Shown here: one piece after another, positions 1 through 40,913 of the stretch | How the letters are laid out: each line of letters begins with the position of its first letter | Position numbering within the stretch: the stretch's first letter is position 1 | DNA from: Corynebacterium glucuronolyticum | GTDB lineage: Bacteria > Actinomycetota > Actinomycetes > Mycobacteriales > Mycobacteriaceae | Direction: 5' to 3' | Assembly: GCA_022772305.1 (NCBI GenBank) | Contig: JALFAQ010000023.1 | Span: 1 to 40,913 of the forward strand | Length of the DNA stretch: 40,913 bases | Made by a program: the position numbers and the translations under genes | Notes under the pieces: generated by a model | What the model was told of the DNA's origin: nothing | Database searches by the model: none | Seen by the model: the letters and a program-made list of their open reading frames with translations, nothing else

Positions 1-76
1 ATCACCGGCCCCACCTCCCCCGGGCTTTTCCGTACTGTGGGAAAACCACAACAGCCACTCCGAAGGAGCGACCTCT

Positions 77-334
77 ATGGTGTATCCCCTCATCGTCCTT
101 ATTCTTGCTGTACTCGTATCGGGCAGCGCGGCCTTTTCCGCATACAGAGAAAACTCCCAGCACCCGCTCGTTGATCAGTCGTCGCAGCGCGCTGCCTACG
201 CGTTTACGATCGCGACGGCAGCCTACCTCGCCACCCTCGCTTTGTTTGTCACCGGGCTCACGGCGCTGGCCTACGCGCTCGGGTTCGTGGGACTCATCTG
301 CTGCGCTGTGGGGTATGTCGCGGCGCGCGCATAG
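77..334 (+). CDS. small two- or three-helix membrane protein, function unknown
   Basis: An 85-residue protein with a strong AAGGAG ribosome binding site at 63-68, nine bases before the ATG, so the start is well supported. Residues 3-22 form a hydrophobic N-terminal helix. A polar stretch rich in Ser, Gln and Arg (23-40) follows, then two hydrophobic helices around 42-60 and 62-84, the last running to an Ala-Arg-Ala end. I recognise no enzymatic motif. It is transcribed convergently towards the WhiB2-like gene and closed by a terminator hairpin at 371-402. Function unknown; a small inner-membrane protein is all the sequence supports. Confidence 0.75.
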   Translation: MVYPLIVLILAVLVSGSAAFSAYRENSQHPLVDQSSQRAAYAFTIATAAYLATLALFVTGLTALAYALGFVGLICCAVGYVAARA

Positions 335-370
335 CCGCGCATAGCACTGCGCGCTGCTCATACGACACCT

Positions 371-402
371 AAAGCCACGTGGTTTTCTGCCACGTGGCTT
401 TT
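371..402 (+). terminator. Rho-independent terminator after the small membrane protein gene
   Basis: A perfect 12-bp inverted repeat (371-382 and 390-401, arms AAAGCCACGTGG and CCACGTGGCTTT) with a 7-base loop, ending in a short T run. It lies between two convergent genes and may act on both strands. Confidence 0.85.
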
Positions 403-450
403 CTACTGGAAAATAATCTGTCTGGGACTGGATGCTACTCAGCTGGGGCG

Positions 451-810
451 CTAGCCCATCTTTTTCTTGAGGCGACGGCGCTCGCGCTCGGAGAGGCCAC
501 CCCAGATACCGAAGCGCTCGTCGTGTGCGAGGGCATATTCGAGGCACTCGTCGCGGACAGAGCACGCCTTGCAGATACGCTTGGCTTCGCGGGTGGAGCC
601 ACCCTTTTCGGGGAAGAAAGCATCCGGATCAGTCTGTGCGCACAGGGCCTGATCTTGCCATTCCTGCTCTACTGCACTGAACAGGCTGTCAAAGCTGAGC
701 CCTTCTACAAAGGCATCCCGCTGGCGATCGTCAACGTGCGACGAACCTTCTCCGCGAGGCAAGGAGGAGTCTTCCACGGGTTCTACCTTTCTAATCTCGG
801 TGGGCTTCAT
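451..810 (-). CDS. whiB2: WhiB-family iron-sulfur transcriptional regulator (WhiB2/WhcD type)
   Basis: A 119-residue WhiB-like protein. Four cysteines (C57, C80, C83, C89) in the C-Xn-C-X2-C-X5-C spacing would bind a [4Fe-4S] cluster. The family signature GIWGG follows at 101-105, and a basic tail (RERRRLKKK) is the DNA or sigma-factor contact. Actinobacterial WhiB2 proteins are linked to septation and cell division, and the neighbourhood of rhamnose/mannose envelope genes is the usual one for this paralogue. The 5' leader appears long, about 175 nt from the promoter at 991-1020. Assignment to the WhiB2 subgroup rather than another WhiB is an inference from context and length. Confidence 0.9.
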   Translation of the reverse strand: MKPTEIRKVEPVEDSSLPRGEGSSHVDDRQRDAFVEGLSFDSLFSAVEQEWQDQALCAQTDPDAFFPEKGGSTREAKRICKACSVRDECLEYALAHDERFGIWGGLSERERRRLKKKMG

Positions 811-1286
811 ACTGCTACTGGGTTCCCCGTATCACTTTCTTGGCGACAGGGAATCTCTCGGACTGCGATGAGTAAACCTAGTGGCCACCCTACCCGCTTA
901 GGGAAAATCGTGTCGCGACGGCGGATTTTGCCGGTCACTTAACGACGTGAGGGGACACGTCCGTCTACATATCTCAGTCACACGCCTGTAATTATTCCGC
1001 GAATCACAAAATGTAGTCAACCCGTCGGACGGGTTTTTCCCACAAAAAAGCTAAAACCCCTGGAATTTAATCCCATTTGTCACACTAGTAACACCTTCAG
1101 CGATGCGGGGGTGAATATAGGGGGTAGCACATATTGTGGTGACGGGGTGGCGATAGCACATATCGGAAGAGTGTGGCGTGTCGCAGACCGCAAAACTCCA
1201 CCACGCGTGTTATGCGGCCTCCTCACCTCCCGCGTGCTTCACATGCACGCGCTACGGATTCCCGCTATAGATATCTAGGCACCTGC
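811..1286. other. 476-bp intergenic regulatory region upstream of whiB2-like gene
   Basis: No credible gene. It holds the whiB2 promoter (991-1020, minus strand) and its long leader (811-984). A short hairpin at 1019-1035 (arms AACCCGT and ACGGGTT) abuts the -35 box. Two exact direct copies of TAGCACATAT lie at 1125-1134 and 1154-1163, 29 bp apart. A CTAGGCA/TGCCTAG inverted repeat at 1275-1290 overlaps the stop codon of the manB gene. The direct repeats sit about 105-145 bp upstream of the -35 box. Confidence 0.6.
991..1020 (-). promoter_or_regulatory. predicted promoter of whiB2-like gene
   Basis: On the minus strand TTGACT (1015-1020) and AATAAT (991-996) are separated by 18 bp, close to the housekeeping sigma-factor consensus. 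Transcription would start near 984 and leave a leader of about 175 nt before the ATG at 810. That is long for this genus, where many of the neighbouring genes look leaderless. Confidence 0.6.
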
Positions 1287-2375
1287 CTAGGCATCAGAGG
1301 AAAAGCGAACTCCGTTATCCGGAATCTCCACGCCGGGCCACACGCGCATGCCTTGGCGAAGCTCACAGCGGGCACCGATGCGTACACCGTCACCGATGAT
1401 GCAGCCACTGATCCGGGCATTGGCACCGATGTGGACACCCTCGCCGATGATGGAATCCTCAATGGTGGCACCGGCCTCGATCTGCGCGCCGTCAAAAACC
1501 GCAGTGGTATCTAGTCGGCAGCCTGCAGCGATCTCGACGCCACGGCCGACGACCGTGCCGCCGAGCAACAGCACGCCATCTTTGACCCCCGCCGTCGGAT
1601 CGACAATGGCCTCTCCATGTTTTCCGTCGAGAAGCGGAGAGGGAGCGATACCACGAACCAAGTCGGACGAACCGCGAACAAAGTCCTGCGGAGTCCCCAT
1701 GTCACGCCAGTAGGCGTGATCAACGTGGCCGTACACACGCTTGCCGGCCGAGAGCAGACCGGGGAACGTCTCGCGCTCCACCGAAACCGGACGACCCGCG
1801 GGGATCGCCTCGATGATCTCCCGCTTGAACACGTAACACCCGGCGTTGATCTGGTTCGTTGGCGGATCCTCCGTCTTCTCCAAAAACGCGGTCACCCGAC
1901 CATCGGCATCCGTCGGCACGCAACCGAAGGCGCTGGGATCGGCGACGCGCACGAGGTGCAGCGTCACGTCCGCATCGTGCGTGAGGTGCGTATTGACGAT
2001 ACCCGTGAGATCCGACCCGCTCAGCACATCACCGTTGAAAACCATGACCGTGTCATTGCGGAGCTCCGAGTACACGTTGCGGATACCACCGCCGGTACCC
2101 AGCGGCTCCCCCTCCACCACATAATCGATCTCTAAGCCGAAGGACTCGCCGGAGCCGAAGTACTCCTCGAACACCTCCGCCTTAAACGAGGTTCCCAGGA
2201 CCACATGCTCAATTCCCGCAGCCTTCACCCGGGCGAGCAGGTGGCTAAGAAATGGCACGCCCGCCGTTGGCAACATGGGCTTCGGGGTATTCACCGTCAG
2301 GGGGCGCAGGCGCGTGCCCTTACCACCGACGAGGATCACAGCATCGACGTTTCGCATCGAGTTGTTATCAGTCAT
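1287..2375 (-). CDS. manB: mannose-1-phosphate guanylyltransferase (GDP-mannose pyrophosphorylase)
   Basis: A 362-residue nucleotidyltransferase making GDP-mannose from mannose-1-phosphate and GTP, for mannosylated lipids and glycans. The N-terminal signature GGKGTRLRPLT is at 17-27 and PKPM at 31-34. A C-terminal left-handed beta-helix of hexapeptide repeats (about 260-345) is typical of the long bacterial forms. An AAGGAA ribosome site precedes the ATG. It is third in a minus-strand operon after rmlD and wbbL, with 21 bp between wbbL and this start; the same order is known for mycobacterial rmlD-wbbL-manB. Some databases call the corynebacterial homologue rmlA2. Nucleotide specificity (GTP rather than TTP) is inferred from synteny. 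Confidence 0.88.
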   Translation of the reverse strand: MTDNNSMRNVDAVILVGGKGTRLRPLTVNTPKPMLPTAGVPFLSHLLARVKAAGIEHVVLGTSFKAEVFEEYFGSGESFGLEIDYVVEGEPLGTGGGIRNVYSELRNDTVMVFNGDVLSGSDLTGIVNTHLTHDADVTLHLVRVADPSAFGCVPTDADGRVTAFLEKTEDPPTNQINAGCYVFKREIIEAIPAGRPVSVERETFPGLLSAGKRVYGHVDHAYWRDMGTPQDFVRGSSDLVRGIAPSPLLDGKHGEAIVDPTAGVKDGVLLLGGTVVGRGVEIAAGCRLDTTAVFDGAQIEAGATIEDSIIGEGVHIGANARISGCIIGDGVRIGARCELRQGMRVWPGVEIPDNGVRFSSDA

Positions 2376-2396
2376 GATCTATTCCTTTACGTCCTA

Positions 2397-3284
2397 TTAC
2401 TTCCGCTTCAGGCGCGAACACGTCACTGCCACTGCAGCCCGGGCCTTGAGCCCCAGCCACAGGGCAGCCCGCAGTGGCGCTGCCGCCACACCGGGGTGCC
2501 TATCAGCCTGAAAACGATAGGCGGAATCGTGGTGAGCAGGAAGCATCTTCTCCGGGTGCTTGCCCGCCGCATGCCCCACAGCGTGACTAATCGTCGCCTG
2601 CGGGCACAACACGTTCGTGTAGCCAGCGCGCGTGAACCGGTCCCCCAAGTCCACGTCCTCCATGTACATGAAGTAGCGCTCATCAAAACCACCAATCGCC
2701 GTAAACGCATCCCACCTGACAAGCAGGCAAGACCCGGACAGCCAACCCGCCGACCGTTCCGTCGACATGTCACTGGCATGGCGATAAGCGGCCGTCCACG
2801 GATTTCCTGGCCACACCGCGCTAAACAAGGCGTGGCCGATCCCGTTCGTGATCGTCGGTACAGCGCGGGCGGAGGGGTACGCGCTTCCGTCGGCCTCTAG
2901 AATCAGCGGGCCCACGCAGGCGGCATCAGGCCATCGATCGGCACACTCGATGAGCGTGTCGATAGCTCCCTCACCGAACTCGACATCGGGGTTGGAGATG
3001 ATGAAGTACTCGTCGTTGACCTCGCCTTTTTCCCGCTTGTCTACCAAGTGCTTGACGGCGATGTTGATAGCGGTGCCGTAACCCACATTTCCACCCGTGG
3101 GCAGGAATTCCACGGCTGGATCGGCTGCCGCAGTTTCCTCGGGAACTCCGTCGGTGGAGCCGTTATCCACAAGGACGGTATATGTCCCGCGGGTGGTTGC
3201 GCGCGCCAGAGAATCAACAAATCTCCCCAGGTACTCACCCGGGGAGTAGGTAACGGTAATGACGGCAATTAGCTTCACGGTCAC
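2397..3284 (-). CDS. wbbL: WbbL-type rhamnosyltransferase (GT2 family)
   Basis: A 295-residue GT-A glycosyltransferase. Residues 5-12 start the Rossmann fold, the nucleotide-binding motif DNGSTDG is at 40-46, and NPDVEF is the metal-binding acidic motif near residue 99. A hydrophobic C-terminal stretch may contact the membrane. The known family role is transfer of rhamnose from dTDP-rhamnose to decaprenyl-PP-GlcNAc, forming the linker that joins arabinogalactan to peptidoglycan. It starts at a GTG that overlaps the rmlD stop as GTGA, so the two are translationally coupled. The dTDP-rhamnose would come from the adjacent RmlD. Confidence 0.88.
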   Translation of the reverse strand: MTVKLIAVITVTYSPGEYLGRFVDSLARATTRGTYTVLVDNGSTDGVPEETAAADPAVEFLPTGGNVGYGTAINIAVKHLVDKREKGEVNDEYFIISNPDVEFGEGAIDTLIECADRWPDAACVGPLILEADGSAYPSARAVPTITNGIGHALFSAVWPGNPWTAAYRHASDMSTERSAGWLSGSCLLVRWDAFTAIGGFDERYFMYMEDVDLGDRFTRAGYTNVLCPQATISHAVGHAAGKHPEKMLPAHHDSAYRFQADRHPGVAAAPLRAALWLGLKARAAVAVTCSRLKRK

Positions 3285-4144
3285 TGAATCCTACCTGCCA
3301 CCGCGCGCTCAACCCCGCTTCGCCACTCCGGAAACGGCGTAAACCCAGCAAGTTCCCAGGATGCGGTATCCAACACACTCCACGGCGGACGCTTCGCCGC
3401 CTGCGGGTATTCCTCACTCGTGCACGGCGTTACCCGCTCCGGATCGGCCCCCGCCGCTTGGTAGGTGGCGCGGGCAACCTCACACCACGTGGCCTGCCCC
3501 GCACCCACGGTGTGGTACACCCCGGTTACCTCCGAATCGACGGCCTCCCACAATCCCCTGGCCAGGTCGAATGCAAAGGTAGGGCTGCCCATCTGGTCGT
3601 CGACAACACGCGCCGGCTTCCCCTCGCGAGCCAGGCGCAGCATGGTAGAGACGAAGTCCTTCTTGCTTGGTAGGCAGTCGCCACTGAACAGCCACGCCGT
3701 CCGCGCAATGAGGGTGTTTTCCCTGCCGGCAAGCTCCCTTTCTCCTGCCAGTTTGCTGACCCCGTAGACCGTGTCGGGTGCGGTGGGGTCCTCGGGTGTC
3801 AGGGGCCTTCTGGGCGCCCCCGATCCGAAGACATAGTCGGTGGAGACGTGGATGAGGCGCGCGGCGGTCAGCTCCCCCAGCCGTGCTACCCCACAGTGGT
3901 TGACAGCCTCCGCCCCCTCGCTGTCGCTTTCTTGCTTGTCGACATCTGTTCGCGCCGCACAGTTCACCACGCACCCAACGCCCAAGAGGGCGTCCTTCGC
4001 CCGTCGCGTCACATCGCGGTCGCCGGCGGCAAGCGCTGCCAGATCGATGTCTCCCCTACCAAGCAGACGAAGGAGGAAACCGGGGTTGGTGAGCCGCAGC
4101 GCGGTCCCTAACTGACCACCCTGGCCCAGGACTGCAATTTCCAT
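3281..4144 (-). CDS. rmlD: dTDP-4-dehydrorhamnose reductase
   Basis: A 287-residue short-chain (extended) reductase catalysing the last step to dTDP-L-rhamnose. The NAD(P)-binding GQGGQLG is at 7-13, STDYVF at 101-106, and the catalytic YGVSK (Tyr127, Lys131) at 127-131. It is first gene of the minus-strand rmlD-wbbL-manB operon and is divergent from the LCP ligase gene, sharing a 69-bp promoter gap. It is a stand-alone RmlD rather than a fused RmlC-RmlD protein. Three exact copies of the GCTTGGTAGG repeat lie inside the gene (3456, 3665, 4055). They are read in three different contexts: Tyr-Gln-Ala, Leu-Pro-Ser-Lys and Leu-Gly-Arg. Confidence 0.9.
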   Translation of the reverse strand: MEIAVLGQGGQLGTALRLTNPGFLLRLLGRGDIDLAALAAGDRDVTRRAKDALLGVGCVVNCAARTDVDKQESDSEGAEAVNHCGVARLGELTAARLIHVSTDYVFGSGAPRRPLTPEDPTAPDTVYGVSKLAGERELAGRENTLIARTAWLFSGDCLPSKKDFVSTMLRLAREGKPARVVDDQMGSPTFAFDLARGLWEAVDSEVTGVYHTVGAGQATWCEVARATYQAAGADPERVTPCTSEEYPQAAKRPPWSVLDTASWELAGFTPFPEWRSGVERAVAGRIQ

Positions 4145-4213
4145 GAGACCTTTCCCGTTGTAAAATTTAGGTCCTACTATTATTGCCCACTTTATTGGAG
4201 GTTCGCGAAGGCC

Positions 4214-5779
4214 GTGTCTAACCGCTCCCGACTGGTCCGCAATATCCAGCCCGCGCCACGGTCGACCCCCCGCACGCAGCAGAAAGGCTCCCGCCTGGTG
4301 AAGGGGGTCGTCGCCGGTGTCAGCGCACTAGCCCTCCTATTCTCCGGGCTCGGCTACGCCTCCGTGGGCAGGATCGGCGCGGAAGTCGCGGGCACAGGCA
4401 ACCTCGAGCTCGGTGGCGGCGGGGGTATTAAGCACGGCATAGCTAAGGATGGCGCGACAGATATTCTCCTCGTCGGTTCCGACTCCCGCTCCGATGCCCA
4501 GGGCAACCAGCTCACGCCGGAAGAAATCGACATGCTTCACGCCGGCGACGAGGAAAACGACAATACGGACACCATCATGCTCATCCGTGTGCCCAACGAC
4601 GGGTCCTCCGCCACCGCTATCTCCCTGCCCCGCGATACCTACATTCACGATGCCGAACACGGCAACATGAAGATCAACGGCGTGTACAAGACACACAAGG
4701 ACGAGCGCGAGATGGAGCTGCGCGAGGAGGGGCGCACCGACGAGACGTACATCGAGACCGAGGCGAAGGATGCCGGTCGTCGTGGCCTCATCCAGGCGAT
4801 CTCCAACCTCACGGGCATTACTGTCGATCACTACGCGGAAATCGGCCTGCTCGGCTTCGTCCTGTTCACCGACGCAGTCGGCGGCGTGGAGGTGTGCCTT
4901 AACGAGGCCACCTACGACGAGTACTCCGGTGCCGACTTCACCGCCGGCTACCAAACCCTGGGCGGCCCGCAGGCCCTGTCCTTCGTGCGCCAGCGCCACG
5001 GCCTGCCCCGCGGAGACCTGGACCGCATCGTTCGCCAGCAGGCGTTTATGGCCTCGCTCGTGCAAAAGGTGTTGTCCTCCGACACATTGACCAACCCGTC
5101 GAAGCTCACGGAGCTGGCGGAAGCCGCGCGGCGCTCGGTGATCATCGACAAGGACTGGGACATCATCAGCTTCGCCACGCAGCTGCAAAACCTCGCCGGT
5201 GGCAACGTGCGCTTCGACACCATCCCCGTTACCTCCGTCGACGGTGTCGGCGACTACGGCGAATCGATCATCACCGTCGATCCGGACGAGGTAAAACGCT
5301 TCTTCGAATCCCTACTGGGCACGAAGGACAACCCGAACCCGCACGCCGGCGAGACGAATACGCCCGCAGCCCCCGATGTGACGGTCACCGTCCTCAACGC
5401 CTCGCAGATTCCCGGCCTTGCCGGCTCCGTCGGTGGCTGGCTCCACGACGAAAGCTACCGCGTCACGACGGTCACCAACGCCCAGGAAGGCCTCTACTTC
5501 AGCTCCCAGGTGGTCGCGCACAGCACCGACGACCCGGCGGCCAAGGAGATCGCCGAAAAGCTCGGCAACCTCCCGATCACCACCTCCCCCACGCTCGATC
5601 CGGGCTCCGTCGTGGTGGTCACCGCCAGCGACTACACAGGCCCGCAATCCGACAGTTCCTTCGAGGAGCAGGACACCGACACCGGCACAGATGTCGTGGG
5701 ACAGCCAGGCGCTGCACTGGAGGAGCCCCTCTCGCCCACGATCACGGCAGAGGGTAACCGCCCGCAGTGCGTAAACTAG
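4214..5779 (+). CDS. LytR-CpsA-Psr (LCP) cell-wall glycopolymer ligase
   Basis: A 521-residue membrane-anchored LCP protein, expected to attach arabinogalactan or other polyprenyl-linked polymers to peptidoglycan. A basic cytoplasmic N-terminus precedes one membrane helix at about 31-50. The LCP catalytic domain follows (about 85-300), with the phosphate/metal-binding DTIML and SLPRDTY region and the conserved RQRHGLPRGDLDR helix. A LytR_C domain (VTVLNAS, about 393-480) and a Pro/Glu-rich tail close the protein. The start is GTG, with GGAGG at 4197-4201 and GAAGG at 4207-4211. It is divergent from rmlD, which fits an arabinogalactan-ligation role; the exact polymer is an inference. Confidence 0.9.
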   Translation: MSNRSRLVRNIQPAPRSTPRTQQKGSRLVKGVVAGVSALALLFSGLGYASVGRIGAEVAGTGNLELGGGGGIKHGIAKDGATDILLVGSDSRSDAQGNQLTPEEIDMLHAGDEENDNTDTIMLIRVPNDGSSATAISLPRDTYIHDAEHGNMKINGVYKTHKDEREMELREEGRTDETYIETEAKDAGRRGLIQAISNLTGITVDHYAEIGLLGFVLFTDAVGGVEVCLNEATYDEYSGADFTAGYQTLGGPQALSFVRQRHGLPRGDLDRIVRQQAFMASLVQKVLSSDTLTNPSKLTELAEAARRSVIIDKDWDIISFATQLQNLAGGNVRFDTIPVTSVDGVGDYGESIITVDPDEVKRFFESLLGTKDNPNPHAGETNTPAAPDVTVTVLNASQIPGLAGSVGGWLHDESYRVTTVTNAQEGLYFSSQVVAHSTDDPAAKEIAEKLGNLPITTSPTLDPGSVVVVTASDYTGPQSDSSFEEQDTDTGTDVVGQPGAALEEPLSPTITAEGNRPQCVN

Positions 5780-5784
5780 CGCCA

Positions 5785-6384
5785 ATGGAGTTGTTGTCAC
5801 ACCTCAGTCCCACCGAACCACGCGTCACCGTCTACAACGAGACGCGTGGTAGCCGAGTGGAGTTTTCCGCCGTCACGCTGTCCAACTGGGCTGCAAAAGT
5901 CGCCGGCATGCTTCGCGACGAATGCGACCTCCTCCCCGGCGATTCCATCACCCTCGATGTCCCCCACGATTGGCAGGAAATCGCCATCGCTCTGGGTGCC
6001 ATTGCCGCCGGGATCACCTACGGTGAGCCCCGAGGAGACGAAGAGGTCGCACTCCTGGGCGTCGACAAGCAATCAACCGCACCCACCCAGATCATCGTCG
6101 GCGACGACCCCCTCGGTGCCCCACTTCCCGACGACCAGCTGCCACCCGGTGCGCTCGACTTTTCCACCACGGTCCGCATGTACCCCGACGCGTTCCCCGA
6201 GCCGACGCCGAGCCTGGAAAAACCCGGCTCCTCTACCAAGCGGATCGTCCGCGCCTCCGCCGACAGCTGCGCGCAGGCGCTCGAACAGCTCGCCACCGGT
6301 GGCGCGATCGTCATCGTTCGGGGCGAGGCCAGCGACGAAAGATTCGCCCACATTGCGGCCGTAGAGCACGCCGACGCTTGGTAG
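5785..6384 (+). CDS. TIGR03089 family protein
   Basis: A 199-residue protein of an actinobacterial family distantly related to the N-terminal part of AMP-binding (acyl-CoA synthetase-like) enzymes but too short to hold the full fold. The region SNWAAKVAGMLRDECDLLPGDSI resembles the start of such enzymes. The ATG at 5785 is preferred over one at 5767 because TAAACT (5772-5777) lies seven bases before it, a leaderless arrangement; the upstream ATG would overlap the LCP gene. Its stop codon is the TAG inside a copy of the GCTTGGTAGG repeat (6376-6385). Function unknown; it commonly neighbours LCP genes. Confidence 0.75.
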   Translation: MELLSHLSPTEPRVTVYNETRGSRVEFSAVTLSNWAAKVAGMLRDECDLLPGDSITLDVPHDWQEIAIALGAIAAGITYGEPRGDEEVALLGVDKQSTAPTQIIVGDDPLGAPLPDDQLPPGALDFSTTVRMYPDAFPEPTPSLEKPGSSTKRIVRASADSCAQALEQLATGGAIVIVRGEASDERFAHIAAVEHADAW

Positions 6385-6393
6385 GGTAAACGT

Positions 6394-7428
6394 GTGGCTG
6401 ACGTAGTTTTCAAAGACGTGTGCATCCGCTACCCCGGTGCCGACAAACCAACGGTGGAGGGCCTCAACCTCCACATTCACGACGGCGAGTTCCTCGTCCT
6501 TGTCGGGCCTTCCGGCTGCGGCAAATCCACCACCCTGCGGGCCTTGGCCGGCCTGGAGAAGGTCGCCTCCGGCACAATTACCATCGGGGGCCGTGATGTC
6601 ACCGACAGTGAACCTGCCGACCGCGACGTGGCGATGGTGTTCCAAAACTATGCGTTGTACCCACACATGACCGTCGCCAAGAATATGGGTTTTGCGCTGT
6701 CACTGGCGAAGCTGCCGCAAAAGGAGATCGACCGCAAGGTGGCCGATGCAGCAGCGATGCTCGACCTCACCGAATTCCTCAACCGCAAGCCCAAAGACCT
6801 CTCCGGTGGCCAGCGCCAGCGCGTGGCCATGGGGCGCGCGATTGTCCGCGAACCGCACGTCTTCCTCATGGACGAGCCCCTCAGCAACCTCGACGCTAAA
6901 CTCCGCGTCCAGACCCGCACGCAGCTCGCCAACCTCCAGCACCGCCTCGGCACCACCACCGTTTACGTCACCCACGACCAGGTCGAGGCTATGACCATGG
7001 GCGACCGCGTCGCCGTCCTCAAGGATGGGGAACTCCAGCAAGTCGCCTCCCCCCGCGAGCTTTACGACGCCCCCGCCAACGCCTTCGTCGCCAGCTTTAT
7101 CGGCTCCCCCGCCATGAACCTCATCCCCGCCGATGTCGCAGGTCTCGGTGCTGTAACGTTTGGCATTCGGCCCGAGGATCTGCACTGCTCCACAGCTGAC
7201 GCACCGGGAGCGGGTATTCCGGCAACCGTGTCCCTGGTAGAGGAACTGGGTTCAACTTCGTACGTCTACGCCCACCGCAACGACGACCCCTCCACGCCGC
7301 TTGTCGCTAGGCTGAGCGACGGCCCGTCCCCCTTCCGAGGGGATCGCGTCCTCCTCATCCCGGATATGTCCAAGGCACACTATTTTGACCGCGAGACGGG
7401 TAAGCGCGTTCGTTCCCCCCAAATGTAG
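6394..7428 (+). CDS. tusK: ABC importer ATPase, UgpC/MsmK/SugC type (probable trehalose uptake, TusK)
   Basis: A 344-residue ATPase of the sugar-import CUT1 family. Walker A GPSGCGKST is at 38-46, the LSGGQ signature at 136-140, Walker B VFLMDEP at 156-162 and the switch His194. A C-terminal MalK-like regulatory/OB region follows (about 235-344) with the GIRPED motif. The GTG start sits 6 bp after TAGGGT (6382-6387), suggesting a leaderless transcript. That TAGGGT overlaps a GCTTGGTAGG repeat. The gene is followed by a sugar-binding lipoprotein and, beyond a patatin gene, two permeases. Trehalose specificity is inferred from resemblance to corynebacterial TusEFGK and mycobacterial LpqY-SugABC. 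Confidence 0.88.
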   Translation: MADVVFKDVCIRYPGADKPTVEGLNLHIHDGEFLVLVGPSGCGKSTTLRALAGLEKVASGTITIGGRDVTDSEPADRDVAMVFQNYALYPHMTVAKNMGFALSLAKLPQKEIDRKVADAAAMLDLTEFLNRKPKDLSGGQRQRVAMGRAIVREPHVFLMDEPLSNLDAKLRVQTRTQLANLQHRLGTTTVYVTHDQVEAMTMGDRVAVLKDGELQQVASPRELYDAPANAFVASFIGSPAMNLIPADVAGLGAVTFGIRPEDLHCSTADAPGAGIPATVSLVEELGSTSYVYAHRNDDPSTPLVARLSDGPSPFRGDRVLLIPDMSKAHYFDRETGKRVRSPQM

Positions 7429-7464
7429 GTTAATTTACTGTATTTACGTGGCCCCGTAGTTAAT

Positions 7465-7478
7465 CTGGTTCTAACCAG
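7465..7478. promoter_or_regulatory. inverted repeat upstream of sugar-binding lipoprotein gene
   Basis: CTGGTT-CT-AACCAG forms a perfect 6-bp inverted repeat 26 bp before the GTG start of the lipoprotein gene. It lies in the 75-bp gap after the ATPase gene. It could be an operator half-site pair or a small leader hairpin; there is nothing to identify a regulator. Confidence 0.3.
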
Positions 7479-7503
7479 TTGTTCATTTAAAAGGAAGGTT
7501 CAC

Positions 7504-8766
7504 GTGACTACCAAGCGTTTGACCGTCATCGGTGCTGTGTGCACCGCCGCAGCCCTCGCCCTGACGGGCTGCTCTTCCGAAACGAGTGCACCAGAGGGTG
7601 CCTCCCAGTCGTCGACAAGCGAAGAAACCACAGGCACCGCCGACCGCGGACCGATCACCTTCGCCATGGGCAAAAACGACACCGACAAGCTGCAACCAAT
7701 TATCGAGAAGTGGAACGCTGACCACCCCGATGAAGAGGTAACGCTCAAGGAACTCGCCGGCGAAGCCGATGCCCAGCGCGAAACCCTCGTCCAATCCCTC
7801 CAAGCCGGCTCCAGTGACTACGACGTCATGGCCCTCGATGTCATCTGGACCGCCGACTTCGCAGCCAACCAATACCTCGCACCCCTGGAAGGCGATCTCG
7901 CCGTCGACACCAGCGGACTCCTGCCCGCCACCGTCGAATCCGCCACCTACCAAGGGACCCTCTACGCCCTCCCGCAAAACACCAACGGGCAGCTCCTCTT
8001 CCGCAACACCGACCTCGTCACCGACGCGCCGGCCAACTGGAAAGAACTCGCCGAAAGCTGCAAGGCCATCTCCGAAGACTGCCTCACCCTCCAGCTCAAG
8101 CAGTACGAAGGCCTAACCGTCAACACCACCAACTTCATCAACGGCTGGGGCGGCAGCGTCCTCGACGACTCCGAACAACCCGCCGTCGAAACCGACCAAG
8201 CCAAGGAAGGCCTCCAGGCACTCGTCGACGGCTACGCCGACGGCACCATCGCCAAGGGCTCCACCTCCGCCACCGAAGAAGAAACCAACCTCGCATTCAC
8301 CGAAGGCACCACCGCCTACGCCGTAAACTGGCCCTACATGTACACCAACGCCAAGGAAGCCGGCATCAACTTCGAAGTCACACCCCTCGTAGCCAAAGAT
8401 GGCACCGGCGTATCCACCCTCGGCGGCTACAACAACGGCATCAACGTCAACTCCAAACACAAGGCAACCGCCCGCGACTTCATTGAATTCATCATCAACG
8501 AAGACAACCAGGCCTCCTTTGCCGACAACTCCTTCCCGCCGGTCCTCGCATCCATCTACGAAGACGCCACCCTCGTGGAGAAATACCCCTACCTCCCCGC
8601 ACTGAAGGAATCCCTCGAAAACGCCAAACCACGACCCGTCAGCCCCTTCTACACCGCCATCTCCAAGGCCATCCAGGACAACACCTACGCCGCCATCACC
8701 GCAGGCAAGTCCATCGATGACGCCACCGCGGACATGGCTGCCGCTATTTCGCAAGCTGCGAAGTAA
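7504..8766 (+). CDS. tusE: extracellular solute-binding lipoprotein of the sugar ABC importer (TusE-like)
   Basis: A 420-residue substrate-binding protein. The N-terminal signal (MTTKRLTVIG...) ends in the lipobox LTGC with the lipidated Cys23, followed by a Ser/Thr/Glu linker. The body is a cluster-B type sugar-binding fold with LQAGSSDYDVMALDVIW and the Trp-rich INGWGGS region. The AAAAGGAAGG ribosome site at 7489-7498 supports the GTG start. It should deliver trehalose or a maltose-like sugar to the two permeases encoded downstream. Codon third positions are overwhelmingly C here, unlike the second permease gene of the same system. A strong terminator follows. Confidence 0.88.
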   Translation: MTTKRLTVIGAVCTAAALALTGCSSETSAPEGASQSSTSEETTGTADRGPITFAMGKNDTDKLQPIIEKWNADHPDEEVTLKELAGEADAQRETLVQSLQAGSSDYDVMALDVIWTADFAANQYLAPLEGDLAVDTSGLLPATVESATYQGTLYALPQNTNGQLLFRNTDLVTDAPANWKELAESCKAISEDCLTLQLKQYEGLTVNTTNFINGWGGSVLDDSEQPAVETDQAKEGLQALVDGYADGTIAKGSTSATEEETNLAFTEGTTAYAVNWPYMYTNAKEAGINFEVTPLVAKDGTGVSTLGGYNNGINVNSKHKATARDFIEFIINEDNQASFADNSFPPVLASIYEDATLVEKYPYLPALKESLENAKPRPVSPFYTAISKAIQDNTYAAITAGKSIDDATADMAAAISQAAK

Positions 8767-8774
8767 CCCTTAAG

Positions 8775-8810
8775 AAAAATACCGCTGCCCTACCAAGCAG
8801 CGGTATTTTT
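8775..8810 (+). terminator. Rho-independent terminator with GCTTGGTAGG repeat in the loop
   Basis: A perfect 13-bp stem (8775-8787 and 8798-8810; arms AAAAATACCGCTG and CAGCGGTATTTTT) with a 10-base loop CCCTACCAAG. The A-rich and T-rich ends make it bidirectional between the lipoprotein and patatin genes, and it touches the patatin stop codon at 8810. The loop and first stem base together spell an exact CCTACCAAGC copy (8789-8798). Confidence 0.9.
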
Positions 8811-9673
8811 TAGCTATTAAAGAAATCGAGCCACTCCGGCCACTCGCGGTCCACCTGTTCCCGGCCCGCTTGGTAGGACGCCATGATCTTTGCCCCGTCG
8901 CGCTCCTTGTTACTTACCAGTGGCCCCTCAGGATAAAACACCTTGGCTTTCCCCTCCCGCTCTAGCTTGTCGACGAGCTCGAGCGACGCGTTGTACCTCT
9001 CATGACGCGTCATCATCAAATCCACCACCGCCGGATACTTCCGCAGCACCGCGCGTAACACCTCCGGGTGGGTGAGGGCGGTGCGTCTGAAACCGCGCGG
9101 GCGGGTGAGGACGATCGCAAACTTCTCCCTACCAAGCGCCGGAGCAATGGGGATGCCACCAGTATCACCGACGGCACCGTCGACGTAGGGGTGACCATCG
9201 ATGAACGGAATCTTCATGACACCTGGCATCGTTGCCGACGCGCGGGCCGCCAGCATCACCGACCGCTTGGTAGGCAGATCTGCGCGGTTCCACGTGACGG
9301 TCTCACCTGTGTCGGCACGAACGGCCTGGATGCAGACCTCGGCGGGATGGGCGAAGAAGGCCTCGAAGTCGAAGGGAAGGGCACCGTCGGGTTGTGCGAT
9401 GTCCTGGTAGAGGTACTGGCCGTCGAAAAGCCCCCTACCAAGTAGAAGCGGGGCGAGACCGCCGATGCGACGGGAGGAGAGGAGCGTCGAAAAGCTAACG
9501 CGGGCGCGAAACTCGTCGTGGGAGAGATAGTTGAGAACCTGGGACGCACCAGCGGAAATACCGCCAGCCCAGCCGACCTCCACACCACTGGAAATCAAGC
9601 GTTCGAAGAAGCGAGCCGTGTAGCTCGCGCGCATGCCGCCACCCTCGACGACAAGAGCCACAGACTTACACAT
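8810..9673 (-). CDS. patatin-like phospholipase
   Basis: A 287-residue patatin-fold acyl hydrolase. The oxyanion loop GGGMRASY is near residues 11-18, the nucleophile elbow GISAGAS carries the catalytic Ser (about residue 41), and DGAVGD carries the catalytic Asp (about residue 164). The ATG at 9673 is preferred over a GTG six bases upstream because TACGGT on the minus strand (9681-9686) lies 7 bp away. No signal peptide. It is encoded opposite to the ABC importer and splits it between lipoprotein and permeases. Three exact repeats lie inside it, with one more 9-bp core. It is also flanked by CCTACCAAG at 8789 and 9711 in the same orientation. Substrate unknown. Confidence 0.88.
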   Translation of the reverse strand: MCKSVALVVEGGGMRASYTARFFERLISSGVEVGWAGGISAGASQVLNYLSHDEFRARVSFSTLLSSRRIGGLAPLLLGRGLFDGQYLYQDIAQPDGALPFDFEAFFAHPAEVCIQAVRADTGETVTWNRADLPTKRSVMLAARASATMPGVMKIPFIDGHPYVDGAVGDTGGIPIAPALGREKFAIVLTRPRGFRRTALTHPEVLRAVLRKYPAVVDLMMTRHERYNASLELVDKLEREGKAKVFYPEGPLVSNKERDGAKIMASYQAGREQVDREWPEWLDFFNS

Positions 9674-9732
9674 AACCACAACCGTAGTCCCCTAAACTAA
9701 CAACCAAACCCCTACCAAGGAAAGGGAAACGC

Positions 9733-10761
9733 GTGCAACAAGCCAAACAAACCAGGACGGCATGGGCGCTGATCGCCCCCACACTCATCGTCCTCGGCAT
9801 CGTCATCGGCTACCCCATCCTGCGGGCCATTTACTTATCCTTCCAACAGGATAAACACCTGGATCCCGAAACCGGATTATTTGTCCAAGGCGGCTTCGCC
9901 GGCGCCGACCACTACCTCTACTGGCTGCAACAACGATGCATGAGCCCCTCCGGCGTCGTCGGCACCTGCCCACCAGGCATCATCGCCACCGACTTCTGGC
10001 CCGCCGTACGCATCACCCTCTTCTTCGCCGTCGTCACCGTCGCACTCGAAACCGTCCTCGGCCTCTGGATGGCAACCGTCATGAACAAGGAATTCCGCGG
10101 ACGCGGACTCCTCCGCGCCGCCGTCCTCGTCCCCTGGGCCATCCCCACCGCCGTCACCGCCAAACTCTGGCAATTCCTCTTCTCCGACCACGGACTCATC
10201 AACTCACTGCTTGGTAGGGATACGTCCTGGACCACCGATCCCTGGGCCGCCCGCACCGCCGTCATCATCGCCGATGTCTGGAAAACAGCCCCCTTCATGG
10301 CGCTGCTCATCCTCGCTGGCCTCCAAATGATCGACAAGGAAATCTACGAAGCAGCACGCGTTGACGGAGCCGGACGCTTCCAAATCTTCACGCACATCAC
10401 GCTGCCCCTCGTCAAACCCGCACTCATGGTCGCCATCCTCTTCCGTACCCTCGACGCACTCCGCATGTACGACCTACCAGTCATCATGATCTCCTCCAGC
10501 TCCAACTCCCCCACCACCACCATCTCCCAACTCGTCGTTGAGGACCTCCGCCAAGGCCACTTCAACTCCGCCAGCGCCCTCTCCACCCTCATCTTCCTCC
10601 TCATCTTCGCCGTCGCCTTCATCATGATCCGGTTCTTGGGGGCGGATGTGGCGCCACGGAAGCAAAAGATGCCGCCTCCCCTACCAAGCGCCCCCGCAGC
10701 CCCCGTGGAGCCGATTCGCATTGATGGATCCACCATCACTACCAAGGAGAACCAGCGATGA
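9733..10761 (+). CDS. tusF: sugar ABC importer permease, MalF/SugA type (TusF-like)
   Basis: A 342-residue permease with six to seven membrane helices. Helix 1 is at about 12-32, a periplasmic loop with two cysteines follows (about 68-79, RCMSP...TCPPG), and the EAA coupling motif is at EAARVDGAGRFQIFTHITLPLVKPA (about 206-230). The start is GTG, with a purine-rich AAGGAAAGGG site (9717-9726) that begins at the end of a repeat core. The stop overlaps the next permease start as ATGA. The C-terminal 40 residues are Pro/Ala-rich and cytoplasmic. Codon use changes abruptly near 10640, from C-ending to G-ending codons. Confidence 0.88.
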   Translation: MQQAKQTRTAWALIAPTLIVLGIVIGYPILRAIYLSFQQDKHLDPETGLFVQGGFAGADHYLYWLQQRCMSPSGVVGTCPPGIIATDFWPAVRITLFFAVVTVALETVLGLWMATVMNKEFRGRGLLRAAVLVPWAIPTAVTAKLWQFLFSDHGLINSLLGRDTSWTTDPWAARTAVIIADVWKTAPFMALLILAGLQMIDKEIYEAARVDGAGRFQIFTHITLPLVKPALMVAILFRTLDALRMYDLPVIMISSSSNSPTTTISQLVVEDLRQGHFNSASALSTLIFLLIFAVAFIMIRFLGADVAPRKQKMPPPLPSAPAAPVEPIRIDGSTITTKENQR

Positions 10762-11579
10762 AAACAGCACGCACATACTTCGGAGCCGCCATCATCGTCT
10801 TGTGGACCCTTGCTCCCTTCTACTGGATGGTGGTCACTGCCTTCCGCGATTCGAAGCACACCTTCGACACCACCCCGTTTTTCACGCATGTAACGCTCGA
10901 GAACTTCCAGGATGCCCTCGCCACTGATAAGGGAAATAACTTCCTCCGGGCAATCGGCAATTCGCTTGTTATTTCGCTTGCCACCACCGCTCTAGCTGTC
11001 TTGGTAGGGGTGCTGGCGGGGTATGCTCTCGCCCGCCTGAATTTCCGCGGAAAGGGCATCGTCACAGCAATCATTTTGGCGGCATCGATGTTTCCTGGGA
11101 TTGCGTTGGTGACGCCGCTTTTCCAGCTGTTTACTAACCTCGGCTGGATTGGCACCTACCAAGCGCTGATTGTGCCGAACATTTCGTTTGCGCTGCCGTT
11201 GACGGTGTACACGTTGATTAGCTTCTTCAAGCAATTGCCGTGGGAGTTGGAGGAGGCTGCGCGCGTGGATGGGGCGAGCCGTTTTACGGCTTTCCGGAAG
11301 GTGTTGTTGCCTTTGGCGGCACCGGCGTTGTTTACCACCGCAATTTTGGCGTTCATTGCTACGTGGAATGAGTTCATGTTAGCGAAGCAGCTGTCGACAA
11401 CTGCGACAGAGCCGGTCACCGTGGCGATTGCGCGCTTCTCGGGTCCGAGTGCATTCGAGTACCCGTACGCGTCGGTGATGGCGGCGGGCACGCTCGTGAC
11501 CGTCCCCTTGGTAGTGATGGTGCTCGTCTTCCAGCGGCGCATCGTCGCGGGCCTGACGGCTGGTGGTGTGAAGGGGTGA
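10758..11579 (+). CDS. tusG: sugar ABC importer permease, MalG/SugB type (TusG-like)
   Basis: A 273-residue inner-membrane permease with six predicted helices. The EAA loop motif EEAARVDGASRFTAFRKVLLPLAAPA is at about 165-190. It overlaps the TusF stop by four bases and so is translationally coupled. It completes the importer with the ATPase and lipoprotein upstream. Third codon positions favour G and T, unlike the C-ending codons of the lipoprotein and most of tusF. Two repeat cores lie inside (11000-11008 and an exact copy at 11155-11164, encoding Tyr-Gln-Ala). Trehalose as substrate is inferred from the family. Confidence 0.88.
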   Translation: MKTARTYFGAAIIVLWTLAPFYWMVVTAFRDSKHTFDTTPFFTHVTLENFQDALATDKGNNFLRAIGNSLVISLATTALAVLVGVLAGYALARLNFRGKGIVTAIILAASMFPGIALVTPLFQLFTNLGWIGTYQALIVPNISFALPLTVYTLISFFKQLPWELEEAARVDGASRFTAFRKVLLPLAAPALFTTAILAFIATWNEFMLAKQLSTTATEPVTVAIARFSGPSAFEYPYASVMAAGTLVTVPLVVMVLVFQRRIVAGLTAGGVKG

Positions 11580-11590
11580 CGAAGGCACGT

Positions 11591-11628
11591 CGAATAGCCC
11601 ATCAGGAAGGCTCCTGGTGGGCTATTCG
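11591..11628. terminator. long hairpin between convergent tusG and HNH genes
   Basis: A 17-bp stem (11591-11607 and 11612-11628) with one G-T wobble and a four-base AGGC loop. No T run follows on either strand, so it is a terminator-like hairpin for two converging genes rather than a textbook intrinsic terminator. Confidence 0.65.
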
Positions 11629-11630
11629 GT

Positions 11631-12785
11631 CTAGTGCTCGCGGAAGACTCCGCGTTGTCGGATGTTGATCCCGCGACCGCAGCGGTCGCGGAGTTCGCTG
11701 CGGTTGAAGTGCAGCGTGTCGGACCCGGGTGGTTTGAATCCGGCTTCACCGGTCACGGGGTCGCGTTCGTGGCGGCCGTTTTTGGGTTTTCCGGGGTCAT
11801 CGTCGTTGCGCCCGTTGTGGTATTTACACAGCGGGATGAGGGTGACCGCGTCGGTGAGTCCGCCGAGGTAGTGAGCCTTGCTGTGGTGCATTTGGCTGTA
11901 GACGGCTGGACGGTAGCAGCCGGGGTGAGCGCAGAATATCTGGTCGCAGGCGAGGGCGGAGCGAAGCTCGGGACTGGCGAATCGTTCGTTTTCTAGCTGG
12001 TAGTGGACACCGATGTTGCCGTTCTTGTCGTAGATCGAGACGAAGGCGAATGGCGCGAGCCGGGAGTTGGCGATGTCCTCTGCGTCGATGAGGTTGCCGT
12101 CGGTGGTGGCGAACTTGCCGTCTCCTTGATAGGTGAGATCGTCGGCGTTGATGATGAAGCAGGGGCTAAGGGTGCGATCCCAGATGCGGGTGAGGGTGAC
12201 ATCGTCAAAGGTTTTTTCTTTCCACAGGGCGACGAGTGTACGGAGGCCCTGTGCCCAACGGGCGGAGGTCGACATGGAGGAATCGTCGGGGGCTAGGTAG
12301 TTGCAGACGCTGATGAACTCGTCCATCTGCTGGGCTTTAAGCGCCAGGCGCGCGTGCTTGAGACCCGTGGCATCGGCACGCTGGCCAACGGTGAGTGACG
12401 GTTGGGTGGTGCGTGGTAGGTGGGCACGACCGCGTTCTGCGCACGCGTTCTTCATTTCCGGCACGGTTGGAAGCTTATCGACGGCGTAGCTGAGCATCTC
12501 CTCCCGGTAGGTTTCCCGCTCTTCCGGTTCCAGGTTGTTCATCCCCTTAGAGATGAGAACGAGGAACTCGGTGGGCAGCTCATTGGGGCGTGGGTCGGCC
12601 TCGAGGTCGTAGTCCACCCAATTGGTGGCGCCGTTACAGAGCCAGCGAGAGAAAGAGGGAGAAAGATGATAATCGTCGACAAGCCTCTCGACTCGTTGCG
12701 CGACAGAAGAGCCGAGGGCGAGGGCCTCAAAGAGGATGGCCGTGCCCGTCAGCGAAGTCGCGAGGGAGTCGAGTGCGTGTGTCAT
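11631..12785 (-). CDS. HNH endonuclease domain protein (DUF222/13E12-like)
   Basis: A 384-residue protein with a long helical N-terminal region of the type found in actinobacterial 13E12/DUF222 proteins. A C-terminal HNH nuclease domain carries zinc-knuckle Cys in CAHPGC, the HH motif in QMHHSKAHYLGG, and LCKYHNGRNDDD. I chose the ATG at 12785; a GTG 27 bases upstream would add nine Arg/Val-rich residues lying on an inverted repeat. The family is common in multiple copies in actinobacteria and its biological role is unclear. A second, related HNH gene is cut by the end of this window. Confidence 0.85.
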   Translation of the reverse strand: MTHALDSLATSLTGTAILFEALALGSSVAQRVERLVDDYHLSPSFSRWLCNGATNWVDYDLEADPRPNELPTEFLVLISKGMNNLEPEERETYREEMLSYAVDKLPTVPEMKNACAERGRAHLPRTTQPSLTVGQRADATGLKHARLALKAQQMDEFISVCNYLAPDDSSMSTSARWAQGLRTLVALWKEKTFDDVTLTRIWDRTLSPCFIINADDLTYQGDGKFATTDGNLIDAEDIANSRLAPFAFVSIYDKNGNIGVHYQLENERFASPELRSALACDQIFCAHPGCYRPAVYSQMHHSKAHYLGGLTDAVTLIPLCKYHNGRNDDDPGKPKNGRHERDPVTGEAGFKPPGSDTLHFNRSELRDRCGRGINIRQRGVFREH

Positions 12786-12800
12786 GCCTCGAACTCTAAC

Positions 12801-12827
12801 TACCACGCGCACGGGATGCGCGTGGTA
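12801..12827. repeat. 10-bp perfect inverted repeat upstream of HNH gene
   Basis: TACCACGCGC (12801-12810) and GCGCGTGGTA (12818-12827) flank a 7-base loop, 16 bp before the HNH start and 37 bp after the DUF218 stop. No T run follows on the minus strand, so it may be an operator or a weak terminator of the birA-purK-purE operon. Confidence 0.5.
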
Positions 12828-12863
12828 GGCGCAGGATCTGTGGATAACTCGGCTGCAGGTGAG

Positions 12864-13316
12864 CTACAGGCTGTGGAATTTGCGCCAAAGGATGCGCGCA
12901 GCCGAGTGCGAAATCGCAGCTAGCTCGCGTGTATAGATGAACAAGCGTCGGTTAGCGGGGGTCGACGCAGTGATGACGTTCACATCAAAGTGATGGTGCC
13001 AGGCCCACATGCGGACGCGAGGGGCGTGGAAGTCGCTCGTGACGACGTCGAAACGCGTAGCTCTACCAAGCGCCACAGAGGCGTTCTCGAGGTTTTCGTT
13101 GGTTGAGCGGGCGTGGGGTTCGACGATGATGCGGGCGGGGTCGACTCCGTGGGTGACGAGCCAGTCGCGCATCGCCTCAGCCTCGCCGTTGTGGCCAGTG
13201 ACGACGACGGTGGAAGCGGGGGTGATGTGGCGGCGGGCGACTACCAGGCGACGTGTGAGGGTGGCGCCTGGTAGGCCGTCGATAAGCCTGGAGCCGAGGA
13301 TGACGAGCGGGGTCAC
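12864..13316 (-). CDS. DUF218 (YdcF/SanA-like) protein
   Basis: A 150-residue DUF218 domain protein. It opens with VTPLVILGSRL, has TVVVTGHNGEAEAM and the conserved ARSTNENLENA segment, then VVTSDFHAPR. The start is a GTG one base after the purE stop; the longer open frame upstream is only a shadow of purE in another frame. Family members such as SanA act in envelope integrity in other bacteria, but they carry a membrane helix that is absent here, so this copy would be cytoplasmic. It is last gene of the birA-purK-purE run. Function unknown. Confidence 0.8.
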   Translation of the reverse strand: MTPLVILGSRLIDGLPGATLTRRLVVARRHITPASTVVVTGHNGEAEAMRDWLVTHGVDPARIIVEPHARSTNENLENASVALGRATRFDVVTSDFHAPRVRMWAWHHHFDVNVITASTPANRRLFIYTRELAAISHSAARILWRKFHSL

Positions 13317-13317
13317 G

Positions 13318-13815
13318 TTAGGACAAGCGCTCGTGGAGGCGACGCTCCTTCTCCTCCACCTCGGTGGCCATATCCGCTTGGTAGGCGGACATCTTTTCGA
13401 CGAGCGCTGGGTCGCCGATTCCGAGCATCCGCACGGCGAGGAGCCCTGCGTTCTTGGCGCCACCGATAGACACCGTCGCGGTGGGAACACCGGAGGGCAT
13501 CTGGACGATGGACAGGAGGGAATCCAGACCATCGAGGTCCTTGAGTGCCCGTGGAATGCCGATGACCGGCAGCGGGGTGGCTGCGGCCGTCATGCCCGGC
13601 AGGTGGGCGGCACCGCCGGCACAGGCGATGATGACCTTGATGCCACGGGTGTGGGCGGTGCGGGCGTAGTTGAGCATTTTGTCAGGGGTGCGGTGCGCGG
13701 AGACGACGCCGACTTCGTAAGAGACGTTGAACTCGTCAAGAATGTCGGCGGCGGGTTTGACCGTGTCCCAATCGGAGTCGGACCCCATGATGATTCCTAC
13801 CAAGCAGTTACTCAT
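13318..13815 (-). CDS. purE: 5-(carboxyamino)imidazole ribonucleotide mutase
   Basis: A 165-residue class I PurE, converting N5-CAIR to CAIR in purine synthesis. The substrate-binding motifs are MGSDSDW at 10-16, SAHRTPD with the catalytic His45 near 43-49, and GGAAHLPGM near 67-75. It overlaps the purK end by eight bases (ATGAGTAA), giving translational coupling to its partner enzyme. Exact repeats lie at its start (13796, encoding Leu-Val-Gly) and near its end (13376, encoding Tyr-Gln-Ala). So one repeat lies within the first few codons of a housekeeping enzyme. Confidence 0.95.
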
Positions 13816-14956
13816 GGCTACCCACTATAATCCCGGCGGCGGCACGGGCGCGGGCGCGGACGGTGTCCGCATCGGTGCCGGAGACGTTGACGTGGCCGAG
13901 CTTGCGGCCGGCGCGGTAGGACTTGCCGTACCAGTGGATCTTGGCCTCGGGGTAGCTCTCCCACACCTGGGTCATGGCGGCGGGGATGTCCTGCTCCGAG
14001 TCGCCACCGAGGGTGTTGACCATGCAGGTGACGGGGGCGGTGCGGGCGGTGGAGCCGAGGGGGAGGTCGAGTACTGCGCGGAGGTGCTGCTCGAACTGGC
14101 TGGTGACCGATCCGTCCTGGGTCCAGTGGCCGGTGTTGTGGGGGCGCATGGCGAGCTCGTTGATGAGGATCTCACCGTCGGTAGTTTCGAAGAGCTCGAC
14201 GGCGAGGACACCGGTGACGCCGAGCTTCTCAGCAACGGTGCGGCCGATGTGGCGGATGGTGTCGGCTTGGATGTCGGTAAGCCCGGGTGCGGGGGCGAGT
14301 GCCTCCACGCAGATACCGTCGGTTTGGATGGTCTCGGTGATGTCCCACTGCGCGATGCCGCCGGAGGGGCGACGGGCGGAGAGGATGGACAGCTCACGCT
14401 TGAGCTCCACCTTGTCCTCTGCCATGAGGTGAACACCCTTGTCCATGAGCTCGGCGGCGAGCGTTGGCGCGTCGTCGGTGAACCAGACACCGTGGCCGTC
14501 GTAGCCGCCGCGGATCGCCTTCAGGCAGATCGGTTTTCCGCTTGGTAGGCGGGAGGGGTCGGTGACATCCGTGAACCACGGCACCGGCAGCCCCAGTTCC
14601 TTCATCTTCTTGCGCATTTCCAGCTTATCCTGGGCGTAGACGAGGGCGTCGGGCTGAGGCTGGACGTTGATGCCTGCGTCGATGAGGGTGTGGAGGATCT
14701 CGTTGGGGACGTGCTCGTGGTCGAAGGTGACGGCGGAGGAGCCGCAGGCGACAGACTGTACGTCGGCAAGCGTGGTGTAGTCGCCGACGGTGATGTCGGG
14801 GGTGACCTGGGCTGCTGACGAGTCGATGGCGCCGGCCAAGAGGCGGATGGTTAGGCCGAGTTCGGTTGCTTCTGTCTGCATCATGCGGGCGAGCTGACCG
14901 TCGCCGATTACGGTGACAATCGGCATGCCAGGCGCATGGGGATCGTTAGTGCTCAC
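13808..14956 (-). CDS. purK: 5-(carboxyamino)imidazole ribonucleotide synthase
   Basis: A 382-residue ATP-grasp enzyme making N5-CAIR from AIR, ATP and bicarbonate. The N-terminal [10 protein letters not shown] is the AIR-binding Rossmann segment. The ATP-grasp core has [10 protein letters not shown], the [12 protein letters not shown] strand, and [13 protein letters not shown] binding metal near the C-terminal third. I chose the GTG at 14956, ten bases after the preceding gene's stop; an ATG at 14926 would start just before the conserved [10 protein letters not shown]. Further upstream codons overlap the PH-domain gene. An exact repeat at 14540-14549 encodes Leu-Pro-Ser-Gly. Confidence 0.93.
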
Positions 14957-14966
14957 CCTTGTAACC

Positions 14967-15425
14967 CTAGTAGCTCCCCTCGATGAGCCGAACGAGCTGC
15001 TTGGTTTTGGGCAAGTTGTCGATGATGACGGGGCGCCGAGAAGCGTAGGTGGACACGACAAGCGTGGACGAACGCCGATTGATGGCCTCGATTTCCTCGA
15101 AGAAGATGGTGAGGGGACGAACGAAAAGCCCCGGCTTGCGGTACGCGATCCGCTTGGTAGTGATTATGGTCCGGGCGGTGCGGGACATGAGCACGGGCCA
15201 GAGGAACCCGATGAGGACCCACACGGCCCAAATAGCGAGCACGAGTCCCCGCCACTCCGGGGGAAGCACGACACCGGCGAGCTCCGCATCTGCGGGCCTG
15301 TCGAAAACACCGAGGGCGATGGAGCACACGCCGGTGGACAATAGGAGCTGGACGACGGGCATGGCGAGATGGCGGTAGGTGGTGGTGACGTCGGCGAGGA
15401 CGACCTCTCCTGGCTCGAGACGCAC
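14967..15425 (-). CDS. PH-domain membrane protein
   Basis: A 152-residue protein with two membrane helices (about 20-40 and 62-80) followed by a bacterial PH-like domain beginning TTKRIAYRKPGLFVRP, the usual signature of these proteins. The GTG start lies only three bases after the birA stop, and the purK start is ten bases after its stop, so it is co-transcribed. Corynebacteria and mycobacteria commonly keep such a gene between birA and purK. The role is unknown. Confidence 0.85.
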   Translation of the reverse strand: MRLEPGEVVLADVTTTYRHLAMPVVQLLLSTGVCSIALGVFDRPADAELAGVVLPPEWRGLVLAIWAVWVLIGFLWPVLMSRTARTIITTKRIAYRKPGLFVRPLTIFFEEIEAINRRSSTLVVSTYASRRPVIIDNLPKTKQLVRLIEGSY

Positions 15426-15428
15426 GGT

Positions 15429-16220
15429 TTACTCCAGGGGGCGTACGTGGTGCACTTCGCCGGCGGACAGCTCGTGGAGCTCGCCGGAGCGGTCGCGGAC
15501 GACGAGGAAACCTTCGTCGGTGACATCTTCTCCCCTACCAAGCAGATCGTCGGTGCCGGGGCGCATGACGCGGATGTCTTTGCCGATGGTGGAGCACACT
15601 GCGCGGTAATCGTCCATGTGGACATCGCCAGTGACCCAGGCACCGAGGCGGTTGCGCATGGCGGTGAGGACGGAGACGGTGAGCTCGGTGCGGTCGACAT
15701 CGATTCCCTCCAGCGCGAGGGAGGTGGCATTGTCGACGGGCAGTTCCTCGCGAGTAAGGGAATGGTTGAGCCCGCAGCCGAGGACAACTTCGGGGTGGTT
15801 GGTGGCCAGCGCCTGGGCCTCGCCGAGGATGCCACAGATCTTGTTGCCGTTGACGAGGACGTCGTTCGGCCACTTGAGGGCGACTTGGGAGCCGAGGAGG
15901 GGCTGGATGGCGTCGATAAGCGCGAGACCAGCCATGAGAGACAGGGAGCCGAAGTGATCGAGGGTGCGCGGACGCACGAGAACAGAGAAGGTGACCTGGG
16001 AGTATGCGGGAGTGACCCACGCGCGGCCCCGGCGGCCACGGCCGGAGTCTTGGAACTCGGCAATCTCCGCCGTGAAGGTGGGGGCACCGTCGGCGGCGGC
16101 TTGGAGGAGGTCGGCGTTGGTGGAGCCGGTCTGCTCGAGGACGGTGAGCTGCTGATACAGGTTCGTGTCTACCAGGCGGCGGTGAAGTTCCTCGCGGTTG
16201 AGTGGCTCGCGGTTAGTCAT
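15429..16220 (-). CDS. birA: biotin-[acetyl-CoA-carboxylase] ligase
   Basis: A 263-residue class I (monofunctional) biotin protein ligase without the N-terminal DNA-binding domain. The biotin/AMP loop GRGRRGRAW is near residues 59-67, KWPNDVLV near 114-121, and the SH3-like C-terminal domain ends at HHVRPLE. The ATG at 16220 is chosen over the longer frame because TAGAAT (16228-16233, minus strand) lies 7 bp upstream, giving a leaderless transcript. It is divergent from accD, and AccBC and Pyc, both with AMKM biotin sites, lie nearby. An exact repeat (15534) encodes Leu-Leu-Gly-Arg. Confidence 0.93.
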   Translation of the reverse strand: MTNREPLNREELHRRLVDTNLYQQLTVLEQTGSTNADLLQAAADGAPTFTAEIAEFQDSGRGRRGRAWVTPAYSQVTFSVLVRPRTLDHFGSLSLMAGLALIDAIQPLLGSQVALKWPNDVLVNGNKICGILGEAQALATNHPEVVLGCGLNHSLTREELPVDNATSLALEGIDVDRTELTVSVLTAMRNRLGAWVTGDVHMDDYRAVCSTIGKDIRVMRPGTDDLLGRGEDVTDEGFLVVRDRSGELHELSAGEVHHVRPLE

Positions 16221-16454
16221 GGTGTGAATTCTAATCGCTTCCACCCTATCCACCCCCAATGGGTGTAGCACACGAACGCAAATCGGACATCATACATCGA
16301 AGCGGGCACCGGTCCGACTACCCCTTGTCGCTGCGGTTTTTACCCTCACCACGAGATTTGGTGTCACCAAAGGGGCGGGGTGTGAAGGAAACTGAGAAAA
16401 ATCTGTAGTGGGAAATGTCACTTTCTGGATTCTCTTACACGCTAGACTGGCGAT
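16221..16454. promoter_or_regulatory. divergent birA/accD promoter region with palindrome
   Basis: A 234-bp gap with two candidate -10 boxes: TAGAAT (16228-16233, minus) for birA and TAGACT (16443-16448, plus) for accD, each 6-7 bp from its start codon. A perfect 7-bp inverted repeat TTTGGTG-T-CACCAAA lies at 16357-16371, about 85 bp before accD, and is the best operator candidate. Fatty-acid regulators of the FasR kind control accD genes in this genus, but I cannot match the site to a known consensus. Confidence 0.5.
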
Positions 16455-18083
16455 ATGACAGCTTCAATTAAAACCACCGACGAGAAACCGGATCTGACGA
16501 CGACCGCCGGGAAACTCGCGGACCTGCGCAACAGAATTGCGGAAACCCGCTTCCCGATGGGCGAGGCCCGCGTAGAAAAAGTACACGCCAAGGGGAAGAA
16601 GACGGCGCGTGAGCGCGTGGAATATCTTCTCGACGAAGGGTCGTTCGTGGAGATCGATGCCCTCGCCCGTCACCGTTCCACCAACTTCGGGCTCGATGCG
16701 AACCGCCCCGTCACCGACGGTGTGATCACCGGTTACGGCACCGTTGACGGCCGCAAGGTGTGCGTCTTCTCCCAGGACTCCACCGTTTTCGGTGGCGCAC
16801 TCGGCGAGGTGTACGGCGAGAAGATCGTCAAGATCATGGACATGGCCATTAAGACCGGCTGCCCCATCATCGGCATCAACGAAGGTGCCGGTGCCCGCAT
16901 CCAGGAGGGCGTGGTCTCCCTCGGCCTGTACTCCCAGATCTTCCTGCGCAACACGCAGGCCAGTGGCGTCATCCCGCAGATTTCCCTGATTATGGGTGCT
17001 TGCGCCGGTGGCCACGTGTACTCGCCGGCCCTGACGGACTTCATCGTCATGGTGGACAAGACATCCAAGATGTTTATCACCGGCCCCGCCGTTATCAAGA
17101 CGGTGACCGGCGAGGAAGTAACCCAGGAGGAACTCGGCGGTGCGGAAACGCACATGACTATGTCTGGTACCTCCCACTACACGGCCTCCGACGACGCCGA
17201 TGCCCTCGACTTCGTCCGCGACCTGTTGAGCTACCTGCCGTCCAACAACCGGGCAGAAACGCCACGCCTGCAGACCCCGATCATGGAGGGCTCCATCCAG
17301 GACAACCTCACCGAGGACGACCTCGCGCTGGACACCATCATTCCGGATTCCACCAACTCCCCGTACGACATGAAGGAGGTCATCTCCTCCGTCGTCGATG
17401 ACGGCGAGTTCCTCGAGATCCAGGAGGCCTACGCAGAAAACCTTATTGTGGGCTTTGCCCGCATCGAAGGTCGCGCCGTGGGCATCGTGGCCAACCAGCC
17501 GATGCAGTTCGCCGGCTGCCTGGACATCAAGTCTGCGGAAAAGGGCGCGCGCTTCGTCCGCACCTGTGATTCCTTCAACGTCCCGATCGTGGAGTTCGTG
17601 GATGTGCCCGGCTTCCTGCCCGGCACCAACCAGGAGTACGAGGGCATCATTCGCCGCGGCGCGAAGCTCCTCTACGCCTACTGTGAGGCCACCGTGGGCA
17701 AGATCACCGTCATTACCCGCAAGGCATACGGCGGCGCATACTGTGTGATGGGCGGCAAGGAAATGGGTGCCGACCTCGTATACGCCTGGCCAACCGCCGA
17801 GATCGCCGTCATGGGTGCCTCCGGTGCCGTCGGCTTCATCTACCGCAAGGAGCTGAAGAAGGCCGCCGAGGATCCGAACCAGGACATGCAGAAGTTGATG
17901 AAGGAGTACGAGGCCGAATACGACCGCACCCTGGTGAACCCGTACGTCGCCGCCGAGCGTGGCTTCGTTGACGCGGTCATCCCGCCGAGCGAGACCCGCG
18001 GCCACCTCATTGAGGGCCTGCGTCTCCTCGACCGTAAGGTGGTTAACGTTCCTGCCAAGAAGCACGGAAACATTCCGCTGTAA
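16455..18083 (+). CDS. accD: acyl-CoA carboxylase beta subunit (AccD1/DtsR1-like carboxyltransferase)
   Basis: A 542-residue carboxyltransferase with both crotonase-fold halves. The N-terminal half has the GEGAR-type [12 protein letters not shown] and the oxyanion [13 protein letters not shown]. The C-terminal half has [23 protein letters not shown] and the [18 protein letters not shown] region. It closely resembles corynebacterial DtsR1, the acetyl-CoA carboxylase beta subunit for fatty-acid synthesis. It would work with AccBC and the epsilon subunit encoded 33 bp downstream. The start is supported by a TAGACT -10 box 6 bp upstream. Acetyl- versus propionyl-CoA preference is inferred from similarity only. 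Confidence 0.95.
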
Positions 18084-18116
18084 CAAAACTAACTGCGTGA
18101 TCCGATAGGGGTACAT

Positions 18117-18398
18117 ATGAGTGAGAAACAAACGGAACTCACCGTCATCGACGGTGAGGGAACCGACGAGGTCGGTCGTACCAAGGACAAACCCCTCTTC
18201 CACGTAGTTGGTGGCAACCCGACGGAGGAGGAACTGGGTGCACTCACAGCGGTGCTGTCTACGCTGGAGGCGGAGGCCCAGAAGGCCACTACGGATGAGC
18301 GGTACAAGCCCGTCAACAACTGGGGCAACTTCGGCGATCGGCTCGACCGCCCGAAGACGTACAACCCCAACGCGTTCCGCAACAGCCGGTACTTCTAA
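18117..18398 (+). CDS. accE: acyl-CoA carboxylase epsilon subunit
   Basis: A 93-residue protein. Its central segment FHVVGGNPTEEELGALTAVLSTLEAEA matches the actinobacterial AccE pattern (G-N/S-P-T-x-E-E-x-A-A-L). The tail ends in the aromatic WGNFGDRL...FRNSRYF typical of the subunit. AccE helps assemble the AccBC-AccD holoenzyme. It follows accD by 33 bp and is closed by a 13-bp hairpin, so the two form an operon. A GATAGGGG purine-rich stretch just before the ATG could serve as a weak ribosome site. The N-terminal 25 residues are acidic and probably disordered. Confidence 0.9.
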   Translation: MSEKQTELTVIDGEGTDEVGRTKDKPLFHVVGGNPTEEELGALTAVLSTLEAEAQKATTDERYKPVNNWGNFGDRLDRPKTYNPNAFRNSRYF

Positions 18399-18420
18399 GC
18401 CGGCATCGGAAAAAGACGCG

Positions 18421-18452
18421 TAACCCCCAGGCTGAAACTAGCCTGGGGGTTA
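18421..18452 (+). terminator. terminator hairpin after accE
   Basis: A perfect 13-bp stem (18421-18433 and 18440-18452; arm TAACCCCCAGGCT) with a six-base GAAACT loop, 22 bp after the accE stop. The T run is absent, but stem strength and position support termination. Confidence 0.75.
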
Positions 18453-18718
18453 TGTATTGGGCGACGACGGGGCGTCGACAAGCATGAGCGGGGGTACCCC
18501 TAAACGGGCACATACAAAAAGGAAGGGCAGGCGACGGGGCAAACATCTGATATCCGAACCTACACAGCGTGTTGCCTAGATATAACGCATAGTGACACAA
18601 TATTATGCACAGGACACGTGCAAGAAACATCTGACCGCTGCGTCCTTGTACAAATAAGGGTGCGCATAATCGCGAAATCCGACATAATCACATATTTCGA
18701 AAAGAGTTCCAACCTACC
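18453..18718. other. intergenic region before OPT transporter gene
   Basis: Together with the accE hairpin, the gene-free stretch is 320 bp. No open frame of note is present. The last 60 bp are AT-rich, with two CATAAT hexamers (18665-18670 and 18683-18688); the second could be the -10 box for the OPT gene. A weak AAAGAG ribosome site lies about 13 bp before its ATG. No repeat or RNA gene is evident. Confidence 0.4.
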
Positions 18719-20743
18719 ATGACTACCTCAACACCTGCCACGGGTGAGCGGACGGAGTCCAGCCCCATCAAGGAGCTAACAATCCGCGCCGTCATCATCG
18801 GTGGCCTCATTACTTTGGTATTCACGGCGGCGAACGTCTACCTTGGCCTGAAAGTAGGCCTGACCTTTGCCACCTCCATTCCTGCAGCTGTGATTTCCAT
18901 GGCGATCCTGCGTCGCTTTGCCGATCACACCGTGCAGGAAAACAACATTGTTCAGACGATCGCATCGGCCGCGGGTACGCTCTCGGCCATCATCTTCGTC
19001 CTCCCCGGCCTCGTCATGATTGGCTGGTGGACAGGTTTTTCCTACTGGGAGACAGCCTGCGTCGTCGCAGTCGGTGGCATCCTCGGCGTGACGTATTCCA
19101 TTCCGCTCCGTCGCGCCCTGGTAACCGGCTCCGACCTCCCCTACCCGGAGGGTGTCGCCGCCGCTGAGGTGCTGAAGGTTGGCGATACGCACGGCTCCGT
19201 GGAGGAGAATAAACGTGGCCTCAAGGTCATTATCGTCGGCGGCTTGGTCTCCGCCGGCCTGTCGCTGCTCACCGCGATGAAGGTCGCTGCCGGCTCGCTG
19301 AAGAGTGCTTTCCACGTCGGTGCGGGTGGCTCCATGTTTGGCTTTTCCATTTCCATGGCGCTGGTCGGTGTCGGCCACCTGGTAGGTGTCGGCGTGTCCA
19401 TCGCCATGCTCGTCGGCGTGGCTATCTCCCACGGCATTTTGCTTCCGGTCATCTCCTCCGGCATGGAGCCTGAGGAAGGCGACACCTTCGCAGAATTCGT
19501 GCAGTCGACCTTCAACGGCGATGTGCGCATGGCTGGTGCAGGCGCCATGACCGTTGCGGCCCTGTGGACACTGCTGAAAATCATTGGCCCCATCGTCCGC
19601 GGCATTAAGGAATCGCTTGCGTCCTCGCGTCACCGCAAGGCTGGCGATGTCCTGCCCCTGACGGAGCGCGACATGCCGATGAGCGTTGTCGTCATCGTCA
19701 CCCTGGCTTCCATGCTGCCCATCGGCCTGCTGCTGTGGCTGTTTGTGAAGGACACGGACATCTCCCACCACGTCAGCTCCCTGATCACCGTGTCGATCAT
19801 TTTCACGCTGCTCATTGGCCTCGTTGTCGCTGGTATTTGCGGCTACATGGCCGGCCTCATCGGCGCCAGCAACTCGCCGATTTCCGGTGTCGGCGTCATC
19901 ATCGTCATCACTGCCGCGCTGCTCATCAAGGTTGTCGCCACCGGCGATGCCAGCCAGACCGACGACCTGGTCGCTTACACCCTGTTCACGGCGTCGATTG
20001 TCTTCGGTATCGCGACGATTTCAAACGATAATCTGCAGGATCTGAAGACCGGTCAGCTCGTCGGTGCAACCCCGTGGCGCCAGCAGGTGGCCCTCATCAT
20101 CGGCGTGATCTTCGGTGCTGCCGTCATCCCGCCGGTACTGCAGCTCATGCTGACCGGCTTCGGTTTCGCCGGCATGGAGGGCGCAGGCCCCGATGCCCTC
20201 GCCGCCCCGCAGGCCGCCCTCATGACCTCGCTGGCCACCGGCATTTTCGGTGGTTCCCTGGACTGGGGTCTCATCGGCACCGGCGCGCTCATCGGTTGCG
20301 CCATTGTTGCTGTCGACGAGATTCTCGGCCGCGCGACGAAGAACAAGTTCCACCTTCCGCCGCTGGCTGTCGGCATGGGCATGTACCTGCCGATCACCGT
20401 GACGTGCACGGTGCCGATTGGCGCGTTCATCGGCTACTTCTACGACAAATGGTCCGATAAGCACGGTGCCATCGCCGACCAGATGAAGCGCCTCGGCGTG
20501 CTTATGGCAACGGGCCTCATCGTCGGCGAGTCCCTGTTCGGTGTTCTCAACGCTGGCATCATTGCCGGCTCTGGCGTGGCAAGCCCGCTCCAGGTGGTTC
20601 CGGATTCCTTCGAGGGTGCCGCCAACTGGGTCGGTCTCGTCGTCTTCATTGCCCTGCTCTACGGCTCCTACAAGTGGGTCTACAACGTGGGCAAGGCCGC
20701 GAAGGCTACCGACGCGACAGCGAACAAAGAGGTAACCCAGTAA
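18719..20743 (+). CDS. OPT-family oligopeptide transporter
   Basis: A 674-residue protein with about 14-16 hydrophobic helices spread over its length. The family motif PYPEGVAAAEVLKVGD is near residues 141-156, after the first four helices. A second conserved block is ATPWRQQVALIIGVIFGAA (about 451-469). A basic loop (HRKAGDVLPLTERDMP) lies mid-protein. Bacterial OPT proteins of this branch import peptides or metal-siderophore conjugates; the substrate here is unknown. It is monocistronic between the accE hairpin and a strong terminator at 20758-20793. Confidence 0.93.
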   Translation: MTTSTPATGERTESSPIKELTIRAVIIGGLITLVFTAANVYLGLKVGLTFATSIPAAVISMAILRRFADHTVQENNIVQTIASAAGTLSAIIFVLPGLVMIGWWTGFSYWETACVVAVGGILGVTYSIPLRRALVTGSDLPYPEGVAAAEVLKVGDTHGSVEENKRGLKVIIVGGLVSAGLSLLTAMKVAAGSLKSAFHVGAGGSMFGFSISMALVGVGHLVGVGVSIAMLVGVAISHGILLPVISSGMEPEEGDTFAEFVQSTFNGDVRMAGAGAMTVAALWTLLKIIGPIVRGIKESLASSRHRKAGDVLPLTERDMPMSVVVIVTLASMLPIGLLLWLFVKDTDISHHVSSLITVSIIFTLLIGLVVAGICGYMAGLIGASNSPISGVGVIIVITAALLIKVVATGDASQTDDLVAYTLFTASIVFGIATISNDNLQDLKTGQLVGATPWRQQVALIIGVIFGAAVIPPVLQLMLTGFGFAGMEGAGPDALAAPQAALMTSLATGIFGGSLDWGLIGTGALIGCAIVAVDEILGRATKNKFHLPPLAVGMGMYLPITVTCTVPIGAFIGYFYDKWSDKHGAIADQMKRLGVLMATGLIVGESLFGVLNAGIIAGSGVASPLQVVPDSFEGAANWVGLVVFIALLYGSYKWVYNVGKAAKATDATANKEVTQ

Positions 20744-20757
20744 ACCTCCTCATCCCC

Positions 20758-20793
20758 ACCGCCTCCTGGTTCATCAACCGGGGGGCGGTTTTT
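20758..20793 (+). terminator. Rho-independent terminator after OPT gene
   Basis: A 14-bp stem (20758-20771 and 20776-20789, two G-T wobbles) with a four-base CATC loop and a T5 tail, 14 bp after the OPT stop. The maf -10 box follows within ten bases. Confidence 0.88.
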
Positions 20794-20812
20794 CTGTGCC
20801 ATAATGACGAGC

Positions 20813-21424
20813 ATGCGCTTGGTTTTGGCTTCTGGTTCCGCGTCCCGTCTCATGTTGCTCCGCAACGCGGGAGTGGAGCCCATCGTTCACCCCGCAGATG
20901 TGGACGAGGAGGCAATCCTCACCTGCCTCCAGGAGGCACCGCCGCGGGAGCGCGTCGCCGCGCTGGCACAGGCAAAGTGTGAGGCGGTGACTTCCGGTTA
21001 CCCCGCCGATGTGACGGTCGGATGTGATTCGATGTTGCTTATCGACGGCCAGTTGACTGGCAAGCCACACACCGAACCCGAGGCGATCCGCCGATGGGAG
21101 ATGCAAAGCGGCAAGGTGGGCACTCTCCTCACCGCTCACTTCATCACCGGCCCCGCCGGTTCCTCGCCACGGACGTTTGCGGATGTCTCTGAGACCCGCG
21201 TGCACTTCGCCTCCCCCACCCGGCGCGACATCGAGGCCTATGCCGCGAGCGGGGAGCCGTTGCCGTGCGCCGGCGCGTTTACGCTTGAGGCGCTGGGCAG
21301 CTGGTTCATTGACCGCATCGAGGGTGATCCGAGCGGTGTCATTGGGTTGTCTGTTCCCACGCTGCGACGCGCGTTGTACTCCATGGGGATCAACGCATCG
21401 AGCCTGTGGAACCGCCAAAGTTAG
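20813..21424 (+). CDS. maf: Maf-family nucleotide pyrophosphatase
   Basis: A 203-residue Maf/HAM1-like protein that hydrolyses non-canonical or excess nucleoside triphosphates. The N-terminal MRLVLASGSASR is the phosphate-binding signature. GCDSMLLIDGQLTGKP supplies the metal-binding Asp, and AYAASGEPLPCAGAFTLE the conserved C-terminal block. The ATG at 20813 is chosen over one nine bases upstream because CATAAT (20800-20805) would place the transcript start on it, and because it begins exactly at the family N-terminus. Only 15 bp separate it from the DUF3151 gene downstream. Confidence 0.92.
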   Translation: MRLVLASGSASRLMLLRNAGVEPIVHPADVDEEAILTCLQEAPPRERVAALAQAKCEAVTSGYPADVTVGCDSMLLIDGQLTGKPHTEPEAIRRWEMQSGKVGTLLTAHFITGPAGSSPRTFADVSETRVHFASPTRRDIEAYAASGEPLPCAGAFTLEALGSWFIDRIEGDPSGVIGLSVPTLRRALYSMGINASSLWNRQS

Positions 21425-21439
21425 GTAGTCTGGGGTGTC

Positions 21440-21838
21440 ATGGAGAAGAAAGATTTGTTAGCACCCCCGCCCGTCACGCTTCCAGCGGAGCCGGATCTCA
21501 CCGCCGCCACCCCGGAGGATGCGGCGATTGCACACCCGGCCTCCCCCACGGTGTGGGCGGAGCTTGCCGAACTCGCCCTTGAGCGCCACGATGCGCCGAC
21601 CGTGGCGTACGCCTATGCGCGCACCGGCTACCACCGTGGCCTGGATTTGTTGCGCAAGAACGGATGGAAGGGCTGGGGCCCGGTCCCGTTTTCACATGAG
21701 CCGAACCGCGGTGTGCTGCGCGCCATTGCAGCGCTCGCCAAGGCTGCCCGCCTCATCGGCGAGGATGACGAGTACGACCGCCTGAAGACGATGCTGGAGG
21801 ATGCCGACCCGTCTGCAGCCACGGACCTGCTGGCTTAG
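21440..21838 (+). CDS. DUF3151 family protein
   Basis: A 132-residue soluble helical protein of an actinobacterium-restricted family. The conserved block YHRGLDLLRKNGWKGWGPVPFSHEPNRG is at about 60-90, followed by an Ala-rich helix and an acidic C-terminus. Function unknown. It lies 15 bp after maf; TAGTCT (21426-21431) 8 bp before the ATG suggests it can also be transcribed on its own as a leaderless message. It is closed by a bidirectional terminator shared with the 5'-nucleotidase gene. Confidence 0.85.
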   Translation: MEKKDLLAPPPVTLPAEPDLTAATPEDAAIAHPASPTVWAELAELALERHDAPTVAYAYARTGYHRGLDLLRKNGWKGWGPVPFSHEPNRGVLRAIAALAKAARLIGEDDEYDRLKTMLEDADPSAATDLLA

Positions 21839-21852
21839 AAACAGACGAAAAA

Positions 21853-21879
21853 TGCTCTCCCTTAAAGGAGAGCACTTTT
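21853..21879. terminator. bidirectional terminator between DUF3151 and 5'-nucleotidase genes
   Basis: An 8-bp stem (21853-21860 TGCTCTCC, 21867-21874 GGAGAGCA) with a six-base loop, an A run before it and CTTTTA after it, in the gap between convergent genes. Confidence 0.85.
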
Positions 21880-21899
21880 ATGCAGCCGGTCTCTGCCGT

Positions 21900-23927
21900 T
21901 TACTGCTGGATGAAATTCTGCAGGCCGATGGCTGCAGCGATAGCGGCAATGAGGCCCATGATGGCGCCACCGATGCAGATGAGGACGTCGGCAAGGTTGG
22001 AGCTACCCGTGGCGGTGTTGTCCGTATCGCCGGCATCGATGGTGACGGGGATGGTGACTTCCGTGCCCGCGTCGGTGGTGACGGTGATGTTCTGCTCACC
22101 GGCGAGGTCCTCGGGGACGGTCAGGGTGAGCTTGGCGGTACCGAAATTGTCCTGACCCACCTCGGGCTTGGTGGACTTGTCGATCTCTGCCTCCGCGGAG
22201 GCGTCGCCCAGCGTGGCCTTCACCGTGGTGTCGGTGCCACCGACGGTGTAGTCCAGGGAGCTGAGGTCGAGGGTAATCTCCTTACCTGGTTCCAGAGTGC
22301 CGTCGATCGTTGCGCCGACACCGATCTGAGCCGGGTTAGCGGTCGTAGCCTCGTCGGTCAGGCCGTAGATGAAGGCATCGAGGTCCATGAGGCCGAGGGT
22401 CTGCACCTCGCCTGCGGTAAAGCCCTTGAAGTTATCGCCACCGGCGAGCAGGAAGGTGTTACCGGCGATGGTGTAGGTCTGATCCATGTCGACGGGTGCG
22501 CCGTCGATGGTCATGGACGTGACCTTCTCACCACGGGGCTTGGCGGGATCGTAGGTGTAGCTGAAGTTCTTGGACCAACCAAGCATGAGCACGGGGCGGG
22601 AGGCACCGTCCTCCTGCCACTGCTGCTCCAGCACGTCCTTGATGTCCGCACCGGTGATCTCCACGTAGCCGATCTCGTTGCCGAAGGGCTGGACGAGGAA
22701 GGCATCGGCGTAGGTGACGTCGCCACCCTCAATGTCGGCGCGGATGCCACCGGCATTGATGACGCCGAGGTCCGGGGTCACACTGGAGTTGGCTGCGAGG
22801 TAGTTCTTGGAGGCCTCACCGATGAAGTTACCCAGCGTGGACTCGGTGCCACGGGAGGATCCGGCATCGGCTGCTGCGAGCTCGTTGGAAGCGCGACGCA
22901 TCTCGGGAGCGTTCTGGGCGATGACTTCCTGGCCCAGCACATCTGCTTTGTCCTTGGCGTCCTCGACAAACTTCGTCAGCTCCGCATCGGGGTTGGTGAC
23001 ACAGTCGGTGTCCTCGCCCATCTCTTTCACCGTCTGGACATCGCCGGTGATGGCGGTCAGTTCGCCCTTGTCGGTGTCGAACTCGATATCGATGTCGCCG
23101 ACGGCGGTGCCGTAGTTCTCGGCCTGAACGATGACGAGCGGGAGGGCACCCTCACGCTCAACGGTCTTCTCGGCGAGGAGGTGGGAGTGTCCACCGACGA
23201 CGGCATCGACGTTGGTGGAGAAGGAGCCGAGCACGCTGTCGGGCTGCGTGGCGACGTCCTCGTGCATGAGGGCGATAACTACGTCTGCCTCGCCAGCCTC
23301 TACCAGGCGGTCAGCCTCGGCGTTGATGGCGGGGATCGGGGCGGTGACGGTGATGCCCTCGATGCCGGCGGGGCTGACGAGCGAGGGGAGGTTATCGGTG
23401 ATGCCGCCGACGAAGCCGATCTTCACACCGCTGACCTCTTCGACGTAGGACGGTGCAAGCTCAGGGTTTTCGCCCTCGACGTTGGCGCCGATGTGCTTGT
23501 ACTTTGCCAGCTTGTCGCCGTTGATGCCAACACGCTCGAAAAGATCGCTCCAGCCCTGGTCGAACTCGTGGTTGCCCACTGCGGACACCTTAAAGCCCAT
23601 GGTGTTGAGTTCCTCAATGGTGGGCACGTCCTTGTCGACGGAGGAGATGAAGGTGGAGCCACCGATGTTGTCGCCGGCGGAGACGCGGATCTGCTCTGCG
23701 CCTTCGTCGGCAAGCTTTGGCAGGTGGCAGGCGAGGATCGGGGCGCCCGGCTCCTTGAGGCTGCCATCCTTGTCGGTCACGGTCTCGATGTGACCGTGGA
23801 AGTCAGTAATGGCTGCGACGTTGATTTTTGCGATAGCCGCTTCCTGTGCAATAGCAGGGGCGGAAAGCGTTGCTGCGCTGACGGCTGCTGCCGTCACGCA
23901 GGCGATAGTACGGGTGGTATTAGACAC
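21900..23927 (-). CDS. secreted 5'-nucleotidase/UshA-like metallophosphoesterase
   Basis: A 675-residue surface enzyme releasing phosphate from nucleotides or nucleotide sugars. The order is: Sec signal peptide (residues 1-27, ending APAIAQ-E), a metallophosphoesterase domain with DFHGH, GDNIGG, GNHEFD and GGHSH metal ligands, and a 5'-nucleotidase C-terminal domain with INAGGIRADI and AGGDNFKGF. An Ig-like stretch and one C-terminal membrane helix (about 645-668) anchor it; no LPXTG is seen. The GTG at 23927 is chosen because AGGAG lies eight bases upstream and it begins the signal peptide. Corynebacterial UshA is induced by phosphate starvation, but I see no clear Pho box. Confidence 0.92.
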   Translation of the reverse strand: MSNTTRTIACVTAAAVSAATLSAPAIAQEAAIAKINVAAITDFHGHIETVTDKDGSLKEPGAPILACHLPKLADEGAEQIRVSAGDNIGGSTFISSVDKDVPTIEELNTMGFKVSAVGNHEFDQGWSDLFERVGINGDKLAKYKHIGANVEGENPELAPSYVEEVSGVKIGFVGGITDNLPSLVSPAGIEGITVTAPIPAINAEADRLVEAGEADVVIALMHEDVATQPDSVLGSFSTNVDAVVGGHSHLLAEKTVEREGALPLVIVQAENYGTAVGDIDIEFDTDKGELTAITGDVQTVKEMGEDTDCVTNPDAELTKFVEDAKDKADVLGQEVIAQNAPEMRRASNELAAADAGSSRGTESTLGNFIGEASKNYLAANSSVTPDLGVINAGGIRADIEGGDVTYADAFLVQPFGNEIGYVEITGADIKDVLEQQWQEDGASRPVLMLGWSKNFSYTYDPAKPRGEKVTSMTIDGAPVDMDQTYTIAGNTFLLAGGDNFKGFTAGEVQTLGLMDLDAFIYGLTDEATTANPAQIGVGATIDGTLEPGKEITLDLSSLDYTVGGTDTTVKATLGDASAEAEIDKSTKPEVGQDNFGTAKLTLTVPEDLAGEQNITVTTDAGTEVTIPVTIDAGDTDNTATGSSNLADVLICIGGAIMGLIAAIAAAIGLQNFIQQ

Positions 23928-24176
23928 TATCTCTACTCCTGGGGTTATGTGGATTAGTGCACACCTTCGTTTCACATTCATAGGAGTGAATCCAAGAGGT
24001 GTGTATTATTTGTAACCCGGATCGGCACGGTTCGCAGTGCAAGTACCCCTGGGGTTGTCCGTGCCTGGGAAAACGTCGCCACAACTGTGATTAAATGCAC
24101 TCACTTAGCCAAGGTATGGCTGAGACCTCTAGAATGATACGGAAGTACATAATCGGCATGTAGAAAGAGAACAGCT

Positions 24177-25022
24177 GTGGCTTTGGAGATCGACCCAGAC
24201 ACACACCACCAGGAGTTTGCCCACCCCGAACACCTCGTCAGCGCATCCTGGCTTGCCGCCCACGCTGGCATGCGCGGCCTCATGATTGTGGAAAGCGATG
24301 CCGATAACTATCAGTACGATCTCGGACATATCCCCACAGCCATTCGCATCCACCCACAGGCGGAACTGTCCGACCCGCTGCGCAGGGACATCCTGAGCCC
24401 CGCAGACTTCGCGCAGCTCATGGAGGATAAGGGCATCTCCCCCACAGACACCGTTGTCATCTACGGCGATTCCGCCAACGTCTGGGCCTGTTACACGGCA
24501 TGGATCATGCGCCAGTACGGCCACGCCGATGTCCGCATCCTCGATGGTGGACGCGATGCGTGGGCCGGCGAGGAGCGCGAGCTTGTCTTCTCCTTCCCCA
24601 TCCCCCCACAGACGGCGTATCCGGTACCCGAAGTGACATCGCTACCCTCTCGGACGCTCGTTTCCGACCTCCGGGAGCGTTTGGATTCTGTACAGCTTGT
24701 CGACGTCCGGTCCCCCGGTCTCTTCGACGGTTCGGAGGCCTCGGGAGCCGCCCGCGACGGCCACATCCCCGGTGCCCACAACATCCCGTGGCGCACCACC
24801 CTGCAGCCGTCGGGACGCTTCTCCGATGCCGCCACAACCCGGCAGGCCTACGCCAAGCTCGACCCCGAAGCTCCGACGGTGGTGTACTGCAACAGCGGCG
24901 CACAGGCCTCCCACACCGCGTTCATCTTGGAATCCCTCCTCGGCTTCACGGATGTGACGGTGTACGACGGCTCGTGGACCGAGTGGGGCAACATGATTGG
25001 TGTCCCCATCGAGCTTTCCTAG
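24177..25022 (+). CDS. sseA: thiosulfate/3-mercaptopyruvate sulfurtransferase (tandem rhodanese)
   Basis: A 281-residue two-domain rhodanese. The N-terminal inactive domain (about 20-140) has no catalytic Cys in its loop (IYGDSANVWA). The C-terminal domain (about 160-275) has the active-site Cys238 in VVYCNSGAQASH, with VDVRSPGLFDG and GHIPGAHNIPW upstream. It moves sulfane sulfur to cyanide or thiol acceptors. The start is GTG after a GAAAGAGA purine stretch. It lies upstream of accBC, as is usual in corynebacteria, with a 402-bp gap between. The donor is not predictable from the loop. Confidence 0.9.
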   Translation: MALEIDPDTHHQEFAHPEHLVSASWLAAHAGMRGLMIVESDADNYQYDLGHIPTAIRIHPQAELSDPLRRDILSPADFAQLMEDKGISPTDTVVIYGDSANVWACYTAWIMRQYGHADVRILDGGRDAWAGEERELVFSFPIPPQTAYPVPEVTSLPSRTLVSDLRERLDSVQLVDVRSPGLFDGSEASGAARDGHIPGAHNIPWRTTLQPSGRFSDAATTRQAYAKLDPEAPTVVYCNSGAQASHTAFILESLLGFTDVTVYDGSWTEWGNMIGVPIELS

Positions 25023-25424
25023 GTGCCACGCCCCCGCAGACGTAGGCAACTTCTGGCAACTCCACGCATTTCTGTGTTCGCTGTCAGCTCACAGCAAATG
25101 TGTACCCGGTCGGACATAATCTCACCTTCTCCCCCCAAATAGGAGCACTTTCCCCGGAACCACACGGGCGTAGGCCTGGTCAACGCTATAGTTTTGCACA
25201 AAAAACCATACTAACCTAGGGTATTCTCCACCCCCACACAAAGGACTTATGACATCACACCTATGCCTTAAAAAGGGGGTAGCTAACGGCACAAATACCC
25301 CATCTTTCGCCCCATTTTCCTCCGCGGAGGGTGAAAGCTGTGCCACAATTAAGACAAAATCACATCCTTTTACGTAGGCGAAATCCTTCGTGAGGGGTTA
25401 AGACATGATGCAAGAAGGAGCGCC
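25023..25424. promoter_or_regulatory. 402-bp accBC upstream region with promoter and palindromes
   Basis: No gene is visible. TTGCAC (25194-25199) and TAGGGT (25217-25222) with a 17-bp spacer form a plausible accBC promoter, leaving a leader of about 195 nt. Within it a 12-bp palindrome CCTCCGCGGAGG (25319-25330) sits inside a larger imperfect hairpin: CTTTCGCCC near 25304 pairs with GGGTGAAAG near 25330. An AAGGAG ribosome site at 25414-25419 lies close before the ATG. Confidence 0.45.
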
Positions 25425-27206
25425 ATGACAGTAGAGCAACGCGAGATTGAAAAAGTCCTCGTAGCAAACCGCGGAGAGATCGCGGTGCGGATTATACGGG
25501 CTGCTAAGGATGCAGGTATCCCCAGCGTTGCGGTGTATGCGGAACCAGACGCAGACGCACCATATGTCTCGTTGGCGGATGAAGCTTTCGCATTGGGAGG
25601 ACAGACCTCCGCAGAATCGTACCTTAATTTTGACAAGATCCTTGACGCCGCAAAGAAGTCCGGCGCCAACGCCATCCACCCCGGCTACGGCTTCCTTTCG
25701 GAAAACGGCGACTTCGCCGAAGCCGTTATTAACGCCGGCCTCATTTGGATCGGCCCGTCCCCGCAGTCCATCCGTGACCTGGGCGACAAGGTGACCGCTC
25801 GCCACATCGCTGAGCGCGCCAACGCCCCGATGGCTCCGGGCACCAAAGACCCGGTTAAGGATGCAGACGAGGTAGTCAAGTTCGCCGAGGAGCACGGTCT
25901 CCCCATCGCCATCAAGGCAGCCTTCGGTGGCGGCGGACGTGGTATGAAGGTGGCCTACACCATGGACGAGGTGAAGGACCAGTTCGAGTCCGCCACGCGC
26001 GAGGCAACCGCAGCCTTCGGTCGTGGTGAGTGCTTCGTCGAGCGCTACCTCGACCGTGCCCGCCACGTTGAGTGCCAGGTTCTCGGCGACCAGCACGGCA
26101 ACGTTGTCGTCGTGGGCACCCGTGACTGCTCCCTTCAGCGTCGTTTCCAGAAGGTCGTCGAGGAAGCTCCGGCCCCCTTCCTCACCGATGAGCAACGCAC
26201 TCGCCTCCACGAGTCCGCCAAGTCCATCTGTAGGGAAGCCGGCTACTACGGCGCAGGCACCGTCGAGTACCTCGTGGGCTCCGACGGCCTCATCTCCTTC
26301 CTCGAGGTCAACACCCGTCTCCAGGTGGAGCACCCCGTCACCGAGCAAACGACGGGCCTCGACCTCGTGCGCGAGCAGTTCCGTATTGCTGAGGGCAAGG
26401 AACTCCACATCAAGGAGGATCCGATCCCGCGCGGGCACGCCTTCGAGTTCCGTATTAACGGCGAGGATCCGGGCTCGGGCTTCATCCCCTCCCCCGGCAC
26501 CGTCACCGCATACAAGGAGCCGACCGGCCCCGGTGTCCGCGTTGATTCCGGTATCACTGAGGGCTCCGTCATCGGTGGCCAGTTCGACTCCATGCTGGCC
26601 AAGCTCATCGTGTACGGGGAGACCCGCCAGGAGGCTCTGGAGCGCTCCCGCCGAGCCCTCGCCGAGTACACCATCGATGGTCTTCCCACCGTGCTGCCGT
26701 TCCACCGCCACATTGTGGAGAACCCAGCGTTTGTGGGCACCGAGGACGGCTTCGACGTCTACACGAAGTGGATCGAGGAAGAGTGGGAGAACCCGCTTGA
26801 GCCGTACACCGACGAGACCGATGTGGACGAGGACGAGCAGCCCTCCAAGAAGGTCGTCATTGAGGTCAACGGCCGTCGCGTCGAGGTTGCGCTCCCCGCA
26901 AGCCTCGCACTGACCGGTGGCGTCTCCGGCCCCAAGAAGCACCCGAAGCGTCGTCGTGGCAGCGGTGGCAAGTCCAACGTGTCCGGCGATGCCGTGACCG
27001 CCCCGATGCAGGGCACCATCATCAAAGTGAATGTGGAAGAGGGCCAGGAGGTTGCCGAAGGCGACACTGTCCTCGTACTCGAAGCCATGAAGATGGAAAA
27101 CCCTGTGAAGGCTCACAAGGCGGGCGTGGTTACCGGACTTGCTGCAGAGGAGGCTAAGACCGTCAAGAAGGGCGATGTGCTGCTCGAACTAAAGGACGCA
27201 GAATAA
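25425..27206 (+). CDS. accBC: acyl-CoA carboxylase alpha subunit (biotin carboxylase plus BCCP)
   Basis: A 593-residue fusion of biotin carboxylase and biotin carboxyl carrier protein. The biotin carboxylase half starts [21 protein letters not shown] and has the glycine-rich ATP loop [10 protein letters not shown] and the catalytic [14 protein letters not shown]. After a basic KKHPKRRR linker the BCCP domain (about 520-593) carries Lys556 in EAMKMENP, the BirA target. It supplies carboxybiotin to AccD. It is well separated from accD, as in other corynebacteria, and is shared among the acyl-CoA carboxylases. AAGGAG supports the start. Confidence 0.96.
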
Positions 27207-27209
27207 AAT

Positions 27210-27239
27210 TTGTGTTTTTTAAAAGTGTCGTGTTATACT
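27210..27239 (+). promoter_or_regulatory. strong predicted promoter just downstream of accBC
   Basis: TTGTGT (27210-27215), an 18-bp spacer and TATACT (27234-27239), with a TG extension one base upstream of the -10 box. It points into a 130-bp gap that contains no coding sequence on this strand, so it probably drives a non-coding transcript. Confidence 0.6.
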
Positions 27240-27245
27240 AAAGAT

Positions 27246-27363
27246 CCCTTTCGATAAAGGGTTTAGGGAATACGCAGTGCCCCGGCTTCGGCCGGGGCAC
27301 TTGCGTATGTAGAGACATAAAAAGGAACCGGCTGGGAGATTTTTCTCGCAGCCGGTTTTCTCT
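27246..27363 (+). ncRNA. candidate small RNA between accBC and pyc
   Basis: A roughly 118-nt transcript is predicted from the promoter at 27210-27239 to the terminator at 27326-27361. Its 5' end would be a CCCTTT-CGAT-AAAGGG hairpin (27246-27261). Next comes a long stem at 27271-27307: a 10-bp GC-rich helix closed by a TTCG tetraloop, extended by TACGCA/TGCGTA across one bulge. The terminator stem is last. No start codon with a ribosome site and open frame is evident, and accBC and pyc converge here, so it is not a leader of either. I see no match to the 6C RNA C-rich loops. Expression is untested. Confidence 0.5.
27326..27361. terminator. bidirectional terminator between accBC/sRNA and pyc
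   Basis: A 9-bp stem AACCGGCTG (27326-27334) and CAGCCGGTT (27349-27357), followed on the plus strand by a T-rich TTTTCTCTT stretch. On the minus strand it is followed by CCTTTTTATG, so it can end both the plus-strand transcript and pyc. Confidence 0.85.
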
Positions 27364-27370
27364 TCTGCTG

Positions 27371-30300
27371 TTACTTGATGACGACGAGCAGGTCGCCGCC
27401 TTCCACCTTGGTGGGGCCAGGCACAACAACGCGGTCAATGACACCATCGATGGTGGCGGTGATGGATGCTTCCATCTTCATCGCCTCGATGGTGGCAACC
27501 GGGTCACCGGCCTTCACCTCATCGCACTCAGAGACGGACGCAGTGACGGCACCGGCGAACGGAGCGGCCACGTGGCCCTCGTTATTCGGGTCGGCCTTCT
27601 CTGCAGCCGGGGTGAGATTCTCGGCAGACTCGTCACGCACGGAGGTCGGGCGGATCTGGCCGTTGACGTTGAAGACAACCTTGCGCATGCCCTTCGGATC
27701 CGGTTCGCCGATGGCATCCAGGCGGACGAGCATCGGGGTCTTGGACTCCTCGAGCGGGATCGCGGTCTCTTCTCCCTCACGCAAGCCGTAGAAGAACTGA
27801 CGGTCCGGGAGGTTGGCCGTGTGCCCGTAGAGGCGACGGGATTCCTTGTAATCGGCTGTCGGGCCGGGGAACAGGAGCCGGTTGAGCGTGTCACGGCGCA
27901 CCTCAGCGTCCTCGGAGTGCAACAGCTCTGCATCCTTGGGCTCCACCTCGACGAAGGGCTTGTGGCCCTCGCCACGGCCTTCGAGGATCTTGGTGCGCAG
28001 CGGTTCTGGCCAGCCACCGGGCGGGGTGCCCAACTCTCCGCGGAGGAAGGAAATGACGGAATCCGGGATGTCGTACTTCTGCGGGTCGGCAGCAAAGTCG
28101 GCCGGATCCACGCCCGCACCCACGAGGTGCAGGGCGAGGTCGCCCACGACCTTGGAGGACGGGGTCACCTTCGTCGGACGGCCGAGCATCTCGGACACCG
28201 CGGCGTAGGTTTCCTCGATGATCTCGAAGCGGTCAGCCAGGCCGAGTGCAGTGGCCTGGGCGCGGAGGTTCGTGAGCTGGCCACCGGGGATCTCGTGGTG
28301 GTACACGCGGCCGGTCGGCGCGTTCACGCCCGACTGGAACGGCGTGTACATGCTGCGCACGGCCTCCCAATAGGGCTCCATCTCCATAATCGAGTCAAGG
28401 TCGAGACCCGTGTCGTGGGAGGTGTTCGCCACAGCAGCCACGAGGGCAGACAGCGACGGCTGGCTCGTCGTGCCAGACAAGGGCGCGGACGCGACATCCA
28501 CACAGTCCGCACCGGCACTGGCAGCGGCCAGGTAGGTGGCGAGGCCACCACCGGCGGTGTCGTGGGTGTGGATGTGGATCGGCACGTCGAAACGCTCACG
28601 CAGCGCCGCGACGAGCGTGCGGGCAGCAGACGGACGCATGAGCCCTGCCATGTCTTTGATCGCTAGGACGTGGGCACCCGTGTTGACGATCTTCTCGGCG
28701 AGCTTGAGGTAGTAATCCAGGGTGTACAGCTTCTCCCCCGGATCCGACAGGTTGCCGGAGTAGGCCATCGCAACCTCGGCGACAGCGGTGCCGGTTTCGA
28801 GGACAGCGTCGATGGCCGGACGCATCTGGGAGACATCGTTCAGCGCATCGAAGATACGGAAGACGGAGACACCAGAGCGCTCGGCTTCCTTCACGAACGC
28901 CGTGCACACGCTGTCCGGGTACGGGGTGTATCCCACGGTGTTACGTCCGCGGAGCAGCATCTGGATGTTGATGTTCGGCATCGCCTCGCGGAGACGATCC
29001 AGGCGGCACCACGGATCCTCGTTGAGGAAGCGCAGAGCCACATCGTAGGTGGCTCCGCCCCAGGCCTCAGCAGACCACAGGTTCGGCGTGAGGACGGACG
29101 TGGCGCGTGCCGCGTCCTCCAACGGGTTGGAGCGGAAACGGGTGGCAAACAGCGACTGGTGCGCGTCGCGGAAGGACGTATCGGTGACGGCTAGTGCTTC
29201 GGATTCACGGAGCTTCCGGGCGAACTTCTCCGGGCCCAGTTCACGCAGCTCGTCGCGGGAACCCGGCTGCACCTCGCGCCCCTTGGTGCAGGGCAGCTTG
29301 GCCGCGGCGTCGATGGCGTTTTCCGGCATCGGCCCATTGGGCTGGTTCACCGTGATGTGGCCCAGGTAGCTGAGGAGACGACCCGGCTCATCGGAGGCAG
29401 GAGGTGCCTGCAGGAGGTGCGGGTGATCAGGAATGAAGCTCGTGGAAATGCGCTTGTTGGTGAAGTCCGGCTCGCGTAGCAGCGCACGCAGGAAGCCAAT
29501 GTTCGTGGCCACGCCACTGACCTCGAACTCCGCGAGGGCGCGCTGGGCGCGGGCGACCGCACCGGAGAAGGAATTGCCACGGCATGTGAGCTTGACCAGC
29601 ATGGAATCGAAGTGCGCGGTGATTTCCCCGCCGAGGGCGGCGGAACCATCGAGGCGCACGCCACCGCCACCCGGCGAGTGGTAGGCCGTAATGACACCGG
29701 TGTCCGGGCGGAAGCCGTTGGACGGATCCTCGGTGGTGATACGTGTCTGGAGGGCGAAACCGTACAGCTTGATGGAATCCTGGGTCAGGCCCAGCTCCTT
29801 CAGCGTCGCACCGGCGGCGATGCGCATCTGCGCCTTCACGATGTCTCTCTGGGTGACCTCCTCAGTCACCGTGTGCTCCACCTGAATGCGGGGGTTCATC
29901 TCGATGAACACGTGGTTGCCCTGCTCGTCGACAAGGAACTCCACGGTGCCAGCACCCTGGTAACCGATGTGCTTGCAGAAGGCAACAGCATCGGCACAGA
30001 TCTGGTCGCGCAGCGCAGGATCCAGATTCGGGCTGGGGGCAATCTCTACCACCTTTTGGTGACGACGCTGCACAGAGCAGTCGCGCTCGAAGAGGTGAAT
30101 GACATCGCCCGTGGCATCGGCGAGGATCTGCACCTCGATGTGCTGCGGGTTGATGACCGCCTGCTCAAGGTACACGGCAGGATCGCCGAATGCGGAGTTA
30201 GCCTCGCGGGAGGCCTCGGCGGCCAGCTCGCGCAGGTGCTCTGCGTCTGGGACGAAGCGCATACCACGTCCGCCACCACCAGCAACGGCCTTGACGAACA

Positions 30301-30787
30301 GCGGGAACTCGCGCCCCTCCGCGTAGGATTCCAGAACATCCAGGTCATCGGTTGCGTCCGAATCCTCCAGGATGGGCAGGCCTGCTTCCTTCGCGGCGTG
30401 AACGGCCGCTGCTTTGTCGCCAGTCAGGTCCAGAACCTCAGGGGTGGGGCCGATGAAGGTGAGTCCGTTTTCCTCACATTCGCGGGCGAGCTGAGAATTC
30501 TCGGACAGGAAGCCGTAGCCCGGGTACACGGCATCAGCGCCGGATTCCTTTGCCACCCGCATGATCTCGTCAATGTCGAGGTAGGCGCGGACAGGTGCGC
30601 CCTTCTCGCCGATGAGGTAGGCCTCCGAGGCCAGCGAGCGGTGGAACGAACTGCGGTCTTCAATGGGGAAGATCGCAACTGTCTCCGCACCTGTCTCATA
30701 CGCGGCGCGGAAGGCGCGAACGGCGATTTCACCCCGGTTGGCCACGAGGATTTTCTTAAAGGAGGGAAGCAGGTGCCCGGAAGTCAT
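27371..30787 (-). CDS. pyc: pyruvate carboxylase
   Basis: A 1138-residue full-length pyruvate carboxylase, making oxaloacetate from pyruvate and bicarbonate. The order is: biotin carboxylase domain ([18 protein letters not shown] at the start, VAGGGGRGMRF ATP loop, IEMNPRIQVEHTVTEE), carboxyltransferase domain (from about 530, with the conserved TSFRDAHQSLFATR and the metal-binding HIHTHDTAGG), and a C-terminal biotinyl domain with Lys1104 in EAMKMEAS. The ATG at 30787 begins the conserved N-terminus with AAGG five bases upstream; the longer frame is probably leader. The promoter TTGAGT-17-TATTCT is at 30868-30896. It depends on BirA for biotinylation. Confidence 0.97.
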   Translation of the reverse strand: MTSGHLLPSFKKILVANRGEIAVRAFRAAYETGAETVAIFPIEDRSSFHRSLASEAYLIGEKGAPVRAYLDIDEIMRVAKESGADAVYPGYGFLSENSQLARECEENGLTFIGPTPEVLDLTGDKAAAVHAAKEAGLPILEDSDATDDLDVLESYAEGREFPLFVKAVAGGGGRGMRFVPDAEHLRELAAEASREANSAFGDPAVYLEQAVINPQHIEVQILADATGDVIHLFERDCSVQRRHQKVVEIAPSPNLDPALRDQICADAVAFCKHIGYQGAGTVEFLVDEQGNHVFIEMNPRIQVEHTVTEEVTQRDIVKAQMRIAAGATLKELGLTQDSIKLYGFALQTRITTEDPSNGFRPDTGVITAYHSPGGGGVRLDGSAALGGEITAHFDSMLVKLTCRGNSFSGAVARAQRALAEFEVSGVATNIGFLRALLREPDFTNKRISTSFIPDHPHLLQAPPASDEPGRLLSYLGHITVNQPNGPMPENAIDAAAKLPCTKGREVQPGSRDELRELGPEKFARKLRESEALAVTDTSFRDAHQSLFATRFRSNPLEDAARATSVLTPNLWSAEAWGGATYDVALRFLNEDPWCRLDRLREAMPNINIQMLLRGRNTVGYTPYPDSVCTAFVKEAERSGVSVFRIFDALNDVSQMRPAIDAVLETGTAVAEVAMAYSGNLSDPGEKLYTLDYYLKLAEKIVNTGAHVLAIKDMAGLMRPSAARTLVAALRERFDVPIHIHTHDTAGGGLATYLAAASAGADCVDVASAPLSGTTSQPSLSALVAAVANTSHDTGLDLDSIMEMEPYWEAVRSMYTPFQSGVNAPTGRVYHHEIPGGQLTNLRAQATALGLADRFEIIEETYAAVSEMLGRPTKVTPSSKVVGDLALHLVGAGVDPADFAADPQKYDIPDSVISFLRGELGTPPGGWPEPLRTKILEGRGEGHKPFVEVEPKDAELLHSEDAEVRRDTLNRLLFPGPTADYKESRRLYGHTANLPDRQFFYGLREGEETAIPLEESKTPMLVRLDAIGEPDPKGMRKVVFNVNGQIRPTSVRDESAENLTPAAEKADPNNEGHVAAPFAGAVTASVSECDEVKAGDPVATIEAMKMEASITATIDGVIDRVVVPGPTKVEGGDLLVVIK

Positions 30788-30867
30788 GGTACCTTCTAGC
30801 TCCTGCGGATTTAGTAGCATGAAGCGACCTTTCAAAAAATATGTAGCACGTCACACGTAACCACTTC

Positions 30868-30896
30868 AGAATACTAGGTCACCCAAAACCACTCAA
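30868..30896 (-). promoter_or_regulatory. predicted pyc promoter
   Basis: On the minus strand TTGAGT (30891-30896), a 17-bp spacer and TATTCT (30868-30873) precede pyc. Transcription would start near 30861, giving a leader of about 75 nt. Confidence 0.65.
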
Positions 30897-30989
30897 GAAA
30901 TTGGTCTTATATTTCCTGTTAAGCTTTTCACGTCTTGAACAATCGCCCGGGGGACAATATTAGGCTCTCCGGTGTTCAGGGCAGAGCAA

Positions 30990-31035
30990 AGCCCCCGTGC
31001 GAGGGAGTGTAGGAAAGCATACTCGCGCGGGGGCT
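30990..31035 (-). terminator. hairpin between lpdA and pyc
   Basis: A 14-bp stem (30990-31003 and 31022-31035, arm AGCCCCCGTGCGAG with one wobble) and an 18-base loop, 24 bp after the lpdA stop on the minus strand. The T run is short (GCTTTGCTCT). It probably separates lpdA transcription from pyc. Confidence 0.65.
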
Positions 31036-31059
31036 CCTCTTCTCACCTATCGGTGGGAG

Positions 31060-32469
31060 CTAATCAAGGTCGTCGTGCTTCACCAGCTGACGCGCAGCCT
31101 CCGTGATGGAGCCGGAAAGCGTCGGGTAGACGGCGAAACAATCGGCGACGTCCGCCACAGTCAGGCGGTTGGACACAGCAACGGCGACGGTGGTGATGAG
31201 TTCCGACGCGTTCGGCGCGACGATGACACCACCGATGATCTGGCCGGAGTTTCGCCGGCAGAACAGCTTGACAAAGCCGTAGCGGATGGAGCGCATCTTG
31301 GCGCGGGCGTTGGTGTTGAGGGGCAGCATGACAATGCGGGCCGTCACCTTGTGCTCCTCAATCTGCTTCTCGGTCACGCCAACAGCGGCAATCTCCGGGC
31401 GGGTGAAGACGGCGGTTGCCACCGTCTTCAAGCGGATGGGATCCACGCCCTCACCCAGTGCGTGGTACATGGCGATGCGTCCCTGCATGGCGGCGACAGA
31501 GGCCAGCGGGAACAGGTCTGTGCAGTCGCCGGCGGCGTAGATGCCGGAAATGTTCGTGCGGGACACACGGTCCACGTGGATGTGGCCGGACTTGGTTACC
31601 TCCACACCGGCTTCCTCCAGGCCGAGGCCGTCGGTGTTGGGGATCGACCCCACGGTGAGAAGTGCGTGCGAACCGTGAATTTCGCGACCGTCCTGCGTGG
31701 TGACCTTCACACCACCATCATCCGTGCGGGTGACAGAGGAGACGCGACAGTTCTTTTCCAGATGCACACCGCGCTCAGAGAGCACAGCCTCGAGCGTGTC
31801 CGCGGCATCGGCATCGTCGTGCGGAAGAATGCGGTCGCGGGAAGCGCACATCGTCACCTTCACGCCGAGCTCTGCGAAGGCGGAGACGAACTCGGCACCG
31901 GTCACGCCGGAACCCACGACGATGAGGTGCTCGGGGAGCTCTTGCAGATTGTAAACCTGGCGCCAGGATAGGATGCGCTCACCGTCCGGCTCTGCGCCGG
32001 GCAGCACACGCGGGTGCGCACCCGTGGCGATCAGGACGAGCTCGCACTCGATGACTTCTTCCGTGCCATCAGCGTGGTCGACGTGAACGGCGTGCACGTT
32101 CTTCTTCGTGGGGGATTCCTTGAAGTAGCCGCGGCCGGAGATGAGGCGGGCACCGTTGGACTCGAGCTGGGCGCGCACGTCAGCGGACTGGGCGCGGGCA
32201 AGGTCACGCACGCGGGCGTTGACGGAGCCGATCTCGAGGAACTTCCCCTTGCGCTCGTAGTCGAACCCCATGTCGTCGGCGCGGCGCAGGTCGGTGCGGA
32301 TGCCCGTCGCTGCGATGAGCGATTTGGAGGGGACGCAATCATAAAGAACGGCGGATCCGCCCGGTCCCTGATCCTCGATGAGGGTGACCTCCGCGCCGTA
32401 TTTTGTTCCGGCAAAAGCGGCCTCGTAACCTGCAGGTCCGCCACCAATAATGACAATTCGTTTAGACAT
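31060..32469 (-). CDS. lpdA: NAD(P)H-quinone dehydrogenase/flavoprotein disulfide reductase-like (LpdA type)
   Basis: A 469-residue FAD protein with dihydrolipoamide dehydrogenase architecture. The FAD-binding IIGGGPAGYEAA is near 7-18, the NAD(P)-binding IVVGSGVTGAEF mid-protein, and ISGIYAAGDCTD the second FAD contact. The redox pair is broken: Cys45 in CVPSKS is kept, but the residue five positions earlier is Ala40 where lipoamide dehydrogenases have Cys. The mycobacterial LpdA (Rv3303c) group also lacks a full redox pair and reduces quinones, so a true lipoamide dehydrogenase activity is unlikely. It lies upstream of pyc on the same strand, separated by a hairpin. Confidence 0.9.
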   Translation of the reverse strand: MSKRIVIIGGGPAGYEAAFAGTKYGAEVTLIEDQGPGGSAVLYDCVPSKSLIAATGIRTDLRRADDMGFDYERKGKFLEIGSVNARVRDLARAQSADVRAQLESNGARLISGRGYFKESPTKKNVHAVHVDHADGTEEVIECELVLIATGAHPRVLPGAEPDGERILSWRQVYNLQELPEHLIVVGSGVTGAEFVSAFAELGVKVTMCASRDRILPHDDADAADTLEAVLSERGVHLEKNCRVSSVTRTDDGGVKVTTQDGREIHGSHALLTVGSIPNTDGLGLEEAGVEVTKSGHIHVDRVSRTNISGIYAAGDCTDLFPLASVAAMQGRIAMYHALGEGVDPIRLKTVATAVFTRPEIAAVGVTEKQIEEHKVTARIVMLPLNTNARAKMRSIRYGFVKLFCRRNSGQIIGGVIVAPNASELITTVAVAVSNRLTVADVADCFAVYPTLSGSITEAARQLVKHDDLD

Positions 32470-32619
32470 GTAACGTCACAGTTCCTTGCGTATCCTTGAG
32501 TTTTTCACGTGTACACAAACTTCACTGTGTAGTTTAGTGTCCAGCGAGCCCAAGGGGCGCGGAAGAGCGCCCCCCACACTACCCCCGGTTGTAGAACAAG
32601 CGGAACAGCAGTTGTGCGA

Positions 32620-33810
32620 TTACCGCCCTAAACCAGGGTGATTCTCCCCAAACCGGGAAGCGATAGACGCGAAGAGACGTACACCAACAGCGATGGCCCG
32701 ATCGTCGACAAGCATGTCATCGCAGTGCAGATCCTTCTTGTCGCCTTCGCCCGACCAACAGCCCAGGCGCGCCATCGACCCCGGAACATGCTCGAGATAC
32801 CAGGAGAAGTCCTCCCCGCCCGAGCTTTGCGGAGCCTGCACGGCCGAGGTGCCCGCGGCGGCGGCAAGAATCGCGGTGGCCACCTCATCATTGACCACCG
32901 GTGGCACGCCGCGGATGTAGTTAAACGAGTACGTGCAGCCCGTCGGCGCGAGAACCTGGCCGATCAGCTCCTCCATGAGCGGTTGGATGGTGCGCCACAC
33001 CCGGATGTCCGCGGTGCGGATCGTCCCCATGAGCGTCCCCTCCTTGGGAATCGCATTGGCCGCATGCCCTGCATGGATAGAGCCGAAAACGAGGACTGTA
33101 CCCGTGCGCGGGTCCACCCGCCGGCTCAACAGCGCCGGCAGCTCGGTGACCAGCTGACTCATCCCGAACACCACGTCGGCGGTCTGCTGCGGGCGTGACG
33201 TGTGACCACCGGGGCCCGTCACCCTGATTTCCACGACATCGCCCGCCGAGGTGATCGCCCCCGTGCGCACACCGATGGACCCCACCTTAAGCTTCGGCTC
33301 CGCATGGATGGCATAGATCGCCGCAACGTTTTCCAACACCCCCTGCGCAATCACCTCCGGGGCACCGCCGTCCATGACCTCCTCGGCCGGCTGGAAAACA
33401 ATCCGCACGCCGGGGGTAAGCGCATCCGCACAAGTTGCCAGCGCACACGCCGTCGCCAGCGCGACCGTAATGTGCAGGTCATGCCCACAGGCATGGGAAA
33501 CGCCGGGCACGACCGAGGAATACGGCAGCCCCGTCGCCTCCTCAATCGGAAGCGCATCCATATCCGCACGGATGGCGAGCCGGTGACCGTCGGCAGCCGG
33601 CTCGCCGATGTCGACGTACAAGCCGGTGGATGCGAGGCGCACCGGTGTCAGTCCCACCGCTTCTAGCTTTTCGACGATGAAGTCGGTGGTGGCGAACTCC
33701 TCATGGCTCAGCTCAGGATGCTCGTGGAGGTAGCGCCTCCACCCAATCGCCTCGGACTCATGCTCTTTCAGCCACGCTTCCACAGCTGCGGAAATGAGCT
33801 CACGAGCCAT
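32620..33810 (-). CDS. M20-family amidohydrolase
   Basis: A 396-residue M20D-type peptidase/amidohydrolase that would cleave N-acyl amino acids or similar amides with a metal centre. HEHPELSHEE near 29-38 is the family start, RADMDALPIEE and HACGHDLH carry metal ligands, FQPAEE the catalytic Glu, GPGGHTSRPQ the dimerisation-domain His, and SSGGEDFSWY the last conserved block. No signal peptide, so cytoplasmic. The start overlaps nothing; the divergent phosphomannomutase begins about 100 bp away. The substrate cannot be read from the sequence. Confidence 0.92.
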   Translation of the reverse strand: MARELISAAVEAWLKEHESEAIGWRRYLHEHPELSHEEFATTDFIVEKLEAVGLTPVRLASTGLYVDIGEPAADGHRLAIRADMDALPIEEATGLPYSSVVPGVSHACGHDLHITVALATACALATCADALTPGVRIVFQPAEEVMDGGAPEVIAQGVLENVAAIYAIHAEPKLKVGSIGVRTGAITSAGDVVEIRVTGPGGHTSRPQQTADVVFGMSQLVTELPALLSRRVDPRTGTVLVFGSIHAGHAANAIPKEGTLMGTIRTADIRVWRTIQPLMEELIGQVLAPTGCTYSFNYIRGVPPVVNDEVATAILAAAAGTSAVQAPQSSGGEDFSWYLEHVPGSMARLGCWSGEGDKKDLHCDDMLVDDRAIAVGVRLFASIASRFGENHPGLGR

Positions 33811-33912
33811 CAGATTGCTCCCCTTTCCTGCCAGTGCACCGACGGAGATGGTGCGGTGAATATCACTGCTGAAAGCCTACCGCTACTGCGCAGGACACCT
33901 AACATGGGGCTT

Positions 33913-35487
33913 ATGACACTTACATTCGGCACTGCAGGTCTCCGTGCCCCCGTCGGCCCCGGCGATGGCCAGATGAACGTCAAACAAGTCACCCGCGTCA
34001 CAGCAGGCCTGGCCAGCTGGTTTGCCGAGCGTTCGGCGGAACTCAACCGACACCATGAAGCACCCAGTTCCCTCGAGTCCGGAATCGGGCGCGCCCTGTA
34101 CGGCGAGGAAGGCCCCATGCAGTTTGTCGTCGGGCACGATGCCCGCTACGGCTCCTCCATCTTCGCTACGACGGCAGCCGAGGTCCTCGCCGGCGCCGGA
34201 TTCGATGTCATGCTGCTGCCGAGCCCCACCCCGACCCCGGTGGTGAGCTGGCTCATCCGGGAACGCAACCTCGACGGCGGCATCCAAATCACCGCCTCCC
34301 AAAACCCCGCCAGCGACAACGGCTACAAGGTGTATCTGGAGGACGGCGCGCAGCTCCCCGCCGACTTGGAAGAGGAAATCCTCGCCAAGATCGCCGCTGT
34401 GGGGTCGCCTTTCGACGTTCCCCGGGTCACCGTCCGCCCCACCTCCGACCAGTTGCGCCGCTATGTGGATCAGGTGGTCGCACTCGTCGACCCAGAAGAG
34501 GACGACCGGCTCCGCGTCAACAACGACCGCGCCGCCATCCGCGTGTGCTACACCGCCATGCACGGCGTGGGCGGCCGCGCCATTACCCAGGCGTTACAGG
34601 CCGCCGGCTTCGCGCAGACGTGGCCCGTCCCCGACCAGGAGCACCCGGACCCGACGTTCCCCACCGTGCGCTTCCCCAACCCCGAGGAGCCTGAGGCCGT
34701 CAAACGCGTCATCGAAACCGCCCGCGAGGTGAAAGCCGACATTGTCATTGCCCTCGACCCAGACGCGGACCGCTGCGCCATCGGCGTGGCCACCGGCGAC
34801 GGCGAATACCGCATGCTCCGCGGCGACGAACTCGGCCCATTGCTCGCCACCCGACTGCTGGGCGACGACAGCGACACGCGACCCGTCGTCGCCACCTCCG
34901 TTGTGTCCTCGCGCCTGCTCAAGCGGATCGCTGAGGACCGCGGCTGGGAGTACCGCGAAACGCCCACCGGATTCAAAAACCTGACACGCGCGGCCGGCTC
35001 ACCTAGCGAGCTCTCCTTCGCCTACGAGGAAGCGATCGGCACGTGCCCGTACCCGCAGCTCGTCGCCGACAAGGACGGCATCGCCACAGCGCTCATCGCC
35101 TGCTGCTGGGCCGCCGAACTGAAGGGCACAGGAACAACGCTTATCGACGAACTCCACCGCCTCCACCGCACATACGGCTACGTCACGGGGACGCAGGTCT
35201 CCCTCCGCTCCTCCGACCCGCAAGAAATTGTCAGCATGATCGCCACCCACGCACCGAGCGAAGTAGCGGGCATCCCCTTTGCCACCACTCCCCTCCCTAG
35301 CGCCCACGGCGTACTCATGACCGGCCAATCCGATGTGGCCAGCATCCGCATCGTCGCCCGCTCCTCGGGGACGGAAAACAAGACAAAGGTCTACATCGAG
35401 GTCTCCGACACCGACACCCCCGAGCACGCCGATGCCCTTTGCGCAGCCGTGGCCGAAGAAACCCGGGCTTGGATGCGGAAACTCTAG
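33913..35487 (+). CDS. pmmB: phospho-sugar mutase (phosphomannomutase, PmmB-like)
   Basis: A 524-residue alpha-D-phosphohexomutase interconverting hexose 6- and 1-phosphates. LTFGTAGLRAP starts the fold. The active-site phosphoserine loop is ITASQNPASDNGYK, the metal loop ALDPDADRCAIG, the sugar loop SFAYEEAIG and the phosphate loop RSSGTENKTK. The usual TASHNP has Gln in place of His here, although the phosphorylated Ser is kept. The ATG at 33913 is preferred over one at 33904 because TAACAT (33900-33905) lies 7 bp before it. Mannose-1-phosphate from this enzyme could feed the ManB-type enzyme at 1287-2375; it might equally act on glucose or deoxyribose phosphate. Confidence 0.88.
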   Translation: MTLTFGTAGLRAPVGPGDGQMNVKQVTRVTAGLASWFAERSAELNRHHEAPSSLESGIGRALYGEEGPMQFVVGHDARYGSSIFATTAAEVLAGAGFDVMLLPSPTPTPVVSWLIRERNLDGGIQITASQNPASDNGYKVYLEDGAQLPADLEEEILAKIAAVGSPFDVPRVTVRPTSDQLRRYVDQVVALVDPEEDDRLRVNNDRAAIRVCYTAMHGVGGRAITQALQAAGFAQTWPVPDQEHPDPTFPTVRFPNPEEPEAVKRVIETAREVKADIVIALDPDADRCAIGVATGDGEYRMLRGDELGPLLATRLLGDDSDTRPVVATSVVSSRLLKRIAEDRGWEYRETPTGFKNLTRAAGSPSELSFAYEEAIGTCPYPQLVADKDGIATALIACCWAAELKGTGTTLIDELHRLHRTYGYVTGTQVSLRSSDPQEIVSMIATHAPSEVAGIPFATTPLPSAHGVLMTGQSDVASIRIVARSSGTENKTKVYIEVSDTDTPEHADALCAAVAEETRAWMRKL

Positions 35488-35494
35488 GTGACGC

Positions 35495-36046
35495 TTAGCC
35501 CTCCTCGTCGGGTGACTCGAGGTCACGGAGGACGTCGAGAAGCTTTTTCTCCGCAGCACTCAGCGACCCGACGGCATCCTTCAAGCTCGTCCACTCCTCG
35601 TCGTTCAACCCCCGCGGACGGACGAGCAGCACATCATAGGACGGCTCAGCCACCTCATCTGCACCCGGCGCGCCACTGGTCAGGTGCGTTACCGAATAGC
35701 GGGAAACATCCTGCGCGGCCTGCGGCCACGAAAGCGACACGGACAGCTTCGGATACGCATCCTGCTTACAGTACTGCTGCACTTGCCGGTCCGCACTCGG
35801 CAACAACACCGCCGGCGGAACGTGCAGGGCATACGCCAGCCTGTACACCATCTTCAACTCCGGATTGGCAGGATGCTGCGGGCGATTCTGATTCCGTTCC
35901 AGGTTCGACACCTGGTTACGCGTGTATCCCGACAGCTCCCCCAAGCGTTCCTGCGTCAGCCCCCGCATCAACCGCAAAATACGCAGACGTTTACCCAACT
36001 CCAGGCCGTAGCTCGGCCAGTAAATAACGTCTGAGTGGGGATCCAT
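35495..36046 (-). CDS. XRE-family helix-turn-helix regulator
   Basis: A 183-residue protein with an N-terminal Cro/C1-type HTH at about 17-75 (LGKRLRILRLMRGLTQERLGELSGYTRNQVSNLERNQN). A C-terminal region without a recognised domain ends in an acidic tail. The HTH recognition helix is intact. It converges on pmmB with only seven bases between stops. Upstream, ATGCACA (36056-36062) and TGTGCAT (36092-36098) form an inverted pair 10 bp before its start that could be an autoregulatory site. Targets unknown; similar single-HTH proteins next to upp/pmmB are usual in the genus. Confidence 0.85.
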   Translation of the reverse strand: MDPHSDVIYWPSYGLELGKRLRILRLMRGLTQERLGELSGYTRNQVSNLERNQNRPQHPANPELKMVYRLAYALHVPPAVLLPSADRQVQQYCKQDAYPKLSVSLSWPQAAQDVSRYSVTHLTSGAPGADEVAEPSYDVLLVRPRGLNDEEWTSLKDAVGSLSAAEKKLLDVLRDLESPDEEG

Positions 36047-36176
36047 ACGTCAAGCATGCACACCAAATTTTGCACTGTCTGCCAAACACGTTGTGCATTG
36101 CTAACAAGACCGTGCTTATCTGTTACGAGTGTATGTTGCTGCGGTTTTTCTCTGATTTGTTATGGAAGCATAAAGA

Positions 36177-36201
36177 ATCCCCGCTTGAAACAAGCGGGGA
36201 T
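36177..36201 (-). terminator. terminator hairpin after upp
   Basis: An 11-bp perfect stem ATCCCCGCTTG (36177-36187) and CAAGCGGGGAT (36191-36201) with an AAA loop. On the minus strand it is followed by a T-rich TCTTTAT stretch, 17 bp after the upp stop. Confidence 0.85.
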
Positions 36202-36217
36202 AGGCAAATGTTGACCG

Positions 36218-36853
36218 TTACAGGTCAATATTGCGCGGACCGTACAGACGGTCACCGGCATCACCAAGGCCGGGCACAATGTAGGCATCCTCGTTGAGCG
36301 AGGGATCAATGGCAGCAGTGACCAACCGCACCGGGTAACCAGATTCCTTCAGCGCAGAAACGCCCTGCTCGGCGCTCACCATGCACACAGCGGTAATGTC
36401 CTTCGCACCACGCTCCACAAGCAGCTTGATGGCGTGCAGGAGGGAGCCACCAGTGGCAAGCATCGGATCCACCAGGAACACCGTCTCCTCGCTCATGTCA
36501 TGCGGCAGCGCCTCCAGGTACGGCACCGGCTCGTGCGTCTCCTCGTCGCGGGCAAGCCCGATGAAACCGACCTGCGCATCCGGAATCATCGACAAAGCGG
36601 GATCGATCATGCCGAGGCCAGCGCGGATGATGGGGACAATAATCGGTGGCTTCCTCAGCTGCTTGCCCGTCGTCGTGGAAACCGGAGTCTCCATGGGGAA
36701 CTCTTCAATCTCCAGGTCGCGGGTTGCTTCATAGATGAGCATGGCGCCAAGATCGGCAAGAGCTGCGCGGAACCCAGAATTGTTGGTTCGCTTATCACGC
36801 ATGATGGACAGGCGGGACTGCGCAAGAGGGTGGTCAATGATGGTGATCTGCAT
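36218..36853 (-). CDS. upp: uracil phosphoribosyltransferase
   Basis: A 211-residue type I PRTase making UMP from uracil and PRPP. The PRPP-binding loop is [15 protein letters not shown] (about 128-142), with RAGLGM and [11 protein letters not shown] as the uracil-site motifs near the C-terminus. The ATG at 36853 begins the family N-terminus [10 protein letters not shown], and TACCAT on the minus strand (36860-36865) lies 6 bp before it, so it is probably leaderless. The longer frame adds six residues with no support. It is monocistronic with its own terminator. Confidence 0.95.
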
Positions 36854-36921
36854 ACCCTCATGGTAAAACACCCCGCCACATTAACGGGAACCAATCCGGC
36901 ATGTAAATGCGTCTAACAAGT

Positions 36922-37212
36922 ATGCAGCCATTACAGTTCGATCCACATGCCGCCCGTGACCTGGTAAATAAGCTCGTCGCCGGCGCGCAAGCAAGCACCC
37001 CACCAGCAGTAAACATCACCTCCCACATCGCCTCCACCCCCGGTGTCGGCGGATTCGGTGTCGCACTTATCGCCGCTGCCGAAAAAACCGGCAAAGAACT
37101 AGCCACCGTGTGCAACATCGCCCTCGACGTTGCCGCCTCCTCGCAACGGAGCCTCGAGGATATGGAACGCCACGACGAAGACCTCGCCCGCTCATTGGAG
37201 GTCTCGCTATGA
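36922..37212 (+). CDS. small helical protein, possible secretion partner of NlpC/P60 protein
   Basis: A 96-residue helix-rich protein. An N-terminal amphipathic helix (FDPHAARDLVNKLVAGAQ) is followed by a Gly-rich turn (TPGVGGFGVAL) and a second long helix ending in acidic/Glu-rich residues. There is no signal peptide and no enzyme motif. Its stop overlaps the NlpC/P60 start as ATGA, so the two are made together. The helix-Gly turn-helix layout and size resemble WXG100/EspC-type type VII secretion factors, but the Trp-X-Gly motif is absent, so this is only a suggestion. An in-frame ATG 15 bp upstream is an alternative start. Confidence 0.7.
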   Translation: MQPLQFDPHAARDLVNKLVAGAQASTPPAVNITSHIASTPGVGGFGVALIAAAEKTGKELATVCNIALDVAASSQRSLEDMERHDEDLARSLEVSL

Positions 37213-38090
37213 TCGCCGAAACCGCAGAACGTGTCATGAGCCTCGCCCCACCCCAAGACGTGCTGGCGAGCGCGGGAACACCGCCCGACTTCTCCGTCGC
37301 ACCCCGACTTGCTGCCATCTTCGGCGCGGATGCCGCACCACTTGTCAAGCTGGGCACCATCGTGGCGAAAGACATCGGCACCATTGCCAAAGCCGTACAG
37401 ATGGCCACCCCCATCCTCGCCGCCGCTCTGAAAGACATCATCGCCCTGGTGCAGCGATTTATTGCCGAGGCAACCCGTCTCATCGGTCAAGTGCTCATCC
37501 CCAATCCAGCGACGAGTGCTGCCGCCGTAGCGCAGTTGCTGGCACTGCCCGGCAAATACATCTCGCTCGCCCTCGCCCGCGCAGCGAAGTTGGAAGAAGA
37601 GCTCGCGCCCGCAACCGCCCTGTTGCGCAGCGTTGGCACCACGCCCCTGGAATTCCACGGCACACCCGTGACCGACGGCGAAGACACCGCGCACACGCCA
37701 GCCATCGAGCCCGTGTCCATGGAACTGTCCTCGTCTTCCGCCTCGCCCCAAGCGCTGCAGGCAGTAGAAAAAGCCAAAACGCAGCTGGGTACCCCGTACA
37801 TGTGGGGCGGCCAGACACCCGGGCGCGGATTCGACTGCTCCGGCCTCGTCCAGTGGGCGTACCGCGAATCCGGCGTGGAGCTTCCCCGTACGGCCGCAGC
37901 CATGGCCGTCGGGTCCAGTGTGTCGCAAGACGCGCTGCAGCCGGGGGATCTCGCCGTGTGGTCTGGCCACGTGGCGATGTATATCGGGGACGGGCAGCTG
38001 ATCGAAGCCGGCAACCCGGTTCAAATCAGTCCCCTTCGCACCAGCAACTCGGGGATGGCGTTTAAGGGGTTCTTTAGGCCAACGGCTTAG
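37209..38090 (+). CDS. NlpC/P60 cell-wall endopeptidase without signal peptide
   Basis: A 293-residue protein. Residues 1-145 are a helical region (with hydrophobic segments around 60-115) of unknown type. A Ser-rich linker follows (about 165-182), then a C-terminal NlpC/P60 domain (about 185-293) with catalytic Cys210 in FDCSGLVQWAY, His254 in SGHVAMYIGDG, and Asn269 as the likely third residue. Such enzymes cut D-Glu-meso-DAP bonds in peptidoglycan. No Sec or Tat signal is seen at its start, which overlaps the upstream small-protein gene by four bases. That leaves export unexplained unless by another route. Confidence 0.85.
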   Translation: MIAETAERVMSLAPPQDVLASAGTPPDFSVAPRLAAIFGADAAPLVKLGTIVAKDIGTIAKAVQMATPILAAALKDIIALVQRFIAEATRLIGQVLIPNPATSAAAVAQLLALPGKYISLALARAAKLEEELAPATALLRSVGTTPLEFHGTPVTDGEDTAHTPAIEPVSMELSSSSASPQALQAVEKAKTQLGTPYMWGGQTPGRGFDCSGLVQWAYRESGVELPRTAAAMAVGSSVSQDALQPGDLAVWSGHVAMYIGDGQLIEAGNPVQISPLRTSNSGMAFKGFFRPTA

Positions 38091-38115
38091 GTGGTGTGCG
38101 TTATCATCTGTAGTC

Positions 38116-39357
38116 ATGGCAGCTACAAATAATTCCGCTATTGTCCCCATCAAACTCCGGCTGACCGAGGGTGACTTCTACACCCTTTACGCCCCGGCGT
38201 GGAAGCAGCACGGCGCGCAGTGGGAAGCCTTCGCCGGCGACGATTCCCACATCTTTGTGTTTACCTCGCCTGCTGAGGTCCTCGCCTGGTTGGAGGCAAA
38301 CCCGGAAAACGAGCTGACTGAGCACCCGGGGTGGACGCGCTTTGCTGCTCGCGGCGACGAGCGCGTCGTCCCCGATGACCGCCACGTCTACAGTCTCATC
38401 GAGGTGCCCGCCTACCTAGCAGACCGCCCCTCGTACGAAAACGTCACCGCAACCCAGCGCTGCATGGACGTAGCCAAGGCTCTGGGCAACGTCGGTTCGC
38501 TGGCACCAGTGAATACGTTCTTTGCATCCCACTCCATCCTGGGTAACCTGCGCCGTGGCCACGAGCACTACGCCTCCGACGAGACCACCGGCGAGTGGAC
38601 TGGCATAGGCGCCGTTGTACTGGATAACTGGGGCAAGGTTCTCGACGCTATCGACGAAGCCGTTGTCGTTCCCCCGAGTGATGCCACCGCCGTTGCCGAC
38701 GCGCAGAAACGCGTGGATGCCGCCGTTGCCGCCGCAGCTGCTGCCACCGATGCAAAGGAAGAAGAGGCAGCCGCTGCTGAAAAGGAAGCGGAAAATATCG
38801 ACCCCTACGATGCCTCCGTGTGGGCACACGCCGGCATCGACCCCATCCAGATCACTGTAGATGGCAAGACAGTGTACACGCTCCGCAGCTTTGTGGATAA
38901 CCAGCCCGTCTTCCTCGGTAGCTTTGGCAAGATCTACACGTTTAACAACCGCAAGGCACTGGCTCGCTGGCTCATGGATCACGACGACCACGACATCGCC
39001 AAGCTGTCCACGTGGCACGAGATCAAGGACGAGGCCTCCGTGGGCAATCTTGATGTGGTCGTCCACGAGGACAACACCTACGTGCTGTCCGGCATCAAGG
39101 AGGACATTGCCAAGGGCCCAGATGCCGTGGATATCAAGCAGATGGGTCGCGCAGTTGAGCTGTTCGCCGACACCGCCGACTGGGCACGCGACGATTCGAT
39201 GAACGCCACGCTGCTGGCTAACCCCAACTTCGACCGGTACATCAAGTACATGCTCGGCAACGAGAGTGGCTACGTCCCCTCTGCCCCCCACACCGAAGAG
39301 GTCAACGGCTGGAAGCTGCTGGAAAACACGCTCACTGAGCGCTTCAGCAAGTTCTAA
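38116..39357 (+). CDS. unknown protein with two repeated domains
   Basis: A 413-residue soluble protein I do not recognise by name. Its N-terminal domain (about 10-80: YTLYAP...FVFTSPAEVLAWLEANPENELTEHPGW) resembles its later domain (about 248-310: YTLRSF...YTFNNRKALARWLMDHDDHDIAKLSTW). It therefore looks like an internal duplication, separated by an Ala/Glu-rich coiled segment at about 190-230. No signal peptide, membrane helix or catalytic motif. TATCAT (38102-38107) 8 bp before the ATG suggests leaderless transcription. The carboxypeptidase gene follows after 8 bp. Homologues seem confined to corynebacteria, from memory only. Confidence 0.85.
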   Translation: MAATNNSAIVPIKLRLTEGDFYTLYAPAWKQHGAQWEAFAGDDSHIFVFTSPAEVLAWLEANPENELTEHPGWTRFAARGDERVVPDDRHVYSLIEVPAYLADRPSYENVTATQRCMDVAKALGNVGSLAPVNTFFASHSILGNLRRGHEHYASDETTGEWTGIGAVVLDNWGKVLDAIDEAVVVPPSDATAVADAQKRVDAAVAAAAAATDAKEEEAAAAEKEAENIDPYDASVWAHAGIDPIQITVDGKTVYTLRSFVDNQPVFLGSFGKIYTFNNRKALARWLMDHDDHDIAKLSTWHEIKDEASVGNLDVVVHEDNTYVLSGIKEDIAKGPDAVDIKQMGRAVELFADTADWARDDSMNATLLANPNFDRYIKYMLGNESGYVPSAPHTEEVNGWKLLENTLTERFSKF

Positions 39358-39365
39358 TCCCGTCG

Positions 39366-40601
39366 ATGCCCGCCCGTTCCGTCCGCATCGCCGCGTCTGC
39401 AGTGGTGTGCACGCTCCTTTTGACGAGTACCCCCGCGGTCGCCGAGACGACGACCACGACGGAGGTGCCGACGACGCCGAATACGGATAGCTGCCCGTAC
39501 GCCGTCGCCCCCCCGCCTGCGGTGGATCACTCGGAGGAGCCCAAGCCGGGCGAGGCAACGCCCTCTCCCCTGCCCGCTCCCGCGGTTGCTCCCGGTGGCC
39601 CTGCGATGGCTCGGTGTAGCATTTCGGTTCCGGAGGGTTTTGAGCTTCCCGACGGCCTGCTGGCTCACTCTTTCCTCGTCTTCGACCTCGATACGGGAGA
39701 CATCTACGCTGCCAAGGATCCACACGGTCGCTACCGCCCGGCATCGATCATCAAGGTGCTGTTAGCGGGGGTCGCCATCGACAAGCTGGCGTTGAGCGAC
39801 ACGGTCGAAGTGACCGCGGACTCTGCCAACCAAGAAGGCTCCTCGGCCGGTGTCGGCCCAGAAGGCACCTACACTGTCAACGATCTCCTCCACGGTCTCC
39901 TCATGGCCAGTGGCAACGATACGGCCCACGCACTGGCGCAGAAGCTCGGTGGTGACGACGTAGCTCTCCTACTCGTCAACGAACGCGCCCACGAGCTGGG
40001 CTCCACCGACACCCGGGTAGCAACATATTCCGGACTTGATGCCGCCGGAATGCAGACAAGCGCCTACGACATGGCCCTCTTTTTCACCGATGCGTGGAAG
40101 AAGCCCACGTTCCGGGAGATCCTCGGCACGGAGAAGTACGATTTTCCTGGATTCAAAGACAATCCCGGCTTCGAAATGTGGAACGATAACCGGATGCTGT
40201 TTGCCAACGAGAATGCGCTCGGCGGCAAGACGGGCTTCACCGACGATGCCCGCCACACCTACGTCGGTGCCATGAACCATAAGGGCCACCGCCTTGCCGC
40301 TGTCATCCTCGGTGCGGAGGCGACGCAGAAGCGCGCCTGGGAAATGGCCGAGGCCCTCATCGAAGCCACTGATCCGGAGACGATGGAACCCGTCGGCACC
40401 CTCGTAGAGGACACCCCTACCGAGACGCCATCGCCCACCCCCACGCCGACTCCTGTTGCAGACCCGCCTCAGCCGACGAGCACGACGTATCTGGCCGCGT
40501 GGGGCATCGTCGTTCCCATCGCTGTCCTGCTGCTCGCCGTCGTTGTGGCTAGCCTCATGTCGCTCATCGGGGGCCGTAAAAACAAACGCGCACGCCGATA
40601 G
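39366..40601 (+). CDS. D-alanyl-D-alanine carboxypeptidase (peptidase S11)
   Basis: A 411-residue penicillin-binding-type carboxypeptidase trimming the terminal D-Ala from peptidoglycan stem peptides. Signal peptide 1-27 is followed by a Pro/Thr linker (28-85). The catalytic domain has the SxxK motif Ser127-Ile-Ile-Lys130, SGN at 182-184 and KTG at 288-290. After another Thr/Pro linker (345-372) a C-terminal helix (about 375-398) and a basic GGRKNKRARR tail anchor it in the membrane. The start lies eight bases after the preceding gene. The DacB-type sub-assignment is left open. Confidence 0.92.
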   Translation: MPARSVRIAASAVVCTLLLTSTPAVAETTTTTEVPTTPNTDSCPYAVAPPPAVDHSEEPKPGEATPSPLPAPAVAPGGPAMARCSISVPEGFELPDGLLAHSFLVFDLDTGDIYAAKDPHGRYRPASIIKVLLAGVAIDKLALSDTVEVTADSANQEGSSAGVGPEGTYTVNDLLHGLLMASGNDTAHALAQKLGGDDVALLLVNERAHELGSTDTRVATYSGLDAAGMQTSAYDMALFFTDAWKKPTFREILGTEKYDFPGFKDNPGFEMWNDNRMLFANENALGGKTGFTDDARHTYVGAMNHKGHRLAAVILGAEATQKRAWEMAEALIEATDPETMEPVGTLVEDTPTETPSPTPTPTPVADPPQPTSTTYLAAWGIVVPIAVLLLAVVVASLMSLIGGRKNKRARR

Positions 40602-40619
40602 ACCCGACGGTGTCGGGTC
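40601..40619. terminator. short hairpin at end of the carboxypeptidase gene
   Basis: GACCCGAC (40601-40608) and GTCGGGTC (40612-40619) with a GGT loop, beginning on the last base of the stop codon. No T run; it lies between convergent genes. Confidence 0.5.
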
Positions 40620-40637
40620 ATTGTGCGGGCTGACTTG

Positions 40638-40913
40638 TCAGCCTGGTGGTGAGGGGTCGATGGGGATGCCGAGTTGCATCCTTGCAAGACGCACGGCACC
40701 ACCCTGGGCGCACGGGTTCATGTTCAACTTCAGTGGCCCGCCGAAGGCAGGCTGCCAATACTCCAACCCGTTAATCCGCACCATATGACCATGCCTGGGC
40801 CTATCCAGATCATCATCATTAATGCCGTTGTGGTAATCACACAACACCATCAAATTCTCAGACACCGTCTTCCCACCATGCTTCACCGGCTTAATATGAT
40901 GAATCTGCGACTT
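40638..40913 (-). CDS. HNH endonuclease, 3' part (cut by window edge)
   Basis: The open frame runs off the right edge, so only the C-terminal 91 codons or so are present. It contains SQIHHIKPVKHGGKTVSENLMVLCDYHN, the HH and H-N parts of an HNH nuclease, then NGINDDDLDRPRHGHM and a tail ending PIDPSPPG. It resembles the HNH domain of the protein at 11631-12785 (shared CxYHNGxNDDD), so the window carries two members of the family. Any apparent start inside this piece is not real. Confidence 0.85.
   Translation of the reverse strand, partial: KSQIHHIKPVKHGGKTVSENLMVLCDYHNGINDDDLDRPRHGHMVRINGLEYWQPAFGGPLKLNMNPCAQGGAVRLARMQLGIPIDPSPPG

Follow-up and report, generated by a model that had tools for sequence, protein, structure and literature searches.

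Why should a 10-base word be crowded into one short stretch of a bacterial chromosome? The question is raised by a locus of Corynebacterium glucuronolyticum, analysed here as a 40,913-nt stretch of DNA (the window). The word GCTTGGTAGG is present in 15 exact copies between positions 3456 and 15543, 8 on the forward and 7 on the reverse strand, and in none in the remainder of the window. This regional cluster, described in an earlier sequence-only reading of the window, is real: dinucleotide shuffles (n=100) give a mean of 0.05 copies and never more than 1. With up to one mismatch the word is found 29 times against 1.89 expected, 27 of these inside the 12.1-kb island. The 9-bp count, previously set at 18, is 19 on recounting for either 9-mer of GCTTGGTAGG, while the 8-bp core CTTGGTAG occurs 26 times, 25 of them within 3457-15535. 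No inverted pairs within 60 bp are found among the 26 window cores; the sites are single and non-palindromic.

Word island, delimited by exact, one-mismatch and core counts:
3456..15543, no strand, span of the 15 exact copies
Words located by exact count:
3456..3465, +, GCTTGGTAGG
3665..3674, +, GCTTGGTAGG
4055..4064, -, GCTTGGTAGG
6376..6385, +, GCTTGGTAGG
8789..8798, -, GCTTGGTAGG, within a terminator-like hairpin loop, as judged from the sequence
8868..8877, +, GCTTGGTAGG
9128..9137, -, GCTTGGTAGG
9265..9274, +, GCTTGGTAGG
10209..10218, +, GCTTGGTAGG
10680..10689, -, GCTTGGTAGG, with a 3-base shift in genome G097 (alignment)
11155..11164, -, GCTTGGTAGG
13376..13385, +, GCTTGGTAGG
13796..13805, -, GCTTGGTAGG
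14540..14549, +, GCTTGGTAGG
15534..15543, -, GCTTGGTAGG
Word variants with the CTTGGTAG core, from the core comparison with G097 and, where marked m, also from the one-mismatch count:
3040..3049, -, variant
6232..6241, -, variant, exact in G097 (m)
7507..7516, -, variant (m)
7946..7955, -, variant (m)
9434..9443, -, variant (m)
9711..9720, -, variant (m)
10738..10747, -, variant
10999..11008, +, variant (m)
11506..11515, +, variant
13062..13071, -, variant, exact in G097 (m)
15152..15161, +, variant (m)

The clustering holds at the scale of the source genome (2.61 Mb, 92 contigs), in which 15 of the 19 copies of GCTTGGTAGG lie in the island and a reversed control word has 4 copies in all. Chance or base composition as the source of the cluster is ruled out by the shuffles and by these whole-genome counts with the reversed-word control. 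The string GCTTGGTAG, which we take to resemble a tRNA D-arm, was considered for that likeness and dropped, there being no tRNA in the window. Across 201 Corynebacterium genomes the word is rare, with 0-9 copies per genome, except for 19 each in the source genome and in G097. Among the matches listed for G097, 15 of the 19 fall in the orthologous stretch C1:643720-655811. The island is not a fixed feature of the ugp-purK region, since no more than 3 copies of CTTGGTAG are found in any of 93 ugpA-centred loci, up to 13 of which are the same locus counted twice.

Most of the cores lie within genes, 21 of 26 by the main gene table and 23 once purE (13318-13815, -) and birA (15429-16271, -) are added. 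Copies had been placed in both genes before, and Pfam confirms the two. As had also been noted, the words inside genes are read in all three frames and in both orientations. These positions bear on the idea that the words are regulatory sites, with the HNH protein introduced below or another protein acting as transcription factor for the surrounding genes. Three of the 26 cores are intergenic, one of them in the terminator-like loop, which would suit such a role, but the abundance of intragenic words in every frame and the recurrence of one word round unrelated genes beside related HNH genes make it very unlikely.

Indifference to reading frame and strand balance would likewise be expected from a DNA-uptake signal, as the sequence-only reading had suggested, or from a stretch imported from a genome where the word is common. 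The uptake reading is unsupported because uptake signals are spread genome-wide, while GCTTGGTAGG is at background level outside the window (4 copies in 2.6 Mb). The maximum of 19 copies in any of the 201 genomes also speaks against it or an import. Moreover, for most genes of the island, orthologues exist in relatives that lack the words, and in aligned loci the words arise by substitution at many sites. Both origins are hardly credible.

Between two species about 15% diverged, 23 of the 26 cores are kept, compared to 34% of random island 8-mers, and one further core is kept in the second species but displaced by a 3-base gap. This excess supports the earlier proposal that selection or spread acts on the DNA and not on the protein. 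A comparison of orthologous codons had also been proposed as a check. The sample comprises 23 codons that overlap a core by two bases or more and belong to genes for which 15 or more orthologues were available; the gene table used a DUF218 frame running over purE. Word codons deviate more often where the orthologue consensus is at least 50% (7/15 vs 363/1983, p=0.012). No excess is seen at a consensus of at least 70% (1/8 vs 141/1551, p=0.54), and none of 3 word codons deviates at 85% or more (0/3 vs 64/1271).

The island surrounds a gene that was left unnamed in the sequence-only reading:

11631..12812 (coding 11634-12812, stop codon 11631-11633), -, predicted HNH nuclease gene, 393 aa, from conserved HNH residues, homologue names and model matches

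The exact 10-base word is absent from this gene (11631-12812). Among 14 compared loci a full-length match to it is found only in G097, the other 13 giving a single 19% fragment match. Residues C294, C299, H309, H310, C329, H332, N336, D337 and D338, the catalytic and zinc-binding residues of HNH, are invariant in 45 of 45 aligned members. The Pfam HNH profile matches 29 of the 45, the window member not among them, and some homologues of the window protein carry the name HNH endonuclease.

Corynebacterium has further islands of this kind, a gene together with its word, and the window island is one of the family. The set of HNH loci comprises 60 loci together with the window and G097. Half of the 60 HNH-centred 20-kb loci (30/60) carry a word island at P<1e-14, one of which, L237, is a CRISPR-like array, and the other half have none. 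At this threshold no island is found in 20 same-genome controls or in 79 ugpA-centred loci, the latter being those of the 93 that were long enough (13 loci plus those of at least 17 kb), with the same double counting. HNH loci differ from same-genome controls with a Mann-Whitney p=2.7e-8; the genome-wide word GCTTNNCGACG was left out of island scoring as a separate matter. Island words are 8-12 bp long, have 5-44 copies per 20-kb locus and are balanced between strands (225/228 over 31 loci). Several HNH genes with different words are found per genome and their presence is sporadic. In a second locus, CTCCTAG has a density of 1.6-2.6 per kb in 4 genomes with the HNH gene and of 0-0.25 per kb in 8 orthologous loci where the gene was not found. 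The HNH gene has intact words to either side of it on its own chromosome. In G192, G087, G084, G221 and G112, genomes picked for strong islands, word density is 1-2 per kb within 2 kb of the gene, 0.2-0.7 at 5-10 kb and 0.001-0.01 beyond 160 kb. The words are thus mostly confined to tens of kb round the gene. Among the open-licence papers listed, no title or abstract opening reports such islands beside HNH genes.

The words are not the same from island to island and track the protein more than the locus. CCGTGGGGAA is common to L267 and L259/L269, whose HNH proteins are 57% identical and whose flanks have no similarity; TATTGGGGAA is likewise common to L253 and L256 (45% identical, flanks dissimilar). 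Conversely, in G084 the ugp-purK neighbourhood of the window recurs in partly rearranged form alongside a distant HNH gene, and there TTCTGCACA is found 22 times (0 in the window) and CTTGGTAG 4 times (26 in the window). L250 shares its flanks with L236/L241/L243, its HNH protein being 54% identical. It has 44 copies of CCTCCTAG and 6 of TCTCCTAG, whereas L241 has 9 and 20, respectively. Counting exact words only, the 20 places of TCTCCTAG in L241 read CCTCCTAG in 8 cases, TCTCCTAG in none and neither in 12 when examined in L250. The base before the core is G in 19 of 26 window cores and T in 9 of 9 round a paralogue on C38 (Fisher p=0.0002). Protein similarity and word similarity are correlated among the representatives of 16 locus clusters (rho 0.24, permutation p=0.0095). 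The clusters were formed by flanks, which put L211 together with L245 (1.9 kb in common) and L230 together with the window (neighbourhood in common) though their HNH genes differ.

It is likely, from the association with HNH genes, the occurrence of word with protein and the decay with distance, that island words are the targets of their HNH proteins, GCTTGGTAGG being the putative recognition site of the window protein. In models of two distant members most top structural matches are the DNA-binding domains of ParB, Noc, Spo0J and KorB, and HNH folds are also matched. The word would be recognised by a predicted N-terminal ParB/Noc-like domain, and a predicted HNH domain at the C-terminus would cut or nick it. 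Searching the PDB by sequence with the family profile yielded no persuasive relative (best E 0.017, for a designed protein), and a Foldseek search of the PDB gave nothing at E<=0.001.

The sequence-only reading had also pointed to chromosome organisation, and the modelled fold bears on the possibility of a local chromosome organiser or partition-like protein, which would bind words best near its own gene, where it is made, with HNH serving structure or rare processing. The structural matches, the conservation of words between species and the paired inverted sites at fixed 18-base spacing of one clade (6, 4 and 3 pairs in L251, L255 and L262) would fit such a protein. However, in the best rows the DNA-binding match already starts at residue 9-25, too early for the CTP-binding domain that precedes it in ParB/Noc to fit, the HNH-region residues never vary and the window sites are unpaired. 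Sporadic islands round nuclease genes, several per genome with different words, are also unlike what is expected from a housekeeping organiser, which is accordingly unlikely here. In structural matches the HNH part resembles that of the restriction enzymes EcoKMcrA and ScoMcrA and of the CBASS effector Cap5, so a defence nuclease attacking foreign DNA was considered, for which the words near the gene would mark self or serve as controlled docking sites. The genome is not covered by the words, which therefore cannot mark self, and none of the scanned genes of the island was identified as a methyltransferase; defence is improbable.

We give a probability of about one half to an accumulation of words by linkage to a selfish, recombination-provoking nuclease. 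Nicks or cuts at the words would start recombination, or transfer of flanking DNA into other cells, and word-rich DNA would be copied more often as a result. A new word mutation near the gene would be copied together with it, and words would pile up by linkage across the length of the exchanged tracts. The HNH gene would then be a selfish element that makes the surrounding DNA a hotspot of recombination to its own advantage. A more specific version, which we hold tentatively and somewhat short of an even chance, is that each such gene fills up to tens of kb of host genes with its own target word, since cells that recombine with one another would preferentially donate DNA carrying the word. Which new words spread would depend on linkage to the gene, new paralogues would have a specificity changed by sometimes only a single base, and an island would exchange its word along with its protein. 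If true, bacteria possess a recombination drive centred on a gene, with targets that build up through linkage, and the large class of actinobacterial HNH genes whose role is poorly explained would gain a suggested function. The ~30 island loci provide natural protein-word pairs for decoding a DNA-binding domain.

Several known systems share features with these islands. Uptake sequences of Neisseria and Pasteurellaceae are also short words found on both strands and inside genes; they are genome-wide, while the island word is local and tied to one gene. ParB, Noc and KorB have many scattered sites and the N-terminal DNA-binding fold predicted here from models, but in the HNH proteins the HNH domain replaces the CTPase domain, and the sites are local to the gene and in most islands single and non-palindromic, one related clade having inverted pairs.

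The DUF222 / 13E12 (REP13E12) HNH proteins of actinobacteria are alike in having a helical N-terminal part followed by HNH and many paralogues per genome; the REP13E12 loci of M. tuberculosis presumably encode such DUF222-HNH proteins. The present HNH family differs in that the Pfam DUF222 profile matches 3 of its 45 members (best E 0.00059) and not the window protein (no match up to E 10). Twenty DUF222 loci from other genomes, including two of only 10.7-10.8 kb, have no island below 1e-14, the lowest value (-12.6) being a local repeat. REP13E12 loci are among the most frequent gene-conversion sites of M. tuberculosis, according to a study whose text does not use the term HNH (PMC13061034).

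We know of no demonstration of distributive conjugal transfer in Corynebacterium. In mycobacteria its tracts have a mean of 33.8 kb and range from 59 bp to 226 kb, sizes of the same order as island widths, and the consulted part of that study describes no target words (PMC3706393). If the proposed drive operates, tract lengths of gene exchange in Corynebacterium would be recorded in the density profile of the words and could be read from sequence alone.

Free-standing HNH homing endonuclease genes, of phage T4 and others, are likewise stand-alone, sporadic at conserved loci, likely site-specific and expected to provoke recombination of their flanks. One study on phages carries the title "Nuclease genes occupy boundaries of genetic exchange between bacteriophages" (PMC10448857). 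No target island is mentioned in the titles and abstract openings listed. A homing endonuclease recognises one long site of about 14-40 bp, whereas many 8-12 bp words would serve here if the word is the target. In homing the gene interrupts its site and its own chromosome has no intact targets; here, on the same condition, intact targets flank the gene. Build-up of targets by linkage, if the drive is real, would run counter to the erosion of hotspots that homing should bring about. Unlike in homing, the words of the chromosomal Corynebacterium islands gather around the gene and thin out over tens of kb.

The 10-bp cluster claimed by the sequence-only reading was recovered as described: GCTTGGTAGG occurs 15 times at 3456-15543, on both strands, and is absent from the remainder of the window. 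The whole genome (2.61 Mb) has 19 copies, 15 of them inside this island, and four of the reversed control word. The 8-base core CTTGGTAG has 26 copies in the window, all but one within the island. Among 201 Corynebacterium genomes the sole other one with 19 GCTTGGTAGG copies is G097, the remainder having 0-9 each, and 15 of its 19 fall in the stretch orthologous to the island. The island is 85.4% identical between the window species and G097, where 23 of the 26 CTTGGTAG cores are unchanged, one more being kept but moved by a 3-base gap, as compared to 34% of random island 8-mers, which argues that the DNA word itself is maintained.

The island carries a glycosyltransferase gene, rmlD, a LytR-CpsA-Psr gene, a TIGR03089 gene, a ugp-type ABC transporter, DUF218, purE, purK, birA and accD, together with two genes placed as follows:

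8810-9679, patatin gene with DUF6363
11634-12812, minus strand, predicted HNH nuclease gene, 393 aa, identity via relatives

The HNH protein gave no significant match of its own to Pfam or NCBIfam profiles, and some of its relatives retrieved by protein search are annotated as HNH endonucleases. In an alignment of it with 44 relatives, no variation is seen at the HNH and cysteine/histidine positions across the 45 proteins. A full-length match to the gene is found in G097 only, the loci of 13 other Corynebacterium species compared lacking it; the patatin gene likewise has a match in G097 and in 0 of 13 other Corynebacterium loci. The window genome and G097 each have at least seven genes of this HNH family, seven candidates having been scored per genome.

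Islands were scored in 60 HNH loci of 20 kb, taken from the first 63 of an HNH-gene listing by leaving out the window gene and its G097 orthologue, both already in the dataset, as well as a gene lying at the end of its contig. Sampling was of one genome per species. When 8-12-mers are set against second-order Markov expectation, a word reaches P<1e-14 in 30 of the 60 loci and P<1e-20 in 21; half of the loci (30) are without an island. No control reaches 1e-14 among 20 loci placed at round-number positions of nine genomes from the same set or among 79 loci centred on ugpA (some counted twice), two of the latter reaching 1e-12. Twenty DUF222 loci in other actinobacterial genomes have no islands. 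The words vary among islands (CCTCCTAG, with 44 copies in 20 kb, AAGTTAGGAG, CCGTGGGGAA, TATTGGGGAA, TTTCTGCACA, TCTTATTGGG, TCTCTGAAGGG and others) and are balanced between strands (225 vs 228 in 31 loci). L252 has kept 30 words despite an in-frame stop in its HNH gene. One of the 30 positive loci, L237, is a CRISPR-like array, in which a repeat containing CTCACGCGGGGA recurs 30 times at close spacing (L237:400-1400).

Two local patterns were also seen. In the L251, L255 and L262 clade AAGTTAGGAG often forms an inverted pair with a fixed 18-base spacing (6, 4 and 3 pairs, respectively), an arrangement that a dimer or a hairpin would be expected to give. Four close genomes (loci L260, L261, L264 and L266) share a weak common word, ACATCCGG, around their HNH genes, below the island cut-off.

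A different word, GCTTNNCGACG, is genome-wide and strand-balanced, with 945 copies in the window genome vs 57 of its reversed control. The corresponding counts are 998 and 55 in G097, 1682 and 87 in G026, 840 and 27 in G043, and 1574 and 66 in G069, with near-control levels in G084 (63 vs 37) and G006 (97 vs 71). Its middle bases vary from species to species, two forms having copies in the window. We know of no function for GCTTNNCGACG, which may be a separate signal in its own right.

Five near-complete genomes chosen for their strong islands (G192, G087, G084, G221 and G112) show word density dropping away from the HNH gene: 1-2 per kb within 2 kb, 0.2-0.7 at 5-10 kb, then 0.08-0.25 at 20-40 kb and finally 0.001-0.01 at distances above 160 kb. 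The window island is sharper, with no further copies at 10-160 kb (counted in G097), and off-centre, reaching 8.2 kb from the HNH gene in one direction and 2.7 kb in the opposite one.

Many neighbouring proteins in the HNH tree have an identical or one-base-different word. CCGTGGGGAA surrounds both L267 and L259/L269, with HNH proteins at 57% identity and flanks of no detectable similarity, and TATTGGGGAA surrounds L253 and L256 (45% identical, unrelated flanks). Similarity of proteins is correlated with that of words in 16 locus clusters (rho 0.24, permutation p=0.0095). In 444 unrelated-flank pairs, near-identical words are found in 2% of those below 25% protein identity vs 28% above 42%, a modest effect.

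A single locus can also carry differing protein-word pairs. The ugp-purK neighbourhood of the window recurs in G084 in a partly rearranged form, its HNH protein there showing 32% identity over 250 residues; this locus has 22 copies of TTCTGCACA (window 0) and four of CTTGGTAG (window 26). The HNH protein of L250 is 54% identical to those of L236, L241 and L243, at the same locus. L250 has 44 CCTCCTAG and six TCTCCTAG copies, L241 nine and 20, and the places of those 20 TCTCCTAG copies hold in L250 eight CCTCCTAG, no TCTCCTAG and 12 other sequences. Across genomes compared at this locus the word density is 1.6-2.6 per kb where the HNH gene is present (4/4 genomes) and 0-0.25 where none was found (8/8 genomes retrieved, of 20 initially chosen). 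Two HNH paralogues of the window genome, 43% identical, differ in the base preceding CTTGGTAG, G in 19/26 copies vs T in 9/9.

Aligned loci reveal that words were gained through substitution at many sites, and some L250 words sit in stretches without counterpart in the aligned locus. Word codons of the window occupy positions of lower conservation (consensus frequency 0.58 on average vs 0.75) and, at consensus of at least 50%, their residues are more often off consensus (7/15 vs 363/1983 for others, p=0.012). At consensus of at least 70% there is no difference (1/8 word codons vs 141/1551). Words thus appear where proteins tolerate them.

The simplest account of all these observations would be that the HNH protein reads its word. 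Words would pile up near the gene through linkage, a new word spreading only if inherited with the gene, since linkage gives a decay centred on the HNH gene. Such a scheme would work only if DNA carrying words had an advantage as donor, for instance through nicks at words that started strand transfer or export. Homing of the ordinary kind would instead erode words, the opposite of the accumulation in islands. Two parallels come from mycobacteria, neither of them demonstrating the process in Corynebacterium. The REP13E12 loci of M. tuberculosis encode related HNH proteins. These loci are reported to be gene-conversion hotspots (PMC13061034). Conjugal transfer in mycobacteria moves tracts with a mean of 33.8 kb (PMC3706393), a size of the order of the island widths.
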